Source: Streptomyces misionensis (GTDB lineage: Bacteria; Actinomycetota; Actinomycetes; Streptomycetales; Streptomycetaceae). Taken from it: a stretch of 64,000 nt of DNA. The position numbers and the translations under genes were made by a program. A model generated the notes under the pieces. That model saw only the letters and a list, made by a program, of their open reading frames with translations, ran no database searches and was not told the DNA's origin. This document shows positions 1-64,000 of this stretch, piece by piece. Every line of letters begins with the position of its first letter. Position 1 is the first letter of the stretch. Location of the stretch: positions 2,186,501-2,250,500 of the forward strand of contig NZ_FNTD01000004.1 of NCBI RefSeq assembly GCF_900104815.1, written 5' to 3'.

Positions 1-398
1 CCCCGGATGAGGTCTTGATTGGGGCTCGCGCGTACCACGCCACTTTAGACGTTGCCCATACCCCGGCATTCGCGGGGGTGGGGTCGTGTTGGCGGACGGC
101 CCGGACGACGCTTTGCGGTCCTCTTCCGACACCCTCTTGTCAAAGGCCCCATAAGAGGGGCCCCACCACTCTTTTGAGCGGTCAGATGAGCGCCTCCTTA
201 TTCATGTGCCGAATGCCGTATCGGCCAGTCGGGAGGCGGATCCCGCGGATGCCCGGCAGTCTGGAATCACCCGCGAAAACGCACGTCCTTACGAGGGTAG
301 GCTCGTCAGCGGCCGGCGGGCAGAAGCACGCCGGCGGCCGGGTGGGCGCATGCCCCGAAGACCGGCGACCGACATGTGGAGAGGAGCCCTGACCCAGG
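1..398. other. Non-coding region upstream of tkt
   Basis: I find no convincing gene here; the open frames lack Streptomyces codon bias. Two competing inverted repeats overlap: GGCCCC/GGGGCC at 145-150 and 157-162, and CCCTCTT/AAGAGGG at 132-138 and 153-159. Either could be a terminator or a leader hairpin. A possible -10, TAGGCT, lies at 298-303, about 95 bases before tkt. In related genomes a divergent ctaB gene lies upstream of tkt, but it does not reach into this window. Confidence 0.5.
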
Positions 399-2486
<2,088 letters not shown>

Positions 2487-2519
2487 CGCTCATATACGAC
2501 ACGTAGGAGATGTAATTCC

Positions 2520-3638
2520 ATGACAGACGCACTCAAGCGCCTCTCCGACGAAGGCGTCGCGATCTGGCTGGACGACCTGTCGCGCAAGCGGATCACGTCC
2601 GGCAACCTCGCCGAGCTGATCGACGACTCGCACGTCGTGGGCGTCACCACCAACCCGACGATCTTCCAGAAGGCGATCTCGCAGGGCGACGGCTACGACC
2701 AGCAGCTGTCGGACCTCGCCGCCCGCAGGGTCACCGTCGAAGAGGCCGTCCGCATGATCACCACGGCGGACGTCCGGGACGCCGCCGACATCCTGCGCCC
2801 GGTCTTCGACGCCACCGACGGCCAGGACGGCCGGGTCTCCATCGAGGTCGACCCGCGCCTCGCGCACAACACCAAGGCGACCGTCGCCGAGGCCAAGCAG
2901 CTGGCCTGGCTGGTGGACCGCCCCAACACCCTGATCAAGATCCCGGCCACCCAGGCGGGTCTGCCGGCGATCACCGAGGTCATCGGCCTGGGCATCAGCG
3001 TCAACGTCACGCTGATCTTCTCCCTGGAGCGCTACCGCCTGGTCATGGACGCGTACCTCTCCGGCCTGGAGAAGGCCAAGGAGCGCGGCCTGGACCTGTC
3101 GAAGATCCACTCCGTGGCCTCCTTCTTCGTGTCCCGGGTGGACACCGAGATCGACAAGCGGCTCGACGGGATCGGTACCGACGAGGCCAAGGCGCTGCGC
3201 GGCAAGGCCGCCCTCGCCAACGCGCGCCTCGCCTACCAGGCGTACGAGGAGGTCTTCTCCTCCGACCGGTGGCTCGCGCTGGAGAAGGCGGGCGCCAACA
3301 AGCAGCGTCCGCTGTGGGCCTCGACCGGCGTGAAGGACCCGGCGTACAAGGACACCCTGTACGTCGACGACCTGGTGGCGCCGAACACGGTCAACACCAT
3401 GCCGGAGGCCACTCTGGAGGCCACCGCCGACCACGGGCAGATCACCGGCGACACCGTGCGCGGCACCTACGAGCAGGCCCGTGCCGAGCTCGACGCGCTG
3501 GCGAAGCTCGGCATCTCGTACGACGACGTCGTGCAGGTGCTGGAGGACGAGGGCGTCGACAAGTTCGAGGCGTCCTGGAACGACCTGCTGAAGTCCACTC
3601 AGGCGGAGCTCGAACGCCTCGCCCCCTCGGAGGACTGA
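2520..3638 (+). CDS. tal: Transaldolase
   Basis: Transaldolase transfers dihydroxyacetone units between sedoheptulose 7-phosphate and glyceraldehyde 3-phosphate. At 372 residues it is the long actinobacterial form. The Schiff-base lysine is K140 in LIKIPAT. ATG at 2520 follows AGGAG at about 2505. The stop is one base from the TTG start of zwf, and the zwf ribosome-binding site (GGAGGACTGAG) overlaps the end of tal, so translation is probably coupled. Confidence 0.97.
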
Positions 3639-3639
3639 G

Positions 3640-5178
3640 TTGTCATCCGTTTCCGGTTCCGGGGCGAACCCGCTCCGTGACCCGGCCGACCGACGGCTCC
3701 CGCGCATCGCGGGGCCGTCGGGTCTGGTCATCTTCGGGGTCACGGGCGATCTGTCGCGCAAGAAACTGATGCCCGCGGTGTACGACCTCGCCAACCGGGG
3801 TCTGCTCCCGCCGGGCTTCTCGCTGGTGGGCTTCGCCCGCCGCGAGTGGGCGAACGAGGACTTCGCCCAGGAGGTCCACGACGCCGTCAAGGCGCACGCC
3901 CGTACGCCGTTCCGCGAGGAGGTCTGGCAGCAGCTCATCCAGGGGATGCGCTTCGTGCAGGGCACCTTCGACGACGACGAGGCGTTCGAGCGGCTGCGCT
4001 CCACCATCGAGGAGCTGGACAAGGCCCAGGGCACGGGCGGCAACTTCGCCTTCTACCTGTCGGTGCCGCCGCGTTCCTTCCCGGTGGTCATCCAGCAGCT
4101 GAAGAAGCACGGTCTGGCCGACCAGTCCGGCGGTTCCTGGCGGCGCGCGGTCATCGAGAAGCCGTTCGGGCACGACCTGAAGTCGGCCGAGGAACTGAAC
4201 AAGGTCGTGCACGAGGTGTTCGAGCCGGACCAGGTGTTCCGGATCGACCACTACCTCGGCAAGGAGACCGTCCAGAACATCCTGGCGCTGCGCTTCGCCA
4301 ACACCATGTTCGAGCCGATCTGGAACCGGTCCTTCGTGGACCACGTGCAGATCACCATGGCCGAGGACATCGGCATCGGCGGCCGCGCCGGCTACTACGA
4401 CGGCATCGGCGCCGCCCGTGACGTCATCCAGAACCACCTGCTCCAGCTGCTGGCACTGACCGCGATGGAGGAGCCCGCCTCCTTCGACGCGCAGGCGCTG
4501 GCCGCGGAGAAGACCAAGGTGCTCGGCGCCGTGCGGCTGCCGAAGGACCTGGGCAAGAACACCGTGCGCGGTCAGTACGCGGCGGGCTGGCAGGGCGGCG
4601 AGAAGGTCATCGGCTACCTCGAAGAGGACGGCATCGACCCGAAGTCGAAGACCGACACCTTCGCCGCGATCAAGGTGGGCATCGACAACCGCCGCTGGGC
4701 GGGCGTCCCCTTCTACCTGCGCACCGGCAAGCGTCTGGGCCGCCGGGTGACGGAGATCGCCGTCGTCTTCCAGCGGGCCCCGCACTCCCCCTTCGACCAC
4801 ACGGCGACGGAGGAGCTGGGGCAGAACGCGATCGTGATCCGCGTCCAGCCGGACGAGGGCATCACGGTCCGCTTCGGCTCCAAGGTGCCGGGCACCTCGA
4901 TGGAGATCCGGGACGTGTCGATGGACTTCGCCTACGGCGAGTCGTTCACCGAGTCCAGCCCGGAGGCGTACGAGCGGCTGATCCTGGACGTGCTGCTCGG
5001 CGACGCCAACCTCTTCCCGCGCACGGAGGAGGTCGAGCTGTCCTGGAAGATCCTCGACCCGATCGAGGAGTACTGGGACAAGCACGGCAGGCCCGCGCAG
5101 TACAAGTCGGGCACCTGGGGCCCCGCCGAGGCGGACGAGATGCTCGCACGAGACGGACGGAGCTGGCGCCGGCCATGA
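3640..5178 (+). CDS. zwf: Glucose-6-phosphate 1-dehydrogenase
   Basis: First oxidative step of the pentose phosphate pathway: glucose 6-phosphate to 6-phosphogluconolactone with production of NADPH. The 512-residue protein has the nucleotide motif FGVTGDLSRKK (residues 32-42) and the active-site signature RIDHYLGKE starting at R201. The start is a rare TTG at 3640; it is preferred because the tal stop region supplies GGAGG immediately before it, and no ATG or GTG is better placed. The stop overlaps the opcA start by four bases (ATGA). Confidence 0.96.
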   Translation: MSSVSGSGANPLRDPADRRLPRIAGPSGLVIFGVTGDLSRKKLMPAVYDLANRGLLPPGFSLVGFARREWANEDFAQEVHDAVKAHARTPFREEVWQQLIQGMRFVQGTFDDDEAFERLRSTIEELDKAQGTGGNFAFYLSVPPRSFPVVIQQLKKHGLADQSGGSWRRAVIEKPFGHDLKSAEELNKVVHEVFEPDQVFRIDHYLGKETVQNILALRFANTMFEPIWNRSFVDHVQITMAEDIGIGGRAGYYDGIGAARDVIQNHLLQLLALTAMEEPASFDAQALAAEKTKVLGAVRLPKDLGKNTVRGQYAAGWQGGEKVIGYLEEDGIDPKSKTDTFAAIKVGIDNRRWAGVPFYLRTGKRLGRRVTEIAVVFQRAPHSPFDHTATEELGQNAIVIRVQPDEGITVRFGSKVPGTSMEIRDVSMDFAYGESFTESSPEAYERLILDVLLGDANLFPRTEEVELSWKILDPIEEYWDKHGRPAQYKSGTWGPAEADEMLARDGRSWRRP

Positions 5179-6314
5179 AGATAGACCTGACCGACACCAC
5201 CGCCGGTGAGATCAACAAGGCGCTCGTACAGGGCCGCCGGGCCATCGGCACCCCCGCCGTCGGCATGGTCCTCACCCTCGTCATCGTCACCGACGAGGAG
5301 AACGCCTACGACGCGCTGAAGGCCGCCAACGACGCTTCGCGCGAGCACCCCTCGCGCACGCTGGTGGTCGTCAAGCGGGTCTCGCGCACCCCGCGCGACC
5401 GCACCTCCTCGCGTCTGGACGCCGAGGTGCGGGTGGGCGCGGACGCGGGCACCGGCGAGACGGTCGTGCTGCGGCTGTACGGCGAGGTCGTCGGCCAAGC
5501 CGACTCCGTCGTGCTGCCGCTGCTGCTGCCGGACGCACCGGTGGTCGTGTGGTGGCCGGTGAACGCGCCGCTGGACCCCGCCAAGGACCCGCTGGGCGCG
5601 CTCGCCCAGCGCCGGGTCACCGACACCTACGCCGCTGAGGAGCCGGTGCGCGAGCTGACCGCCCGCGCCGCGGCCTACACCCCCGGCGACACCGATCTGT
5701 CCTGGACCCGGATCACGCCCTGGCGCTCGATGCTGGCGGCCGCCCTGGACCAGGTCACCTGCAAGGTGCAGGCGGTCGAGGTGGAGGGCGAGGAGTTCAA
5801 CCCGAGCTGCGAGCTGCTGGCGATGTGGCTCGCGGACCGGCTGGACGTGCCGGTGCGCCTGTCCCCGTCCGCGGGGCCGGGCCTGACGGCCGTCCGCATG
5901 GACACCACCTGCGGCCCGATCACCCTGGACCGGGCGGACGGCTCCCTCGCCACGCTGTCCATCGAGGGCCAGCCGGCCCGTGCGGTGGCGCTGAAGCGGC
6001 GGGACACCGCCGAGCTGATCGCGGAGGAGCTGCGCCGGCTGGACCCGGACGACACCTACGCGTCGGCGCTGCGCTACGGGGTGGACCGGCTGGACACGGT
6101 TCCGCGGCAGGCGGCCGGCGAGTCCTTTGACGCCTCCGGTGAGGGAACCCCGGACGCCGAGGCCCCCGCGGGGACCGCGGAAGCCGAGGTCCCCGCGAAG
6201 GGGGCGGCGGTCGCCGAGCCGGAGCCCGTCGAGCAGGCGGCCAAGGCGCCCGCGAAGAAGGCGGCGGCCAGGACCGCGAAGAAGGCCCCCGCGAGGAAGG
6301 CGACGGCGAAGTGA
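5175..6314 (+). CDS. opcA: Glucose-6-phosphate dehydrogenase assembly protein OpcA
   Basis: OpcA is the actinobacterial and cyanobacterial partner needed for full G6PDH activity, and its place between zwf and pgl fits that role. ATG at 5175 overlaps the zwf stop. The conserved body covers roughly residues 1-325. The last 50 or so residues are Ala/Lys/Pro-rich (for example APAKKAAARTAKKAPARK), a histone-H1-like tail beyond the usual OpcA fold. The tail may bind nucleic acid or polyanions, but that is inference. The stop overlaps the pgl start (GTGA). Confidence 0.93.
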   Translation: MKIDLTDTTAGEINKALVQGRRAIGTPAVGMVLTLVIVTDEENAYDALKAANDASREHPSRTLVVVKRVSRTPRDRTSSRLDAEVRVGADAGTGETVVLRLYGEVVGQADSVVLPLLLPDAPVVVWWPVNAPLDPAKDPLGALAQRRVTDTYAAEEPVRELTARAAAYTPGDTDLSWTRITPWRSMLAAALDQVTCKVQAVEVEGEEFNPSCELLAMWLADRLDVPVRLSPSAGPGLTAVRMDTTCGPITLDRADGSLATLSIEGQPARAVALKRRDTAELIAEELRRLDPDDTYASALRYGVDRLDTVPRQAAGESFDASGEGTPDAEAPAGTAEAEVPAKGAAVAEPEPVEQAAKAPAKKAAARTAKKAPARKATAK

Positions 6315-7093
6315 ACACCCCGCAGCTGGTCGTCCACCGCGACAAGGAACTGATGGCCCAGGCCGCCGCGGCCCGGCTGATCACGAAGATCGTGGACGCG
6401 CAGGCCTCCCGGGGCACCGCGTCCGTGGTCCTCACCGGCGGCCGCAACGGCAACGGCCTGCTGGCCGCGCTGGCGGCGGCACCGGCCCGGGACGCCGTCG
6501 ACTGGACCCGGCTCGACCTGTGGTGGGGCGACGAGCGCTATCTGCCCGAAGGCGACCCCGAGCGCAATGTCACCCAGGCCCGCGAGGCCCTGCTGGACTC
6601 CGTCCCGCTGGACCCGGAGCGCGTGCACGCCATGCCCGCCTCCGACGGGCCGTACGGCACGGACGTCGAGGCGGCGGCCGAGGCCTACGCGGCGGAGCTG
6701 GCGAAGGCGGCCGGCCCGGAGAACCACGGCTCGGTGCCCACCTTCGACGTGCTGATGCTGGGCGTCGGCCCGGACACCCATGTGGCCTCGCTCTTCCCGG
6801 AGCTGCCGGCCGTACGGGAGACCGAGCGCACGGTGGTGGGCGTGCACGGCGCGCCCAAGCCGCCGCCCACCCGGATCTCGCTCACCCTGCCCGCGATCCG
6901 CTCGGCCCGCGAGGTCTGGCTGCTCGCGGCCGGCGAGGACAAGGCGGAGGCCGCGGCCATCGCCCTGTCCGGCGCGGGCGAGATCCAGGCCCCGGCGGCG
7001 GGTGCCCGCGGCCGCAGCCGCACGCTGTGGCTGCTGGACGCGGCGGCGGCCTCCCAGCTGCCCCGGTCGCTGTATCCGCCGGCGTCCCCCTGA
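6311..7093 (+). CDS. pgl: 6-phosphogluconolactonase
   Basis: DevB/SOL-type 6-phosphogluconolactonase, hydrolysing the Zwf product to 6-phosphogluconate. The 260 residues include the sugar-isomerase-like motifs VVLTGGRNG near the N-terminus and DLWWGDERY around residues 74-82, then DVLMLGVGPDTHVASLFP. The GTG start is fixed by the 4-base overlap with opcA. It is the last gene of the operon and is followed by a strong hairpin at 7114-7148. Confidence 0.95.
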   Translation: MNTPQLVVHRDKELMAQAAAARLITKIVDAQASRGTASVVLTGGRNGNGLLAALAAAPARDAVDWTRLDLWWGDERYLPEGDPERNVTQAREALLDSVPLDPERVHAMPASDGPYGTDVEAAAEAYAAELAKAAGPENHGSVPTFDVLMLGVGPDTHVASLFPELPAVRETERTVVGVHGAPKPPPTRISLTLPAIRSAREVWLLAAGEDKAEAAAIALSGAGEIQAPAAGARGRSRTLWLLDAAAASQLPRSLYPPASP

Positions 7094-7113
7094 CGCACGA
7101 CGCCCGGAACGAG

Positions 7114-7148
7114 GAGACGGCGGGGATGGCCACCATCCCCGCCGTCTC
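7114..7148. terminator. Bidirectional terminator after pgl
   Basis: A perfect 16-bp inverted repeat: GAGACGGCGGGGATGG at 7114-7129 and its complement at 7133-7148, with a 3-base loop. It lies between the convergent pgl operon and the minus-strand membrane-protein gene ending at 7161. Confidence 0.85.
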
Positions 7149-7160
7149 GCGTATCCGGGA

Positions 7161-7940
7161 TCAACGACCGTAGGAGTACGGCGCGTCGGCCGGTGCCCGG
7201 CGGGCGTGCAGCGCCGGATGGTCGGTCAGCCGGATGCCGTAGCGCCGCTTCAGGAGGGCCAGCTCGTACAGGGCGATGCCGGTGACCGTCACCGGGGCGC
7301 CGAGGACGAACACGATGCCGAGGGCGAGTCCGAGGCCGTGCAGATCGCCGGTGAACAGGTCCGGCAGGGCCATCAGCCAGCTGGTGACGACGGCGAGCAG
7401 GGGCGGCAGGGCGCGGTGCACGGCCGCCGTGCCGAAGAAGTTCCCGGTGACGCGCAGGGCCCCGGCACCGACGAACCAGATCAGCCACAGCGTCACCAGG
7501 CTCACCGGCAGGATCAGCAGCCCCGAGCCCAGCTCGCTGTTGTGCTGGAGCAGCAGCAGGGCCACCACCGCCGAGGCGATGAAGGTGAGCAGCAGCCCCA
7601 GTGCCCTCAGCAGCGCCGGGCGCAGGGCGCGCAGGCTGCCGGTGCGCCGCCAGATCCACAGCATCACCCCGACCGTCAGCGGGGCGATCACCAGCAGCAC
7701 CCCACAGGCGACGAGCAGGTTCTCCAGCATCTCCGTGACGGCGAAGCCGCCCTGCACGAAGGTGTAGACGCCGATGGCGGCGACCGTGCCCCCGGCCACC
7801 CGGATCCGCTTCAGCTGCTCCACGGTCGGGTCGAGCGGCTCGGGTATCCAGGCCGGGTGGAACACCGCCCGTGCCGCGTGATGGGCTTTCAGCCAGTTCC
7901 GCTCGCGCTGTTCTCCCGGCCTGCGGATCCCCCGTGCCAC
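7161..7940 (-). CDS. Six-TM membrane protein of unknown function
   Basis: A 259-residue integral membrane protein that I cannot assign to a characterised family. A basic cytoplasmic N-terminus of about 50 residues precedes six hydrophobic segments, at roughly 52-70, 80-100, 108-130, 137-160, 175-195 and 205-228. The tail is short and Tyr/Arg-containing. GTG at 7940 follows GGGGGAG and GGAG in the upstream 20 bases. It lies between pgl and pgi, but nothing in the sequence links it to sugar metabolism. Confidence 0.8.
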   Translation of the reverse strand: MARGIRRPGEQRERNWLKAHHAARAVFHPAWIPEPLDPTVEQLKRIRVAGGTVAAIGVYTFVQGGFAVTEMLENLLVACGVLLVIAPLTVGVMLWIWRRTGSLRALRPALLRALGLLLTFIASAVVALLLLQHNSELGSGLLILPVSLVTLWLIWFVGAGALRVTGNFFGTAAVHRALPPLLAVVTSWLMALPDLFTGDLHGLGLALGIVFVLGAPVTVTGIALYELALLKRRYGIRLTDHPALHARRAPADAPYSYGR

Positions 7941-8058
7941 GGCACACTCCCCCGAGTCGCGTTGTTCATGATCATCGGGAGTGTACGGGACACGGGGGAC
8001 GCCATCGGGCCGGGCCGCCGACCGGCCGTCGGGGGCCTTGGCGCCGGTCTCGGCGCAC

Positions 8059-8114
8059 GGCCCCTCAGCTCCGGCCCCTCAGCTCCGGCCCCTCAGCTCC
8101 GGCCGCGCAGCTCC
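8059..8114. repeat. 14-bp tandem repeat at the 3' end of pgi
   Basis: Three exact copies of GGCCCCTCAGCTCC occupy 8059-8072, 8073-8086 and 8087-8100. A fourth, diverged copy (8101-8114) lies inside the pgi coding sequence. Read on the minus strand each exact unit carries a TGA, so the array looks like replication-slippage copies of the last codons and stop of pgi. Confidence 0.9.
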
Positions 8115-9745
8115 CGGTAGCGGGCGACCAGCGCCTTGGTCGAGGCGTCGAGGCCGGGGGCCTCGGCGCCCTCGGTGAGGGCGGGTTCGACGCGCTTGGC
8201 GAGGACCTTGCCCAGCTCCACGCCCCACTGGTCGAAGGAGTCGATGTCCCACACCGCGCCCTGCACGAAGACCTTGTGCTCGTAGAGGGCGATCAGCTGG
8301 CCGAGCACGGAGGGAGTGAGTTCCCTCGCCAGGATGGTGGTCGTGGGCCGGTTGCCCGGGAAGGTCTTGTGGGGCACCAGTTCCTCGGGCACGCCCTCCG
8401 CGCGGACCTCCTCGGCGCTCTTGCCGAAGGCGAGCGCCTGGGTCTGGGCGAAGAAGTTGGCCATCAACAGGTCGTGCTGGGCCTTCAGTTCGCCGTTCAG
8501 CTCGGCGACCGGCTCGGCGAAGCCGATGAAGTCGGCCGGGATCAGCTTGGTGCCCTGGTGGATCAACTGGTAGTACGCGTGCTGCCCGTTGGTGCCGGGA
8601 GTGCCCCAGACCACCGGCCCGGTCTGCCAGTCGACCTGCTTGCCGTCCCGCGCCACGTACTTGCCGTTGGACTCCATGTCCAGCTGCTGGAGGTAGGCGG
8701 TGAACTTGGACAGGTAGTGGCTGTACGGCAGCACCGCGTGCGACTGGGCGTCGTGGAAGTTGCCGTACCAGATGCCCAGCAGGCCGAGCAGCAGCGGGGC
8801 GTTGGCCTCCGGGGGCGCGGTGCGGAAGTGCTCGTCCATCAGCCGGAAGCCGTCCAGCATCTCCCGGAACCGGTCCGGTCCGACGGCGATCATCAGGGAG
8901 AGGCCGATCGCGGAGTCGTACGAGTAGCGGCCGCCGACCCAGTCCCAGAACTCGAACATGTTGTCCGGGTCGATGCCGAACTCGGCGACCTTGCCCGCGT
9001 TGGTGGACAGCGCCACGAAGTGCTTGGCCACCGCGGCCTCGTCGCCCAGCGCGGCCAGCAGCCAGGCGCGCGCGGAGGTCGCGTTGGTGATCGTCTCGAT
9101 CGTGGTGAAGGTCTTGGAGGCGACGATGAACAGGGTCTCGGCCGGGTCCAGGTCGCGGGTGGCCTCGTGCAGGTCGGCGCCGTCCACGTTGGAGACGAAG
9201 CGGACGGTCAGCTCGCGGTCGGTGTAGGCGCGCAGCGCCTCGTAGGCCATGGCGGGGCCGAGGTCGGAGCCGCCGATGCCGATGTTGACCACGTTCCTGA
9301 TGCGCTTGCCGGTGTGCCCGGTCCAGGCGCCGGAGCGGACCCGCTCGGCGAAGTCGGCCATCTTGTCGAGCACCGCGTGCACCTTGGGCACCACGTTCTC
9401 GCCGTCGACCTCAATCACCGCGTCCCGCGGGGCGCGCAGCGCGGTGTGCAGCACCGCCCGGCCCTCGGTGACGTTGATCTTCTCGCCCCGGAACATGGCG
9501 TCCCGCAGCCCGGCCACGTCCCTCGCCGCGGCCAGCTCGCGCAGCAGCCGCAGGGTCTCGCCGGTGACCAGGTGCTTGCTGTAGTCGATGGTGAGGTCGC
9601 CGACCCGCAGGGTGTACCCGGTGCCGCGCTCGGGTTCGGCGGCGAACAGGTCCCTCAGATGGACGCCGGCCAGCTCCTCCCGGTGCTTGGCGAGAGCGGT
9701 CCACTCGGGCGACTGGTTGAGCCTGGTACGGCCGTCTGCGTTCAT
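8093..9745 (-). CDS. pgi: Glucose-6-phosphate isomerase
   Basis: Interconverts glucose 6-phosphate and fructose 6-phosphate, linking the pentose phosphate operon to the gap-pgk-tpiA cluster nearby. The 550-residue length is typical. Signatures include the [11 protein letters not shown] phosphate-binding loop and the C-terminal [20 protein letters not shown] at 9745 is preceded by a purine-rich AAGGCGGAAG. Upstream lie a possible 78-codon gene and, about 320 bases away, a perfect DNA-damage promoter motif (10068-10090), so pgi may have a long leader or be a second cistron. Confidence 0.96.
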
Positions 9746-9798
9746 TTCCGACTTCCGCCTTCTTTCGTGCCTGTCCCAGCGGGTTCCAACCTAATTGA

Positions 9799-10035
9799 TC
9801 ACTGCCGGGTACGGGCCGCGGTCGCGCCGTCCTCGGGGGCGACAGGGCGGGCAGCAGGGCGGCGGAGGCGTTGTCGCGATGGCCACGGGCGGTCAGGGCG
9901 GCGTTGAGCGACGGTCGGCCGCGGCACGGCGGTGCGCGGCGCGGCGTCGGAGCGGAACGGCACGGCGGCGCTCCACGGCCACCGGAAAACCCCGCGCCAT
10001 GCGGGCGCGCGCATCCGCCCCGTCGCCGTCGCCAC
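9799..10035 (-). CDS. Possible small Arg/Pro-rich protein (78 aa), doubtful
   Basis: This open frame encodes a strongly basic Arg/Pro/Ala-rich 78-residue product matching no family I know. In favour: a GTG start with AGGGGGAG just before it, about 26 bases downstream of the predicted start site of the PafBC-type promoter at 10068-10090, and a stop 53 bases before pgi. Against: GC is almost equal at the three codon positions (about 79, 78 and 85 percent by my count), unlike normal Streptomyces genes. It may instead be the pgi leader. Confidence 0.3.
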   Translation of the reverse strand: MATATGRMRAPAWRGVFRWPWSAAVPFRSDAAPRTAVPRPTVAQRRPDRPWPSRQRLRRPAARPVAPEDGATAARTRQ

Positions 10036-10067
10036 AACTCCCCCTCGCGGTCGTCGCCTTCACGAGA

Positions 10068-10090
10068 ACCGTAGGGGGTGCCACTGACAA
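10068..10090 (-). promoter_or_regulatory. PafBC-type (RecA-independent) damage promoter upstream of pgi
   Basis: On the minus strand: TTGTCAGTG (10090-10082), exactly 8 bases, then TACGGT (10073-10068). This is a perfect match to the consensus tTGTCRgtg-N8-TAnnnT described for RecA/LexA-independent DNA-damage genes of mycobacteria. Confidence 0.8.
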
Positions 10091-10122
10091 CGGGCCGCGG
10101 GCGAGCGGGTGGATACGGCTCC

Positions 10123-10147
10123 GGCCAGGCACCCGAGGGGCCCGGCC
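10123..10147 (-). terminator. Hairpin after the RbpA-family gene
   Basis: GGCCaGGC and GCCcGGCC arms flank about 9 bases directly downstream of the 10160 stop. This would separate the RbpA-family gene from the promoter serving pgi. Confidence 0.5.
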
Positions 10148-10159
10148 GGTCGTCAGTTC

Positions 10160-10495
10160 CTAGATCTCGCCGCGGAGTTTGGCGAGCGCCTCGGCGAGGA
10201 TCGCCTCGCCGTCCGCGTCGCTGCGCCGCTCCCGCACATAGGCGAGGTGGGTCTTGTACGGCTCGGTGCGCGGCGGGTCCGGGGGGTTGTCCCGGTCCTG
10301 GCCGGCCGGAAAGCCGCAGCGCGGGCAGTCCCAGGTGTCGGGAACCTGCGCGTCGCTGGCGAAGCTCGGCTGCGTCTCGTGCCCGTTGGAGCACCAGAAG
10401 GAGATGCGCAGCCGCGGTGCGGACTCGCCGCGCTCGGCCTCGCCCATCGGCCCCGCCCCGACCCGGCTTCCTCGGATCGCGTTGCCACTTGCCAC
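10160..10495 (-). CDS. RbpA-family RNA polymerase-binding protein (paralogue)
   Basis: RbpA proteins bind actinobacterial RNA polymerase and group-1/2 sigma factors and stabilise open complexes. This 111-residue member keeps the four-residue metal-site pattern C35-x3-H39...C57-x2-C60, a proline-rich linker, and a C-terminal helical stretch (THLAYVRERR...) resembling the sigma-interacting domain. Its N-terminus differs from the main RbpA as I remember it, so this is probably the second paralogue often called RbpB. GTG at 10495 follows AGGGAG. The leader contains a hairpin at 10523-10549. Confidence 0.8.
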   Translation of the reverse strand: MASGNAIRGSRVGAGPMGEAERGESAPRLRISFWCSNGHETQPSFASDAQVPDTWDCPRCGFPAGQDRDNPPDPPRTEPYKTHLAYVRERRSDADGEAILAEALAKLRGEI

Positions 10496-10522
10496 GGTCG
10501 TAACTCCCTGCGTGATGGTGCC

Positions 10523-10567
10523 GCGAAGCGAGTCGGCGTTCCGCTTCGCCGCGAGCGCCTCAGTCTA
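10523..10567 (-). promoter_or_regulatory. Promoter -10 and leader hairpin of the RbpA-family gene
   Basis: A -10 TAGACT lies at 10567-10562. Just downstream in the leader, an 8-bp perfect inverted repeat (GCGAAGCG/CGCTTCGC at 10523-10530 and 10542-10549, 11-base loop) ends 27 bases before the GTG. It may control leader stability or translation. Confidence 0.45.
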
Positions 10568-10623
10568 CGTAAGGCCCAACGCGCGTCCAGTGATTGGAGT
10601 TACCGCCCCCACATCCAGACGCA

Positions 10624-10670
10624 AGCCCCATGATAGGCCGCGCATGGGAGCGCGTACCGAACATGGGGCT
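10624..10670 (-). terminator. Putative terminator after secG
   Basis: AGCCCCATG (10624-10632) pairs perfectly with CATGGGGCT (10662-10670). The loop contains a second small stem, CGCGC/GCGCG. It lies 36 bases beyond the secG stop. Confidence 0.5.
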
Positions 10671-10705
10671 CAACGTACGGAATGTGTGGGCCGTGCGGCC
10701 CGGGA

Positions 10706-10942
10706 TCAGCTGTTCGTCTTCATCAGGATGCCGAGGACCACGATGCACGCGAGCCACAGCACGCCGATCACGACGGTGATCCGGTCGAGGTTGCGCTCGG
10801 CGACCGAGGAGCCGCCGACGGAGGACTGCATGCCGCCACCGAACATGTCGGAGAGGCCGCCGCCCTTTCCCTTGTGCATCAGCACCAGCAGCATCAGCAG
10901 CAGGCTGAAGACGATCAGGGCGATCGAGAACCCCAAAACCAC
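10706..10942 (-). CDS. secG: Preprotein translocase subunit SecG
   Basis: SecG is the small membrane subunit of the SecYEG channel. With the GTG at 10942 the protein has 78 residues and two hydrophobic segments: VLGFSIALIVFSLLLMLLVL at the N-terminus and ITVVIGVLWLACIVVLGIL at the C-terminus. The Gly-rich GKGGGLSDMFGGG cytoplasmic loop lies between them, as in the family. GAGGAAG lies about 12 bases upstream. An upstream start at 10990 would add a non-conserved polar extension. It follows the gap-pgk-tpiA run, an association common in high-GC Gram-positives. Confidence 0.93.
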   Translation of the reverse strand: MVLGFSIALIVFSLLLMLLVLMHKGKGGGLSDMFGGGMQSSVGGSSVAERNLDRITVVIGVLWLACIVVLGILMKTNS

Positions 10943-10977
10943 GGCTGGACCAACTTCCTCGGAATCGGATGGACGAC

Positions 10978-11005
10978 GGGGGCACAGCACCTGGGCCGTG
11001 CCCCC
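10978..11005. terminator. Hairpin between tpiA and secG
   Basis: GGGGGCAC (10978-10985) and GTGCCCCC (10998-11005) form an 8-bp GC-rich stem with a 12-base loop and no U-tract. It could be a partial terminator or a processing site setting secG levels relative to tpiA. Confidence 0.5.
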
Positions 11006-11061
11006 GCAAGAGTACGACGTATCGCGGCTACCGCCTACTCATGAGCGGCGTCACCGCACCG

Positions 11062-11838
<777 letters not shown>

Positions 11839-11844
11839 ACGGGG

Positions 11845-13056
11845 TCAGTCCTCCAGTGCGGCGAGGCCGGGGAGCGTCTTGCCCTCGAGGTATTCGAGGG
11901 AGGCGCCGCCACCGGTCGAGATGTGGCCGAATGCGTTCTCGTCGAAGCCGAGCGTGCGCACGGCCGCGGCGGAGTCACCGCCGCCGACGACGGTGAACCC
12001 GTCCGAGTCGACGAGGGCCTGGGCGACCGCCTTGGTGCCCTCGGCGTAGTCGGGGTGCTCGAAGACGCCCATGGGACCGTTCCAGAAGACGGTCTCGGCG
12101 TCGGCGAGCTTCGAGGCGTACAGCTCTCGGGTCTTGGGGCCGATGTCCAGGCCCTCCTGGTCGGCGGGGATCTTGTCCGCGTCGACGGTGGTGAACTGGC
12201 TCGGCGCCTTGGTCTTGAGGTCCGGGAAGTCCCGGGCCACGAGGACGTCGACGGGCAGGACCAGTTCCACGCCCTGCTTCTCGGCGCGCTGCATGTACTC
12301 GGTGACGGCCGGGATCTGGTCCTCCTGGAGGAGGGAGATGCCGACCTCGTAGCCCTTGGCCTTGAGGAAGGTGTAGGCCATGCCGCCGCCGATGAGCAGC
12401 CGGTCGGCCTTGCCGAGCAGCTGGTCGATGACGGCGAGCTTGTCGGAGACCTTGGCGCCGCCGAGCGCGACGACGTAGGGGCGCTTGACGTCCTCGGTGA
12501 GCTTCTTCAGGACGCCGACCTCGGTGGCGATGAGGTGGCCGGCGTAGTGCGGCAGCCGGGCCGGGAGGTCGTACACGGAGGCGTGCTTGCGGTGCACGGC
12601 GCCGAAGCCGTCGCCCACGTACACGTCGGCGAGGGCGGCGAGCCGGTCGGCGAACTCGCCGCGCTCGGTGTCGTCCTTGGCCGTCTCGCCCGGGTTGAAG
12701 CGCAGGTTCTCGATGACCGCGACCTGGCCGGGCTCAAGGCCGTCGACGGCGTCGTGGGCGGCGGGGCCGACCGTGTCCTGGGCGAAGGCGACCGGGGCGC
12801 CGAGCAGTTCACCGAGGCGCTCGGCGGCGGGCAGCAGCGAGAAGGCGGGGTCCGGGGCGCCCTTGGGGCGGCCCAGGTGCGAGGCGACGATCACCTTGGC
12901 GCCCGCGTCGGCGAGAGCCTTGACGGTGGGCAGCACGGCGCGGATGCGGCCGTCGTCGGTGATCGTCCCGTCGGCCAGCGGCACGTTGAGGTCGGCGCGG
13001 ACGAAGACCCGCTTGCCGCTTACGCCGTCGGCGAGAAGTTCGTCGATCGTCTTCAT
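11845..13056 (-). CDS. pgk: Phosphoglycerate kinase
   Basis: Makes ATP and 3-phosphoglycerate from 1,3-bisphosphoglycerate. The 403 residues start at MKTIDELL. The signature [11 protein letters not shown] lies near the N-terminus, and the C-terminal nucleotide region has the family GGGDSAAAV motif. ATG at 13056 is preferred over the upstream GTG at 13089 because AGGAG lies 8 bases before it and the family begins here. It lies 144 bases downstream of gap. Confidence 0.97.
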
Positions 13057-13200
13057 TGAGTGGACTCCTGAGGAGGGCTCGTGGTGCACCTGATCGTATG
13101 AGGACGTGGTCCGTGCGCGAGACAGGGCCCGGCGGGCGCCGCGCTGCGCCTGCCGAGCCCTGCTCTCATGTCACGGTCGTGCTGCTGTGGTCTTCGGCGA

Positions 13201-15597
<2,397 letters not shown>

Positions 15598-15607
<10 letters not shown>

Positions 15608-16689
15608 GGGCCGATCCTTCCATGCATCCGAAAAATACGGTCGTACGCGGCGGCCAACAGCTCCGGGTCGTGCCGGGGTGTTCCGTCGGTCCGGGCCACC
15701 GTGGCCAGCTCGACCGCGGCGCCCAGCCGCTTGGCGGCCTCGGTGAGCGAGTCGCGGTCGGGCACGGCGGCCTCGTCGGCCAGCACCACGTCCAGGGCGA
15801 GTTTAGGGGCGTGTCGCCCCAAAACCTCCAAATGACGCTGCGGGGAGAAGCCGTCGGTTTCTCCCGGCTGCGGGGCGAGGTTCAGGGACAGGACCTTGCG
15901 CGCCTTGGTCTCGGTCAGTGCGTCCAGCAGTTCGGGCACGAGCAGGTGCGGGATCACCGAGGAGAACCAGGAGCCGGGGCCGAGCACCACCCAGTCCGCG
16001 TCCAGGACCGCCGCCAGGGCCTCGGGGACGGCCGGCGGGTCGTTCGGCACCAGGTGCACGGACTGCACCTCACCGGGGGTCAGCGCGACCGTGGCCTGCC
16101 CGCACACCGTGTCCACGTCCTCCGGGCGCTCCGGGTCGTGCCCCTTGACCAGGGCCTGGAGTTCCAGCGGCACGGCGGACATGGGCAGCACCCGCCCGTG
16201 CGCGCCGAGCAGCTTGCCCACCAGGTCCAGGGCCTGGACGTGGTCGCCGAGCTGCTCCCACAGGGCGACGATCAGCAGGTTGCCCACCGCGTGGTCGTGC
16301 AGGTCGCCCTGGGAGGTGAAACGGTGCTGGATGACCCGGGCCCACGTCTGGCCCCAGTCGTCGTCGCCGCAGAGCGCGGCCAGCGCCTTGCGCAGGTCGC
16401 CGGGCGGCAGCACGCCCAGTTCGTCGCGCAGCCGGCCGCTGGAGCCGCCGTCGTCGGCCACGGTGACCACGGCGGTGAGATCGCCGGTGATCCGGCGCAG
16501 TGCGGCGAGCGAGGCCGACAGGCCCATGCCGCCGCCGAGCGCGACCACCTTGGGCTGGGCGCCCCGGCGGCGGGGCCGGCCCCCGCGGGCCTCGGCGGGG
16601 CGGCCGGCCCCGGTCCCGGCGGTGCGGCCGGAGCGCGCGTCCGGCACCATCCGGCGCAGCCGGCCCAGCCGCGGTGTACGTTCCGTCAT
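15598..16689 (-). CDS. yvcK: YvcK-type gluconeogenesis factor / CofD-like protein
   Basis: A YvcK/CofD-superfamily protein. In Bacillus and actinobacteria YvcK binds UDP-sugars and affects carbon use and cell-wall growth. The 363-residue protein has a basic 45-residue N-terminal extension, then [14 protein letters not shown] (glycine loop G52-S58), [11 protein letters not shown] and [17 protein letters not shown] at 16689 overlaps the rapZ stop by four bases. The rapZ-yvcK-whiA order is conserved widely in Gram-positives. Confidence 0.92.
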
Positions 16690-17729
16690 TCCCGTCCCAT
16701 GTCCCGGTGCACGACCACCGTCTCGACCCCCTCGGCCGCGAGGCGCGCGGCGAGCTTCTCCGACATCGCGACCGAGCGGTGCTTGCCCCCGGTACAGCCG
16801 ATGGCGATGGTCACGTAGCGCTTGCCCTCGCGCCGGTACCCTGCCGCGATGAGCCGGAGCAGCTCGGCGTAGCGGTCCAGGAACTCCTTGGCGCCGGGCT
16901 GGTTGAAGACGTAGGCGGCGACCTCCTCGTTGAGGCCGGTGAACGGGCGCAGCTCCGGGACCCAGTGCGGGTTCGGCAGGAACCGCATGTCCGCGACGAG
17001 ATCGGCGTCGACCGGCAGGCCGTACTTGAACCCGAAGGACATCACGGTGGCCCGCAGTTCGGGCTCCTCCTCGCCGGCGAACTGGGCGTCCATCTTGGCG
17101 CGCAGCTCGTGCACGTTGAGGCTGGAGGTGTCGATCACCAGGTCGGCGTCGCCGCGCAGTTCGCGCAGCAGCTCCCGCTCGGCGGCGATGCCGTCCACGA
17201 TGCGGCCGTCGCCCTGGAGGGGGTGCGGGCGGCGCACCGACTCGAAGCGGCGCACCAGGGCCTCGTCGGAGGACTCCAGGAAGACGATCCGCCGGGTGAC
17301 GTGCTTGGCCTCCAGGTCCGCCAGGGACTCGCGCAGGTTGTCGAAGAAGCGGCGGCCGCGGACGTCCACGACCACCGCGATCCGCGCCACGTTGCCCTGG
17401 GAGCGGGCGCCCAGCTCCACCATGGTGGGGATGAGGGCGGGCGGGAGGTTGTCCACGACGAACCAGCCGAGGTCCTCCAGACACTTCGCGGCCGTCGAAC
17501 GGCCCGCTCCGGACATGCCGGAGATGATCACCAACTCGGGGATGGCCGCCTCGGGTACCCCGGGTGTCTCGCTGCCCGTACTCACCTGTGCTCCGTTGTC
17601 GTCGGCCGCGTCCTGGCCCGTGTGCCGCCGGGCGTCGGACCGGCCCGTGTGCTGCCGGGCCGTGTCGTCGCCCGGGCCGCCGCGGGCCTGATCTCGGCGC
17701 GGCGTGGGGTCTGCGTCGTGCTCGGTCAT
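16686..17729 (-). CDS. rapZ: RapZ-family nucleotide-binding protein
   Basis: RapZ/YvcJ P-loop protein. In E. coli RapZ delivers small RNAs to RNase E, while the actinobacterial role is not established. The 347 residues carry a 60-residue low-complexity N-terminal extension, Walker A GMSGAGRS at 71-78, and a C-terminal domain with [20 protein letters not shown] at 17729 overlaps the uvrC stop (ATGA), so uvrC, rapZ, yvcK and whiA are chained by overlapping codons. Confidence 0.93.
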
Positions 17730-19972
17730 GTCTCCTGCCCCCGTCGTTCGTCCGGGGGACCCGTGGTCACGGGCGCCCCCGAGGAACCCGCCGTCGCCTC
17801 GGGTTCCTCGTCTTCCATGATCTCTCCGGTCGCCGTGTTCACGGCGGGTGCGGCCGGGGCCGCCTGGGCGAGGGCCGCGGCGATGGTCTCGGCCGTCTTG
17901 CGGCCTATCCCGGGCACTTCCTGGATCTGTTCGATTGTGGCGGACCGCAGCCGCTTCACCGAGCCGAAATGCTTGATGAGCGCCTGTTTCCTGGTGTCGC
18001 CGAGGCCGGGGACGTCGTCCAGCGGGCCGGCGCGGAAGCGCTTGGCGCGCTTGGTGCGCTGGTAGGTGATCGCGAACCGGTGGGCCTCGTCCCGGACGCG
18101 CTGGAGCAGGTACAGGCCCTCGCTGGTGCGGGGCAGCACGACGGGGTCGTCCTCACCTGGCAGCCAGACCTCCTCCAGCCGCTTGGCGAGGCCGCACACC
18201 GCGATGTCGTCGATGCCCAGCTCGTCCAGCGCCCGCTGGGCCGCCGCGACCTGCGGCTGACCGCCGTCGACCACGACGAGCTGGGGCGGGTAGGCGAACT
18301 TCCGCGGGCGGCCGTCGTCGTCCTTGAGGACGCCGTCGACCGGGCCGACGCCGGGTTCCGGGGCGGTCGGGGCCGGCTCGGCCGGGACGGATCGCGTACC
18401 GGTGACGGCACCGGCTCCGGGGCGGGCGTCCGCGTCGGTGCCGGTGAGCGGGGGGACGGCGGCGGAGGGCGTGGCCAGGGTGCCGACGGGTTCCGTGCCG
18501 ACGGGTGCCGCCGAGCCGGCTGGGGTGGTGGCGCCGTCGGTGTCCTCGCCGTCGGCCCACTCCCCCGTCCGCTCCTTCTCGGCGAGGTACCGCTTGAAGC
18601 GGCGGGTGATCACCTCGTGCATGGAGCGGACGTCGTCCTGGCCCGCGAAGCCCTTGATCTGGAAGCGGCGGTACTCGCTCTTGCGCTGCAGGCCGTCCTC
18701 GAACACCACCATGGAGGCGACCACGTCGTCCCCCTGGAGGTGCGAGATGTCGTAGCACTCGATGCGCAGCGGGGCGCTGTCCAGGCCGAGGGCGTCGGCG
18801 ATCTCCTCCAGGGCGCGGGAGCGGGTGGTGAGGTCGGAGGCGCGCCTGGTCTTGTGCAGGGCGAGCGCCTGCTGGGCGTTGCGCTGCACGGTCTCCATGA
18901 GCGCCTTCTTGTCGCCGCGCTGCGGGATGCGCAGCGACACATGTGAGCCGCGGCGGCCGGTCAGCCACTCCTGGACCGGCTCGACCGGCTCGGGCAGCGC
19001 CGGGACCAGGACCTCCTTGGGCACGGCGTCCCCGGTCTCCTCGCCGTACAGCTGCTGCAGGGCGTGCTCGACCAGGGCGCCGGTGGTGACCTCCTCGACC
19101 TTGTCGGTCACCCAGCCGCGCTGACCGCGCACCCGGCCACCGCGCACGTGGAAGATCTGCACGGCCGCCTCCAGCTCGTCCTCGGCGACGGCGATGAGGT
19201 CCGCGTCGGTCGCGTCGGCGAGCACGACCGCGCTCTTCTCCATGGCCTTTCTCAGGGCCCCTATGTCGTCGCGCAGCCGGGCGGCGCGCTCGTACTCCAT
19301 CTCCTCCGCCGCCTCCATCATCTGCTTCTCCAGACGGCGGAGGTAGGTGCCGGTGCGGCCGGCCATGAAGTCGCAGAACTCGTCGGCCAGGTCCCGGTGG
19401 TCCTCGGGGCTGATGCGGCCGACGCAGGGGGCGGAGCACTTGCCGATGTAGCCGAGCAGGCAGGGCCGGCCGGTGCGGGCGGCGTTCTTGAACACGCCCG
19501 CCGAGCACGTGCGCACCGGGAAGACCCGCAGCAGCAGGTCGACGGTGTCCCGGATGGCCCAGGCGTGTCCGTACGGCCCGAAGTACCGCACGCCCTTCTT
19601 CTTGTGACCGCGCATCACCTGGACGCGCGGGAACTCCTCGTTCATCGTCACCGCGAGGTACGGGTAACTCTTGTCGTCGCGGTACTTGACGTTGAACCGG
19701 GGGTCGAACTCCTTGATCCAGGAGTACTCCAGCTGCAGCGCCTCGACCTCGGTGGACACCACGGTCCACTCCACGGACGCGGCGGTGGTCACCATGGTCC
19801 GGGTGCGTGGGTGCAGGTTCGCCAGGTCCTGGAAGTAGTTCGCCAGGCGCTGGCGCAGGCTTTTCGCCTTTCCGACGTAGATCACCCGGCGGTGCTCGTC
19901 ACGGAACCTGTACACCCCGGGGGTGTCCGGGATGTCTCCCGGCCTGGGGCGGTAGCTGGAGGGATCGGCCAT
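17726..19972 (-). CDS. uvrC: UvrABC excinuclease subunit C
   Basis: UvrC makes the two incisions in nucleotide-excision repair. Domains in order: GIY-YIG nuclease (about 13-93, with [20 protein letters not shown]), zinc-cysteine region, UVR motif binding UvrB (about 208-243), RNase-H-like nuclease, and C-terminal helix-hairpin-helix pair. A Pro/Thr/Ala-rich insertion at about 471-555 accounts for the unusual length of 748. The gene looks leaderless: TAGGGT (19985-19980) lies 7 bases before the ATG, with a PafBC-type -35 at the exact spacing. Confidence 0.96.
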
Positions 19973-19979
19973 GTCTCAC

Positions 19980-20002
19980 ACCCTACTGGCGAGCGCCGAC
20001 AC
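19980..20002 (-). promoter_or_regulatory. PafBC-type damage promoter of uvrC (variant)
   Basis: Minus strand: gTGTCGGcG (20002-19994), 8 bases, TAGGGT (19985-19980). It differs from tTGTCRgtg at the first and eighth positions but keeps the TGTCG core and exact N8 spacing. The start codon follows 7 bases after the -10. Confidence 0.6.
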
Positions 20003-20320
20003 CGCGTCGGGCCTGTGGACGACGCCGCCGCCGCGGCGCGCGGACCGGTCCGTTCCGGCTCCGGGGCCCGAAAGGGCCGCCCGTGGGCGCCCGCCGGCCG
20101 ACGAGGGTCGGGGTCCGGCCAGTCGTACGGCGCGACCGGCCCCAAGGTGTTGTCGGGTGCTGATCAACACGCTTCAATGCGGGGGAACTCGGGGCCGGCA
20201 CGTGCGAAGGGGCGCGGCGTGCGCAGCCATGGGCGTCCATGACGCCACGGGGGTGGCCCCGCACACCCGCGCAGACGGTCCGACCAGCCGTCGTGACACC
20301 TCACAGAAAGGCCCCTCGGC
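20003..20320. other. Region upstream of the HTH gene
   Basis: No gene seen. It contains a plausible plus-strand promoter, TTGTCG (20150-20155) with a 17-base spacer and TTCAAT (20173-20178). A 6-bp inverted repeat GTGTTG/CAACAC (20147-20152, 20165-20170) overlaps it and could be an operator for the downstream HTH protein. Confidence 0.45.
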
Positions 20321-21271
20321 ATGCTGCACGCCACACAGCACGCGGACCTTCCCGGCGGGGAACTGGACTCGGCCCTGCGGGGCGGCCCCTTCCACGTGGC
20401 GCTGCGGGCCGCGATCGCCGCGCGCGGCCTGCCGCTCCAGCGCGTGCAGCACCATCTCTCGCGCCACGGGGTCAAGGTCGGGGTGACCAGCCTGAGTTAC
20501 TGGCAGCAGGGCGCCCGCCGCCCGCAGCGCCCGGAGTCGCTGCGCGCGGTACGCGCCCTGGAGGAGATCCTCCAGCTGCCGGACGAGTCCCTGATCCGGC
20601 TGCTCGCCGAGCCCGACCGGCATCCGGGGTCCGACCGCCGGTCGGCCCGCTCCTACCGCTCCCTGGTCGAGGCGTCGGCCGTGCTGGACCGGCTCCGGGC
20701 CGAGCTGGGCCGCCCGGCGGACGGCGGGCTGCACACCCTGGGCCACCACGAGTGCGTCCGGATCGGCGCCCGGCGCGAGCTGGCGGCCCGCGAGGCCCAT
20801 CACATCGTGCGCGCCCACCGCGACGGCGTCGACGGCTTCCTCGTGGTGCACCAGGGCGATGCGGGCTGCGCGCCGCGCGACATGCGGGTGCGGGCCCTGG
20901 AGAACTGCCGCACCGGGCGTGTCCGCTTCGACCAGGAGACCGGGGTGCTGGTGGCCGAGCTGCTCTTCGGCACCCGGCTGCGCGCCGGGGACACCTTCCT
21001 CTTCCGGTACGCCGTCGAGGACGGCACGGCCGAGACGGCCCGCGAGTACCTGCGGGGTTTCGACGCGCCCGGCGGTCAGTACGCGCTCCAGGTGCGCTTC
21101 GACGCGGCGGCGCTGCCGGTTCGCTGCCACCGGTTCACCCAGCACTCCCCGGCGGCCCCGCGCGGCGGGCGGTACGAACTGCCCGTGACCGCTCCGCACC
21201 ACTGCGTCCATGTGGTCGAGCCGCGCATCCGGCCGGGCATCGTGGGCATCGCATGGGACTGGCAGCGGTGA
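20321..21271 (+). CDS. XRE-like helix-turn-helix protein of unknown function
   Basis: A 316-residue protein. Residues about 22-85 form an XRE-like DNA-binding region (HVALRAAIAARG...VTSLSYWQQGARRPQRPESL) followed by an acidic helix. The C-terminal 200 residues have no recognisable enzyme motif but contain conserved-looking HHECVRIG and several His/Cys, suggesting a sensory domain. ATG at 20321 follows GAAAGG. It stands alone between uvrC and the convergent Rieske gene; the inverted repeat at 20147-20170 is a possible autoregulatory site. Confidence 0.75.
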   Translation: MLHATQHADLPGGELDSALRGGPFHVALRAAIAARGLPLQRVQHHLSRHGVKVGVTSLSYWQQGARRPQRPESLRAVRALEEILQLPDESLIRLLAEPDRHPGSDRRSARSYRSLVEASAVLDRLRAELGRPADGGLHTLGHHECVRIGARRELAAREAHHIVRAHRDGVDGFLVVHQGDAGCAPRDMRVRALENCRTGRVRFDQETGVLVAELLFGTRLRAGDTFLFRYAVEDGTAETAREYLRGFDAPGGQYALQVRFDAAALPVRCHRFTQHSPAAPRGGRYELPVTAPHHCVHVVEPRIRPGIVGIAWDWQR

Positions 21272-21325
21272 ACGGGAGCGCGGCGCCCGCCGGTTGACCC
21301 GGGACCGGTCGGGTCGCCGCCGGGG

Positions 21326-21754
21326 TCAGGCCGCCGGGCCCGCGACGATCTTGCCGTCCTTGGTCTTCACCGACAGCTCGGTCAGCGGCACGGTGGCCGG
21401 CGACTGGACCACCTTGCCGGTCATGGCGTCGAACTGGCTGCCGTGGCAGGGGCAGATCAGGGTCGTCCCCTGGAGCTTGTTGATGGGGCAACCGGCGTGC
21501 GTGCAGATCGTGCTGTACGCCTTGAGCGCCCCGCTGTCGTCCCTGCTGACCACCACGTTGTGGTCCCGGTAGAGCTTGGCGCCGCCCTTGGCGACCTCGC
21601 TCTCGGCGCCCAGGTCCACCGGAGCGGTCGGGTTGGACGCGGAGGCGCCGTTGCCTCCCGGTGCGGAGCACGCTGCCAGGCCGAGCCCGGCGACCGGGAC
21701 CACGGCGGCCCCTCGAAGGACGGTACGACGGCTCGCGGACGGTCGCGTGGGCAT
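21326..21754 (-). CDS. Exported Rieske [2Fe-2S] lipoprotein
   Basis: A small Rieske ferredoxin-like protein. The N-terminus has a twin-arginine signal (SRRTVLRG, R9-R10) that ends in a lipobox LAAC with C29, so it should be folded with its cluster, Tat-exported and lipid-anchored. Cluster ligands are C84, H86, C101 and H104, with C89 and C103 able to form the Rieske disulfide. The start is ATG at 21754 (142 residues), because GGAG lies 6 bases upstream; the in-frame GTG at 21766 would place that site inside the gene. Its electron partner is unknown. Confidence 0.9.
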   Translation of the reverse strand: MPTRPSASRRTVLRGAAVVPVAGLGLAACSAPGGNGASASNPTAPVDLGAESEVAKGGAKLYRDHNVVVSRDDSGALKAYSTICTHAGCPINKLQGTTLICPCHGSQFDAMTGKVVQSPATVPLTELSVKTKDGKIVAGPAA

Positions 21755-21840
21755 CTCGAACTCCACTGGTCAAGGGGTGTACGGGGCGACGATACCGGGG
21801 CAGAAGGGCCGCTCCGGGGGCGGGGTGCGGTGCGTGCGGC

Positions 21841-21866
21841 GGAGGGCCGGGGAGGGCCGGGGAGGT
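21841..21866. repeat. 10-bp tandem repeat
   Basis: GGAGGGCCGG is present twice in tandem (21841-21860) plus a partial third copy, just upstream of the LacI-type operator. Confidence 0.8.
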
Positions 21867-21887
21867 GTGCGGCGCGGCGAACGGGAG

Positions 21888-21917
21888 CGCGTAAACGCTT
21901 GCGCAAGCGTTTACGCG
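21888..21917. promoter_or_regulatory. 30-bp perfect palindrome: double LacI-family operator
   Basis: Two perfect 15-base arms meet at 21902/21903; each arm contains CGTAAACGCTTGC or its complement. The palindrome holds two cores of the LacI/GalR type AAnCGnTT: AAACGCTT (21893-21900) and AAGCGTTT (21905-21912), with centres 12 bp apart. It lies 108 bases before the lacI-pfkB operon. Confidence 0.85.
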
Positions 21918-22024
21918 GGGCCGGTCGATGGGATACCTTCCCGGCCTGAAGACCGCACTCGCCGGGGACCGCCTGGTGGGGGCCGGGCGGGAACGGCCGG
22001 CGGACGGGCGGGGAGGGGAACGCG

Positions 22025-23146
22025 ATGCCCACCATGGCGGACGTCGCGCGGAGCGCCGGGGTCTCCGTGGCGACCGTCTCCCACGTGCTCAACGGCACAC
22101 GCCCGGTGCTGCCGGGCACCCGGCAGGCCGTCCTGGACGCCGTGGACGCCCTCGGGTACACGCCCAACACCCTGGCCCGCTCCCTGGTGACCGCCCGCAC
22201 CCGGTCCATCGGGCTCGCGGTGTCGGCGATCAGCAACCCGTACTTCACCGAGATCCTCCAGGGCGTCGAGGCCGCCGCCCTGGAGGCCGGGTACGGCCTG
22301 CTCCTGGCGGACCCGCACGACGATCCCGCACACGAGCGGAAGGTCGCGCGGCTCCTCCACGAGCGCCGGGTGGACGGCATGATCGTCGCTCCGTCCGCGC
22401 AGCCGGGCGAGCTGGTCGGCTATCTGCGCCGGCACGCCGTACCGACCGTGTTCCTCGACCGGCTGATCGACGGCGCGGACGCGGCTCCCGACGCGGGCTC
22501 CCCGCGCTTCGACCAGGTGTGCGCCGAGAGCGCCGGTCCGACGGCCCGGCTCGTGGCCCATCTCGCCGGGCTGGGACACCGCCGGATCGGCCTGGTCGCG
22601 GGCCTGCCGGGGCTCAGCACGACCCGTGAGCGCGTCGCGGGCTACCGGGACGGCCTCGCCGCCGCGGGCCTGGCCCTCGACGACCGCCTCCTGGTGTCCG
22701 GCAACTCCGAGTCGGCCGGTGCCGAACGCGCCGCGGCCGCCCTGCTCGCCCTGCCCGATCCGCCCACCGCGCTCGTCACCGCCAACAACGCGATGACGCT
22801 CGGCACCCTGCGCGCCCTCGCCGGGCGCGGTCTGTCCGTGCCCGGCGACCTCGCCCTGTGCTGCTTCGACGACTTCCCCTGGGCCGACCTGTTCTCGCCC
22901 CGGCTCACCGCCATCGCCCAGCCGAGCAGGGAGCTGGGCGCCCAGGCTGTGCGGCTGCTCCTGGAACGCCTGGCCGAGCCGGACCGGCCGCCCCGCACGG
23001 TCCGACTGCCCTGCACGTTCGTGCACCGCGGCTCCTGCGGCTGCCCTGAGGGACCCGAGCGGCCCGATGCGGCGCCGGGCCCCGCGTCGTCCGCCCTGTC
23101 CGAACCGCTGCCCGAGTCCCCGTCCGAGAAGGGAACCTCCTCGTGA
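22025..23146 (+). CDS. LacI-family transcriptional regulator
   Basis: A sugar-responsive repressor of the LacI/GalR type. The 373 residues begin with the helix-turn-helix (MADVARSAGVSVATVSHVL) and hinge, followed by a periplasmic-binding-protein-like effector domain (about 60-335) and a disordered tail. ATG at 22025 follows GAGGGGAACGCG. Its stop overlaps the start of a sugar kinase (GTGA), and a double LacI-type operator lies just upstream. The likely circuit is autoregulated repression of the kinase, relieved by an unknown carbohydrate. Confidence 0.93.
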   Translation: MPTMADVARSAGVSVATVSHVLNGTRPVLPGTRQAVLDAVDALGYTPNTLARSLVTARTRSIGLAVSAISNPYFTEILQGVEAAALEAGYGLLLADPHDDPAHERKVARLLHERRVDGMIVAPSAQPGELVGYLRRHAVPTVFLDRLIDGADAAPDAGSPRFDQVCAESAGPTARLVAHLAGLGHRRIGLVAGLPGLSTTRERVAGYRDGLAAAGLALDDRLLVSGNSESAGAERAAAALLALPDPPTALVTANNAMTLGTLRALAGRGLSVPGDLALCCFDDFPWADLFSPRLTAIAQPSRELGAQAVRLLLERLAEPDRPPRTVRLPCTFVHRGSCGCPEGPERPDAAPGPASSALSEPLPESPSEKGTSS

Positions 23147-24051
23147 TCGTCGTCGCCGGTGAGGCACTGATCGACCTGGTACCGCAGGGCCCCGGCGCCC
23201 TGGCGGCCCTGAAGCCGGCGCCCGGCGGCGGCCCTTACAACACCGCGGTCGCCCTCGGCCGGCTCGGCTCGCCCACCGCCTTCTGCTCCCGGACGTCCTG
23301 CGACGCCTTCGGTGAGGCGCTGCTCGACGGGCTGCGGCGGTCGGGCGTCGAGGTGTCCGGCGTGCAGCGCGGGCCGGAGCCGACGACTCTCGCGGTGGCC
23401 ACGATCGACGACGGCGGCTCGGCCGCGTACTCCTTCTACGTCGACGGCACCGCCGACCGTCTCTTCACCGCTCCTCCCTCGCTCCCGGCGGGCACGCGGG
23501 CGGTGTCCTTCGGCACCCTTTCGCTCGTCCTGGAGCCGGGGGCGAGCGCCTACGAGGAGCTGCTGCGGCGGGCGGCCGGGCAGGGTCTTTTCACCGCGCT
23601 CGACCCGAACATCCGGGCGGGACTGATCCCGGACGCGGACGCCTACCGGGCGCGCTTCGCGAGCTGGCTGCCGTCGGTGGCGCTGCTGAAGGTGTCCGAG
23701 GAGGACGCGGCGTGGCTGGGCGGCACGCCGCGCGAGTGGCTGGCCGAGGGGCCGTCGGCGGTGGTGGTGACCCGGGGCGGCGACGGTCTGACCGTGTTCA
23801 CCGAGGGCGGCGAGTACTCCGTGCCCGGCGAGAAGGTGGACGTCGTGGACACCATCGGTGCCGGGGACACGGTGAACGCCGCCCTGCTGCACGCTCTGGC
23901 CGCCCAGGACGCGCTGTCGCCGCGGGCGCTGGCGGCCCTGGGAGCGGAGGGCTGGACCCGGCTGCTGCGCTTCGCGGCGCGCGCGGCGGCGATCACCTGC
24001 TCGCGGGCGGGGGCGGAGCCGCCGTACGCGGCCGAGCTGGGTGATCTGTGA
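23143..24051 (+). CDS. PfkB-family carbohydrate kinase (fructokinase-like)
   Basis: A 302-residue ribokinase/PfkB-fold sugar kinase. It starts with VVAGEALIDLV, has the N-terminal glycine motif GGGPYNTAVALGRLG and ends with the anion-hole and catalytic-base signature DTIGAGDTVNAALLHA. Fructose or a related hexose is the likely substrate, but family members also use ribose, 2-keto-3-deoxygluconate and nucleosides. GTG at 23143 overlaps the lacI stop by four bases. A strong hairpin at 24121-24151 ends the operon. Confidence 0.92.
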   Translation: MIVVAGEALIDLVPQGPGALAALKPAPGGGPYNTAVALGRLGSPTAFCSRTSCDAFGEALLDGLRRSGVEVSGVQRGPEPTTLAVATIDDGGSAAYSFYVDGTADRLFTAPPSLPAGTRAVSFGTLSLVLEPGASAYEELLRRAAGQGLFTALDPNIRAGLIPDADAYRARFASWLPSVALLKVSEEDAAWLGGTPREWLAEGPSAVVVTRGGDGLTVFTEGGEYSVPGEKVDVVDTIGAGDTVNAALLHALAAQDALSPRALAALGAEGWTRLLRFAARAAAITCSRAGAEPPYAAELGDL

Positions 24052-24120
24052 ACCGTCTGGTTCCTCTCTGCTCTTGTCAAGGAGCGGCCGCCGGTCGGTG
24101 CGACTGACGAGAGAACGAGC

Positions 24121-24151
24121 GGCGCCCCGCGGGGAGTTCCCGCGGGGCGCC
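24121..24151. terminator. Bidirectional terminator between pfkB and uvrA
   Basis: GGCGCCCCGCGGG (24121-24133) and its perfect complement (24139-24151) flank a 5-base loop, between two convergent genes. Confidence 0.85.
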
Positions 24152-24211
24152 GTCTTCCTGATCCGATGTCAGTTCTCGTTCCGATCGAGCCGGCCGGGGT
24201 CTGATCCGGCG

Positions 24212-27247
<3,036 letters not shown>

Positions 27248-27301
27248 GCCGGTCCGCACCTTTCTTGGGAGAAGTGACAGGGGCGGGCCCCCGTCTTCTC
27301 C

Positions 27302-27324
27302 AGACTAGGGGGAGCCACTGACAA
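27302..27324 (-). promoter_or_regulatory. PafBC-type damage promoter of uvrA
   Basis: Minus strand: TTGTCAGTG (27324-27316), 8 bases, TAGTCT (27307-27302). Perfect match to tTGTCRgtg-N8-TAnnnT. Confidence 0.85.
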
Positions 27325-27433
27325 CGCCGGTCGGATTGCCCGGTTGCATAACAATCCCCGGCCTTCCAGCATGCCCGACGCCACGCTCGACGATATAGCA
27401 CGCGCATTCGATTTGCGGACGAGCTTCACGAGC

Positions 27434-27462
27434 TTCACCCGAACGTGTGGCACCGCTAGGGT
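27434..27462 (+). promoter_or_regulatory. Leaderless promoter of the MDMPI-family gene
   Basis: -35 TTCACC (27434-27439), 17 bases, -10 TAGGGT (27457-27462), then 7 bases to the ATG at 27470. Confidence 0.6.
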
Positions 27463-27469
27463 CGGGCCC

Positions 27470-28156
27470 ATGATTGATCACGCTCATGACCTGGCATGTG
27501 TACGTGACGCGACCGACCGGCTGCTGCGCGCGGTCGCCCGACTGGACAACGCCTCGCTCGCCGAGCCGTCACGGCTTCCCGGCTGGACCCGCGGACACAT
27601 CCTCGCCCACCTCGCCCGCAACGCGGACGCGCTCGTGAACGCCCTGGAGGGCCGTCCCATGTACGCGAGCGCCGCGGCGCGGGACGCCGACATCGAGGAC
27701 GGCGCGCCGCGTCCCCTGGACGTCCAGCTCGCCGACCTGCGCGAAAGCGCGGACCGGTTCCGGGCGGCAGGGGACGCGCCCGCGGACTGGACGCGCACGG
27801 TGGAGCTGCGCAACGGGGTCACCGACGCCGCGGCCCGGCTGCCGTTCCGGCGGTGGGCCGAGGTGGAGCTGCACCACGTGGACCTCGGCGTCGGCTACGA
27901 GCTGGCGGACGTCCCCGCGGAGTTCCTGGAGCGGGAGACCGGCTTCCTCGCCCAGCGGTTCTCGGGCAACCCGGACGTCCCCGCCACCCGGATCACGGAC
28001 GGCACGCACACCTGGGACACCGGCAGGGCCGCGGACGAGCCCGAGGTGACCGTCTCGGGCCCGGCGGCGGAGCTGGTCGGCTGGCTCGCCGGACGGCGCG
28101 ACGGCTCCGCGCTGACCGCGGAGGGCGGCGCGCTGCCGAAGCTGCCGCCGCTGTAG
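27470..28156 (+). CDS. MDMPI/DinB-superfamily protein (maleylpyruvate isomerase-like)
   Basis: A 228-residue member of the mycothiol-dependent maleylpyruvate isomerase family. The N-terminal metal-binding DinB-like helix bundle includes LPGWTRGHILAHLARNADAL (residues about 37-56), and a second His appears in RWAEVELHHVDLG. The C-terminal part resembles a sterol-carrier-like fold. In this family mycothiol, the actinobacterial thiol, is the cofactor; the real substrate here is unknown. ATG at 27470 has no ribosome site but a TAGGGT 7 bases upstream, so the mRNA is probably leaderless. It is divergent from uvrA. Confidence 0.88.
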   Translation: MIDHAHDLACVRDATDRLLRAVARLDNASLAEPSRLPGWTRGHILAHLARNADALVNALEGRPMYASAAARDADIEDGAPRPLDVQLADLRESADRFRAAGDAPADWTRTVELRNGVTDAAARLPFRRWAEVELHHVDLGVGYELADVPAEFLERETGFLAQRFSGNPDVPATRITDGTHTWDTGRAADEPEVTVSGPAAELVGWLAGRRDGSALTAEGGALPKLPPL

Positions 28157-28203
28157 GACCCGGCCCGCGCGACATGGACGGCCCGCCCGGCGCCGCCCCG
28201 CTA

Positions 28204-28209
28204 TAGGCT
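28204..28209 (+). promoter_or_regulatory. -10 of a leaderless metallo-hydrolase gene
   Basis: TAGGCT, 7 bases before the ATG at 28217; no recognisable -35. Confidence 0.5.
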
Positions 28210-28216
28210 GATCGAC

Positions 28217-28873
28217 ATGACGTACACGGGAGAGGTCAGGGTCGGCGGACCGGCTGACGTTCACGAGCTCAAGGACCTGATGATCACCAAGATCGCGGTC
28301 GGCCCGATGGACAACAACGCCTATCTGCTGCGCTGCCGGGCCACCGACGAGCAGCTCCTGATCGACGCCGCGAACGAGGCGCACACGCTCCTGGGCATGA
28401 TCGGTGACGACGGCATCGCGTCCGTCGTCACCACGCACCGGCACGGCGACCACTGGCAGGCGCTCGCCGAGGTCGTCGCCGCGACCGGCGCGCGCACCCA
28501 CGCCGGCCGCGAGGACGCGCCCGGCATCCCCGTCCCCACCGATGTGCTCGTGGACGACGGGGACGTGATCCGGGTGGGCCGGGTGGAACTCACCGCGCGC
28601 CACCTCGCGGGGCACACGCCGGGTTCCATCGCCCTGGTCTACGACGACCCGCACGGCCACCCGCACGTCTTCACCGGCGACTGCCTCTTCCCCGGCGGCG
28701 TCGGCAACACGTTCAAGGACCCGGAGGCGTTCGCCAGCCTGATCCACGACGTGGAGACGAAGATCTTCGACACGCTGCCGGACGAGACCTGGGTCTACCC
28801 CGGGCACGGCAACGACACCACGCTCGGCGACGAGCGGCCGCACCTCGCGGAGTGGCGCGCGCGGGGCTGGTGA
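28217..28873 (+). CDS. MBL-fold metallo-hydrolase (glyoxalase II-like)
   Basis: A 218-residue metallo-beta-lactamase-fold hydrolase. The metal ligands are H74, H76, D78 and H79 in THRHGDHW; more ligands lie in HLAGHTPGS, FTGDCLFPGG and the late YPGHGNDT. The arrangement resembles glyoxalase II and related thioesterases. Next to an MDMPI-type gene it may act on mycothiol adducts, but that is inference. A leaderless start is likely. Confidence 0.9.
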   Translation: MTYTGEVRVGGPADVHELKDLMITKIAVGPMDNNAYLLRCRATDEQLLIDAANEAHTLLGMIGDDGIASVVTTHRHGDHWQALAEVVAATGARTHAGREDAPGIPVPTDVLVDDGDVIRVGRVELTARHLAGHTPGSIALVYDDPHGHPHVFTGDCLFPGGVGNTFKDPEAFASLIHDVETKIFDTLPDETWVYPGHGNDTTLGDERPHLAEWRARGW

Positions 28874-28904
28874 CGTCCGGCGACGGCACCGAACCGCTGT
28901 CGAG

Positions 28905-28932
28905 AGGGCCCGCGGCCGAAGCCGGGGGCCCT
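28905..28932. terminator. Terminator between the metallo-hydrolase and LysR genes
   Basis: AGGGCCC (28905-28911) pairs with GGGCCCT (28926-28932), with an inner CGGC/GCCG stem on a CGAA loop, between convergent genes. Confidence 0.7.
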
Positions 28933-28975
28933 TGTCGCCGACGAGAGGCGGGCGTGCCCACCGGTGGCGGGTGGT

Positions 28976-29881
28976 TCAGTGGTCCCGGGCCTGGATCCGT
29001 GCGGCGGCGCGGTGCAACTCGGCGAGGACCGTGCGGACGGCCCTTCGGGCGGTGCGTTCGGGCCGGTGCAGGACGTCGATGCGGCGTCGGGCGTGTACTC
29101 CGCCGAGCGGCCTGAGGACGACGTCGGGGTGCGGCCGGGCGGTCCACCGGGGCATCAGCGCGAGGCCGCCGCCGGCCGCGACGACCTCGGCGACCACGGC
29201 GAAGTCGTTGATGCGATGGACGATCTCGGGCCGGCGGTTGGCGACGCTCGCGATGGCCTCGATGGTGGACATCAGCGGGAAGCCGTCGTGCACCGTGATC
29301 CACGGCTGGTCCGCCACGTCCCGCGGCGTCAGCAGCGCCTTGGACACCAGCGGGTGGCCGGTCGGCAGGGCGACGTCGAGGGGCTCGCGCAGCAGCGTCG
29401 TGGAGGTCACGCTGCGCGGCCACGGCGGACCGTGGTCGAGGCGGTGGGCGATGACGAGGTCGTAGTGACGGGTGAGGGCCGGGAAGCGGTCCTGGGCGAC
29501 GTCCTCGTCCCCGAGCGCCAGGTGGGGCAGGCCGGGGCCGACGAGGTCCCGCAGCAGGACCGGGAAGAACGCGGACGCCGCGCTGTGGAAGGCGGCCACC
29601 GACACCTCGCCGTCGGGCTGCCCGGCGAAGTCGGTGATCGTGTTCCGGGCCTGGGCCAGGGCGGTCTCGACCTTGACGGCCGCCGCGGCCAGGGCCTGCC
29701 CGGCGTCGGTCAGGACCACCCGGCGTCCGGCGCGTTCGGTGAGCGGGACGGGGATCGAACGCTGTAGCAGCCGCAGTTGCTGCGAGATCGCGGAGGGCGT
29801 CACGTGCAACGCCTCGGCGACCGCGCTGACGCTGCCCAGGTCGCCCAGTTCGCGCAGGATGCGCAGCTGCCGTTCGTCCAC
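28976..29881 (-). CDS. LysR-family transcriptional regulator
   Basis: A 301-residue LysR-type regulator. It has an N-terminal winged helix (DERQLRILRELGDLGSVSAV...TPSAISQQLRLLQR) and a C-terminal substrate-binding domain (about 90-295). It is divergent from an EamA transporter whose coding start is about 80 bases away, so it most likely controls that gene. CTTC-N6-GAAG at 29906-29919 in the shared region is a candidate binding site. The effector is unknown. Confidence 0.92.
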   Translation of the reverse strand: MDERQLRILRELGDLGSVSAVAEALHVTPSAISQQLRLLQRSIPVPLTERAGRRVVLTDAGQALAAAAVKVETALAQARNTITDFAGQPDGEVSVAAFHSAASAFFPVLLRDLVGPGLPHLALGDEDVAQDRFPALTRHYDLVIAHRLDHGPPWPRSVTSTTLLREPLDVALPTGHPLVSKALLTPRDVADQPWITVHDGFPLMSTIEAIASVANRRPEIVHRINDFAVVAEVVAAGGGLALMPRWTARPHPDVVLRPLGGVHARRRIDVLHRPERTARRAVRTVLAELHRAAARIQARDH

Positions 29882-29905
29882 GCCGACAGTGTAGGGCGGC
29901 TACAC

Positions 29906-29919
29906 CTTCGCTTTAGAAG
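29906..29919. promoter_or_regulatory. Dyad in the LysR/EamA divergent promoter
   Basis: CTTC (29906-29909) and GAAG (29916-29919) flank GCTTTA. A short dyad in the place expected for a LysR operator. Confidence 0.35.
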
Positions 29920-29961
29920 TTGGTTCTGGCCTTCAATGTGGTGCTCGGGCAGCGTGTGGGT

Positions 29962-30924
29962 ATGCACATCGCCCGCCGCACGGATGCGGTACTCCTCCTG
30001 GTCGCGCTGGTCTGGGGCTCCAGCTACCTCGCGGCCAAGACCGCCACCGCCGCGCTTCCGGTCCTGACGGTCCTGTTCGCCCGCTATGCGGTCTCCGCGC
30101 TCGGGTGCGGGGCCCTGGCCGCGGTCCGCCGGGGAAGGCACCGCTGGACCCGTGCGGAGGTCCGCGCCGGCTCGCTGCTCGGAGTGACCCAGGCGGCCGT
30201 GCTCGTGCTGGAGACCTACGGGGTGGCGCACACCAGTGCCGCGAACGCCGGGCTGATCATCAGCCTGACCATCGTGCTGACCCCGCTGCTGGACCGCACC
30301 GGAGGCCGCCGGCTGCCGTGGACGTTCTTCCTCGCCGCCGGAGTCTGCGCGGTGGCCGTCGGCCTGCTCGCCTCCGGCACCGGGCTGCACGCCCCGCGGC
30401 TCGGAGACGTGCTGGTGCTCGCCGCCGCGGTCGTCCGGGCCGGGCATGTCGCCCTCGTCGGACGGCTCACCGCGAGCCGCCCCATGGACCCGCTGCACCT
30501 GACGACCACCCAGACCGTCGTCGGCTCCGCGCTGTTCCTGCCCCCCGCCGTCACCGGCCTGCCCGACCTGGTGCACAGCGGTGCCACCACCTGGGCGCAG
30601 CTGATCTATCTCGCCCTGTTCTGCAGCGTGTTCGCCTTCCTCGCCCAGACCTGGGCCGTGCAAGGGACCTCCGCCAGCCGGGCCAGCCTGCTGCTGGGCA
30701 CCGAGCCGATCTGGGCCGCCGCCATCGGGATCGGCGTCGGCGGCGAACGGCTCACCCTCTGGGCCGCTCTGGGCGCCGTGCTCATGGTCGCCGGAACCTA
30801 CTGGGGCCAGGCCATCGAACGCGCCCACCGCACCGGCACGGCGAGAACCGGGAAAGCGACGGGCGCAGCAGGCACCCCGGTGGTCGCCGCTCATGCGAGC
30901 CCCGCGGACGGGCTCAGACAGTGA
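29962..30924 (+). CDS. EamA/DMT-family transporter
   Basis: A ten-helix drug/metabolite transporter (two EamA repeats) of 320 residues. The opening ADAVLLLVALVWGSSYLAAK-like segment is typical, and the second repeat begins after about residue 150. Such proteins export amino acids, nucleosides or drugs; the substrate is not visible. ATG at 29962 (MHIARRTD) is chosen over the TTG at 29920 because the membrane domain starts there; the ribosome site is poor. The 3' end overlaps the convergent quinone reductase gene by 11 bases. Confidence 0.88.
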   Translation: MHIARRTDAVLLLVALVWGSSYLAAKTATAALPVLTVLFARYAVSALGCGALAAVRRGRHRWTRAEVRAGSLLGVTQAAVLVLETYGVAHTSAANAGLIISLTIVLTPLLDRTGGRRLPWTFFLAAGVCAVAVGLLASGTGLHAPRLGDVLVLAAAVVRAGHVALVGRLTASRPMDPLHLTTTQTVVGSALFLPPAVTGLPDLVHSGATTWAQLIYLALFCSVFAFLAQTWAVQGTSASRASLLLGTEPIWAAAIGIGVGGERLTLWAALGAVLMVAGTYWGQAIERAHRTGTARTGKATGAAGTPVVAAHASPADGLRQ

Positions 30925-31843
30925 GGACGAGCTTGCCCTGGAGGTGACCGGCGTCGAGCCGCCGGTGTGCCTCGGCGACGCGCTCGAACGGGAACGTCTC
31001 CTGCACATGGACCCGGAGTTTGCCCTGTTCGACGAGATCGACGAGACCCCGCAGGGCGACCGGATCGGGGTCGACCGCGATGCCGCTGAAGCGCATGCCG
31101 GCCGCCTCGTACCTGGCGGCGAGCGCGGTGTCCTCCTCGGCGACCGCCGTCACCAGGTGACCGCCCGGGCGGAGCACGTCGAGCGACCGTTCGACCGTGT
31201 CGCCGCCGATCGTGTCGAGCACGACGTCGACGTCGCGGACCGCCTCGGCGAAGTCGACCGCCGTGTGGTCGATGACCTCGTCGGCGCCCAACTCCTCGGC
31301 GAACTCACGCTTCCTCCCGCCCGCGGTCGCGATCACGTGCGCGCCCAGCGCCTTCGCGATCTGGATCGCCACATGGCCGACCCCGCCGCCACCGCCGTGC
31401 ACCAGGACGCGATCGCCCTCGGTCACGCCGCCGAGGTCGACGAGGCCCTGCCACGCCGTCAGCCCGACGACCGGCAGCGCCGACGCCTCGACGTGCGAGA
31501 GCGATGCCGGCTTGCGTGCCAGGTGCAGGGCCGGCGCCGACACGACCTCGGCGTACGCCCTCGCCGCCCGCGGGAACAGCGGCATTCCGAACACCTCGTC
31601 ACCCGGCCTCCACCGCCCCGTCGCCGGTGCGTCCTCGACCACGCCGCTGATGTCCCAGCCCAGAACGAACGGCGGCCGGCCGAGCAACGGGAACTCGCCG
31701 GCGCGCAGGCGCGCCTCCAGCGGGTTCAGCCCGATCGCCCTGACGCGGACGAGGACCTCGGTCGGGAGGGGGCGGGGTTCGGGCGCGTCCACGATGGTGA
31801 GGACCTCGGGACCGCCGAGCGTGTACTGGGTGACGACGCGCAT
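30914..31843 (-). CDS. NAD(P)H:quinone oxidoreductase-type zinc-less dehydrogenase
   Basis: Medium-chain dehydrogenase of the quinone-reductase branch, 309 residues. The catalytic fold starts with MRVVTQYTLGG; the Rossmann loop VHGGGGGVGHVAIQIAKALG lies near residues 149-168. Structural zinc cysteines are absent, as in quinone reductases. ATG at 31843 follows GAGGAGAG. It is divergent from an HxlR regulator carrying an N-terminal cysteine, an arrangement like qorA/qorR in Corynebacterium, so induction by quinones or thiol stress is likely. Confidence 0.9.
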   Translation of the reverse strand: MRVVTQYTLGGPEVLTIVDAPEPRPLPTEVLVRVRAIGLNPLEARLRAGEFPLLGRPPFVLGWDISGVVEDAPATGRWRPGDEVFGMPLFPRAARAYAEVVSAPALHLARKPASLSHVEASALPVVGLTAWQGLVDLGGVTEGDRVLVHGGGGGVGHVAIQIAKALGAHVIATAGGRKREFAEELGADEVIDHTAVDFAEAVRDVDVVLDTIGGDTVERSLDVLRPGGHLVTAVAEEDTALAARYEAAGMRFSGIAVDPDPVALRGLVDLVEQGKLRVHVQETFPFERVAEAHRRLDAGHLQGKLVLTV

Positions 31844-31904
31844 GACTCTCCTCGTTTCTGGCGGAGGGGGGAGAACCCAGGCTATGAATCCGCCGGGAAC
31901 CAGC

Positions 31905-31928
31905 AGGTAACTCCGGCGCGGGTACCTT
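31905..31928. promoter_or_regulatory. Candidate HxlR operator over the hxlR promoter
   Basis: AGGTA (31905-31909) and TACCT (31923-31927) form a dyad across 13 bases. The right arm coincides with the -10 TACCTT (31923-31928) of the regulator gene, whose ATG follows 6 bases later. This fits autoregulation and control of the divergent reductase. Confidence 0.5.
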
Positions 31929-31934
31929 GGCCGC

Positions 31935-32315
31935 ATGAGCGGTTTCCGTCCCGGTGATGCCTTTCTCGCCGACTGCCCGGCGCGTCTGGCGGTCGATCTG
32001 ATCGCCGACAAGTGGACGGTGGTCGTGCTCTACGGCCTCAGCAAGGGCCCGGTGCGCCATGGCGAACTGATCGAGCTGATCGGCGGCATCTCCCGCAAGA
32101 TGCTCACCCAGACGCTTCGGCGGCTCACGGCGCACGGACTCGTCCGCCGCCACGCCCGCGCCGAGGCGCCGCGCCGCGTCGAGTACGAGCTGACCCCGCT
32201 CGGCGAGACGCTGATCGGTCCGATCCACACGCTGACCGAGTGGGCGAGGGCGAACGGCGAGGCGGTGCTCGACGCGCTCGACGCCGCCCTCGAGCCGGTC
32301 GCCCACGGCGACTGA
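31935..32315 (+). CDS. HxlR-family (QorR/HypR-like) redox regulator
   Basis: A 126-residue winged-helix HxlR regulator: DKWTVVVLYGLSKGPVRHGEL starts the DNA-binding domain, followed by ISRKMLTQTLRRL. A single cysteine, C14 in ADCPARL, matches the N-terminal sensing cysteine of QorR, HypR and YodB. I infer that thiol oxidation or quinone alkylation releases DNA. The gene looks leaderless (TACCTT, 6 bases, ATG). Confidence 0.9.
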   Translation: MSGFRPGDAFLADCPARLAVDLIADKWTVVVLYGLSKGPVRHGELIELIGGISRKMLTQTLRRLTAHGLVRRHARAEAPRRVEYELTPLGETLIGPIHTLTEWARANGEAVLDALDAALEPVAHGD

Positions 32316-32756
32316 TCGGCCGGGTCCGGGGCGGTGCCGGTACCGGCGGGGCCTCCTCGCCGGTCCGTGCGGTGTCAGGGCTGGGGAGGCCGCCCTGACA
32401 TACCGAGGGAGCGCGACGACACCGGTGCGTACCGCACGCCCGGCGTACGACCGGCACACACGCTCGGCGTGAATGCCGTTCCGCGCGCCCCGTGTGAACG
32501 TTTCGCGCGCGCCCGGCGCACGCGCGCGCTCCCCCGGGGCGGTCCCGCGCGGTCAACTGGTGGCAGCCGCACAGGACGACGGCTCCTGAGCGGAAGGGCC
32601 GCCGGTCTTCCCATCCCGCCCTCGGCCGGCGGCCCGGGCCAGGGTGCCCGCGGGCCCCGTGGTCCCCGTTCACACGGCGGCAACACCCGCTCCCACCATG
32701 CGGACACACGTGGTCGTGACCTCGACAAAAGCCGAGTTCACTGCCACTCTCCCGCC
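32316..32756. other. Region before the ABC transporter operon
   Basis: About 440 bases without a convincing gene. The frame continuing upstream of the lipoprotein is open but has no signal peptide at its start. I see no strong terminator for hxlR; GCCGGTACCGGC near 32336 is a 12-bp palindrome of unknown role. No clear promoter is visible. Confidence 0.4.
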
Positions 32757-33641
32757 ATGCATCTCGCCCCTCGCACAGTGCGCCGCGCGGCAGCGGCCGT
32801 CACCCTCGCCCTGCTCACCACCGCCGTCGGCTGTGCCCCGCAGCCCGAGGTGCAGCCGTCGGCCGCCAGGACCGGTTCGGCCGGCGCCGTCTGCGCCAAG
32901 GGCAAGGCGGCCACCAGGACGCCCGGGAAGCTGACCATCGCGACGGACCAACCCGCCTACGAGCCCTGGTTCGAGCACGACGATCCCGCGAGCGGCAAGG
33001 GCTTCGAATCGGCGGTCGCGTACGCCGTGGCGAAGCGACTCGGCTACGGCAAGGACGCCGTGGTCTGGCAGCGGGTGCCCTTCAACAAGGCGTTCGCGCC
33101 CGGCGTGAAGACCTTCGACTTCGACATCAACCAGGTCTCCATCAGCGCCGAGCGCAAGAAGGCCGTCGACTTCTCCTCCGGTTACTACGACGTGCGCCAG
33201 GCCGTCATCGCGCTCAAGGGCGGCAAGGCCGCCGAGGCGACCGGCATCGCGGACCTGCGCGGCCTGCGCCTGGGCGCCCAGGTGGGCAGCACGAGCCTCG
33301 ACTACATCACCGACGTGGTGAAGCCCGACCGGCAGCCCGCCGTCTACGCCAAGAACGACCAGGCCAAGTCGGCGCTGCGCAACGGCCAGGTCGACGCCGT
33401 CGTCACCGACCTGCCGACCGCCTTCTACATCACGTCGGCCGAGGTGACGAACGCGAAGATCGTCGGCCAGTTCGAGAACCGGGGCGGCGCTCCCGAGCAG
33501 TTCGGGCTGGTGCTCGACAAGGGCAGCGCGCTGACCCCCTGTGTGAGCCGTGCCGTCGACGCGCTGCGCGAGGACGGCACGCTGGCGCGGCTCGACCAGC
33601 GGTGGCTGTCCGACGCCGTCGGCGCCCCGGTGCTCAAGTGA
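32757..33641 (+). CDS. Amino-acid ABC transporter substrate-binding lipoprotein
   Basis: Extracellular solute-binding protein family 3, 294 residues. The signal peptide ends in a lipobox-like TTAVGC (C25 region) and should anchor the protein outside the membrane. The binding domain carries the family features KLTIATDQPAYEP and FDFDINQVSISAERKKAVDFS. It is the first gene of an operon with a permease and an ATPase. Polar amino acids are the usual ligands; which one is not evident. ATG at 32757 is where the signal peptide begins. Confidence 0.92.
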   Translation: MHLAPRTVRRAAAAVTLALLTTAVGCAPQPEVQPSAARTGSAGAVCAKGKAATRTPGKLTIATDQPAYEPWFEHDDPASGKGFESAVAYAVAKRLGYGKDAVVWQRVPFNKAFAPGVKTFDFDINQVSISAERKKAVDFSSGYYDVRQAVIALKGGKAAEATGIADLRGLRLGAQVGSTSLDYITDVVKPDRQPAVYAKNDQAKSALRNGQVDAVVTDLPTAFYITSAEVTNAKIVGQFENRGGAPEQFGLVLDKGSALTPCVSRAVDALREDGTLARLDQRWLSDAVGAPVLK

Positions 33642-34549
33642 CCGTCACCAAGGGCGAGTCGGTCCCGGAGGGAGCGGACGGCGCGGCGGCCGTGCCCGGT
33701 GACGGCTACGTGCCCTCCGAGCGGCGCCTGGAGCGCGAGCGCCACAAGCGGGCGCGGGCCCGTCGCGCGACGGCCGTGGCGGCGCTGTCGACGCTCGTCA
33801 CGGCCGCCGTGCTCTACCTGGTCGTGGTCCACGCGCCGGGCTGGCCGCGTACCAAGGAGACGTTCTTCAACGCCGGTTACGCGCGCGAGGCGCTGCCCAA
33901 GGTGCTCGAAGGGCTGTGGCTGAACGTCCGGCTGCTGGTGGTCTGCGGCGTCGCCGTGCTGGTCCTCGGCATGCTGATCGCGATCGCGCGGACCCTGCGC
34001 GGCCCGGTGTTCTTCCCGCTGCGGGTGCTGGCCGCGGCGTACACCGACTTCTTCCGCGGACTGCCGCTGATCATCAACCTGATGATCGTGGTCCTGGGCG
34101 TGCCCGCGCTGCGGCTTCAGGGGGTGACGGTCGACCCGGTGCTGCTCGGGGGCACCGCGCTGACGCTGACGTACTCCGCCTACGTCGCGGAGGTGTTCCG
34201 GGCCGGCATCGAGTCGGTCCACCCCTCGCAGCGCGCGGCGGCACGCTCGCTGGGCCTGACCAACCGCCAGGCGCTGCGGTACGTCGTGCTGCCCCAGGCG
34301 GTGCGCCGGCAGGTGCCGCCGCTGCTCAACGACCTGGTGTCGTTGCAGAAGGACACCGGCCTGGTGTCGATCGGCGGTGCGGTGGACGCCGTACGGGCGG
34401 CCGACATCATCGTGGGCCGCAGTCTGAACTACACGCCGTACATCGTGGCGGGACTGGTGTTCGTGGCGCTGACCATTCCGATGACGCGCTTCACGGACTG
34501 GGTGACCGCCCGGCTCGACCGGCGGCGGGACCAGGGAGGAACCCTATGA
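33638..34549 (+). CDS. Amino-acid ABC transporter permease
   Basis: HisM/GlnP-type permease, 303 residues. A 45-residue charged cytoplasmic N-terminus precedes the first helix, then five more. The EAA loop, AARSLGLTNRQALRYVVLPQA, contacts the ATPase. GTG at 33638 overlaps the lipoprotein stop by four bases, and the stop overlaps the ATPase start (ATGA). Transport polarity is import. Confidence 0.93.
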   Translation: MTVTKGESVPEGADGAAAVPGDGYVPSERRLERERHKRARARRATAVAALSTLVTAAVLYLVVVHAPGWPRTKETFFNAGYAREALPKVLEGLWLNVRLLVVCGVAVLVLGMLIAIARTLRGPVFFPLRVLAAAYTDFFRGLPLIINLMIVVLGVPALRLQGVTVDPVLLGGTALTLTYSAYVAEVFRAGIESVHPSQRAAARSLGLTNRQALRYVVLPQAVRRQVPPLLNDLVSLQKDTGLVSIGGAVDAVRAADIIVGRSLNYTPYIVAGLVFVALTIPMTRFTDWVTARLDRRRDQGGTL

Positions 34550-35298
34550 GCGACGCGCCTGTGCTGCGCATGGAGTCGGTCCGCAAGACGTTCGGCGGCT
34601 CGGTGGTGCTGCGGGACGTCGACCTGGAGGTGGCCCCGCACACGGTGACCGCGTTGATCGGTGCCTCCGGGTCCGGCAAGTCCACGCTGCTGCGGTGCGC
34701 CAACCTCCTGGAGGAGATCGACGACGGCGCGATCTGGCTGGACGGCGAGGAGATCACCGATCCCCGCACCGACCAGGACGCGGTCCGGCGCCGGATCGGC
34801 GTGGTCTTCCAGGCGTACAACCTCTTCCCGCACATGAGCGTGCTGGACAACATCACGCTCGCCCCGCGCCGGGTGCACGGCGTCTCCCGCGCGGCGGCCG
34901 AGGAGCGGGCCAGGGAGCTGCTGGAGCGTCTGGGGCTCGCCGGCAAGGCGGACGCCTATCCGGACCGGCTCAGCGGCGGCCAGCAGCAGCGGGTGGCGAT
35001 CGTCAGGGCGCTCGCCGTGCGGCCCCGGCTGCTGCTGCTGGACGAGATCACGGCCGCCCTCGACCCCGAACTGGTGGGCGAGGTGCTGGAGGTGGTCCGG
35101 GGCCTGAAGGACGAGGGCATGACCATGGTGCTGGCCACCCACGAGATGGGCTTCGCGCGCGATGTCGCGGACCAGGTCTGCTTCCTGGACGGCGGGGTGG
35201 TGCTGGAGCGCGGCACCGCCGAGCAGGTGTTCGGGGAGCCGCGCCAGGAGCGCACCCGGCGCTTTCTGCGGCGGATCGTCGAGGCGGGCCGCCTGTAG
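34546..35298 (+). CDS. Amino-acid ABC transporter ATP-binding protein
   Basis: GlnQ-type ATPase of 250 residues. Walker A is GASGSGKST, the signature LSGGQQQRVAIVRAL, Walker B LLLLDEITAALDPE, and the switch His lies in LATHEMGF. The usual proline after DE is isoleucine here (DEIT instead of DEPT), a mild oddity. ATG at 34546 follows GGGAGGAA. It ends 12 bases before the convergent aroQ stop. Confidence 0.94.
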   Translation: MSDAPVLRMESVRKTFGGSVVLRDVDLEVAPHTVTALIGASGSGKSTLLRCANLLEEIDDGAIWLDGEEITDPRTDQDAVRRRIGVVFQAYNLFPHMSVLDNITLAPRRVHGVSRAAAEERARELLERLGLAGKADAYPDRLSGGQQQRVAIVRALAVRPRLLLLDEITAALDPELVGEVLEVVRGLKDEGMTMVLATHEMGFARDVADQVCFLDGGVVLERGTAEQVFGEPRQERTRRFLRRIVEAGRL

Positions 35299-35310
35299 GC
35301 GGTGCGCGGG

Positions 35311-35772
35311 CTACGCGGCGGCCAGCAGCGCCGCGACGCGCTCGACGCCGAACGCGTAGCCCTGCACACCGCATCCGGCGATCACGCCGTCCGCGCGCAG
35401 GGAGACGTAGGAGTGGTGCCGGAACGTCTCACGCTGGTGGATGTTGGAGATGTGCACCTCGATGACGGGCATCCCGTCGCAGGTGTTGAGCGCGTCCAGG
35501 ATCGCGACCGAGGTGTGGGAGTAGGCGCCGGGGTTGATGACGATCCCGCAGTGGTCCAGGCGTGCCTCGTGGATCCAGTCGACCAGTTCGCCCTCGTGGT
35601 TGGACTGCCTCAGGTCGACCGAACCGCCGTGCGCGGCCGCCGCCTTGGCGCACAGCGCCTCGACGTCCGCGAGGGTCTCCCTGCCGTAGATCTCGGGCTG
35701 GCGCTGGCCCAGCAGGTTCAGGTTGGGCCCGTTGAGGATCATGATCGGGGCGTTGGCCAGGGTGCGGGGCAC
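35311..35772 (-). CDS. aroQ: 3-dehydroquinate dehydratase, type II
   Basis: Third step of the shikimate pathway (dehydroquinate to dehydroshikimate). The 153-residue protein has the flexible-lid Tyr region [14 protein letters not shown], the [14 protein letters not shown] motif and the catalytic His in [14 protein letters not shown] at 35772 follows GGAGGAACC. It is a stand-alone gene, divergent from the MFS transporter. Confidence 0.95.
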
Positions 35773-35946
35773 GGTTCCTCCGGTCGTTCGAGGCGGTACG
35801 ACGGCGACCGCCGCTCGCCCCCGGTCTATCACGGCCCCGGCGCGCACCCCGGCCCTGTGCCCCCTCGCCCCGGGCGCGCGCTGCGGTCACTCGGTCACCC
35901 CCACACGCCCCCGTAACCCGTGATCACGGTGGGTAGTTGACGCACC

Positions 35947-37251
35947 ATGCACGATGTACGTCCTGTCACCTCCGCCTCCCTGCCCCGCCTCGCCGCCGCC
36001 TCCCTCGCCGGGGCCGCGGTCGAGTTCTACGACTTCTTCGCCTACGGGACCGCGGCGGCGCTGGTCCTGGGGCGGCTGTTCTTCCCGTCCTTCTCGCCGC
36101 TCGCCGGGACGCTCGCGGCGTTCGCGACCTTCGGTGTGGGCTTCGTGGCCAGACCGCTGGGCTCGGTGCTGTTCGGGCACCTGGGCGACCGGCGCGGCCG
36201 GCGGCCGGTGCTCGTCGCCTCGCTGCTGCTCACCGGCGGCTCCACGGTCGCGGTGGGCTGCGTGCCCTCGTACGCGTCGATCGGCGTGGCCGCGCCCGTG
36301 CTGCTGCTCCTGCTGCGGTTCCTTCAGGGGCTGGGGCTCGGCGGCGAGTGGGGGGCCGTGCTGCTGACCGTGGAGCACGCGCCGGCCGAGCGGCGCACCC
36401 TGTGGTCGAGCCTCCCGCAGGCGGGCCCGGCGATCGGCTTTCTGCTCGCCAACGGCGTCATGGTGGCGTTGTCGGCCGGGCTGTCGGACGCGCAGTTCGC
36501 GCAGTGGGGCTGGCGGGTGCCGTTCTGGGTGGCCGCCGTGCCCGCGCTGGCGGGGCTGTGGCTGCGCTCGTCGCTGGCCGAGAGCCCCCGGTTCCTGGAG
36601 ATCGACGACCCCGTGCGCATGCCGCTCGTGGAGGTCGTACGGCGCCACGGGCGGCTGGTGCTGCTGGCGGCGGGGGCGATGGCCGTGGGGTACGCGGTGT
36701 TCTACACGGTGACGACCTGGTCGCTGTCGTACGCCACGGAGCGGCTCGGAGTGAGCCGCACGGTCATGCTGACCTGTGTCATGGCCGCGGTCGTCGTGCA
36801 GGCCCCTCTCGTTCCGGCGGCGGCGCTGCTCGGCGACCGCTGCGGGCGCCGGCCGATGTGCCTGACCGGGTGCGCGCTCTGCGCGCTGTGGATGCTGCCC
36901 ATGGTGGCGCTGCTGGCGACCGGCGAGCCGCTGCTGATGTTCTTCGGCATCCTGGGCGCGCTGCTCGCCTTCGTCACCGTGTTCGCGGTGATCTCCGCCT
37001 ATCTGCCGGAGCTGTTCGAGGCACGGGTGCGTTGCACGGGCGCCTCGGTGGGCTACAACCTCGGCGGGATCATCGGCGGCGCGCTCACCCCGGTCGTGGC
37101 CACCGCGCTGGCCCAGGGCAGCGGGCGCGTCCCCTGGGGCGTGGGAGTGTATCTGACCGCCATGGCCCTGTTCAGCCTGGGGTGTTTCGCACTGCTGCCG
37201 GAGACCCGCCCCTCGCGCGTGCCCACGGTGGAGCCCGCCACCACGGGCTGA
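35947..37251 (+). CDS. MHS-family MFS metabolite:proton symporter
   Basis: A 434-residue, 12-helix major-facilitator protein of the MHS group (ProP/ShiA/KgtP relatives). Signature: GHLGDRRGRRPVLVASLLL between helices 2 and 3, repeated in degenerate form as LLGDRCGRRPMCLTG in the second half. Being divergent from aroQ raises the idea of a shikimate-type substrate, as for ShiA, but no substrate residues are visible. ATG at 35947 lacks a clear ribosome site; the sequence before it contains a tandem CGGTCAC repeat at 35884-35898. Confidence 0.88.
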   Translation: MHDVRPVTSASLPRLAAASLAGAAVEFYDFFAYGTAAALVLGRLFFPSFSPLAGTLAAFATFGVGFVARPLGSVLFGHLGDRRGRRPVLVASLLLTGGSTVAVGCVPSYASIGVAAPVLLLLLRFLQGLGLGGEWGAVLLTVEHAPAERRTLWSSLPQAGPAIGFLLANGVMVALSAGLSDAQFAQWGWRVPFWVAAVPALAGLWLRSSLAESPRFLEIDDPVRMPLVEVVRRHGRLVLLAAGAMAVGYAVFYTVTTWSLSYATERLGVSRTVMLTCVMAAVVVQAPLVPAAALLGDRCGRRPMCLTGCALCALWMLPMVALLATGEPLLMFFGILGALLAFVTVFAVISAYLPELFEARVRCTGASVGYNLGGIIGGALTPVVATALAQGSGRVPWGVGVYLTAMALFSLGCFALLPETRPSRVPTVEPATTG

Positions 37252-37285
37252 GCCGGGGCGCGTGCGGTGTGGCCGGGCCGGGTCA

Positions 37286-37311
37286 GCTCGCCGTCGCAGC
37301 CGATGGCGAGC
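37286..37311. terminator. Terminator between MFS and antiporter genes
   Basis: GCTCGCC (37286-37292) and GGCGAGC (37305-37311) with a 12-base loop, between convergent genes. Confidence 0.55.
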
Positions 37312-37337
37312 AGATCCCGCCCGGCCGGAGCCGCGGC

Positions 37338-38438
37338 CTAAGGATTGATCGCCAGCTCCAGATAGGCCGCGAAGAGCACGAGGTGGACACCGCCCTGCAA
37401 GGGGGTGGCCCGCCCCGGAATCACAGTGAGGGAGGCGACCACCACCGTCAGCGCGAGCAGCAGCATGTGGACGGGTTCCAGGCCGAGGATGAGCGGTCCC
37501 GGCAGCCACAGCGAGGCGAGCGCCACCGCCGGTATGGTCAGGCCGATGCTGGCCATCGACGATCCGAGCGCGAGGTTCATGCTGGTCTGCACCCGGTCGC
37601 GGCGCGCGGCGCGCAGTGCGGCGATCGTCTCGGGAAGCAGCACGAGCAGGGCGATGATCACGCCGACGACGGCCTGGCGCAGGCCCACCGCCGCCACCCC
37701 CGCCTCGATCGCGGGCGACACGCCCTTGGCCAGGCCGACGACGCCGATCAGGGCCAGGCCGAGGAGGCCGAGGCTGATCAGCGCGGTGCGCTTGGACGGG
37801 GGGCTCGCGTGGTCCTCGGCGCTGATGACCTCACCCTGCCGGGTGATGGGCAGGAAGTAGTCCCGGTGGCGCACCGTCTGGGTGGTCACGAACAGGGCGT
37901 AGAGGATCAGCGAGGACAGCGCGGCGAACGTCAGTTGCAGGGAGGAGAACTGGGGTCCGGGCTTGCTGGTGGTGAAGGTGGGCAGCACCAGGCTCAGCGT
38001 GGCCAGGGTCGCCACCGTCGCCAGGGCGGCGCCGGTGCCCTCGGGATTGAAGACCGCCGTGCCGTGCCGCAGCGAGCCGACGAGCAGGCAGATGCCGACG
38101 ATGCCGTTGCAGGTGATCATCACCGCGGCGAAGACGGTGTCCCTGGCCAGGGTGGAACTCTTGTCGCCGCCGTCGGCCATCAGTGTGACGATGAGGGCCA
38201 CTTCGATGACGGTGACGGCGATGGCTAGCACCAGGGAGCCGAAGGGTTCGCCGATCCGGTGGGCGACCACCTCCGCGTGGTGCACCGCCGCGAGGACGGC
38301 CCCGGCGAGCACGACCGTCACCAGGGCGATGACCGGGGCGGGCATGGCCCGGTGCCACGTGAGGACCAGCAGGACGATCGCGATCACCGGCACGGGGATG
38401 GTCCATCGCCGGGCGAGTGATCTCAGCCAACTGATCAT
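37338..38438 (-). CDS. Calcium/proton antiporter (ChaA/CAX-like)
   Basis: Ca2+/cation antiporter superfamily, 366 residues with about eleven membrane segments. The two alpha repeats are recognisable: SLVLAIAVTVIEVALIVTLM in the first half and LLVLLPETIAALRAARRDRVQTSMNLALGSS in the second, each with the conserved acidic residue. ATG at 38438 starts before the first helix; the ribosome site is weak. It lies downstream of terC on the same strand, separated by a hairpin. Confidence 0.9.
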   Translation of the reverse strand: MISWLRSLARRWTIPVPVIAIVLLVLTWHRAMPAPVIALVTVVLAGAVLAAVHHAEVVAHRIGEPFGSLVLAIAVTVIEVALIVTLMADGGDKSSTLARDTVFAAVMITCNGIVGICLLVGSLRHGTAVFNPEGTGAALATVATLATLSLVLPTFTTSKPGPQFSSLQLTFAALSSLILYALFVTTQTVRHRDYFLPITRQGEVISAEDHASPPSKRTALISLGLLGLALIGVVGLAKGVSPAIEAGVAAVGLRQAVVGVIIALLVLLPETIAALRAARRDRVQTSMNLALGSSMASIGLTIPAVALASLWLPGPLILGLEPVHMLLLALTVVVASLTVIPGRATPLQGGVHLVLFAAYLELAINP

Positions 38439-38507
38439 GCCGCGATCGTCGCAGACGGCTCCATGATTCGCATTCCGTTCCTTCTGGATGCTTCCGTACC
38501 TTTCCCG

Positions 38508-38541
38508 GCGGGGGCCCGGCATTGTCTCGGCCGGCCCCCGC
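38508..38541 (-). terminator. Terminator after terC
   Basis: GCGGGGGCC (38508-38516) and GGCCCCCGC (38533-38541) form a 9-bp stem, followed on the minus strand by GGGAAAGG. Confidence 0.65.
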
Positions 38542-38575
38542 GTGTTCGTTCCGGATCTCGTGCGCGGCGCCGCGG

Positions 38576-39577
38576 TCAGGCGTCCACGGCCTCCTTCCGC
38601 TCGCCCTCGGCGTCCGCGCCGGCCTCCGCGGCGGTCTGCTTCCGGGAGGCCATGAGGCTGGTGAACGTGGTGACGGCCAGGACGGCGCAGATCACCCCGA
38701 GCGACACCGGGATGCTGATCTGGGGAACCGGGACACCCGACTCGTGCAGCGCGTGGAGCACCAGCTTCACGCCGATGAAGCCGAGGATGACGGACAGGCC
38801 GTAGGAGAGGTGGACCAGCTTCTTCAGCAGGCCGCCGAGGAGGAAGTACAGCTGGCGCAGGCCCATCAGCGCGAAGGCGTTGGCGGTGAAGACGATGTAC
38901 GGGTCCTGGGTCAGGCCGAAGATCGCGGGGATCGAGTCCAGGGCGAACAGGACGTCCGTGGTGCCGATGGCGAGCATCACGACCAGCATCGGGGTCATGA
39001 TCCGCTTGCCGTTCTGCCGGACCCACAGCTTGGTGCCGTGGTAGCGGTCGGCCACGCCGAACCTGCGCTCCGCGGCCTTCAGCAGCCTGTTCTCCTCGAA
39101 CTCCTCCTCGTCCGCGTTGTCGGCGCGGGCCTCCTGGACGAGCTTCCAGGCGGTCCACATCAGGAAGGCGCCGAAGAGGAAGAACACCCAGGAGAAGCTG
39201 GTGACGATCGCGGCTCCGGCCGCGATGAACACGGCGCGCAGCACCAGGGCTATCAGGACGCCGATGAGCAGCACGCGCCGCTGGTACAGGGCGGGCACCG
39301 CGAACTTCGTCATGATCAGGACGAAGACGAAGAGGTTGTCGACGCTGAGCGATTTCTCGGTGATGTAGCCCGCGAAGAACTCGCCGGCCGGGCGCCCGCC
39401 GCCGAAGACGAGGAGACCGGCACCGAAGAGTGCGGCCAGGGCGATCCAGACGACGGTCCAGACACCGGCTTCTTTGATCGACACCTCATGGGGCTTTCGC
39501 CCGACGAGGAAGTCGATTCCGATCAGGGCGGCCAGACCCAGGACGGTCAGGACCCACAGGGTCGTGGAGACTTCCAC
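38576..39577 (-). CDS. terC: TerC-family membrane protein (probable manganese exporter)
   Basis: TerC/Alx family, 333 residues with about nine helices. Family TerC proteins in Bacillus and E. coli Alx take part in Mn2+ export. Acidic membrane motifs are SLSVDNLFVFVLIM and TTDVLFALDSIPAIFGLT. I place the start at GTG 39577: GGAGG lies five bases upstream, and the upstream ATG at 39592 would put that site inside the gene. The leader folds like a yybP-ykoY Mn2+ riboswitch whose stem can hide this ribosome site. The last 25 residues are charged. Confidence 0.9.
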   Translation of the reverse strand: MEVSTTLWVLTVLGLAALIGIDFLVGRKPHEVSIKEAGVWTVVWIALAALFGAGLLVFGGGRPAGEFFAGYITEKSLSVDNLFVFVLIMTKFAVPALYQRRVLLIGVLIALVLRAVFIAAGAAIVTSFSWVFFLFGAFLMWTAWKLVQEARADNADEEEFEENRLLKAAERRFGVADRYHGTKLWVRQNGKRIMTPMLVVMLAIGTTDVLFALDSIPAIFGLTQDPYIVFTANAFALMGLRQLYFLLGGLLKKLVHLSYGLSVILGFIGVKLVLHALHESGVPVPQISIPVSLGVICAVLAVTTFTSLMASRKQTAAEAGADAEGERKEAVDA

Positions 39578-39626
39578 GGCAACCTCCGGCATGTCGAGAT
39601 GGCAAGCACATATGCGTTGTCACTGC

Positions 39627-39720
39627 CGGAGGTCTCTTCCACCCGCGCGGGGCCGACGCCCCGGGACCGGAAACGGTCCGTACTGACGGGTGCGCCGCAG
39701 TCAGGGAGTACTCCCCTCCG
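39627..39720 (-). ncRNA. Candidate yybP-ykoY (Mn2+) riboswitch upstream of terC
   Basis: In minus-strand RNA the closing stem P1 is CGGAGG (39720-39715) with CCUCCG (39632-39627). GGAGUA follows the 5' arm, CGUCAGUACG lies in the middle, and AGAGACC precedes the 3' arm; these are the conserved pieces of yybP-ykoY. Internal stems are CUGAC/GUCAG, GGACCG/CGGUCC and GGGGC/GCCCC. The P1 3' strand CCUCCGG is complementary to the terC ribosome site CCGGAGG (39589-39583), so metal-stabilised P1 would expose the site. Confidence 0.75.
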
Positions 39721-39728
39721 TGCGGAAG

Positions 39729-39758
39729 ACAGTACCCCAATCACCAAGCATTGGTAAA
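39729..39758 (-). promoter_or_regulatory. Putative terC promoter
   Basis: -35 TTTACC (39758-39753), 18 bases, -10 TACTGT (39734-39729). The transcript would begin near 39722, immediately before the riboswitch stem. Confidence 0.55.
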
Positions 39759-39825
39759 GAGAAAGGCAAAGGTAAGTTCAAATCGCCTGATCAAGACAGC
39801 TTTACTTTCTCTTGACGTCGCGCTG
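39740..39825. other. AT-rich island between terC and terD
   Basis: About 85 bases with many A/T runs, unlike the rest of the window. It holds a 9-bp inverted repeat AAGAGAAAG (39757-39765) and CTTTCTCTT (39805-39813) 39 bases apart. It may combine a terD terminator and a terC regulatory site. Confidence 0.5.
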
Positions 39826-39855
39826 TCGTCCGCGCCCCGCCCCTGCGTACCGGGG

Positions 39856-40434
39856 TTACAGATGCGGCAGGATCGCCGGCATCAGGTCCTGGAAGGTGCG
39901 CCCGTTGGCGGAGGTGCCGAGGGCGGTCATCGTCCAGCCCGAGCCGACCCGGTGCACCTTGGCCATGATCTGCGCGGTGTACTCGCCGCCGCCCGCGAGC
40001 GTGTAGCGGGCGAGTTCCTGGCCGTTGCTCTCGTCCACCAGACGGCAGAAAGCATTCTGCACCTCCTGGAAGGTCTGGCCGGTGAAGGAGTTCACGGTGA
40101 AGACGATCTGGTCGATGTGGACCGGGACGCGCTCCAGGTCCACGAGGATCGCCTCGTCGTCACCGCCCTGGCCGGCGCCGCCCACCAGGTTGTCGCCGGT
40201 GTGGCGCACCGAGCCGTCGTCGCTCACCAGGTGCCGGAAGAAGACGACGTCGACCGGCTGCTTCTCGGCGAAGAGCACCGCCGAGGCGTCCAGGTCGATC
40301 TCCTTGGTGCGCGAGCCGAACAGGCCGCGTCGCTTCGCCGCCTGCCAGCCCAGGCCCATGCGGACCGCGGAGAGGGTGCCCCCGTCGTTCTTCTCCAGGC
40401 TGATGGCCTGACCCTTGCTCAAGTTGACGGACAC
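39856..40434 (-). CDS. TerD-family (calcium-binding stress) protein
   Basis: TerD/vWA-associated stress protein of 192 residues. It begins VNLSKGQAISLEK as in the family, and acidic stretches such as VSDDGSVRHTGDNLVGGAGQGGDDE form the double Ca2+ site typical of TerD. Ter proteins are linked to tellurite and metal-stress responses and to differentiation in Streptomyces. GTG at 40434 follows GAGAGGGGA. A possible -10 TAGGGT lies at 40498-40493. Lying next to terC, also on the minus strand, it points to a small metal-stress locus. Confidence 0.93.
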   Translation of the reverse strand: MSVNLSKGQAISLEKNDGGTLSAVRMGLGWQAAKRRGLFGSRTKEIDLDASAVLFAEKQPVDVVFFRHLVSDDGSVRHTGDNLVGGAGQGGDDEAILVDLERVPVHIDQIVFTVNSFTGQTFQEVQNAFCRLVDESNGQELARYTLAGGGEYTAQIMAKVHRVGSGWTMTALGTSANGRTFQDLMPAILPHL

Positions 40435-40543
40435 GGCTGAATCCCCTCTCGAAGGTCCCCTGTTGGCCGCCGTACCGCGCGGCTGATCAAAACCCTACGC
40501 AGGGGCGCCGAGGGCGCCGAGCCCCGGCCCGCGCTTTGTGTCG

Positions 40544-40555
40544 GTGTTGCAACAC
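40544..40555. promoter_or_regulatory. 12-bp palindrome upstream of terD
   Basis: GTGTTGCAACAC, a perfect palindrome about 110 bases before terD and 38 bases after the uvrB stop. Possible operator, no assigned protein. Confidence 0.35.
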
Positions 40556-40592
40556 TGCGCGCGTACGCCGGGGGTCCGGCGGCGTGCCCGGG

Positions 40593-42734
40593 TCAGGCGA
40601 GGCCCGCCTCCCGCATCTGCCGCAGCTCCTTCTTCATCTCGGAGACCTCGTCGCGCAGCCGGGCCGCGATCTCGAACTGGAGCTCCGCGGCGGCGGCGCG
40701 CATCCGCTCGGTCATCTCCTCGATCTGCTCGGCCAGTTCGGCCGCCGGACGGTCGGTGGGCACCGTGGCCGCGGCCTTGCCCTTCGCGCCCTTGGCCGCC
40801 TTGCCCTTGCCGGGCTTGTCCGCCGTCGGAACGGGCGTCTTGGCGCCCTTGCCGTCCTTCGACTTGCGGTAGCCGCTGCCGAGGAGCTGCTCGGTGTCGA
40901 CCTCCTCGCGGGCGATCTGCGCGACGATGTCGTTGATCTTCTTGCGCAGCGGCTGCGGGTCGATGCCCTTGGCCTTGTTGTAGGCGATCTGCTTCTCCCG
41001 GCGGCGGTTGGTCTCCTCGATGGCCTTCTCCATCGCCGGGGTGATCTTGTCGGCGTACATATGGACCTGGCCGGAGACGTTGCGCGCCGCGCGGCCGATG
41101 GTCTGGATCAGCGAGGTGCCGGAGCGCAGGAAGCCCTCCTTGTCCGCGTCGAGGATGGCCACCAGGGACACCTCGGGCAGGTCGAGGCCCTCGCGCAGCA
41201 GGTTGATGCCGACCAGGACGTCGTATTCGCCGGAGCGCAGTTCGCGCAGCAGCTCGACCCGGCGCAGGGTGTCGACGTCGCTGTGCAGGTAGCGCACCTG
41301 GATGCCGAGTTCCAGGAAGTAGTCGGTGAGGTCCTCGGCCATCTTCTTGGTGAGCGTGGTGACCAGGACGCGCTCGTCCTTCTCGGTGCGCTTGCGGATC
41401 TCGTGCACCAGGTCGTCGATCTGGCCCTCGGTGGGCTTGACCACGACCTCCGGGTCGACCAGGCCGGTCGGTCGGATGATCTGCTCCACCACGCCGTCGG
41501 AGCGCGACAGCTCGTAGGCGCCCGGGGTGGCCGACAGGTAGACGGTCTGCCCGATGCGCTCCTGGAACTCCTCCCACTTCAGGGGCCGGTTGTCCAGGGC
41601 GGAGGGCAGGCGGAAGCCGTGCTCCACGAGGGTGCGCTTGCGGGAGGCGTCGCCCTCGTACATCGCGCCGATCTGCGGAACGGTGACGTGCGACTCGTCG
41701 ATGACGAGCAGGAAGTCGTCCGGGAAGTAGTCGAGCAGGGTGTTGGGCGGGGAGCCGGGCGAGCGGCCGTCGAAGTGCATCGAGTAGTTCTCCACGCCGG
41801 AGCAGGTGCCGATCTGGCGGAGCATCTCGATGTCGTAGGTGGTGCGCATGCGCAGCCGCTGGGCCTCCAGCAGCTTGCCCTGCTTCTCCAGCTCGGCCAG
41901 GCGCTCGCCCAGTTCCTTCTCGATGTCGTTGACCGCCCGCTCCATGCGCTCGGGGCCGGCGACGTAGTGGGAGGCGGGGAAGACGTACAACTGCTGGTCG
42001 TCGCTGATGATCTCGCCGGTGAGCGGGTGCAGCGTGGACAGCGCCTCGATCTCGTCGCCGAACATCTCGATGCGGACGGCCAGCTCCTCGTAGACCGGGA
42101 AGATCTCGATGGTGTCGCCGCGGACGCGGAAGGTGCCGCGAGTGAAGGCCAGGTCGTTGCGCGTGTACTGGATGTCGACGAAGCGGCGCAGCAGTTCGTC
42201 CCGGTCGATCTCGTCGCCGACGCGGAGGGGGACCATCCGGTCCACGTACTCCTGGGGAGTGCCGAGGCCGTAGATGCACGACACCGAGGCCACCACGACG
42301 ACGTCACGGCGGGTGAGCAGCGAGTTCGTCGCCGAGTGGCGCAGCCGCTCGACCTCCTCGTTGATCGAGGAGTCCTTCTCGATGTAGGTGTCCGACTGCG
42401 GGACGTACGCCTCGGGCTGGTAGTAGTCGTAGTACGAGACGAAGTATTCGACCGCGTTGTTCGGCAGGAACTCGCGGAACTCGTTGGCCAGCTGGGCGGC
42501 CAGCGTCTTGTTCGGCGCCATCACCAGGGTGGGGCGCTGGAGCTTCTCGATCATCCACGCGGTGGTGGCGGACTTGCCGGTGCCGGTCGCGCCCAGCAGG
42601 ACGACGTCCTTCTCACCGGCCTTGATGCGCTTGGCCAGGTCGGCGATGGCCGTCGGCTGGTCGCCGCTGGGCTGGTAGGGGCTGACGACCTCGATGGGCG
42701 CCACCGTGCGTTCGATGTGGGAAACGGGCCGCAT
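40593..42734 (-). CDS. uvrB: UvrABC excinuclease subunit B
   Basis: UvrB is the helicase-like damage-verification subunit. The 713 residues contain Walker A GATGTGKS at 48-55, the beta-hairpin region near [12 protein letters not shown], the DEAH-like box VIDESHVT, helicase motif V/VI with TIGRAARN, and a C-terminal UVR motif ([24 protein letters not shown] region) that binds UvrC. ATG at 42734 is leaderless: the -10 TACGGT lies 7 bases upstream, in a perfect PafBC-type promoter. Starting at 42764 would place the promoter inside the gene. Confidence 0.97.
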
Positions 42735-42741
42735 GTCATCA

Positions 42742-42764
42742 ACCGTACGACCCCGCACTGACAA
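42742..42764 (-). promoter_or_regulatory. PafBC-type damage promoter of uvrB
   Basis: Minus strand: TTGTCAGTG (42764-42756), 8 bases, TACGGT (42747-42742), 7 bases to the ATG. Perfect match to tTGTCRgtg-N8-TAnnnT. Confidence 0.88.
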
Positions 42765-42774
42765 CGGGTCCCGG

Positions 42775-43641
42775 TCAGCGGTTCTGCGGGGTGCGGGCCC
42801 CCTGCCGCACGGGGCGGCGGACCGGGTGATCTCCCTGGTGGGGGGCGGTGCGCGGGATCCGGGCGGCGGCCGGGACGCCCGGCCGGCGCTCGACCGGCAC
42901 CGGTGCGGGGCGGCGCACCACGAGCATCGGGTCGAGGAGCACGACGACGCCCACGAGGACCAGCATGACGAGCGGGCCGATCAGCATGGGCACGAGCGCG
43001 GAGGCCGTCTGGGCGTCGGCGGTGGTCTCGGCGGTGCCGTCGAGGTGGACGCTGAGGGCGGCCATCGCCGTGTAGTGCATGCCGCTGACGGCGGCCCCCA
43101 TCAGGAGGCTGGCGCCGACGGTCGGCAGCAGCCCGCGGGCGCGGCCGGCGGCCCACAGGGCGGCCACGGCGGCGACGACCCCTATGACGACGGAGGCGAC
43201 GACCGTGGGGGTGCTGTAGACGAACTGGCCGTGGAAGCGCATTCCGGCCATGCCGAGATAGTGCATCGAGGCGACGCCCAGACCGGTGATCGTGCCGCCG
43301 GTGAACAGCGGCCCCCCGGTGGCACCCCGGTAGCCGACGATGAAGACGCCGATGCCGACCATGACGACGGCGAGCCCGAGGCTCGCGTAGGTGACCGGCT
43401 GGTCGTAGTGGACCGGTGTCCGCTCGATGCTGAACCCCAGCATGGCGATGAAGTGCATGGTCCAGATGCCGCAGCCGAGCGCGGCGGCGCCCAGGGCCAG
43501 CCAGACGGGCCGCCGGGAGTGCGGGAGCAGCAGGGACCGGGTGATGCAGCGCAGCCCCAGGGCGCCGCCGAGGCAGGCCATCAGAAAGGCCACCAACGGG
43601 GTGACGGCCCCGTAGCCGAAACCGTCGACCGTGCCCTGCAT
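42775..43641 (-). CDS. MHYT-domain membrane protein
   Basis: A seven-helix membrane protein of 288 residues with three copies of the MHYT motif: MHFIAM, MHYLGM and MHYTAM. These His/Met sites are thought to bind copper and sense O2, CO or NO. No GGDEF, EAL or kinase domain is attached; the C-terminal 50 residues are a Pro/Arg-rich cytoplasmic tail, so a separate output partner is needed. ATG at 43641 follows GAAGGG. It lies just upstream of uvrB on the same strand, but uvrB has its own promoter. Confidence 0.9.
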
Positions 43642-43789
43642 CCGCGGCTGCCCTTCGCCCTCGTCTGTCCCGGAATTCCGGGAAATGCGCGCCGTCCCGG
43701 GACCGCTCCGGCGGCCGGGGTGTCGCAGAGAGTATGACCCGCACCGGAATGGTCGAACGACTTTCCGACAAAGAAACACGCCCTTGCCC

Positions 43790-43811
43790 CAGTTGTGAGG
43801 CACCGGTGAGC
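43790..43811 (-). promoter_or_regulatory. Possible PHO box upstream of the glycerophosphodiesterase
   Basis: Two 11-base units in exact tandem on the minus strand, GCTCACCGGTG (43811-43801) and CCTCACAACTG (43800-43790). They share TCAC with 11-base spacing, as in Streptomyces PhoP sites (GTTCACC-type repeats). The match to the consensus is partial. Confidence 0.35.
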
Positions 43812-43918
43812 ACGCGGAGACGTCTTCACGTGAGGTGTGGCCTTCGTGCGTCCGCGTGCCGTGGCCACGGTGCTGTCAGTCTGGTGCTGCCGGTTTTCGC
43901 TCGACGTGAGGAGTACGC

Positions 43919-44788
43919 ATGCACGCGCGCGTGGTCGCCGCTTCGGCCGTCGCCGTCCTGGCGGCGGTGGTCCTGGTGAACCCCACCTCCGACGCCCGGG
44001 CGGGCGAGGTGCGCACGCCCCTGGTGATCGGCCACCGGGGTGCCCCCGCCTACGCCCCCGAGAACACGCTGCCCTCGATCGACGAGGCGGCCCGGGTGGG
44101 CTCCACCTGGGTGGAGAACGACGTCCAGCGCACCAAGGACGGCGAGCTGGTGGTCGTGCACGACGACAGCCTGCAACGCACCACGGACGCGAAGAAGGTC
44201 TTCCCCGGCCGGGCGCCCTGGAAGGTGAAGGACTTCACCGCCGCGGAGATCGCCCGCCTGGACGCGGGGAGCTGGTTCTCGTCCGCCTACAAGGGCACCC
44301 GCGTACCGACACTGGACCAGTACATGCGCCGGGTCGAGCACAACCACCAGAGCCTGCTCCTGGAGGTCAAGAACCCCGAGCTGTACCCCGGCATCGAGCG
44401 GCAGATCCTGAAGACCCTCGGCAACGACGGCTGGCTGGACCGCCCGCACCTCAAGCGGCTGGTCGTGCAGAGCTTCAGCGCCGCCAGTGTGCGCACCGTC
44501 CACGAGCTGAAGCCCGCGCTGACCACGGCCTACCTCGGCGCTCCCCCGGTGTCGCAGCTGAAGCAGTACGCGCGTTTCGCCGATCTGATCAATCCGTCCC
44601 ACGGATCGCTGTCGAAGGCCTACGTCTCGGCGGTGCACGGCGTCCGCGGGGCGCACGGCCGGCCGCTCGGGGTGTACGCGTGGACGGTGGACGACAAGGC
44701 GACCGCGCTGAAGGTGGCGGGGTACGGCGTCGACGGGATCATCAGCAGCAAGGCCGACGTGGTCCGGGCGGCGCTGCGCGGGCGGTGA
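43919..44788 (+). CDS. glpQ: Secreted glycerophosphodiester phosphodiesterase
   Basis: Releases glycerol 3-phosphate and an alcohol from glycerophosphodiesters outside the cell. The 289 residues have a Sec signal peptide with likely cleavage after the Ala-rich DARA near residue 28. The catalytic region follows: HRGAPAYAPEN (H39, E48), ENDVQRTKDGELVVVHDD with the second His, and LLLEVKN. ATG at 43919 follows GAGGAG. From memory it corresponds to S. coelicolor glpQ2, one of two phosphate-controlled paralogues, which fits a possible PHO box upstream. Confidence 0.92.
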   Translation: MHARVVAASAVAVLAAVVLVNPTSDARAGEVRTPLVIGHRGAPAYAPENTLPSIDEAARVGSTWVENDVQRTKDGELVVVHDDSLQRTTDAKKVFPGRAPWKVKDFTAAEIARLDAGSWFSSAYKGTRVPTLDQYMRRVEHNHQSLLLEVKNPELYPGIERQILKTLGNDGWLDRPHLKRLVVQSFSAASVRTVHELKPALTTAYLGAPPVSQLKQYARFADLINPSHGSLSKAYVSAVHGVRGAHGRPLGVYAWTVDDKATALKVAGYGVDGIISSKADVVRAALRGR

Positions 44789-44804
44789 GCCGGTCGGGCG
44801 GGCG

Positions 44805-44827
44805 TTGTCAGTGGTGGGTCGTACCGT
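44805..44827 (+). promoter_or_regulatory. PafBC-type damage promoter of ogt
   Basis: TTGTCAGTG (44805-44813), 8 bases, TACCGT (44822-44827), 6 bases to the ATG at 44834. Perfect match to tTGTCRgtg-N8-TAnnnT. Confidence 0.88.
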
Positions 44828-44833
44828 GGGCGC

Positions 44834-45388
44834 ATGGACAGCCATGGGCAGGACGGGCAGCGGGTCGTGTGGACCGTCGTGGAGACGGACATCGGCCCGC
44901 TGATGCTGGCGGCGACCGCGAACGGGCTGGTCAACGTCGTCTTCCACGCCACCGAAACCGTGCGCGAGCGGGCGCTGGAGCGGCTGGCGGCCCGGTTCGG
45001 CGGTGCGCCCGTCGCGGATCCGGACGCGCCGCCGCTGGCCGAGGCGATACGTCAGCTGCGGGCCTACTTCGCGGGTGAGCGGCAGGACTTCGAGCTGCCA
45101 CTGGACTGGTCGCTGATCTCCGGGTTCAACCGGCAGGTGCTGCGGGAGCTGGCCTCCGGTGTGCCGTACGGCAGCGTGGTGGGGTACGGCGATCTCGCCG
45201 GGCGCGTCGGGCAGCCCGGCGGGGCGCAGGCGGTCGGCGCGGCGATGGGCGCCAATCCGCTGCCGGTGGTCGTGCCGTGTCACCGGGTGGTCGAAAGCGA
45301 CGGCGGGATCGGGGGGTTCGGGGGCGGTCTGGAGACCAAGCGGAAGCTGCTCGCGCTCGAAGGGGTGCTCCCGGAACCGCTGTTCTGA
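44834..45388 (+). CDS. ogt: Methylated-DNA--[protein]-cysteine S-methyltransferase
   Basis: Suicide repair protein that takes the methyl group from O6-methylguanine. The 184 residues end with the signature VVVPCHRVVESDGGIGGFGGG; the acceptor Cys is in PCHRV, preceded by the helix-turn-helix GSVVGYGDLAGRVGQPGGA. No Ada-type regulatory domain is attached. The gene is predicted leaderless, driven by a perfect DNA-damage promoter that explains induction without Ada. Confidence 0.96.
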   Translation: MDSHGQDGQRVVWTVVETDIGPLMLAATANGLVNVVFHATETVRERALERLAARFGGAPVADPDAPPLAEAIRQLRAYFAGERQDFELPLDWSLISGFNRQVLRELASGVPYGSVVGYGDLAGRVGQPGGAQAVGAAMGANPLPVVVPCHRVVESDGGIGGFGGGLETKRKLLALEGVLPEPLF

Positions 45389-45542
45389 CCGGTCGGCGCG
45401 CGGATCCGGCCGGGGCCGCCGCCTCGTTCGGCCGTCTTCGGCCACCGCGCGGGCCGGCCGGGCCGCCCGGCGTTTAGCCGTGGCCGGCGCCCGCCAGGGA
45501 TGAGGGAGGACGGGCAGGGGCCGACGGACAGGAGGCGGGCAC

Positions 45543-46451
45543 ATGGTGCTGGTGGTGTCGGAAGAGGTCCGGGAAGCGCTCGGTTCGGGGCGGCCGGTGG
45601 TGGCCCTGGAGTCCACGATCATCGCCCATGGCCTGCCCCGCCCGCGCAATCTGCGGGTGGCCCTGGAGCTGGAGGAGGCGGTGCGTGGCGAGGGCGCGGT
45701 ACCGGCGACGGTCGCCGTGCTCGACGGGCGGCCGCTGATCGGCCTGGACAAGGCGCAGCTGGAGCGGGTCGCCAACGAGGACGGCATCCGCAAGCTGGGC
45801 CACCGCGACCTGCCGCTCGCCGTGGCGGCGCGGGCCAGTGGGGCGACCACGGTGTCGGCGACCGCGCGGCTGGCCGCGCTGGCGGGCATCAGGGTCTTCG
45901 CCACGGGCGGGCTGGGCGGGGTGCACCGGGAGTGGACGGTGACCCAGGACGAGTCGGCCGACCTGGGGTTGCTGGCGCGGACCGGGATCACCGTGGTGTG
46001 CGCGGGCGTGAAGTCGATCCTGGACGTGCCCGCGACCCTGCAACGGCTGGAGACGCTGGGTGTGGCCGTCGCCGGGTACGGCACCGACCGGTTCCCCGGC
46101 TTCTATCTGTCCGACTCGGGGCATCCGGTGGACTGGACGCTGCGCAGTCCGGAAGAGGTCGCCGCGGTGATGCGGGCGCAGGACGCGCTGGACGCGGCGC
46201 GGTCGGCGCTGATCGTGGCCAATCCGGTGCCGGAGGCGGACCAGCTCGACCCGGAGCTGCACGCGCGCGTGCTGGACGAGGCGCTCGCCGCCTGCGCGGA
46301 ACGAGGCGTCACGGGTCAGGCGGTGACGCCGTTCCTCCTGGACTACCTGGTCCGGCACACGGACGGCGCGTCGCTGAGTGCCAACCTGGCGGCGGTGCGC
46401 GGCAATGTGCGGCTGGGGGCGCGGATCGCCGTCGCGTGGGCGCGGGGGTGA
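45543..46451 (+). CDS. psuG: Pseudouridine-5'-phosphate glycosidase
   Basis: Splits pseudouridine 5'-phosphate into uracil and ribose 5-phosphate, the second step of pseudouridine breakdown. The 302-residue protein has the family motifs VVALESTIIAHGLPRPRN, GATTVSATARLAALAGIRVFATGGLGGVHRE and GYGTDRFPGFY. ATG at 45543 follows GGAGG. The stop overlaps the next gene by four bases, giving a psuG-psuK pair. Confidence 0.95.
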   Translation: MVLVVSEEVREALGSGRPVVALESTIIAHGLPRPRNLRVALELEEAVRGEGAVPATVAVLDGRPLIGLDKAQLERVANEDGIRKLGHRDLPLAVAARASGATTVSATARLAALAGIRVFATGGLGGVHREWTVTQDESADLGLLARTGITVVCAGVKSILDVPATLQRLETLGVAVAGYGTDRFPGFYLSDSGHPVDWTLRSPEEVAAVMRAQDALDAARSALIVANPVPEADQLDPELHARVLDEALAACAERGVTGQAVTPFLLDYLVRHTDGASLSANLAAVRGNVRLGARIAVAWARG

Positions 46452-47434
46452 ACCCGGGGCGCGCGGGAGCGTTGCTGGTCGTCGGGGACGTGGTCACGGA
46501 TGTGGTGGCCCGGCACCGTGGCCCGCTCGCGGCCGGCACCGACACCGCGGCGGTGATCCGCACGCTGCCGGGCGGCGCTGGCGCCAACGTGGCCTGCTGG
46601 GCGGCTCGTTCGGGCTGTCCGGACGTACGGCTGCTGGGCCGGGTGGGCGCGGACTCGGCGGTGTGGCACGAACGGGAGCTGCTCGCGGCCGGGGTCCGTC
46701 CCCTGCTGGTGACCGATCCGCAGGCGGCGACGGGGACGGTGGTCTGCCTGGTCGACGCGGGGGCGGCGGCCGAGCGTACGTTCCTCACGGACAGCGGGGC
46801 CTCGCTGCGGCTGGAGCCCGCCGACTGGTCGGACGCGTTGCTCGACGAGGTGGGCCGACTGCATCTGTCGGGCTATCTGCTGTTCACCGAGTCGAGCCGG
46901 GCGCTCGCGCGGACCGCGCTGGCGGCGGCACGCGCGCGGGGCGTCCCGGTCAGCATGGACCCGGCTTCGGCGGGCTTCCTGGCGCGGCTGGGGGTGGAGC
47001 GCTTCCTCGCCTTCGCGCGGGGGCTGGACGCCCTGCTGCCCAGCCGGGACGAGGCGTGCCTGCTGACGGGGCTGCCGGAACCGGCGGACGCGGCGGCCAG
47101 GTTGAGCGAGATCGTCCCGCTGGTGGTGATCAAGGCGGGGGCGGAGGGGGCGTTGGTGACCGGGGCGGGCGGCACGCCCGTCCGGGTCCCCGCCGTACCG
47201 GCGACCCCTCGGGACACCACGGGCGCCGGCGACGCCTTCACCGGTGCCTTCCTCGCCGCCCTCCTGGCGGGCATGGACCCGGAGGAAGCGGCGGCACGGG
47301 GGTGCCGGGCGGGCGCGGAGGCGGTGGGCCTGGTCGGCGCCAGACCACCGCGTCCCGAGCCGGCCGGCGGGCCGCCGCCCTTCGGGCCCGCCGACAGGCC
47401 ACCGCGACCATCGCAGCCGGAGCCCGCGGACTGA
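46448..47434 (+). CDS. psuK: PfkB-family kinase, probable pseudouridine kinase
   Basis: PfkB/ribokinase fold, 328 residues: GDVVTDVVARHRGPLA at the N-terminus, GGAGANVACWAARSG, and the catalytic DTTGAGDAFTGAFLAALL. Pairing with psuG by a GTGA overlap makes pseudouridine the likely substrate; the fold alone does not prove it. The last 35 residues are Pro-rich and outside the fold. GTG at 46448 is set by the overlap. Confidence 0.88.
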   Translation: MNPGRAGALLVVGDVVTDVVARHRGPLAAGTDTAAVIRTLPGGAGANVACWAARSGCPDVRLLGRVGADSAVWHERELLAAGVRPLLVTDPQAATGTVVCLVDAGAAAERTFLTDSGASLRLEPADWSDALLDEVGRLHLSGYLLFTESSRALARTALAAARARGVPVSMDPASAGFLARLGVERFLAFARGLDALLPSRDEACLLTGLPEPADAAARLSEIVPLVVIKAGAEGALVTGAGGTPVRVPAVPATPRDTTGAGDAFTGAFLAALLAGMDPEEAAARGCRAGAEAVGLVGARPPRPEPAGGPPPFGPADRPPRPSQPEPAD

Positions 47435-47737
47435 CCACCGCACCGGGAGCCCGCCGGCCGGCCACCGACCCCGGAAGGGGACGGCCGGCCTGGAGACGCG
47501 TTACGTGCCAGGCGGTGCGGCCGGGCGGGGGGCGGGTGTCACGCCTTGCGGCACACATGGCGGCACAGGGCCGGTGGCGCGCACCTCGGCATACGTGCGG
47601 ACCGGTGGCGCGCACCGCGGCATGGGTGCGGACCGGTGGCGCGCACGCGAGCCGGGATCACGCATCGCGACACGGGCGCGCGCTGGTGCCACGCATCGCG
47701 GCACCAGCGAGCCGGTGTCTCGCATCGCGGACCGGTG
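47435..47737. repeat. Degenerate repeat array downstream of the methyltransferase
   Basis: No gene. Two near-identical 31-bp units starting CCGGTGGCGCGCAC sit at 47571-47601 and 47602-47632, with a partial third unit from 47633. CACGCATCGCG-type words recur through 47660-47730. The word GTGTCACGCCTTGCG occurs both at 47536 and over the methyltransferase stop (about 47735), so the array seems to derive from the 3' end of that gene. Confidence 0.75.
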
Positions 47738-48529
47738 TCACGCCTTGCGCCCCCACGCCGAGATCATCGGTGCGGTGGTCAGGTCCATGCCGCCGGCCTC
47801 GACGTTGGCCAGGTGCTGTTCGATCTCCTCGGCGGTGGCCAGGCCCGCGTCGATGAGCCGGCCCCGGATCTGGCGGACCGTCGCGGCCTCCAGGGCGGTG
47901 CAGGCGGGTGAGGTCATGGGGAAGAAGCCGTCGGCCTCGACCTCGTGGAGACCGGCCTCCCGGAGCAGCCGCGGCAGCCGGCGTCCGTAGGCGAGGTCGG
48001 CGCCCCGCTCGGCGAGCAGCCCCCTGAAGCCCTGGCGCAGCCGGTTGGCGAGCCGCTGCTCGGGGCCGGACTCGTCGGGGCAGGTCAGCGGCTGGAGGGC
48101 GGGGTCGGCGTCCTCGATCAGCAGCCATCCGCCGGGCCGCAGCGCCTGGATCATGGACCGCAGCGCCCGGTCCCGGTCCGGGACGTGCACGAGCACCAGC
48201 CGGGCGTGGACCAGGTCGAAGCCCTCCCCCGGCGGCTCCTGCGCGCCCACGTCGTGGACGCGGATCTCCACCGGCGGCCGGCCCGCGGGGGCGAGCCGCG
48301 AGGTGTCGATGTCGGTGGCGACGACCCGACCGGCCGGGCCCGCCTTCTCCGCGAGCCAGGACACCACGGTACCGCCGGCCCCGACCTCCCAGCAGCGCCA
48401 GCCGGGCTCGATGCCGAGCGCCTCGATGTGCCGGAAGGTCGTGGGGTCGAAGAGGGTGGCGAAGGCGTCGAAGCGCTCCCCCGCCTCGCGCTGCCGGTTG
48501 TCCAGGAGGTACCCGTCGGATGGTGTCAT
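47738..48529 (-). CDS. Class I SAM-dependent methyltransferase
   Basis: A 263-residue methyltransferase of unknown substrate. Motif I is WEVGAGGTVVSWLAEKAG, the acidic loop VVATDIDTSRL, and motif post-I/IV FDLVHARLVLVHVPDRD, followed by LRPGGWLLIEDADP. ATG at 48529 begins MTPSDGYLLDN; the ribosome site is weak. Its stop codon lies in a unit of the repeat array at 47435-47737. Confidence 0.88.
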   Translation of the reverse strand: MTPSDGYLLDNRQREAGERFDAFATLFDPTTFRHIEALGIEPGWRCWEVGAGGTVVSWLAEKAGPAGRVVATDIDTSRLAPAGRPPVEIRVHDVGAQEPPGEGFDLVHARLVLVHVPDRDRALRSMIQALRPGGWLLIEDADPALQPLTCPDESGPEQRLANRLRQGFRGLLAERGADLAYGRRLPRLLREAGLHEVEADGFFPMTSPACTALEAATVRQIRGRLIDAGLATAEEIEQHLANVEAGGMDLTTAPMISAWGRKA

Positions 48530-48731
48530 GCGGCGATCATCCCAGTTGGAGGGCCTGTCCGGCCGGTCGGCTGCTCCTCGCGTACGGGGCCGCCCCGCGT
48601 GTCGTCCACAGGCGGGAACCAAGCGGAACGTCGCGTTCCCACAGGCTTACCCGCGCTTTGCCCTGGCCTGGCAAACTCTCGGATCACGGCGCGGAAGCGT
48701 CGTACGAGGAGATCCACCCGAGGAGATCCAG

Positions 48732-49859
48732 ATGTCCATGGCAGGAAATCTGCGGAAGGTCACGGGGCTGAGCCCGGTGGACGGCCTGCGCAAGGTCGCG
48801 CGGCTGGCCCGGCGGCGGCCGCGCGTGGACCTGAGTCATCCGGCCCGCTCGCCCCTGGGTTCCTCGGTGGTCAACTGCGTGACGTACCAGGACGGCGTGC
48901 GCGTGCCGCAGTGCACCGATCTGCTGGAATCGGTGCGGATGGTCCGCAAGACCGGCGAGGGCTTCGTCTGGCTCGGGCTGCACGAACCGACGGACCACGA
49001 GTTCGCGGGCGTCGCCGAGCTGTTCGACCTGCACCCGCTGGCGGTGGAGGACGCGGTCGAGGCCCATCAGCGGCCGAAGCTGGAGCACTACGGCAACACG
49101 CTGTTCGCGGTGTTCAAAACGGTCTGCTACGTCGAGCACGAACGGCTGACGGCGACCAGCGAGGTGGTGAACACCGGCGAGATCATGGTCTTCGTCGGCG
49201 AGGACTTCGTCATCACGGTGCGGCACGGCAGGCACGGCTCGCTGGGCCCGCTGCGCGAAGAGCTGGAGTCCCACCCGCACCAGCTCTCGAAGGGCCCCGC
49301 GGCGGTGCTCCACGCCCTCGCCGACCATGTGGTGGACGACTACCTCGGGGTGACGGACGCGGTGCAGGCCGACATCGACCAGGTCGAGAGCGAGGTGTTC
49401 TCGGAAGAGGGCGCGCGGCTCGATCCCGGGCGCATCTACCAGATGAAGCGCGAACTGCTGGAGCTGAAGCGGGCGGTGATGCCGCTGGCCCGCCCCGTGG
49501 AGGACCTGGCCACCCGGCCCATACGGGTCGTCGCCCCCGAGATACAGGCCTACTTCCGGGATGTGCTCGACCATCTGATCCGGGCCACGGAGCAGATAGC
49601 CGCCTTCGACGAGCTGCTCAACTCCATCCTCCAGGCGCACCTCGCGCAGGTGACGGTCGCGCAGAACGAGGACATGCGGAAGATCACGGCGTGGGCGGCC
49701 GTGATCGCCGTTCCGACCATGGTGTGCGGTGTGTACGGCATGAACTTCGACCACATGCCGGAGCTGCACTGGCGGTTCGGTTATCCGCTGGCCATGGGGG
49801 CGATGGCGCTGGCGTGCCTGGCGCTGTACCGGGGCTTCAGACGCAACGGCTGGCTCTGA
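48732..49859 (+). CDS. corA: CorA-family magnesium/cobalt channel
   Basis: CorA divalent-cation channel, 375 residues. A large cytoplasmic N-terminal domain with long helices is followed by two C-terminal membrane helices, with the selectivity motif GMN at 336-338 (VYGMNFDHMPEL). ATG at 48732 is preceded by two copies of GAGGAGATCCA (about 48707 and 48720), either of which could act as ribosome site. It likely imports Mg2+. Confidence 0.94.
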   Translation: MSMAGNLRKVTGLSPVDGLRKVARLARRRPRVDLSHPARSPLGSSVVNCVTYQDGVRVPQCTDLLESVRMVRKTGEGFVWLGLHEPTDHEFAGVAELFDLHPLAVEDAVEAHQRPKLEHYGNTLFAVFKTVCYVEHERLTATSEVVNTGEIMVFVGEDFVITVRHGRHGSLGPLREELESHPHQLSKGPAAVLHALADHVVDDYLGVTDAVQADIDQVESEVFSEEGARLDPGRIYQMKRELLELKRAVMPLARPVEDLATRPIRVVAPEIQAYFRDVLDHLIRATEQIAAFDELLNSILQAHLAQVTVAQNEDMRKITAWAAVIAVPTMVCGVYGMNFDHMPELHWRFGYPLAMGAMALACLALYRGFRRNGWL

Positions 49860-49908
49860 CCGCCGAGCCCGCCGAGGCGGCACCACGGCCCCGTGCGGCC
49901 CGTGCGGG

Positions 49909-50541
49909 TCAGCCGTTCCAGGCGGGGTGGCGCGGGTCGTCGGCGCGCACCACCACATCCGCCGTGCCGGCCGGGTCGGTCTCCGCCTCGTAGCGCTCGA
50001 AGGCGGGGAGCGTCCAGTGGTCGGATTCCGGAGTACGACGGCGCAGGGCGCCCGGGGAGAGGAGGACGTGGACGGTCAGGTCGAAGGGGAACCAGTGCCG
50101 CAGCAGAAGGGGGCCGTGCAGCAACAGAACGCCACCAGGCGGGAGTTGGACATAGGGGCTGCGGGTGGCGCGGTCGGTGGCCGGGTCCCACAGGTCGGGT
50201 AGGACGCGCCCGCTGCCTCCGGGGTCGAGCGGGCCGAACACCTCGCGCCACAGGGCGCCGGTGTCGAACCAGCCGCCGTAGTACGACTCCGCGTCGCGCC
50301 GGCCGTGCTCCAGCCGCAGTGAGGCGGGGCGCAGAAAGCCCTCGGTGCCGACGACCAGCGACGGCCGGCCGCGCACCCGCAGCGCCTGAGCGACCAGCTC
50401 GGCCAGGTCTCCCGGGCGGGCGGCCGGGGCCCCGTCGAAGCCGACGCGCGCCCAGGTTCCGCCGTCGGCCGTCTCCAGCCCGGCCAGCCGGTCGGCGAGC
50501 CGCCCGGCGAGCCGTTCCCAGGTGATCGCTTCGAGTCGCAC
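49909..50541 (-). CDS. Uridine kinase-like protein with degenerate P-loop
   Basis: A 210-residue protein resembling uridine/nucleoside kinases over its length (GFLRPASLRLEHGRRDAESYY, LPPGGVLLLHGPLLLRH). The expected Walker A GxxGxGKT/S is replaced by GFDGAPAARPGDLAE, without the Lys-Thr/Ser pair, so ATP binding through a classical P-loop is doubtful. GTG at 50541 starts MRLEAITW; no good ribosome site is visible. It may be an inactive kinase relative with a binding role. Confidence 0.7.
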   Translation of the reverse strand: MRLEAITWERLAGRLADRLAGLETADGGTWARVGFDGAPAARPGDLAELVAQALRVRGRPSLVVGTEGFLRPASLRLEHGRRDAESYYGGWFDTGALWREVFGPLDPGGSGRVLPDLWDPATDRATRSPYVQLPPGGVLLLHGPLLLRHWFPFDLTVHVLLSPGALRRRTPESDHWTLPAFERYEAETDPAGTADVVVRADDPRHPAWNG

Positions 50542-50608
50542 GGGCCCATGATGCCGGGTGCGGTGCAGCGGCGGTGCGGAGCCCTGCCGGACGGGGAAGG
50601 AAAGGGAT

Positions 50609-51355
50609 ATGGGCCAGCCCGTAACTCCCCACTCCCCGGGCCGACTTGTCGCCGTCCAGCCACTGCGGCACAAGCGTTGTGCCGCCTGCCGGCGCGGACC
50701 GCTGTCGCTGCTGGTGCTGGAGGACGGTGCGCCGCGCTGCCTGGACTGCGCCGATCTCGGGCATCTGGTGTTCCTGCCGCGCGGTGACACGGCGCTGACC
50801 CGCAGGTCGCGGGAGGAGAGCGCGCTGTCGGTCGTGGTGGTGCGGTTCAACCGGCGCAAGAGCCGTTACGAGCGGCAGGGCGTCCTCGTGGAGGAGGCGG
50901 CGCTGGCCCGTGCGGAGGAGCGCTGCCTGGCGGACGCGGAGGCCCGGCGCCGGCGACGGGCGCGGGACGCGCGGCGCCGGGGGGTGGCGGACGAGCGGTT
51001 CACGGCGGCGTTCGCGGCCGAGATCCTCCGTCTGTTCCCGGGCTGCCCGGCGGAGCGGGCCGGGGCCATCGCGGCGCACGCCTCCGCACGGGGCAGCGGG
51101 CGGGTGGGGCGCAGCGCGGCCGGGCGGGCACTGTCCGAGACCGCGGTGGTGTCGGCGGTCGTGGCCGGGGTGCGGCACGTGGACACGCCGTACGACCGGC
51201 TGCTGATGGACGGGGTGCCGCGGTACGAGGCCCGGCGCCGGATCGCCCCGGCCGTGGAGGCCGTGCTGCGGGCGTGGCGGGGAGCCGGGGAGGGTGAGGA
51301 CCGGGGGTACGGCCACGGCCTGGCCCCGGGCACGCGAACGTCCCTCCCCCGCTGA
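50609..51355 (+). CDS. DUF2293-family protein
   Basis: A 248-residue conserved actinobacterial protein of unknown function with the DUF2293 region in its C-terminal half (RFTAAFAAEILRLFPGCPAERAGAIAAHAS...). The N-terminus has CxxC pairs (CAACRRG, CLDCADLGHLVFLPRGD) resembling a zinc ribbon, and the middle is very Arg-rich (EARRRRRARDARRR), suggesting nucleic-acid contact. ATG at 50609 follows GGAAGGAAAGGG. Confidence 0.78.
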   Translation: MGQPVTPHSPGRLVAVQPLRHKRCAACRRGPLSLLVLEDGAPRCLDCADLGHLVFLPRGDTALTRRSREESALSVVVVRFNRRKSRYERQGVLVEEAALARAEERCLADAEARRRRRARDARRRGVADERFTAAFAAEILRLFPGCPAERAGAIAAHASARGSGRVGRSAAGRALSETAVVSAVVAGVRHVDTPYDRLLMDGVPRYEARRRIAPAVEAVLRAWRGAGEGEDRGYGHGLAPGTRTSLPR

Positions 51356-51529
51356 GGGCGGCCGGCACCGCGCCTGGTCAGGCGTGGTGCGACGGGCACC
51401 GGCGCCCGTACTGCGCGGGTGTCGGCGCGGACGTATCGTGGCCGCAAGAGTGGCGGTATGTGCTGCCTTGTGGCGTATGGCCCGTCGTACACCCGGCGCC
51501 CCCGGTGCCCGTACGCGAGGATGAGGATC

Positions 51530-53017
51530 ATGGCCGATCCCAAGGGGTTCATGACCACGCCGCGTCAGGAGTGGGCGCGGCGTCCCGTCGAGGAGCGGGT
51601 GCGGGACTGGGACGAGGTGTACGTCCCCGGGGCGCTGCTGCCCATCATCGGCAGGCAGGCGGACCGGTGCATGGACTGCGGGGTTCCGTTCTGCCACGAC
51701 GCGTGTCCGCTGGGCAATCTCATCCCCGAGTGGAACGGCCTGGTGGCCCGGGGCGACTGGCGGGCGGCGAGCGACCGGCTGCACGCCACCAACAACTTCC
51801 CCGAGTTCACCGGGCGGTTGTGCCCGGCGCCCTGTGAGGCGGGCTGTGTGCTGGCGATCAACCAGCCGGCGGTCACCATCAAGAACGTCGAGTGCGCGAT
51901 CGCCGACCGGGCCTGGGAAGAGGGGTTCGTGGCGCCGCGGCCGCCGGAGCGGCTGTCGGGGAGGACGGTCGCGGTGATCGGCTCCGGCCCCACGGGGCTC
52001 GCCGCCGCGCAGCAGCTGACGCGGGCCGGGCACACGGTCGCGGTGTACGAGAAGGACGACCGGATCGGCGGGCTGATGCGGTACGGCATCCCGGCGTTCA
52101 AGATGGAGAAGCGGCAGCTGGAGCGGCGGCTCGGGCAGATGCGGGCGGAGGGCACGCGGTTCCGTACCTCGACGGCGGTCGGACGGGACGTGGGGGCGGC
52201 GGAGCTGCGGGCGCGGTACGACGCCGTCGTCCTCGCGACGGGTGCCACGGCGTGGCGGGAACTGCCGGTGCCCGGGCGGGAGCTGGCGGGGGTGCACCAG
52301 GCGATGCGCTATCTGCCGCTGGCCAACCGGGTGTGCGAGGGGGACCTCGCGGTCTCGCCGCTGTCGGCGGCCGGGCGGCATGTCGTGATCGTCGGCGGCG
52401 GGGACACCGGGGCGGACTGCCTGGGGACGGCGGTGCGGGAGGGGGCTGCGTCGGTGACCCAGCTGGACATCTACGCGCAGCCGGGCGCGGAGCGTGACGA
52501 GTACGCGGAGCCGTGGCCGACGTATCCGAAGGTCTACCGGCTGTCGCCGGCGCACGAGGAGGCGGGGCAGCTGCGGACGGCGCCGGCGGCGGACGCGGAC
52601 GCGCGCGTGTTCGCGGCGTCGACGCTCCGTTTCACCGGGGACGGCGACGGGCACGTGCGGGCGCTGGAGCTGGTGGAGGTCGACGAGCGGCGGCGGCCGT
52701 TGCCCGGCAGCGAGCGGACGATCCCGGCCGATCTGGTGCTGCTCGCGCTCGGTTTCTCCGGGCCGGACCGGGAGGACGGGCTGATCGACCAGTTGGGGCT
52801 GGCGCTGGACGAGCGGGGCACGATCGCCCGCGACGACGGGTTCGCGACCAATGTGCCCGGCGTGTTCGCCGCCGGGGACGCGGCGCGCGGGCAGTCGCTC
52901 ATCGTCTGGGCCATCGCGGAGGGCCGGGCCGTGGCGGCGGCCGTCGACCGCTATCTGACCGGCACGTCGCGACTGCACGCGCCGATCTCCCCGGGGGACA
53001 AGCCGATGCAGGTGTGA
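51530..53017 (+). CDS. gltD: Glutamate synthase small-subunit-like oxidoreductase
   Basis: A GltD-type flavoprotein of 495 residues. N-terminal [4Fe-4S] cysteines are in RCMDCGVPFCHDACPLGN and LCPAPCEAGC. FAD binds at VAVIGSGPTGLAAAQQLTRAG and NADPH at HVVIVGGGDTGADCLGTAVREG. No gltB-like large subunit is nearby, so it may serve a distant GltB or act as an independent NADPH-dependent iron-sulfur flavoprotein, as GltD homologues do. ATG at 51530 follows GAGGATGAGGATC; an ATG three codons earlier is possible. Confidence 0.9.
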   Translation: MADPKGFMTTPRQEWARRPVEERVRDWDEVYVPGALLPIIGRQADRCMDCGVPFCHDACPLGNLIPEWNGLVARGDWRAASDRLHATNNFPEFTGRLCPAPCEAGCVLAINQPAVTIKNVECAIADRAWEEGFVAPRPPERLSGRTVAVIGSGPTGLAAAQQLTRAGHTVAVYEKDDRIGGLMRYGIPAFKMEKRQLERRLGQMRAEGTRFRTSTAVGRDVGAAELRARYDAVVLATGATAWRELPVPGRELAGVHQAMRYLPLANRVCEGDLAVSPLSAAGRHVVIVGGGDTGADCLGTAVREGAASVTQLDIYAQPGAERDEYAEPWPTYPKVYRLSPAHEEAGQLRTAPAADADARVFAASTLRFTGDGDGHVRALELVEVDERRRPLPGSERTIPADLVLLALGFSGPDREDGLIDQLGLALDERGTIARDDGFATNVPGVFAAGDAARGQSLIVWAIAEGRAVAAAVDRYLTGTSRLHAPISPGDKPMQV

Positions 53018-53055
53018 GCCGCCGAGCTCCCCGGGAGGAGCCGGTGGACGGGCAG

Positions 53056-53097
53056 GGCAGGGGCGGTGGTGCGCGGGCGCACACCACCGCCCCTGCC
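53056..53097. terminator. Bidirectional terminator after gltD
   Basis: A perfect 16-bp stem: GGCAGGGGCGGTGGTG (53056-53071) with its complement (53082-53097) around a 10-base loop, between convergent genes. Confidence 0.85.
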
Positions 53098-53105
53098 GGG
53101 CGCCG

Positions 53106-53915
53106 CTACGCCTTCCGCGCCACCGCGCCGTACCCCGGGATCACCCCGTCGTCCTGACCCGGGACGGGTTCGCCCAGCTCGGGGTGCCACTTGTGGACGA
53201 TCTCGACGCCCGGGTCGACGAGGTCGAGGCCGTCGAAGAAGCGGGTGAACTCCTCCCGGGTGCGCAGGGCGAGGGTGATGCCGGCGCCCTTGAGCTTGCC
53301 GGTGGCGGTCGCGGCGTCCTTCGGGGTGAAGTCGGCCGTGGCGTGGGTCATCACCAGGTAGCTGCCGGACGGCAGTTCGGCCAGCAGCCGGGCGACCAGC
53401 TCATGGGCGCCGTCCGTGTCCGGCACGAAGTGCAGCAGGGCGATCAGCGAGAGGGCGACCGGCTGCTTCAGGTCCAGGACCTCCCGGGCGCCGGCGATGA
53501 TCGCGTCCGGGTCGCGCACGTCGGCCTGGAGGTACTCGGTGGCGCCCTGCGGGGTGCTGCGCAGCAGGGCGGCCGCGTGGGCCAGCACGATCGGGTCGTT
53601 GTCGCAGTAGACGACCCGGCTGTCGGGCGCGATCTGCTGGGCGACCTGGTGCAGGTTGGGCTCGGTCGGTATGCCGGTGCCGATGTCGAGGAACTGCCGC
53701 ACCCCCTGCCGGGCCAGCCACCTGGTGGCGCGGTGCATGAAGGCGCGGTTGACCCGGGCCATCACCGGCACGCGGGGTTCGAGGGCCAGCATCTGCCGGC
53801 CCATCTCCTCGTCGACCGGGTAGTTGTCCTTGCCGCCGAGGTACCAGTCGTACATCCGCGCGGGATGCGGCTTGCTGGTGTCGATCTCGACGGCCGTCGG
53901 GTCCTGCCCTGTCAT
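53106..53915 (-). CDS. DUF574-family SAM-dependent methyltransferase
   Basis: Actinobacterial DUF574 methyltransferase, 269 residues. The family opening DTSKPHPARMYDWYLGGKDNY, motif I FLDIGTGIPTEPNLHQVAQ and VVYCDNDPIVLAHA are clear. Substrates are unknown; many paralogues occur in Streptomyces next to regulatory genes. ATG at 53915 follows GGAG. A TTGACA/TCACAT promoter (53965-53937) precedes it. It is downstream of a DUF397/Scr1 pair on the same strand. Confidence 0.9.
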   Translation of the reverse strand: MTGQDPTAVEIDTSKPHPARMYDWYLGGKDNYPVDEEMGRQMLALEPRVPVMARVNRAFMHRATRWLARQGVRQFLDIGTGIPTEPNLHQVAQQIAPDSRVVYCDNDPIVLAHAAALLRSTPQGATEYLQADVRDPDAIIAGAREVLDLKQPVALSLIALLHFVPDTDGAHELVARLLAELPSGSYLVMTHATADFTPKDAATATGKLKGAGITLALRTREEFTRFFDGLDLVDPGVEIVHKWHPELGEPVPGQDDGVIPGYGAVARKA

Positions 53916-53936
53916 GCGGCACTCCGTAAACGTCTG

Positions 53937-53965
53937 ATGTGAAGGATTGTCAAGTCTGTTGTCAA
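53937..53965 (-). promoter_or_regulatory. Promoter of the DUF574 methyltransferase
   Basis: -35 TTGACA (53965-53960), 17 bases, -10 TCACAT (53942-53937). A second TTGACA lies 12 bases further downstream (53953-53948). Confidence 0.6.
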
Positions 53966-54005
53966 TGCGTGAAGTCGAGCAAGTAATCAACACAGGCGAC
54001 ACGTG

Positions 54006-54260
54006 TCAGGTGAGCAGGAAGTCGGCCTCCCCCGCCTTGGCGCCTTCTATGAAGGCGGTCATCTCGTCCATGGTGTAGATCAGCGCCGGCCCGTCCGGGT
54101 CGGTGGACTGGCGTACGGCGATCCGGCCGTCGGCCAGTTTCATCGCCTCCAGGCAGTTTCCCCCGTTGCCGCCGCTCCAGGGCTTGTGCCAGCCCTCGCT
54201 GCCCAACTCCCGTGCGGGCATGCCGTTGTAGACGCGTGCGCGCGGCTTGATGCGTTCCAT
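54006..54260 (-). CDS. DUF397 domain protein
   Basis: A small DUF397 protein of 84 residues with the typical WHKPWSGGNGGNCLEAM and AVRQSTDPDGPALIYTMDE. DUF397 proteins accompany Scr1/WhiJ-type HTH proteins and are thought to modulate their DNA binding, as in the abaA and whiJ loci. ATG at 54260 directly follows the stop of the HTH gene (TGAATG), with GGAG inside that gene, so synthesis is coupled. Confidence 0.93.
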   Translation of the reverse strand: MERIKPRARVYNGMPARELGSEGWHKPWSGGNGGNCLEAMKLADGRIAVRQSTDPDGPALIYTMDEMTAFIEGAKAGEADFLLT

Positions 54261-55121
54261 TCAGAGCTCCTTGCGGAGATCCCGGAGGATCTCTTTCGTG
54301 CGTTGTGCCGTGGCGGCCTGCGCCGCCATGCGGTCCATGACCTCGAGGTGGGTCGCCACCTCGGTGCGCGCGTCGAGGTAGACGGCGCCGGTCAGGTACT
54401 CGCTGTAGACCATGTCCGGCAGTTCTGACATGGCAAATCGGAACAGCACGAAGGGCCCGTAGGTTCCCGGGTGGGGCCCGTTCTCGAACGGGGCGACCTG
54501 GAGCGTCACGTTCGGCAGGCTCGCCGCCTCCAGGAGCCTGTCGACCTGGGCGCGCATCACCTCGGGCCCGCCGACCGGGCGGCGCAGGGCGGTCTCGTCC
54601 ATCACGGCCCAGAACCGGGGGGCGTCGGAGCGGGTGAGCAGCTGCTGGCGCTGCATGCGCAGCGCGACATGGCGCTCGATGTCGTCCGGGCTGGTCTGGC
54701 CGATGGCACCGGATCTGAGTACTCCGCGGGCGTAGTCCTCGGTCTGGAGGAGTCCGGGGACGAAGTGGGGTTCGTAGGAGCGGATGAGGCTCGCCGCGCC
54801 CTCCAGGCTGACGTACATGGAGAACCAGCCGGGCAGGATGTCGTGGAACCGCTGCCACCAGCCGGGGCGGTTGGCCTCCTCGGCCAGCTGGACGAAGGCC
54901 TCCGCCTCGTCCTCGGGCACACCGTAGGCCTTCAGCAGCAGCTGGAGGTACGGGATCTTGAAGGCGACCTCGGCCATCTCCATGCGGCGGACGGTGGCGG
55001 GGGCGACGCGCAGTACCCGGGCGGCGTCCTCGCGCTTGAGTCCGGCGCGTTCCCGCAGGTCCAGCAGGCGCCGCCCGAGGACAACCTGTCCCACCGTCGG
55101 CGCGGACCGCGGCTCGCTCAC
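54261..55121 (-). CDS. Scr1/WhiJ-like HTH regulator (DUF5753)
   Basis: A 286-residue regulator: XRE helix-turn-helix (about 10-65, LGRRLLDLRERAGLKREDAA...VAPATVRRMEMAEV) and a C-terminal DUF5753 domain (about 95-275, SYEPHFVPGLLQTEDYARGVL). GTG at 55121 is chosen because GGAGGTGGGAGC precedes it; the upstream GTG at 55148 would put this site inside the gene. It is divergent from an ATPase gene across a region with nested palindromes that are candidate operators. Confidence 0.9.
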   Translation of the reverse strand: MSEPRSAPTVGQVVLGRRLLDLRERAGLKREDAARVLRVAPATVRRMEMAEVAFKIPYLQLLLKAYGVPEDEAEAFVQLAEEANRPGWWQRFHDILPGWFSMYVSLEGAASLIRSYEPHFVPGLLQTEDYARGVLRSGAIGQTSPDDIERHVALRMQRQQLLTRSDAPRFWAVMDETALRRPVGGPEVMRAQVDRLLEAASLPNVTLQVAPFENGPHPGTYGPFVLFRFAMSELPDMVYSEYLTGAVYLDARTEVATHLEVMDRMAAQAATAQRTKEILRDLRKEL

Positions 55122-55286
55122 GCTCCCACCTCCACCGAAAGCCTTCACTCAAAGGAACCCTGACAGCCCTGCGGCGCCGTTCGAAGGCTCATTCGAAGAC
55201 CGGGTCGGACCTCCGGTGGACCCAATTGGCGCCGCGGGACGTGCTGTTGCGAGCAGTGTGCCACGGCGCCTGACCGAGTCACAGCG

Positions 55287-55312
55287 CACTCTGCAATTTT
55301 CAGAGTGACTCT
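55287..55312. promoter_or_regulatory. Nested palindromes between HTH and ATPase genes
   Basis: CACTCTG (55287-55293) pairs perfectly with CAGAGTG (55301-55307) across CAATTTT. The right arm continues as a second perfect palindrome, AGAGT-G-ACTCT (55302-55312). The site abuts the -35 of the ATPase promoter and is a candidate target of the Scr1-type regulator. Confidence 0.65.
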
Positions 55313-55340
55313 TGCCAAGTGTCCGCGGCAGGGCGATAGT
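55312..55340 (+). promoter_or_regulatory. Promoter of the ATPase gene
   Basis: -35 TTGCCA (55312-55317), 17 bases, -10 GATAGT (55335-55340), then 7 bases to the GTG at 55348, giving a leaderless or nearly leaderless mRNA. Confidence 0.55.
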
Positions 55341-55347
55341 GGCAGGC

Positions 55348-56139
55348 GTGATTCCGTCCGCGCCTTTAGGAACAGACGCCGCCGCCGACCGCCCCGGTCT
55401 CGGCGCCGCAGTGGCTGCCCCGCGGGGCGGCGCCGCCGAGCGCCGGTTCCGTTTCGAGCTGGTCGCGCATCCGGGTTCCGTCGCCCGGGCGAGGCGCCTG
55501 GCGCACGCCCGGCTGACCGGCTGGTCGGTGTGCGCGGACACCTGTGACAGCGCGGCCCTGGTCATATCCGAGCTGGTCACCAACGCGATCGTGCACACCG
55601 CGAGCGAACGGGTGGTGTGCGAGTTGCACGACCACGACGACATGGTCCGCATCGCCGTGCGCGACGAGGGCTGTGCTCCCGGCGAGCCCCACCCCGCCGC
55701 GCAGCGGCCCGACGAGGAGCACGGGAGGGGGTTGCTCCTCGTCGACGCGCTGTGCCGGGCCTGGGGTGCGCAGGAGCACGGCTCCGGGCTGCTGGTCTGG
55801 GCGGAGCTGGCCCGCCGGGAGGAGCCGGCCGCCGAGCCCGCCGCGCCACGCGAGGATCTCGGCTGGGGCTCGCGCCCCAAGCCGGCCCGGCCCGGCGACT
55901 CCGGCGAGGACGAACCGGCCGAGGCCCACGACCTCGCCTCCGGTACGGGCGCCGAGCAGCCCGCGCACCGGGTGCCGGGACAGCCGCACCCACCGCACCG
56001 GGCGCCCGAAGGGCACCACCGCCGGCACGGCACCCCGGACCGCCGTCCGAACGGCGCCGCCGAGCCGTACCGGCACCGGGGCGCGGAGCAGCCTCCGCAC
56101 CGGGCGCCGGAGCAGCGCCGCGACTGGGAGCGGCCGTGA
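55348..56139 (+). CDS. HATPase_c (anti-sigma-like) regulatory protein
   Basis: A 263-residue protein whose residues about 30-165 form a GHKL/HATPase_c domain as in SpoIIAB/RsbW-type anti-sigma kinases: N-box ALVISELVTNAIVHTASERV, G1-like RIAVRDEGCAPG and G2-like HGRGLLLVDALCRAWG. The C-terminal 100 residues are a Pro/His/Arg-rich, low-complexity tail with repeated PPHRAPE. With the divergent DUF397/Scr1 pair it makes the whiJ/abaA-type trio. Its partner protein is not visible. Confidence 0.85.
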   Translation: MIPSAPLGTDAAADRPGLGAAVAAPRGGAAERRFRFELVAHPGSVARARRLAHARLTGWSVCADTCDSAALVISELVTNAIVHTASERVVCELHDHDDMVRIAVRDEGCAPGEPHPAAQRPDEEHGRGLLLVDALCRAWGAQEHGSGLLVWAELARREEPAAEPAAPREDLGWGSRPKPARPGDSGEDEPAEAHDLASGTGAEQPAHRVPGQPHPPHRAPEGHHRRHGTPDRRPNGAAEPYRHRGAEQPPHRAPEQRRDWERP

Positions 56140-56633
56140 CCGGCGCGGCGAGCCCGGGACGGCACGGCGCGGCGGGGCGGGGCTCCGGCGGGCGCCCTGG
56201 TCCCGGCCTCGAGGTCGCGGGCGGGGAACGGGCGATGGGGATGAACACCCTGGTGCGGCTGCAACGCCGGCGTCCGGGCGCGGATCCGGGCCACCGGCTC
56301 CAGGTGCCGGAGGGCATGACCGTGCCGCTGGGCTGTGACGCCGTGGCCGTGCCCGATCGCCTCGGGCCGCCGGTCGTGGCGCGGCTGCCGCGGCTGGGGT
56401 GTGTGTACGCCGACGGGGCGCGCTGGTGGTGGATCGTGCCGTCGGACTCCGACTACGCGCTGCCCTGGCCGGCGCCCGCCGAGTACGCCCCGGGCGCGCT
56501 GGTCGGGGGCGCCGCGCGGCTGATCCACCGGCCGCGGGGCACGGTGCCGTACACCCCGCCGATCCCGCTCTACCTGGCGCTGTGCCGGGCGACGGGGACG
56601 ACTCCGGAGTGGTCGCGGACGATCACCGCCTGA
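56136..56633 (+). CDS. Conserved hypothetical protein next to the ATPase
   Basis: A 165-residue protein that I cannot assign. The first 30 residues are Gly-rich and the conserved part probably begins at MGMNTLVRLQRRRPG (ATG at 56235). Trp-rich ARWWWIVPSDSDYALPWP is a notable central motif. GTG at 56136 overlaps the ATPase stop by four bases, so the two are translated together and may work together. It ends overlapping the convergent 60-residue gene by 11 bases. Confidence 0.65.
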   Translation: MTGAASPGRHGAAGRGSGGRPGPGLEVAGGERAMGMNTLVRLQRRRPGADPGHRLQVPEGMTVPLGCDAVAVPDRLGPPVVARLPRLGCVYADGARWWWIVPSDSDYALPWPAPAEYAPGALVGGAARLIHRPRGTVPYTPPIPLYLALCRATGTTPEWSRTITA

Positions 56634-56805
56634 CGGCCGCTTCGCTCCCCCGCACGATCACCAGGAAGGTGTCCGTCGCCAGGTCCATGACGACCTCGGC
56701 GGGCCGGCCCTCCAGGCGTCGCGCGTGCGCGAACTCCTCGGCGGGCCGCGATCCGCGCGGGCCGCCGGCCGGGAAGCGTCCGAGCACCGTTCGTGCGTTC
56801 ACCAT
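56623..56805 (-). CDS. Small hypothetical protein (60 aa)
   Basis: A 60-residue protein starting MVNARTVLGRFPAGG and ending with VVMDLATDTFLVIVRGSEAA. Evidence for reality is the excellent GGAGG six bases before the ATG at 56805 and normal composition. I know no function. Its 3' end overlaps the plus-strand gene by 11 bases. Confidence 0.65.
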   Translation of the reverse strand: MVNARTVLGRFPAGGPRGSRPAEEFAHARRLEGRPAEVVMDLATDTFLVIVRGSEAAVRR

Positions 56806-56979
56806 CGCGCACCTCCGCAAGAGCGTCGTCCTGTGTGGTCCTTCGTCGTTCTGAAGGAGAGAACGCCCGGCGGGAGGTGAACGCCTCGGCCGGTGACCGG
56901 ACTGAGACATGTCCGGCACGGATTCGGCGCGGATCGCGATGGTCCGGTCACATTCCGAAAGGAAACCGCATCTTCCGGG

Positions 56980-57624
56980 TCAGAAGTCGTACTCGTCGTG
57001 GAGGCGCAGTTCCTCGCTTCCGGCGGGGTCCCGGCCGAGGGCGGTCAGGTCGAGGAGGGCGGTGGTGCTGCCCAGTTCGTCCAGCTCCGCGTCGTTGACC
57101 GAGTAGGTGTGGAACACCCGGTCGTGCTCGCGCAGGAAGCAGCTCAGGCCCGGCCGCTCGACCAGCTCGCCGCCGTCGCGCACGGTCGCCCCGAAGTCGG
57201 TGTTGAAGTCGCCGGGCGCCGAGGAGTACCAGGGCACCGCCCAGCCCATGCGCGCCTTGAACGGCAGGATGCGGGTGAACGGGGCCCGGGAGACGGCGGC
57301 GAACGAGGTGTTCCGGGCGCGCAGGTGCGCGAGGTGGCCGACCTGGTCGAGGAAGGCGGCGCAGCAGGGGCAGCCGGTCTCCCACTCGGGGGCGAACATG
57401 AAGTGGTGGACGACCAGCTGGGAGCGTCCTTCGAAGAGGTCGAGCAGGGTCGCCTTGCCGTCGCCGCCCTCGAAGAGGTACTCGGGGTCGACCTCGACCA
57501 TGGGCAGCCGGCGCCGCTCGGCACCGAGCGCCCGGCGCGCCTGTCTGACCGCTTCCTCCCTGTGCCGTAACTCCTCGCGCGCGATGCGCCATTGCTCGCG
57601 CGAGACGATCTCCGGAAGCGACAT
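56980..57624 (-). CDS. DUF899 thioredoxin-like protein
   Basis: A 214-residue DUF899 protein with a thioredoxin-like fold. The redox motif is ETGCPCCAAFLDQVGH; before it LVVHHFMFAPEW and after it FPFTRILPFKARMGW-like residues match the family. The partner and substrate are unknown; a role in disulfide or peroxide chemistry is inferred from the Cys motif. ATG at 57624 follows AGGAGGG. Confidence 0.9.
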   Translation of the reverse strand: MSLPEIVSREQWRIAREELRHREEAVRQARRALGAERRRLPMVEVDPEYLFEGGDGKATLLDLFEGRSQLVVHHFMFAPEWETGCPCCAAFLDQVGHLAHLRARNTSFAAVSRAPFTRILPFKARMGWAVPWYSSAPGDFNTDFGATVRDGGELVERPGLSCFLREHDRVFHTYSVNDAELDELGSTTALLDLTALGRDPAGSEELRLHDEYDF

Positions 57625-57716
57625 GGGCCCTCCTGTCCGACGGTCGGTCGAGAGTGCTGACCGGCGCCGGGCCCGGAACTCATCGCCGTGCGCGGGGTTT
57701 TCTCACCCGGCCGCGG

Positions 57717-58490
57717 TCACGGCGCCGGTGGCAGTGCCGCCGCGACGATCTCCTCCGCTCTGGCGACGGCGCTGACCAGGGCGTCGGGAGCGGGGCTCAG
57801 CTCGCTCAGCAGCGTGTCGAACACCCGCAGTCCGGCCCGTTCCAGCAGCCGTTTCTCGTTGGTCACCCACTCCCCGCGGGCGGCGAGGACGGCGTGGGCC
57901 GCCTGGGTCGCGGCGGTGGCGACGGCGCCCGCGGTCTCGGTGAGGCGCCCCTTGGGCGCGTGGTTCGCCTTGGCGTAGCCGAGGGTGGCGCGGGCGGTGC
58001 CGTGCCAGCGGTCGGCGGCGCCCCGGCGCAGCTTGTCCGGGTAGCCGGCGGGGCGGGGCAGTTCGCCGCGCAGCACCCGGTTGACGGCCAGTTCGGCCAC
58101 GATCAGATAGGTGGGGATGCCGGCGAGGTGGAACAGCAGCGGTTCCACCCGGAACCGTCCCTGCTCCGCCTCGGCCAGTTCGTGCTCGACCACGTCCAGG
58201 TCGCGGTAGTGCACATCGACCCGGCGTCCGTCGATGGTCAGCCAGGCCCCGCCGTTGAAGACGCCGCCGCCCCAGTCGCCGACTCCGCAGACCTCGCCCT
58301 GCCAGCCGACGGCGCGCAGGTCGGCCGGGTCGAAGGGGCCCCGGTAGTAGACGGCCAGGTCCCAGTCGCTGTCGGGGCGGTGGGTGCCCTCGGCCCGGGA
58401 GCCGCCGAGGGCGACGGCGCGGACGGTGGGCAGGGCGGCGAGCCGGTCGGCGGTGGCGGAGAGGAAGTCGGGGTCGCAGAGACGTGGCAT
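57717..58490 (-). CDS. Nucleotidyltransferase-domain protein
   Basis: A 257-residue protein with the pol-beta-type nucleotidyltransferase signature GGSRAEGTHRPDSDWDLAVYY, that is, GS-x(n)-D-x-D, plus RRVDVHYRDLD with the third acidic residue, and a helical C-terminal half (about 130-250). Relatives modify antibiotics or toxins (MNT/HEPN, kanamycin nucleotidyltransferase-like); no HEPN partner lies beside it. ATG at 58490 has little ribosome site, and CAGGCT 6 bases upstream suggests a near-leaderless mRNA. Confidence 0.85.
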   Translation of the reverse strand: MPRLCDPDFLSATADRLAALPTVRAVALGGSRAEGTHRPDSDWDLAVYYRGPFDPADLRAVGWQGEVCGVGDWGGGVFNGGAWLTIDGRRVDVHYRDLDVVEHELAEAEQGRFRVEPLLFHLAGIPTYLIVAELAVNRVLRGELPRPAGYPDKLRRGAADRWHGTARATLGYAKANHAPKGRLTETAGAVATAATQAAHAVLAARGEWVTNEKRLLERAGLRVFDTLLSELSPAPDALVSAVARAEEIVAAALPPAP

Positions 58491-58634
58491 GGGGCCAGCC
58501 TGCGCCATGGAGGGCCGGGTCCGCGCGCGGATTACCCCGGTGTCCGCCCCCGCGCCGGGAAATTGGGATGCGCGCGCGCCCGACGGGGGCCGATGATCGG
58601 GAGGTTGTCCGCTGACCGTCCCAGGAGCAGATCC

Positions 58635-59063
58635 GTGATCCAGCGCGTCACCGTTCCCACCCTCTTCCCGCCGCCCACCTACTCCCACGCCTCCGTGGTC
58701 GAGGCGGGCACCCGACTGGCGTTCCTCGCCGGGTCCGTACCGCTCGACGAGCGGGGCGAGCTCGTCGGACCCGGCGATCCCGTGCGCCAGGCCGAGCAGG
58801 TGATCGCCAACCTGAGCGCGCAACTGCTCGCCGTGGGCAGCGACTTGGCGCACGTTCTCCGGACGGAGGTGTACGTCGTGGGCGATGAGCCCGCGACCCT
58901 GTCGGCGGTCTGGCGGGTCGTGGAGGACTCCGGGCTGAGCAAGGGCCCGCACTCGTCCACCCTGCTCGGTGTCGCCTGCCTCGGGTACACCGGACAGCTG
59001 GTGGAGATCACGGCGACCGCGGTGGTGCCCGACGGTCCGGCGGACACCGGGGAACAGCGGTGA
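58635..59063 (+). CDS. RidA/YjgF-family protein
   Basis: RidA-superfamily protein, 142 residues; RidA itself deaminates reactive enamines made by PLP enzymes. The conserved ends are THE YSHASVVEAGTRLAFLAGSVP and VACLGYTGQLVEITATAV regions; the arginine that RidA uses for catalysis (near residue 105) is not obvious here, so the activity may differ. GTG at 58635 follows AGGAGCAG. The stop overlaps the GNAT gene (GTGA), making a pair. Confidence 0.85.
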   Translation: MIQRVTVPTLFPPPTYSHASVVEAGTRLAFLAGSVPLDERGELVGPGDPVRQAEQVIANLSAQLLAVGSDLAHVLRTEVYVVGDEPATLSAVWRVVEDSGLSKGPHSSTLLGVACLGYTGQLVEITATAVVPDGPADTGEQR

Positions 59064-59512
59064 CCGGGGTCGTCCTGCGGCGGGCCGTGGCGGCGGACGC
59101 CCGGGCCGCCTCCGATGTGTGGCTGCGGTCGTTCGGCGCCGCGCTGCCCACGGTCGTACGGCCGCGCACCGACGAGGAGGTCCACGACTACTTCCGGGAC
59201 GTCGTCGTGCCGCTGCGCGAGACCTGGGTGGCGGAGGCGGACGAGGAGCGGATCGTCGGGGTGATGGTGCTCGACGGGGAACTGCTGTCCCAGCTGTACC
59301 TGGACCCGCGGTGGCGGGGGCGGGGGCTCGGCGACCGGTTCATGGCGGTGGCCAAGGAGCGCTGCCCGGACCGGCTGAGCCTGTGGACCTTCCAGGTCAA
59401 CGGACCCGCCCGGCGCTTCTACGAACGCCACGGCTTCGTCGCCGTCGAGACCACGGACGGCCACGGCAACGAGGAGCGGGAGCCGGACGTGCGGTACGTG
59501 TGGCAGCCCTGA
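59060..59512 (+). CDS. GNAT-family N-acetyltransferase
   Basis: A 150-residue acetyltransferase. The acetyl-CoA loop is LYLDPRWRGRGLGDRFMAVAKE (Q/RxxGxG/A) and FYERHGFVAVETTDG is the usual beta-bulge end. Acceptor unknown. GTG at 59060 overlaps the RidA-like gene, so both are on one mRNA. Confidence 0.93.
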   Translation: MTGVVLRRAVAADARAASDVWLRSFGAALPTVVRPRTDEEVHDYFRDVVVPLRETWVAEADEERIVGVMVLDGELLSQLYLDPRWRGRGLGDRFMAVAKERCPDRLSLWTFQVNGPARRFYERHGFVAVETTDGHGNEEREPDVRYVWQP

Positions 59513-59594
59513 ACGTGCCTTCCGCGACGGCGGGTTCGCCCCTCTCCGGGGCTTGCCCGCGCCGGGCACCGCGGCCGGGCCGGGGCCCCGGGCT

Positions 59595-60296
59595 TCAGGA
59601 CACCGGCAGTCCCGCCGTCTGCGCGGCCGTGCGCAGCACCTCGCGCAGCATCGCTGGGGTCAGCCGGCCGGTGAAGGTGTTGCGCTGGCTGACGTGGAAG
59701 CAGCCGAAGAGGTCCAGGCCGTCGAGCGTGACCCGGGTGCCGTGCGCGAAGGCCGGGCGGGGCCGGGGGACGGTCCAGCCCGCCTCGGCGAACGCGGGCA
59801 GCGCCGCCTGCCAGCCGAAGGCGCCGAGGACCACCGCGGCCCGCACCGTCGGGCGCAGCAGATGCAGCTCCTGGACCAGCCAGGACCGGCAGGTGTCGCG
59901 CTCGCCGGGGGTCGGCTTGTTCGCGGGCGGCGCGCAGTGCACGGGCGCGGTGACCCGGACTCCGTACAGCTCCAGTCCGTCGTCGGCGCTGACCGAGGTG
60001 GGGCGGTTGGCGAGGCCCACGTCGTACAGCGCCTGGTAGAGCACGTCCCCGGAGCGGTCGCCGGTGAACATGCGCCCGGTGCGGTTGCCGCCGTGCGCCG
60101 CCGGGGCCAGACCGATGATCAGCAGCCGGGCGTCCGCGGGACCGAAGCCGGGCACCGGCCGGCCCCAGTACGTCCAGTCGGCGAACGCGGCTCGTTTGGT
60201 GCGCGCGACCTCCTCGCGCCACTCCACCAGCCGGGGGCAGGCCCGGCAGCCCGTGAGGCGCCGGTCCAGCCGGGCGAGGGCACCGCTGTCGTCCAT
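59595..60296 (-). CDS. Family-5 uracil-DNA glycosylase (UdgB-like)
   Basis: A 233-residue iron-sulfur uracil-DNA glycosylase. The four cluster cysteines are C17, C20, C121 and C136; the active-site motif GLAPAAHGGNRTGRMFTGD begins near residue 62 and has Ala where family 4 has an acidic residue, as in UdgB. HVSQRNTFTGRL is the C-terminal motif. UdgB removes uracil, hypoxanthine and related bases from GC-rich DNA. ATG at 60296 is leaderless: TACGGT lies 6 bases upstream, but without the damage-promoter -35. Confidence 0.93.
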   Translation of the reverse strand: MDDSGALARLDRRLTGCRACPRLVEWREEVARTKRAAFADWTYWGRPVPGFGPADARLLIIGLAPAAHGGNRTGRMFTGDRSGDVLYQALYDVGLANRPTSVSADDGLELYGVRVTAPVHCAPPANKPTPGERDTCRSWLVQELHLLRPTVRAAVVLGAFGWQAALPAFAEAGWTVPRPRPAFAHGTRVTLDGLDLFGCFHVSQRNTFTGRLTPAMLREVLRTAAQTAGLPVS

Positions 60297-60302
60297 ACGG
60301 CC

Positions 60303-60308
60303 ACCGTA
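60303..60308 (-). promoter_or_regulatory. -10 of the leaderless UDG gene
   Basis: TACGGT on the minus strand, 6 bases before the ATG at 60296; no clear -35. Confidence 0.5.
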
Positions 60309-60447
60309 TGCCCAGGGCACCGCGACCCATGTCCATGATCTTCGGTGATGCCTCTCCTCCTTCCTTCTCTCTCTTCTCCCGACGGCTCCCGTCCGGGCCC
60401 CGGGCCGCCCCCGGGAAAACGGGTCCGGCTCATCCGGCCCGGGGCGT

Positions 60448-60453
60448 TAGGGT
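60448..60453 (+). promoter_or_regulatory. -10 of the leaderless S4-domain gene
   Basis: TAGGGT, 6 bases before the ATG at 60460; no clear -35. Confidence 0.5.
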
Positions 60454-60459
60454 CGGAAC

Positions 60460-61044
60460 ATGGCTTCCGAGGACACGGACGAGAACGTGAACCCTGGCAC
60501 CGGCGGGCCCGCCGGGACGGGCCCCGACCGGCCCGCCGAGGACTCCGGTGCCCGTGCCGGCCAACCGCTCGACCCCAAGGTGGCCGCCGCCGAGGCCGCG
60601 GGGCCGGGCAACGGCGAGACGGTCCGGATCGACAGCTGGATCTGGGCCGTGCGGCTGATCAAGACGCGTTCCCTCGGCGCCGCCGCCTGCCGTGGTGGGC
60701 ATGTGCATGTGAACGGTGAGCGGGTGAAGCCGGCGTACTCCGTCCGGGTGGGCGACGAGGTGCGGCTGCGGCACGAGGGACGGGAGCGGGTGGTGATCGT
60801 CAAGCGCCTCATCCGCAAGCGGGTCGGCGCGCCCGTGGCCGTGCAGTGCTACATCGACAACTCCCCTCCGCCCCCGCCCCGCGAGGCCGTCGCCCCCGCC
60901 GGCCTGCGCGACCGGGGCGCCGGCCGCCCCACCAAGCGGGACCGCCGGGAGATGGAGCGCCTGCGCGGCCTCGCCGCCCCGGGCCCCGCCTCCGGCCCCG
61001 CCGCCGGCTTCGCCGGTCCTGGCGGGCGGCCCAAGGGCCGGTGA
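60460..61044 (+). CDS. S4-domain RNA-binding protein (HslR/Hsp15-like)
   Basis: A 194-residue protein with an S4 RNA-binding domain at about 55-115 (RIDSWIWAVRLIKTRSLGAAA...GHVHVNGERVKPAYSVRVGDEV). Hsp15-type proteins bind 50S subunits carrying stalled nascent chains. An acidic Gly/Pro-rich N-terminus and a basic C-terminus (RPTKRDRREMERLRG) flank it. ATG at 60460 has no ribosome site; leaderless start. Confidence 0.92.
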   Translation: MASEDTDENVNPGTGGPAGTGPDRPAEDSGARAGQPLDPKVAAAEAAGPGNGETVRIDSWIWAVRLIKTRSLGAAACRGGHVHVNGERVKPAYSVRVGDEVRLRHEGRERVVIVKRLIRKRVGAPVAVQCYIDNSPPPPPREAVAPAGLRDRGAGRPTKRDRREMERLRGLAAPGPASGPAAGFAGPGGRPKGR

Positions 61045-61075
61045 CGGGCGGCGCCGCCGAAACGCCGACCGGTGC

Positions 61076-61099
61076 CCCGGCGGACGGACCTCCGCCGGG
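61076..61099. terminator. Terminator between S4 and methyltransferase genes
   Basis: CCCGGCGGA (61076-61084) and TCCGCCGGG (61091-61099) with a 6-base loop. An outer 9-bp repeat CGGTGACGG/CCGTCACCG (61039-61047, 61107-61115) frames it. Confidence 0.75.
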
Positions 61100-61120
61100 C
61101 CGGCCGCCGTCACCGTGCGC

Positions 61121-61816
61121 CTACGCCACCGGCACGGCCCGTACCCATGTCCCGTCCGGGGTCAGATACTCGTCCACCTCCAGTCCCGCCTCCGCGAGCG
61201 CCGCTTCGAACTGCTCCTTGGTCAGGGGCCGGGCGAGGAAGGTCTGGGTCCAGGTGCCGTCCGGGAACATGTACTCGACGTGGACGGAGTTGACCCCGTC
61301 CCCCACGGGCCGCACCGAGGCGATCCGGACCGTGAAGCCGCCGGGGTCGACCCGCTCTCTCGGCACATCGGTGTGGTAGCCCTCGCCCTCCCGCTGGATG
61401 AGGACGCTGCCCCCCTCGGCCACATGGCGGGCGCAGGTGCGCAGCAGTCCCTGGCGCACCGCCTCGTCACCGGCGTGGACCAGGAACGACGCGAGCAGCA
61501 CCACGTCGAACTTCTCGTCCCCCAGGTCCAGTTCCTCGATGGGGCGGCATATCGTGCGCGCCCCGTGGATCCGGGCCAGCATCTCCGCGGACTCGTCCAC
61601 CGCGGTGACCGTGAACCCCCGCTCCAGCAGCGGATGGGTCATCCGGCCCACCCCGCTGCCCAGTTCCAGGATGTGTGCCCCGGCCGGTACCGCCGCGGCG
61701 ATGATGTCCGGCTCCGGCCCCGCGGGCAGCCGCGAGTAGACCTCCACCGCGCAGCCGTCCGGGGTGATCGCGCCGCTTCCCGTGCCCTCGTATCCCTCAC
61801 GCATCTCGACCGTCAT
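61121..61816 (-). CDS. Class I SAM-dependent methyltransferase
   Basis: A 231-residue methyltransferase: motif I ILELGSGVGRMTHPLLERG, TAVDESAEML for the acidic loop, and FDVVLLASFLVHAGDE for motif IV. Substrate unknown. ATG at 61816 (MTVEMREGYEG) is annotated; the second ATG at 61804, preceded by GGTCGAG, is as likely. Confidence 0.88.
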   Translation of the reverse strand: MTVEMREGYEGTGSGAITPDGCAVEVYSRLPAGPEPDIIAAAVPAGAHILELGSGVGRMTHPLLERGFTVTAVDESAEMLARIHGARTICRPIEELDLGDEKFDVVLLASFLVHAGDEAVRQGLLRTCARHVAEGGSVLIQREGEGYHTDVPRERVDPGGFTVRIASVRPVGDGVNSVHVEYMFPDGTWTQTFLARPLTKEQFEAALAEAGLEVDEYLTPDGTWVRAVPVA

Positions 61817-61989
61817 GCCCGGACAACGGCCCGCCTCCGACCGCCCGTTCCCGTTCGACCGTAGTTCACTCGTTCGAGCTAAGTGTCGCCGAGCGGGAAC
61901 TCCGCGACGCTCTCGGCCGGCGTCCGGCGGACGCCGTTGGTGCGCCCGGTCGCCGAAGAGTACGTTGCAAGGAGGAGTGGTGAGTTCCC

Positions 61990-62313
61990 ATGCGTACGGG
62001 CAGTGAACCGGCGACCGCGCGCAGTGCGCTGCGGGCGCGGCTGTGGCTGAGCGTGTGGGGGCTGGTCTGGGCGGTCTTCGGCACGGCGCTGTTCGCGCTG
62101 GTCGGGCTACCCGGCTGGGCGGCGGCCTGCGGGGTGCTGCTGCTGGTGATCGTCGTCGACATGGCGGTGATCGTCCGGCACATCCGGCAGGGCCCGCACT
62201 ACCAGCCGGGCCGCGATGTGCCGCCGTACCAGCCGCCGCGCGTCGGGCAGCCGTACCCCCGGCCGCCGTCGCGCCACTGGCGCCCGCGCCGGCACGGACA
62301 CGGGCACCCCTGA
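61990..62313 (+). CDS. Small two-TM membrane protein with Pro-rich tail
   Basis: A 107-residue protein: basic N-terminus, two hydrophobic segments (about 19-41 and 43-63), and a 40-residue Pro/His/Arg/Tyr-rich tail (GRDVPPYQPPRVGQPYPRPP). No function known. ATG at 61990 follows GGAGGAG; a possible -10 TACGTT lies at 61961-61966. Confidence 0.75.
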   Translation: MRTGSEPATARSALRARLWLSVWGLVWAVFGTALFALVGLPGWAAACGVLLLVIVVDMAVIVRHIRQGPHYQPGRDVPPYQPPRVGQPYPRPPSRHWRPRRHGHGHP

Positions 62314-62329
62314 CGGGAGCCCCGGTCCG

Positions 62330-62710
62330 TCAGCCGTCGAAGCGCGCCGCCTTCAGGTACTCCGGGTTGGGGTCGAGCGCCGCCGCCAGCCGGAAGTGAC
62401 GTTTGGCCTGGTCGGGACGGCCCTGGCGTTCATAGGTGCGGGCGAGCGCGAAGTGCGCGAACGCGTTGTCCGGCTCCCGTTCCAGCACGATGGTGAACTC
62501 CAGCTCCGCGGGGCGCAGTTGCGCGGCGGCGAAGAAGGCACGCGCGCGCAGCAGGCGGGCCGCGGTGTTCTCGGGGTGCGCGGCGATGACCCCGTCGAGC
62601 AGCTTCACCGCACCCCGGGGGTCCCGCGCGCTGAGCAACTGCTCGGCGGCGCGGAAGTCGATGACATGGGTCTCCGGAGTGGGTCCGGGCGAACCGCTGG
62701 TCTCGGGCAC
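62330..62710 (-). CDS. Tetratricopeptide repeat protein
   Basis: A 126-residue protein made of about three TPR units, for example AVKLLDGVIAAHPENTAARLL and the last unit LARTYERQGRPDQAKRHFRL, with the characteristic AxLDPN end. TPRs mediate protein-protein contacts; the partner is unknown. GTG at 62710 follows GGGAAGGA. It lies just downstream of coaE on the same strand and could be its second cistron. Confidence 0.88.
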   Translation of the reverse strand: MPETSGSPGPTPETHVIDFRAAEQLLSARDPRGAVKLLDGVIAAHPENTAARLLRARAFFAAAQLRPAELEFTIVLEREPDNAFAHFALARTYERQGRPDQAKRHFRLAAALDPNPEYLKAARFDG

Positions 62711-62759
62711 GGCAGAGTCCTTCCCTTGTTCCGGGAGTTCAACGCCCCCGCGCGGACCG

Positions 62760-63386
62760 CTATTCCGTGGCCCCGTCCGCGGCGCGGGTGCCACGGGCGC
62801 GGCGCACCAGGTCGTCCCAGACCGCGTCGACGCTCTCGCGCAGCGCGTCCAACGGCACGTCGTTGTCGATCACGACGTCGGCGATCGCGCGCCGCTGCTC
62901 GCGGGTGGCCTGCGCGGCCATCCGGGCGCGGGCGTCCTCCTCGGTCATCCCCCGCAGCCGTGTCAGCCGGTCGAGCTGGGTCTCGGGGCGCGCGTCCACG
63001 ACGACCACCAGGTCGTAGAGCGGCGCGAGGCCGTTCTCGGTCAGCAGGGGCACGTCGTGGATCACCACGGCGTCCGGGGCCGCGGCCTCCTCCAGCTCAC
63101 GGGAGCGGGCGCCGACCAGGGGGTGCACGATCGAGTTGAGGACGGCGAGCTTGTCCGGGTCGGCGAAGACGATCGAGCCGAGCCGGGGCCGGTCGAGGCT
63201 TCCGTCCGGGGCGAGGACGTCCGTGCCGAAGGCCTCGACCACGGCCCGCAGACCGGGTGTGCCGGGCGCGACGACCTCGCGGGCGATGCGGTCCGCGTCG
63301 ATCAGCACGGCGCCGTGCTCCACGAGCAGCCGCGACACCTCGCTCTTGCCGGCACCGATGCCGCCGGTCAGGCCAACTTTCAGCAT
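62760..63386 (-). CDS. coaE: Dephospho-CoA kinase
   Basis: Last step of coenzyme A synthesis, phosphorylating dephospho-CoA. The 208 residues start with the P-loop [29 protein letters not shown] and [10 protein letters not shown] are the family motifs for substrate binding. ATG at 63386 is leaderless: TAAGCT lies 7 bases upstream and no ribosome site exists. Confidence 0.96.
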
Positions 63387-63393
63387 GAGCGGA

Positions 63394-63399
63394 AGCTTA
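63394..63399 (-). promoter_or_regulatory. -10 of the leaderless coaE gene
   Basis: TAAGCT on the minus strand, 7 bases before the ATG at 63386. Confidence 0.5.
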
Positions 63400-63426
63400 G
63401 GCCCTGCCACGGACGGCGGCAGGGCC
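63400..63426 (-). terminator. Terminator after the PAC2-family gene
   Basis: GGCCCTGCC (63400-63408) and GGCAGGGCC (63418-63426) with a 9-base loop. It lies directly upstream of the coaE -10. Confidence 0.75.
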
Positions 63427-63435
63427 GGCCGGTGG

Positions 63436-64000
63436 TCAGGCCTCGCCCTCCCGCTCCGCCAGGAACCGCTCGAACTCGCGCCCGATTTCGTCCGCGGAGG
63501 GGATCTCCACCGGCTCGGCGAGCATGTTGCCCCGGGTCTCGGCGCCGGCCGCCGCGTCGTACTGGTGCTCAAGTCCCTGGACGAGCGAGGTCAGTTCCTC
63601 GTCGCCCTCCTGGATCTGGCGGTCGATCTCGGTCTGGGTGCGGCGGGCCTCGGTGCGCAGGGAGTGCGCGATGCCGGGCAGGACCAGTCCGGTGGCCGCG
63701 GTGATCGCCTCCAGGACGGTCAGGGCGGCGTCCGGGTACGGGGAGCGGGCGACGTAGTGCGGCACGTGTGCGGCGACTCCCAGCACGTCGTGCCCCGCCT
63801 GCATGAGGCGGTACTCCACCAGCTGCTCCACGCTGCCGGGCACCTGGGCCTCCTCGAAGGGGCTGCGGTGGCCGGGGACGAGGTCCGCGCGGTTGCCGTG
63901 CGGGGTCAGGCCCACGGGGCGGGTGTGCGGCACGCCCATGGGCAGGCCGCTGAAGTTCACGGCCAGGCGCACGCCGAGCCGGTCGGCGATCTGCCGTACG
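63436..64000 (-). CDS. PAC2-family protein (partial, start outside window)
   Basis: C-terminal part of a PAC2 (proteasome-assembly-chaperone-like) protein, open to the window edge. Visible features are the [21 protein letters not shown] stretch and [20 protein letters not shown], then a coiled-coil-prone acidic C-terminus ([21 protein letters not shown]). Such proteins are common in proteasome-bearing actinobacteria; their exact role is not settled. At least 188 codons lie in the window. Confidence 0.88.

Follow-up and report, generated by a model that had tools for sequence, protein, structure and literature searches.

A predicted yybP-ykoY manganese riboswitch in the terC leader of Streptomyces

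The leader of terC in the window (the whole 64,000-nucleotide stretch of Streptomyces misionensis DNA analysed here) is very probably a Mn2+ riboswitch of the yybP-ykoY class, predicted from its sequence to act as a translational on-switch. Transcription would begin at or next to the P1 helix. At high Mn2+, the ion would bridge L1 (GGAGUA) and L3 (UCAGUAC) and hold P1 closed, which would keep the CCUCCGG strand within the aptamer and leave the ribosome site free. At low Mn2+, the same strand would pair with UGCCGGAGG and block the ribosome. The decision would probably fall during transcription, since synthesis of the aptamer ends about 35 nt ahead of the ribosome site. The analysis itself shows the sequence, a conserved and covarying structure, homology to RF00080 sites and to the Escherichia coli alx leader, and complementarity specific to the locus; from these we infer Mn2+ as the ligand, the direction of the switch and the co-transcriptional choice.

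The assignment to the yybP-ykoY class made in the initial annotation is supported by two models that recognise the leader, known loci of the Rfam family RF00080 and the Escherichia coli alx leader, by covariation across the phylum and by gene context. Model R1 was built only from terC leaders of the same genus (alignment A2), and model R2 from 58 actinobacterial matches, none of them from this genus. Both find sequence-structure homology to accepted RF00080 members.

Locus and leader elements

The minus-strand gene order is a TerD-domain gene (Pfam PF02342, 39856-40434), the leader, terC and a Na_Ca_ex antiporter gene. The antiporter gene (PF01699, 37338-38438, minus strand) lies directly 3' of terC, and the two are possibly co-transcribed. 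This context is one of Mn2+ homeostasis, with TerC (PF03741) here and TerC, P-type ATPase, Na_Ca_ex and GDT1 genes in relatives. The term exporter, when applied to the terC product, denotes one of two proposed roles of TerC. From promoter to coding sequence, the elements are as follows.

39753..39758, minus strand: -35-like hexamer TTTACC with an 18-nt spacer, read by eye; weak match to TTGACA
39729..39734, minus strand: putative -10 element TACTGT, 8 nt before P1
39715..39720, minus strand: P1 5' strand CGGAGG, pairing with CCUCCG at 39632-39627
39709..39714, minus strand: L1, GGAGUA, found in 56 of 58 rows of alignment A3, the sole set whose selection did not rest on an exact motif containing L1
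39705..39708, minus strand: P1.2 5' strand CUCC, pairing with 39637-39640 (UCC/GGA plus a C.A mismatch)
39693..39697, minus strand: P3.1 5' strand CGGCG, pairing with CGUCG at 39654-39658
39680..39686, minus strand: L3, UCAGUAC; A39684 aligns with the Mn2+-binding A41 of Lactococcus lactis
39664..39679, minus strand: P3.2 hairpin GGACCG-UUUC-CGGUCC, covarying
39641..39653, minus strand: P4, GCCC/GGGU with a variable tip, covarying; its length differs between species
39627..39636, minus strand: GAGACC and P1 3' strand CCUCCG, overlapping in CC; invariant in A2, partly by construction, as part of this motif was used to select A2
39624..39632, minus strand: anti-ribosome-site strand CCUCCGGCA, common to the P1 3' strand and subject of the swap test across genera
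39583..39591, minus strand: UGCCGGAGG, which contains the ribosome site and lies 5 nt before the GTG start
38576..39577, minus strand: terC coding sequence, GTG start at 39577-39575; Pfam PF03741 TerC, 175.1 bits, E=1.5e-51

All the aptamer pieces originally proposed (P1, GGAGUA, CGUCAGUACG and AGAGACC) are present on the minus strand in their assigned places, with CGUCAGUACG at 39688-39679 spanning the L3 region and AGAGACC at 39637-39631. The proposed complementarity between the P1 3' strand CCUCCGG (39632-39626) and CCGGAGG (39589-39583) is also exact and extends to 9 bp in full, CCUCCGGCA with UGCCGGAGG.

A P2 helix is not visible in the window, where 7 nt separate P1.2 from P3.1, and the leader would form a three-way junction in place of the four-way junction with P2 of the crystal structures. 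In the parsed leaders this spacing is approximately 4-14 nt, which mostly leaves no room for a stable P2. P2 is not treated as required for membership, because the alignment of E. coli alx is also without it.

Conservation, covariation and promoter

Among 90 upstream regions of terC genes in the genus, 80 carry both end motifs; the 90 comprise 30 loci returned and 60 picked from further listed places, and include a few second or distant terC copies. The other ten are without the motif, and R1 run without filters matches none of them. Since the motif used to select the 80 leaders and A2 contains most of L1 and GAGACC, these bases are not countable there; L3 was not part of the motif that selected the 80 leaders. 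A2 holds 42 of 75 distinct cores, the 33 omitted being mostly long-P4 or similar, plus the degenerate locus L035. It was aligned by MAFFT and folded by RNAalifold without a guide, with P1.2 added by hand.

In this alignment, RNAalifold recovered P1, P3.1 with a CCCG/CGGG extension, P3.2 and P4 unaided, and placed a tight GGA/UCC hairpin where P1.2 was expected. Over 31 pairs in the 42 leaders, 93.8% of cells are paired and 61 show two-sided changes, compared with 21 in shuffles and at most 17 in a slid-partner control.

R1 at E<=0.001 matched 59 of 396 genomes of the phylum (38 of 236 genera), 11 of the 59 coming from the window's genus, itself included. At the same threshold it matched 184 of 197 genomes of the order, with no R1 match in the remaining 13. 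A3 consists of the 58 matches from other genera, 56 of them distinct; two-sided changes occur at 25 of its 31 pairs, with 314 such cells compared with 97 shuffled and 93.6% paired. An exact pattern (L1 plus part of L3) gave at least 118 stretches; R1 was run on 80 of them, among the matches listed, and returned 81 matches in named contigs (A4), with covariation support similar to that of A3, both sets having been fitted to the model and leaning towards it. Contig names in A4 include Nonomuraea, Cellulomonas, Microbispora, Nocardiopsis and Microbacterium.

The helices P1, P1.2, P3.1, P3.2 and P4 all covary. P1 is almost without variation in the genus and therefore gives no covariation evidence there; among the 56 distinct outside sequences, two-sided changes occur at four of its six pairs. 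The outer pair of P1.2 is mostly C.A in the genus and unpaired in 32 of 42 rows, and across the phylum it covaries (UA 32, CG 15, GC 3, other 6). For P3.1, the central pair alternates between G-C, A-U and G-U within the genus, and all five pairs change on both sides outside it.

The same RNA is also carried by three records titled Acidobacteria (two MAGs) and Planococcus (L198, L213 and L244), which reflect either a spread beyond Actinomycetota or mislabelled records. Separately, a Blastococcus contig (L234) has two aptamers 1.3 kb apart, at 2896-2999 and 4288-4395.

A promoter had been placed about eight bases before P1, and TACTGT does stand there. The pattern TANNNT is kept 7-9 nt before P1 in all 80 motif-bearing genus leaders (mononucleotide shuffles: mean 4.8, maximum 11). 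Given this constant distance, transcription most likely starts at or next to P1. A generic sigma-70 consensus scan of 38400-39900 reported no promoter.

Other features of the upstream region include the words GTAAAG/CTTTAC and CCAAG/CTTGG, which are repeated upstream of the terC -10 element in many same-genus leaders (39735-39845 in the window and the same stretch in L010-L020) and may form an operator for a regulator. In another locus, L075, a promoter-like stretch and the ribosome site are kept, the aptamer is absent and R1 finds no match; by its sequence, this locus looks like a natural aptamer deletion.

Switch mechanism

Because CCUCC pairs with almost any ribosome site, the switch strand was assessed by comparing each locus's own duplex with swapped ones. 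The per-locus test used 127 of the 139 matches outside the genus, short flanks and duplicates having been dropped, and the per-genus test used 34, one per genus. Across the 127 loci, the own duplex averaged -14.2 against -11.7 (sd 0.18) when permuted, and none of 5000 permutations was as low. Across the 34 genera, the corresponding means were -13.5 and -11.1 (sd 0.37) kcal/mol, with 0 of 10000 swaps as low, in a test that holds one locus per genus and in which kinship above the genus remains. The result was again 0 of 10000 when strands were swapped only with others sharing the same first four letters.

At individual loci, the own strand ranked in the best 10% at 57 of 127 and in the best 5% at 37; these modest ranks arise in part because many strands are alike. 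At 95 of the 127, at least 6 bp cover a ribosome-site-like word that has a start codon no more than 18 nt away, and at 17 the pairing is only 4-5 bp. Changes in the P1 3' strand are tracked by the ribosome site, as in CCUUCGG with CCGAAGG (L128), CCUCGAACA with UGUUCGAGG (L119) and CCUCCACG with CGUGGAGG (L169).

No terminator-like site was found at 38400-39900, and an intrinsic terminator was accordingly dropped as the output. Together with the locus-specific complementarity, this supports the translational on-switch logic first proposed. Nearest-neighbour folding without ligand gave -77.7 kcal/mol for the OFF state and -54.7 for the ON state. Equilibrium switching by secondary structure alone is unsupported, as the OFF state is favoured; in this folding model, the gap is too large to allow switching at equilibrium unless tertiary contacts and the order of folding also contribute. 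A co-transcriptional decision is therefore more likely than equilibrium.

The same gap would suit a Mn2+ aptamer whose output is mainly transcriptional, with Rho or a pause ending transcription when the ribosome site is closed and translation only following, since it suggests a decision made during transcription. A precedent exists in E. coli mntP, reported in the available text of PMC11647493 to be under Rho and a Mn-dependent translational riboswitch. Such an output is unlikely here: the pairing between switch strand and ribosome site is locus-specific, and 38400-39900 holds no terminator-like site, although Rho would be compatible with that.

Metal site, L3 types and regulated genes

For the predicted translational on-switch, the candidate metal site can be compared with that of L. 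lactis, where Mn2+ is bound by G9, U39, C40, A41, U44 and C45 (PMC9190785, available text). L3 reads UCA41AUUC in L. lactis and ACA48UACU in Xanthomonas oryzae (PMC6754395, available text). Compared with the L. lactis site as described there, UCAGUAC in the window agrees at U39, C40, A41 and C45 and has A in place of U44. L3 contains UCA in 79 of the 80 genus leaders, the window's included, so that the Mn2+-sensing adenosine is present in these 79; the remaining leader, L035, has UCG. In L1, GGAGUA in the window would supply the docking adenosine.

The leader of L035 (2552-2654, minus strand) combines UCG in L3 with GGAGCA in L1, is otherwise kept in structure and scores 74.6 bits with R1. It could represent an altered metal preference or decay.

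TerC is a classic target of yybP-ykoY riboswitches, whose known targets also include UPF0016 and ATPase genes, and L. lactis yoaB is a P-type ATPase. Among the 139 matches outside the genus, the genes 3' of the RNA (identified by tblastn) encode TerC in 102 cases and a P-type ATPase in 19, two of whose places are counted twice (L113/L177 and L127/L178). The rest comprise two M50-like, two HtpX-like, two of a kind with no Pfam family, one Na_Ca_ex, one PGPGW and ten unassigned. The unusual targets are thus M50 proteases, HtpX-type M48 proteases, a PGPGW membrane protein and a Pfam-less protein (L110, with L118 alike), at loci L143, L169, L197, L215, L167, L110 and L118. Elsewhere, the available texts name Vibrio parahaemolyticus mneA and terC (PMC13274385) and Bacillus subtilis meeY (PMC10550928) as targets of yybP-ykoY riboswitches, and a title in the reference list of PMC13274385 refers to a Streptococcus Mn2+/Ca2+ ATPase preceded by a Mn-sensing riboswitch.

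A homologous fold could also respond mainly to another signal, either a different divalent metal or pH. The alx leader is under pH control, and the natural variant L035 has UCG for UCA. A title cited in PMC10550928 (available text) ties E. coli Alx to alkaline pH. This reading is nonetheless decidedly unlikely for the terC leader, as the site bases U39, C40, A41 and C45 (PMC9190785, available text) are kept in 79 of 80 leaders, A41 differing in L035, and the genes under its control are largely the same as the targets of known Mn2+ riboswitches.

L3 falls into two types that accompany different genes. By a strict pattern, UCA-type L3 occurs at 94 of 102 TerC loci and 16 of 19 P-type ATPase loci, and the remaining eight and three rows show UCA by eye; 67 TerC and 6 ATPase loci come from a pattern demanding UCAU, leaving 35 TerC and 13 ATPase loci unforced. 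Leaders before GDT1/UPF0016 genes in Streptomyces and its order, found by both R1 and R2, have the same layout without a visible P2. They differ in L3: all 17 GDT1-assigned loci, drawn from the genus and its order, have ACAYACU, the type of X. oryzae and mntP. These leaders (L002, L003, L005-L008, L298, L299 and L301-L309) belong to at least two paralogue kinds.

The same split is seen in E. coli, with UCAUUAC in alx and ACAUACU in mntP, and in the crystallised aptamers of yoaB and yebN, as far as these are described in the available sources. Two R2 matches occur in 16 of 25 same-genus genomes, a GDT1-type site besides the terC one was seen in 13 of the 25, and 11 of 12 further fetched places were assigned to GDT1. 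The window's own genome has only the terC riboswitch; a second one elsewhere was rejected, as R2 lists the terC leader alone at E<=10.

Tentatively, and with sampling outside Actinomycetota amounting to a handful of cases, two L3 lineages may follow the regulated gene across phyla, the UCA-type, P2-less actinobacterial branch being largely unseen by Rfam. On this same tentative reading, the UCA type would unite yoaB, alx and the actinobacterial terC and P-type ATPase leaders, and the ACAUACU type would unite yebN, mntP and Streptomyces GDT1.

Relationship to known riboswitches

The initial annotation had proposed a covariance-model search with the Rfam yybP-ykoY family, and this check failed, which under the annotation's own refuting condition would tell against the proposal. 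RF00080 gave no match at its gathering score (45 bits) over the whole window, or at E<=10 over 39500-39860. At E<=10 it likewise missed 20 additional terC upstream regions, of which 18 bear the motif, and at E<=1 it missed 19 related loci belonging to other families. Of the two E. coli leaders put through this search, mntP scored 41.6 bits, below the 45-bit bar, and alx was unlisted at E<=0.1. Mn-sensing riboswitches have been reported before both genes (PMC9603457, available text). As these reported members miss the same bar, it is unsound as a test of membership, and the Rfam score was dropped as a judge.

By comparison, R1 recovered all eight RF00080 loci of relatives at 43-61 bits (six precede GDT1-type genes, one a Na_Ca_ex-like gene, and one is unassigned). 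It gave 39.1 bits to the leader of E. coli alx, with the next off-target match at 12 bits, and 14 bits (E 0.39) to mntP. R2 gave 81.5 bits for the window's terC leader, 52.5 for alx and 24.8 for mntP. Its best other match in the 64-kb window reached 22 bits (E 0.004) at 31199-31302; this was rejected as a second riboswitch, as it lies within a 365-aa ORF that reads by eye as an alcohol dehydrogenase-like enzyme. Since an ORF-internal stretch attains 22 bits, the 24.8 bits of mntP alone prove little. On these scores, the link to alx is firm and that to mntP weak.

Both models align alx from the first to the last model position. The alx leader has CGUCAUUACG in L3, shows no P2 in the alignment, as in the terC leader, and precedes a TerC family gene annotated as a Mn2+ exporter. 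It differs from the terC leader in its 48% GC over the match and in its P3 and P4 tips. That the leader holds just a ribosome-site hairpin or a protein site, resembling the aptamer by chance in GC-rich DNA, is hardly credible: the silence of RF00080 would fit it, but covariation beyond shuffled and slid controls and the cross-detection of alx at such a GC content strongly disfavour it.

The yybP-ykoY reading can also be set against other members of the class. With the L. lactis yoaB aptamer, compared by its described helix layout, the terC leader has P1, L1, P1.2, P3.1, a UCA-type L3, P3.2 and P4 in common. The two differ in the junction, three-way with no visible P2 in place of four-way, and in the output, which is predicted to be translational instead of transcriptional. 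The terC leader is also unreported by the Rfam model. Corynebacterium glutamicum terC (cg2157) likewise has an actinobacterial terC leader, likened here by description; according to the available text of PMC3890552, it was listed as RF00080 at 49.13 bits in an earlier Rfam, and its 5' UTR was seen by RNA-seq.

Novelty and significance

The riboswitch class and, from the available text of PMC3890552, the RF00080 listing of C. glutamicum terC are already known. Among the literature matches listed, with subscription papers and supplements outside the scope, no title or abstract start names a Mn2+ riboswitch at Streptomyces terC. The Streptomyces lividans TK24 reannotation (PMC8079986) has a table of Rfam cis elements, 22 by its text, and the available part of its main text mentions no TerC, tellurium, Mn2+, manganese, yybP or RF00080. 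Similarly, the available main texts of three Streptomyces transcriptome papers (PMC8780764, PMC8269248 and PMC6742748) mention neither terC nor manganese. Counting against novelty, the available text of PMC8164766 states that studies of this kind on Corynebacterium and Streptomyces had identified yybP-ykoY, with the gene unnamed. As far as these searches show, what is new is the recognition of the riboswitch at Streptomyces terC and the extent to which the current Rfam model misses it.

In an antibiotic-producing genus, terC is placed under a predicted Mn2+ sensor that Rfam-based annotation has overlooked, and this points to a blind spot of the RF00080 model in Actinomycetota. The two L3 types with their different partner genes also form a testable pair. 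If the two-lineage reading is true, many Streptomyces genomes would carry one riboswitch of each L3 type, which would give two Mn2+ set points per cell.
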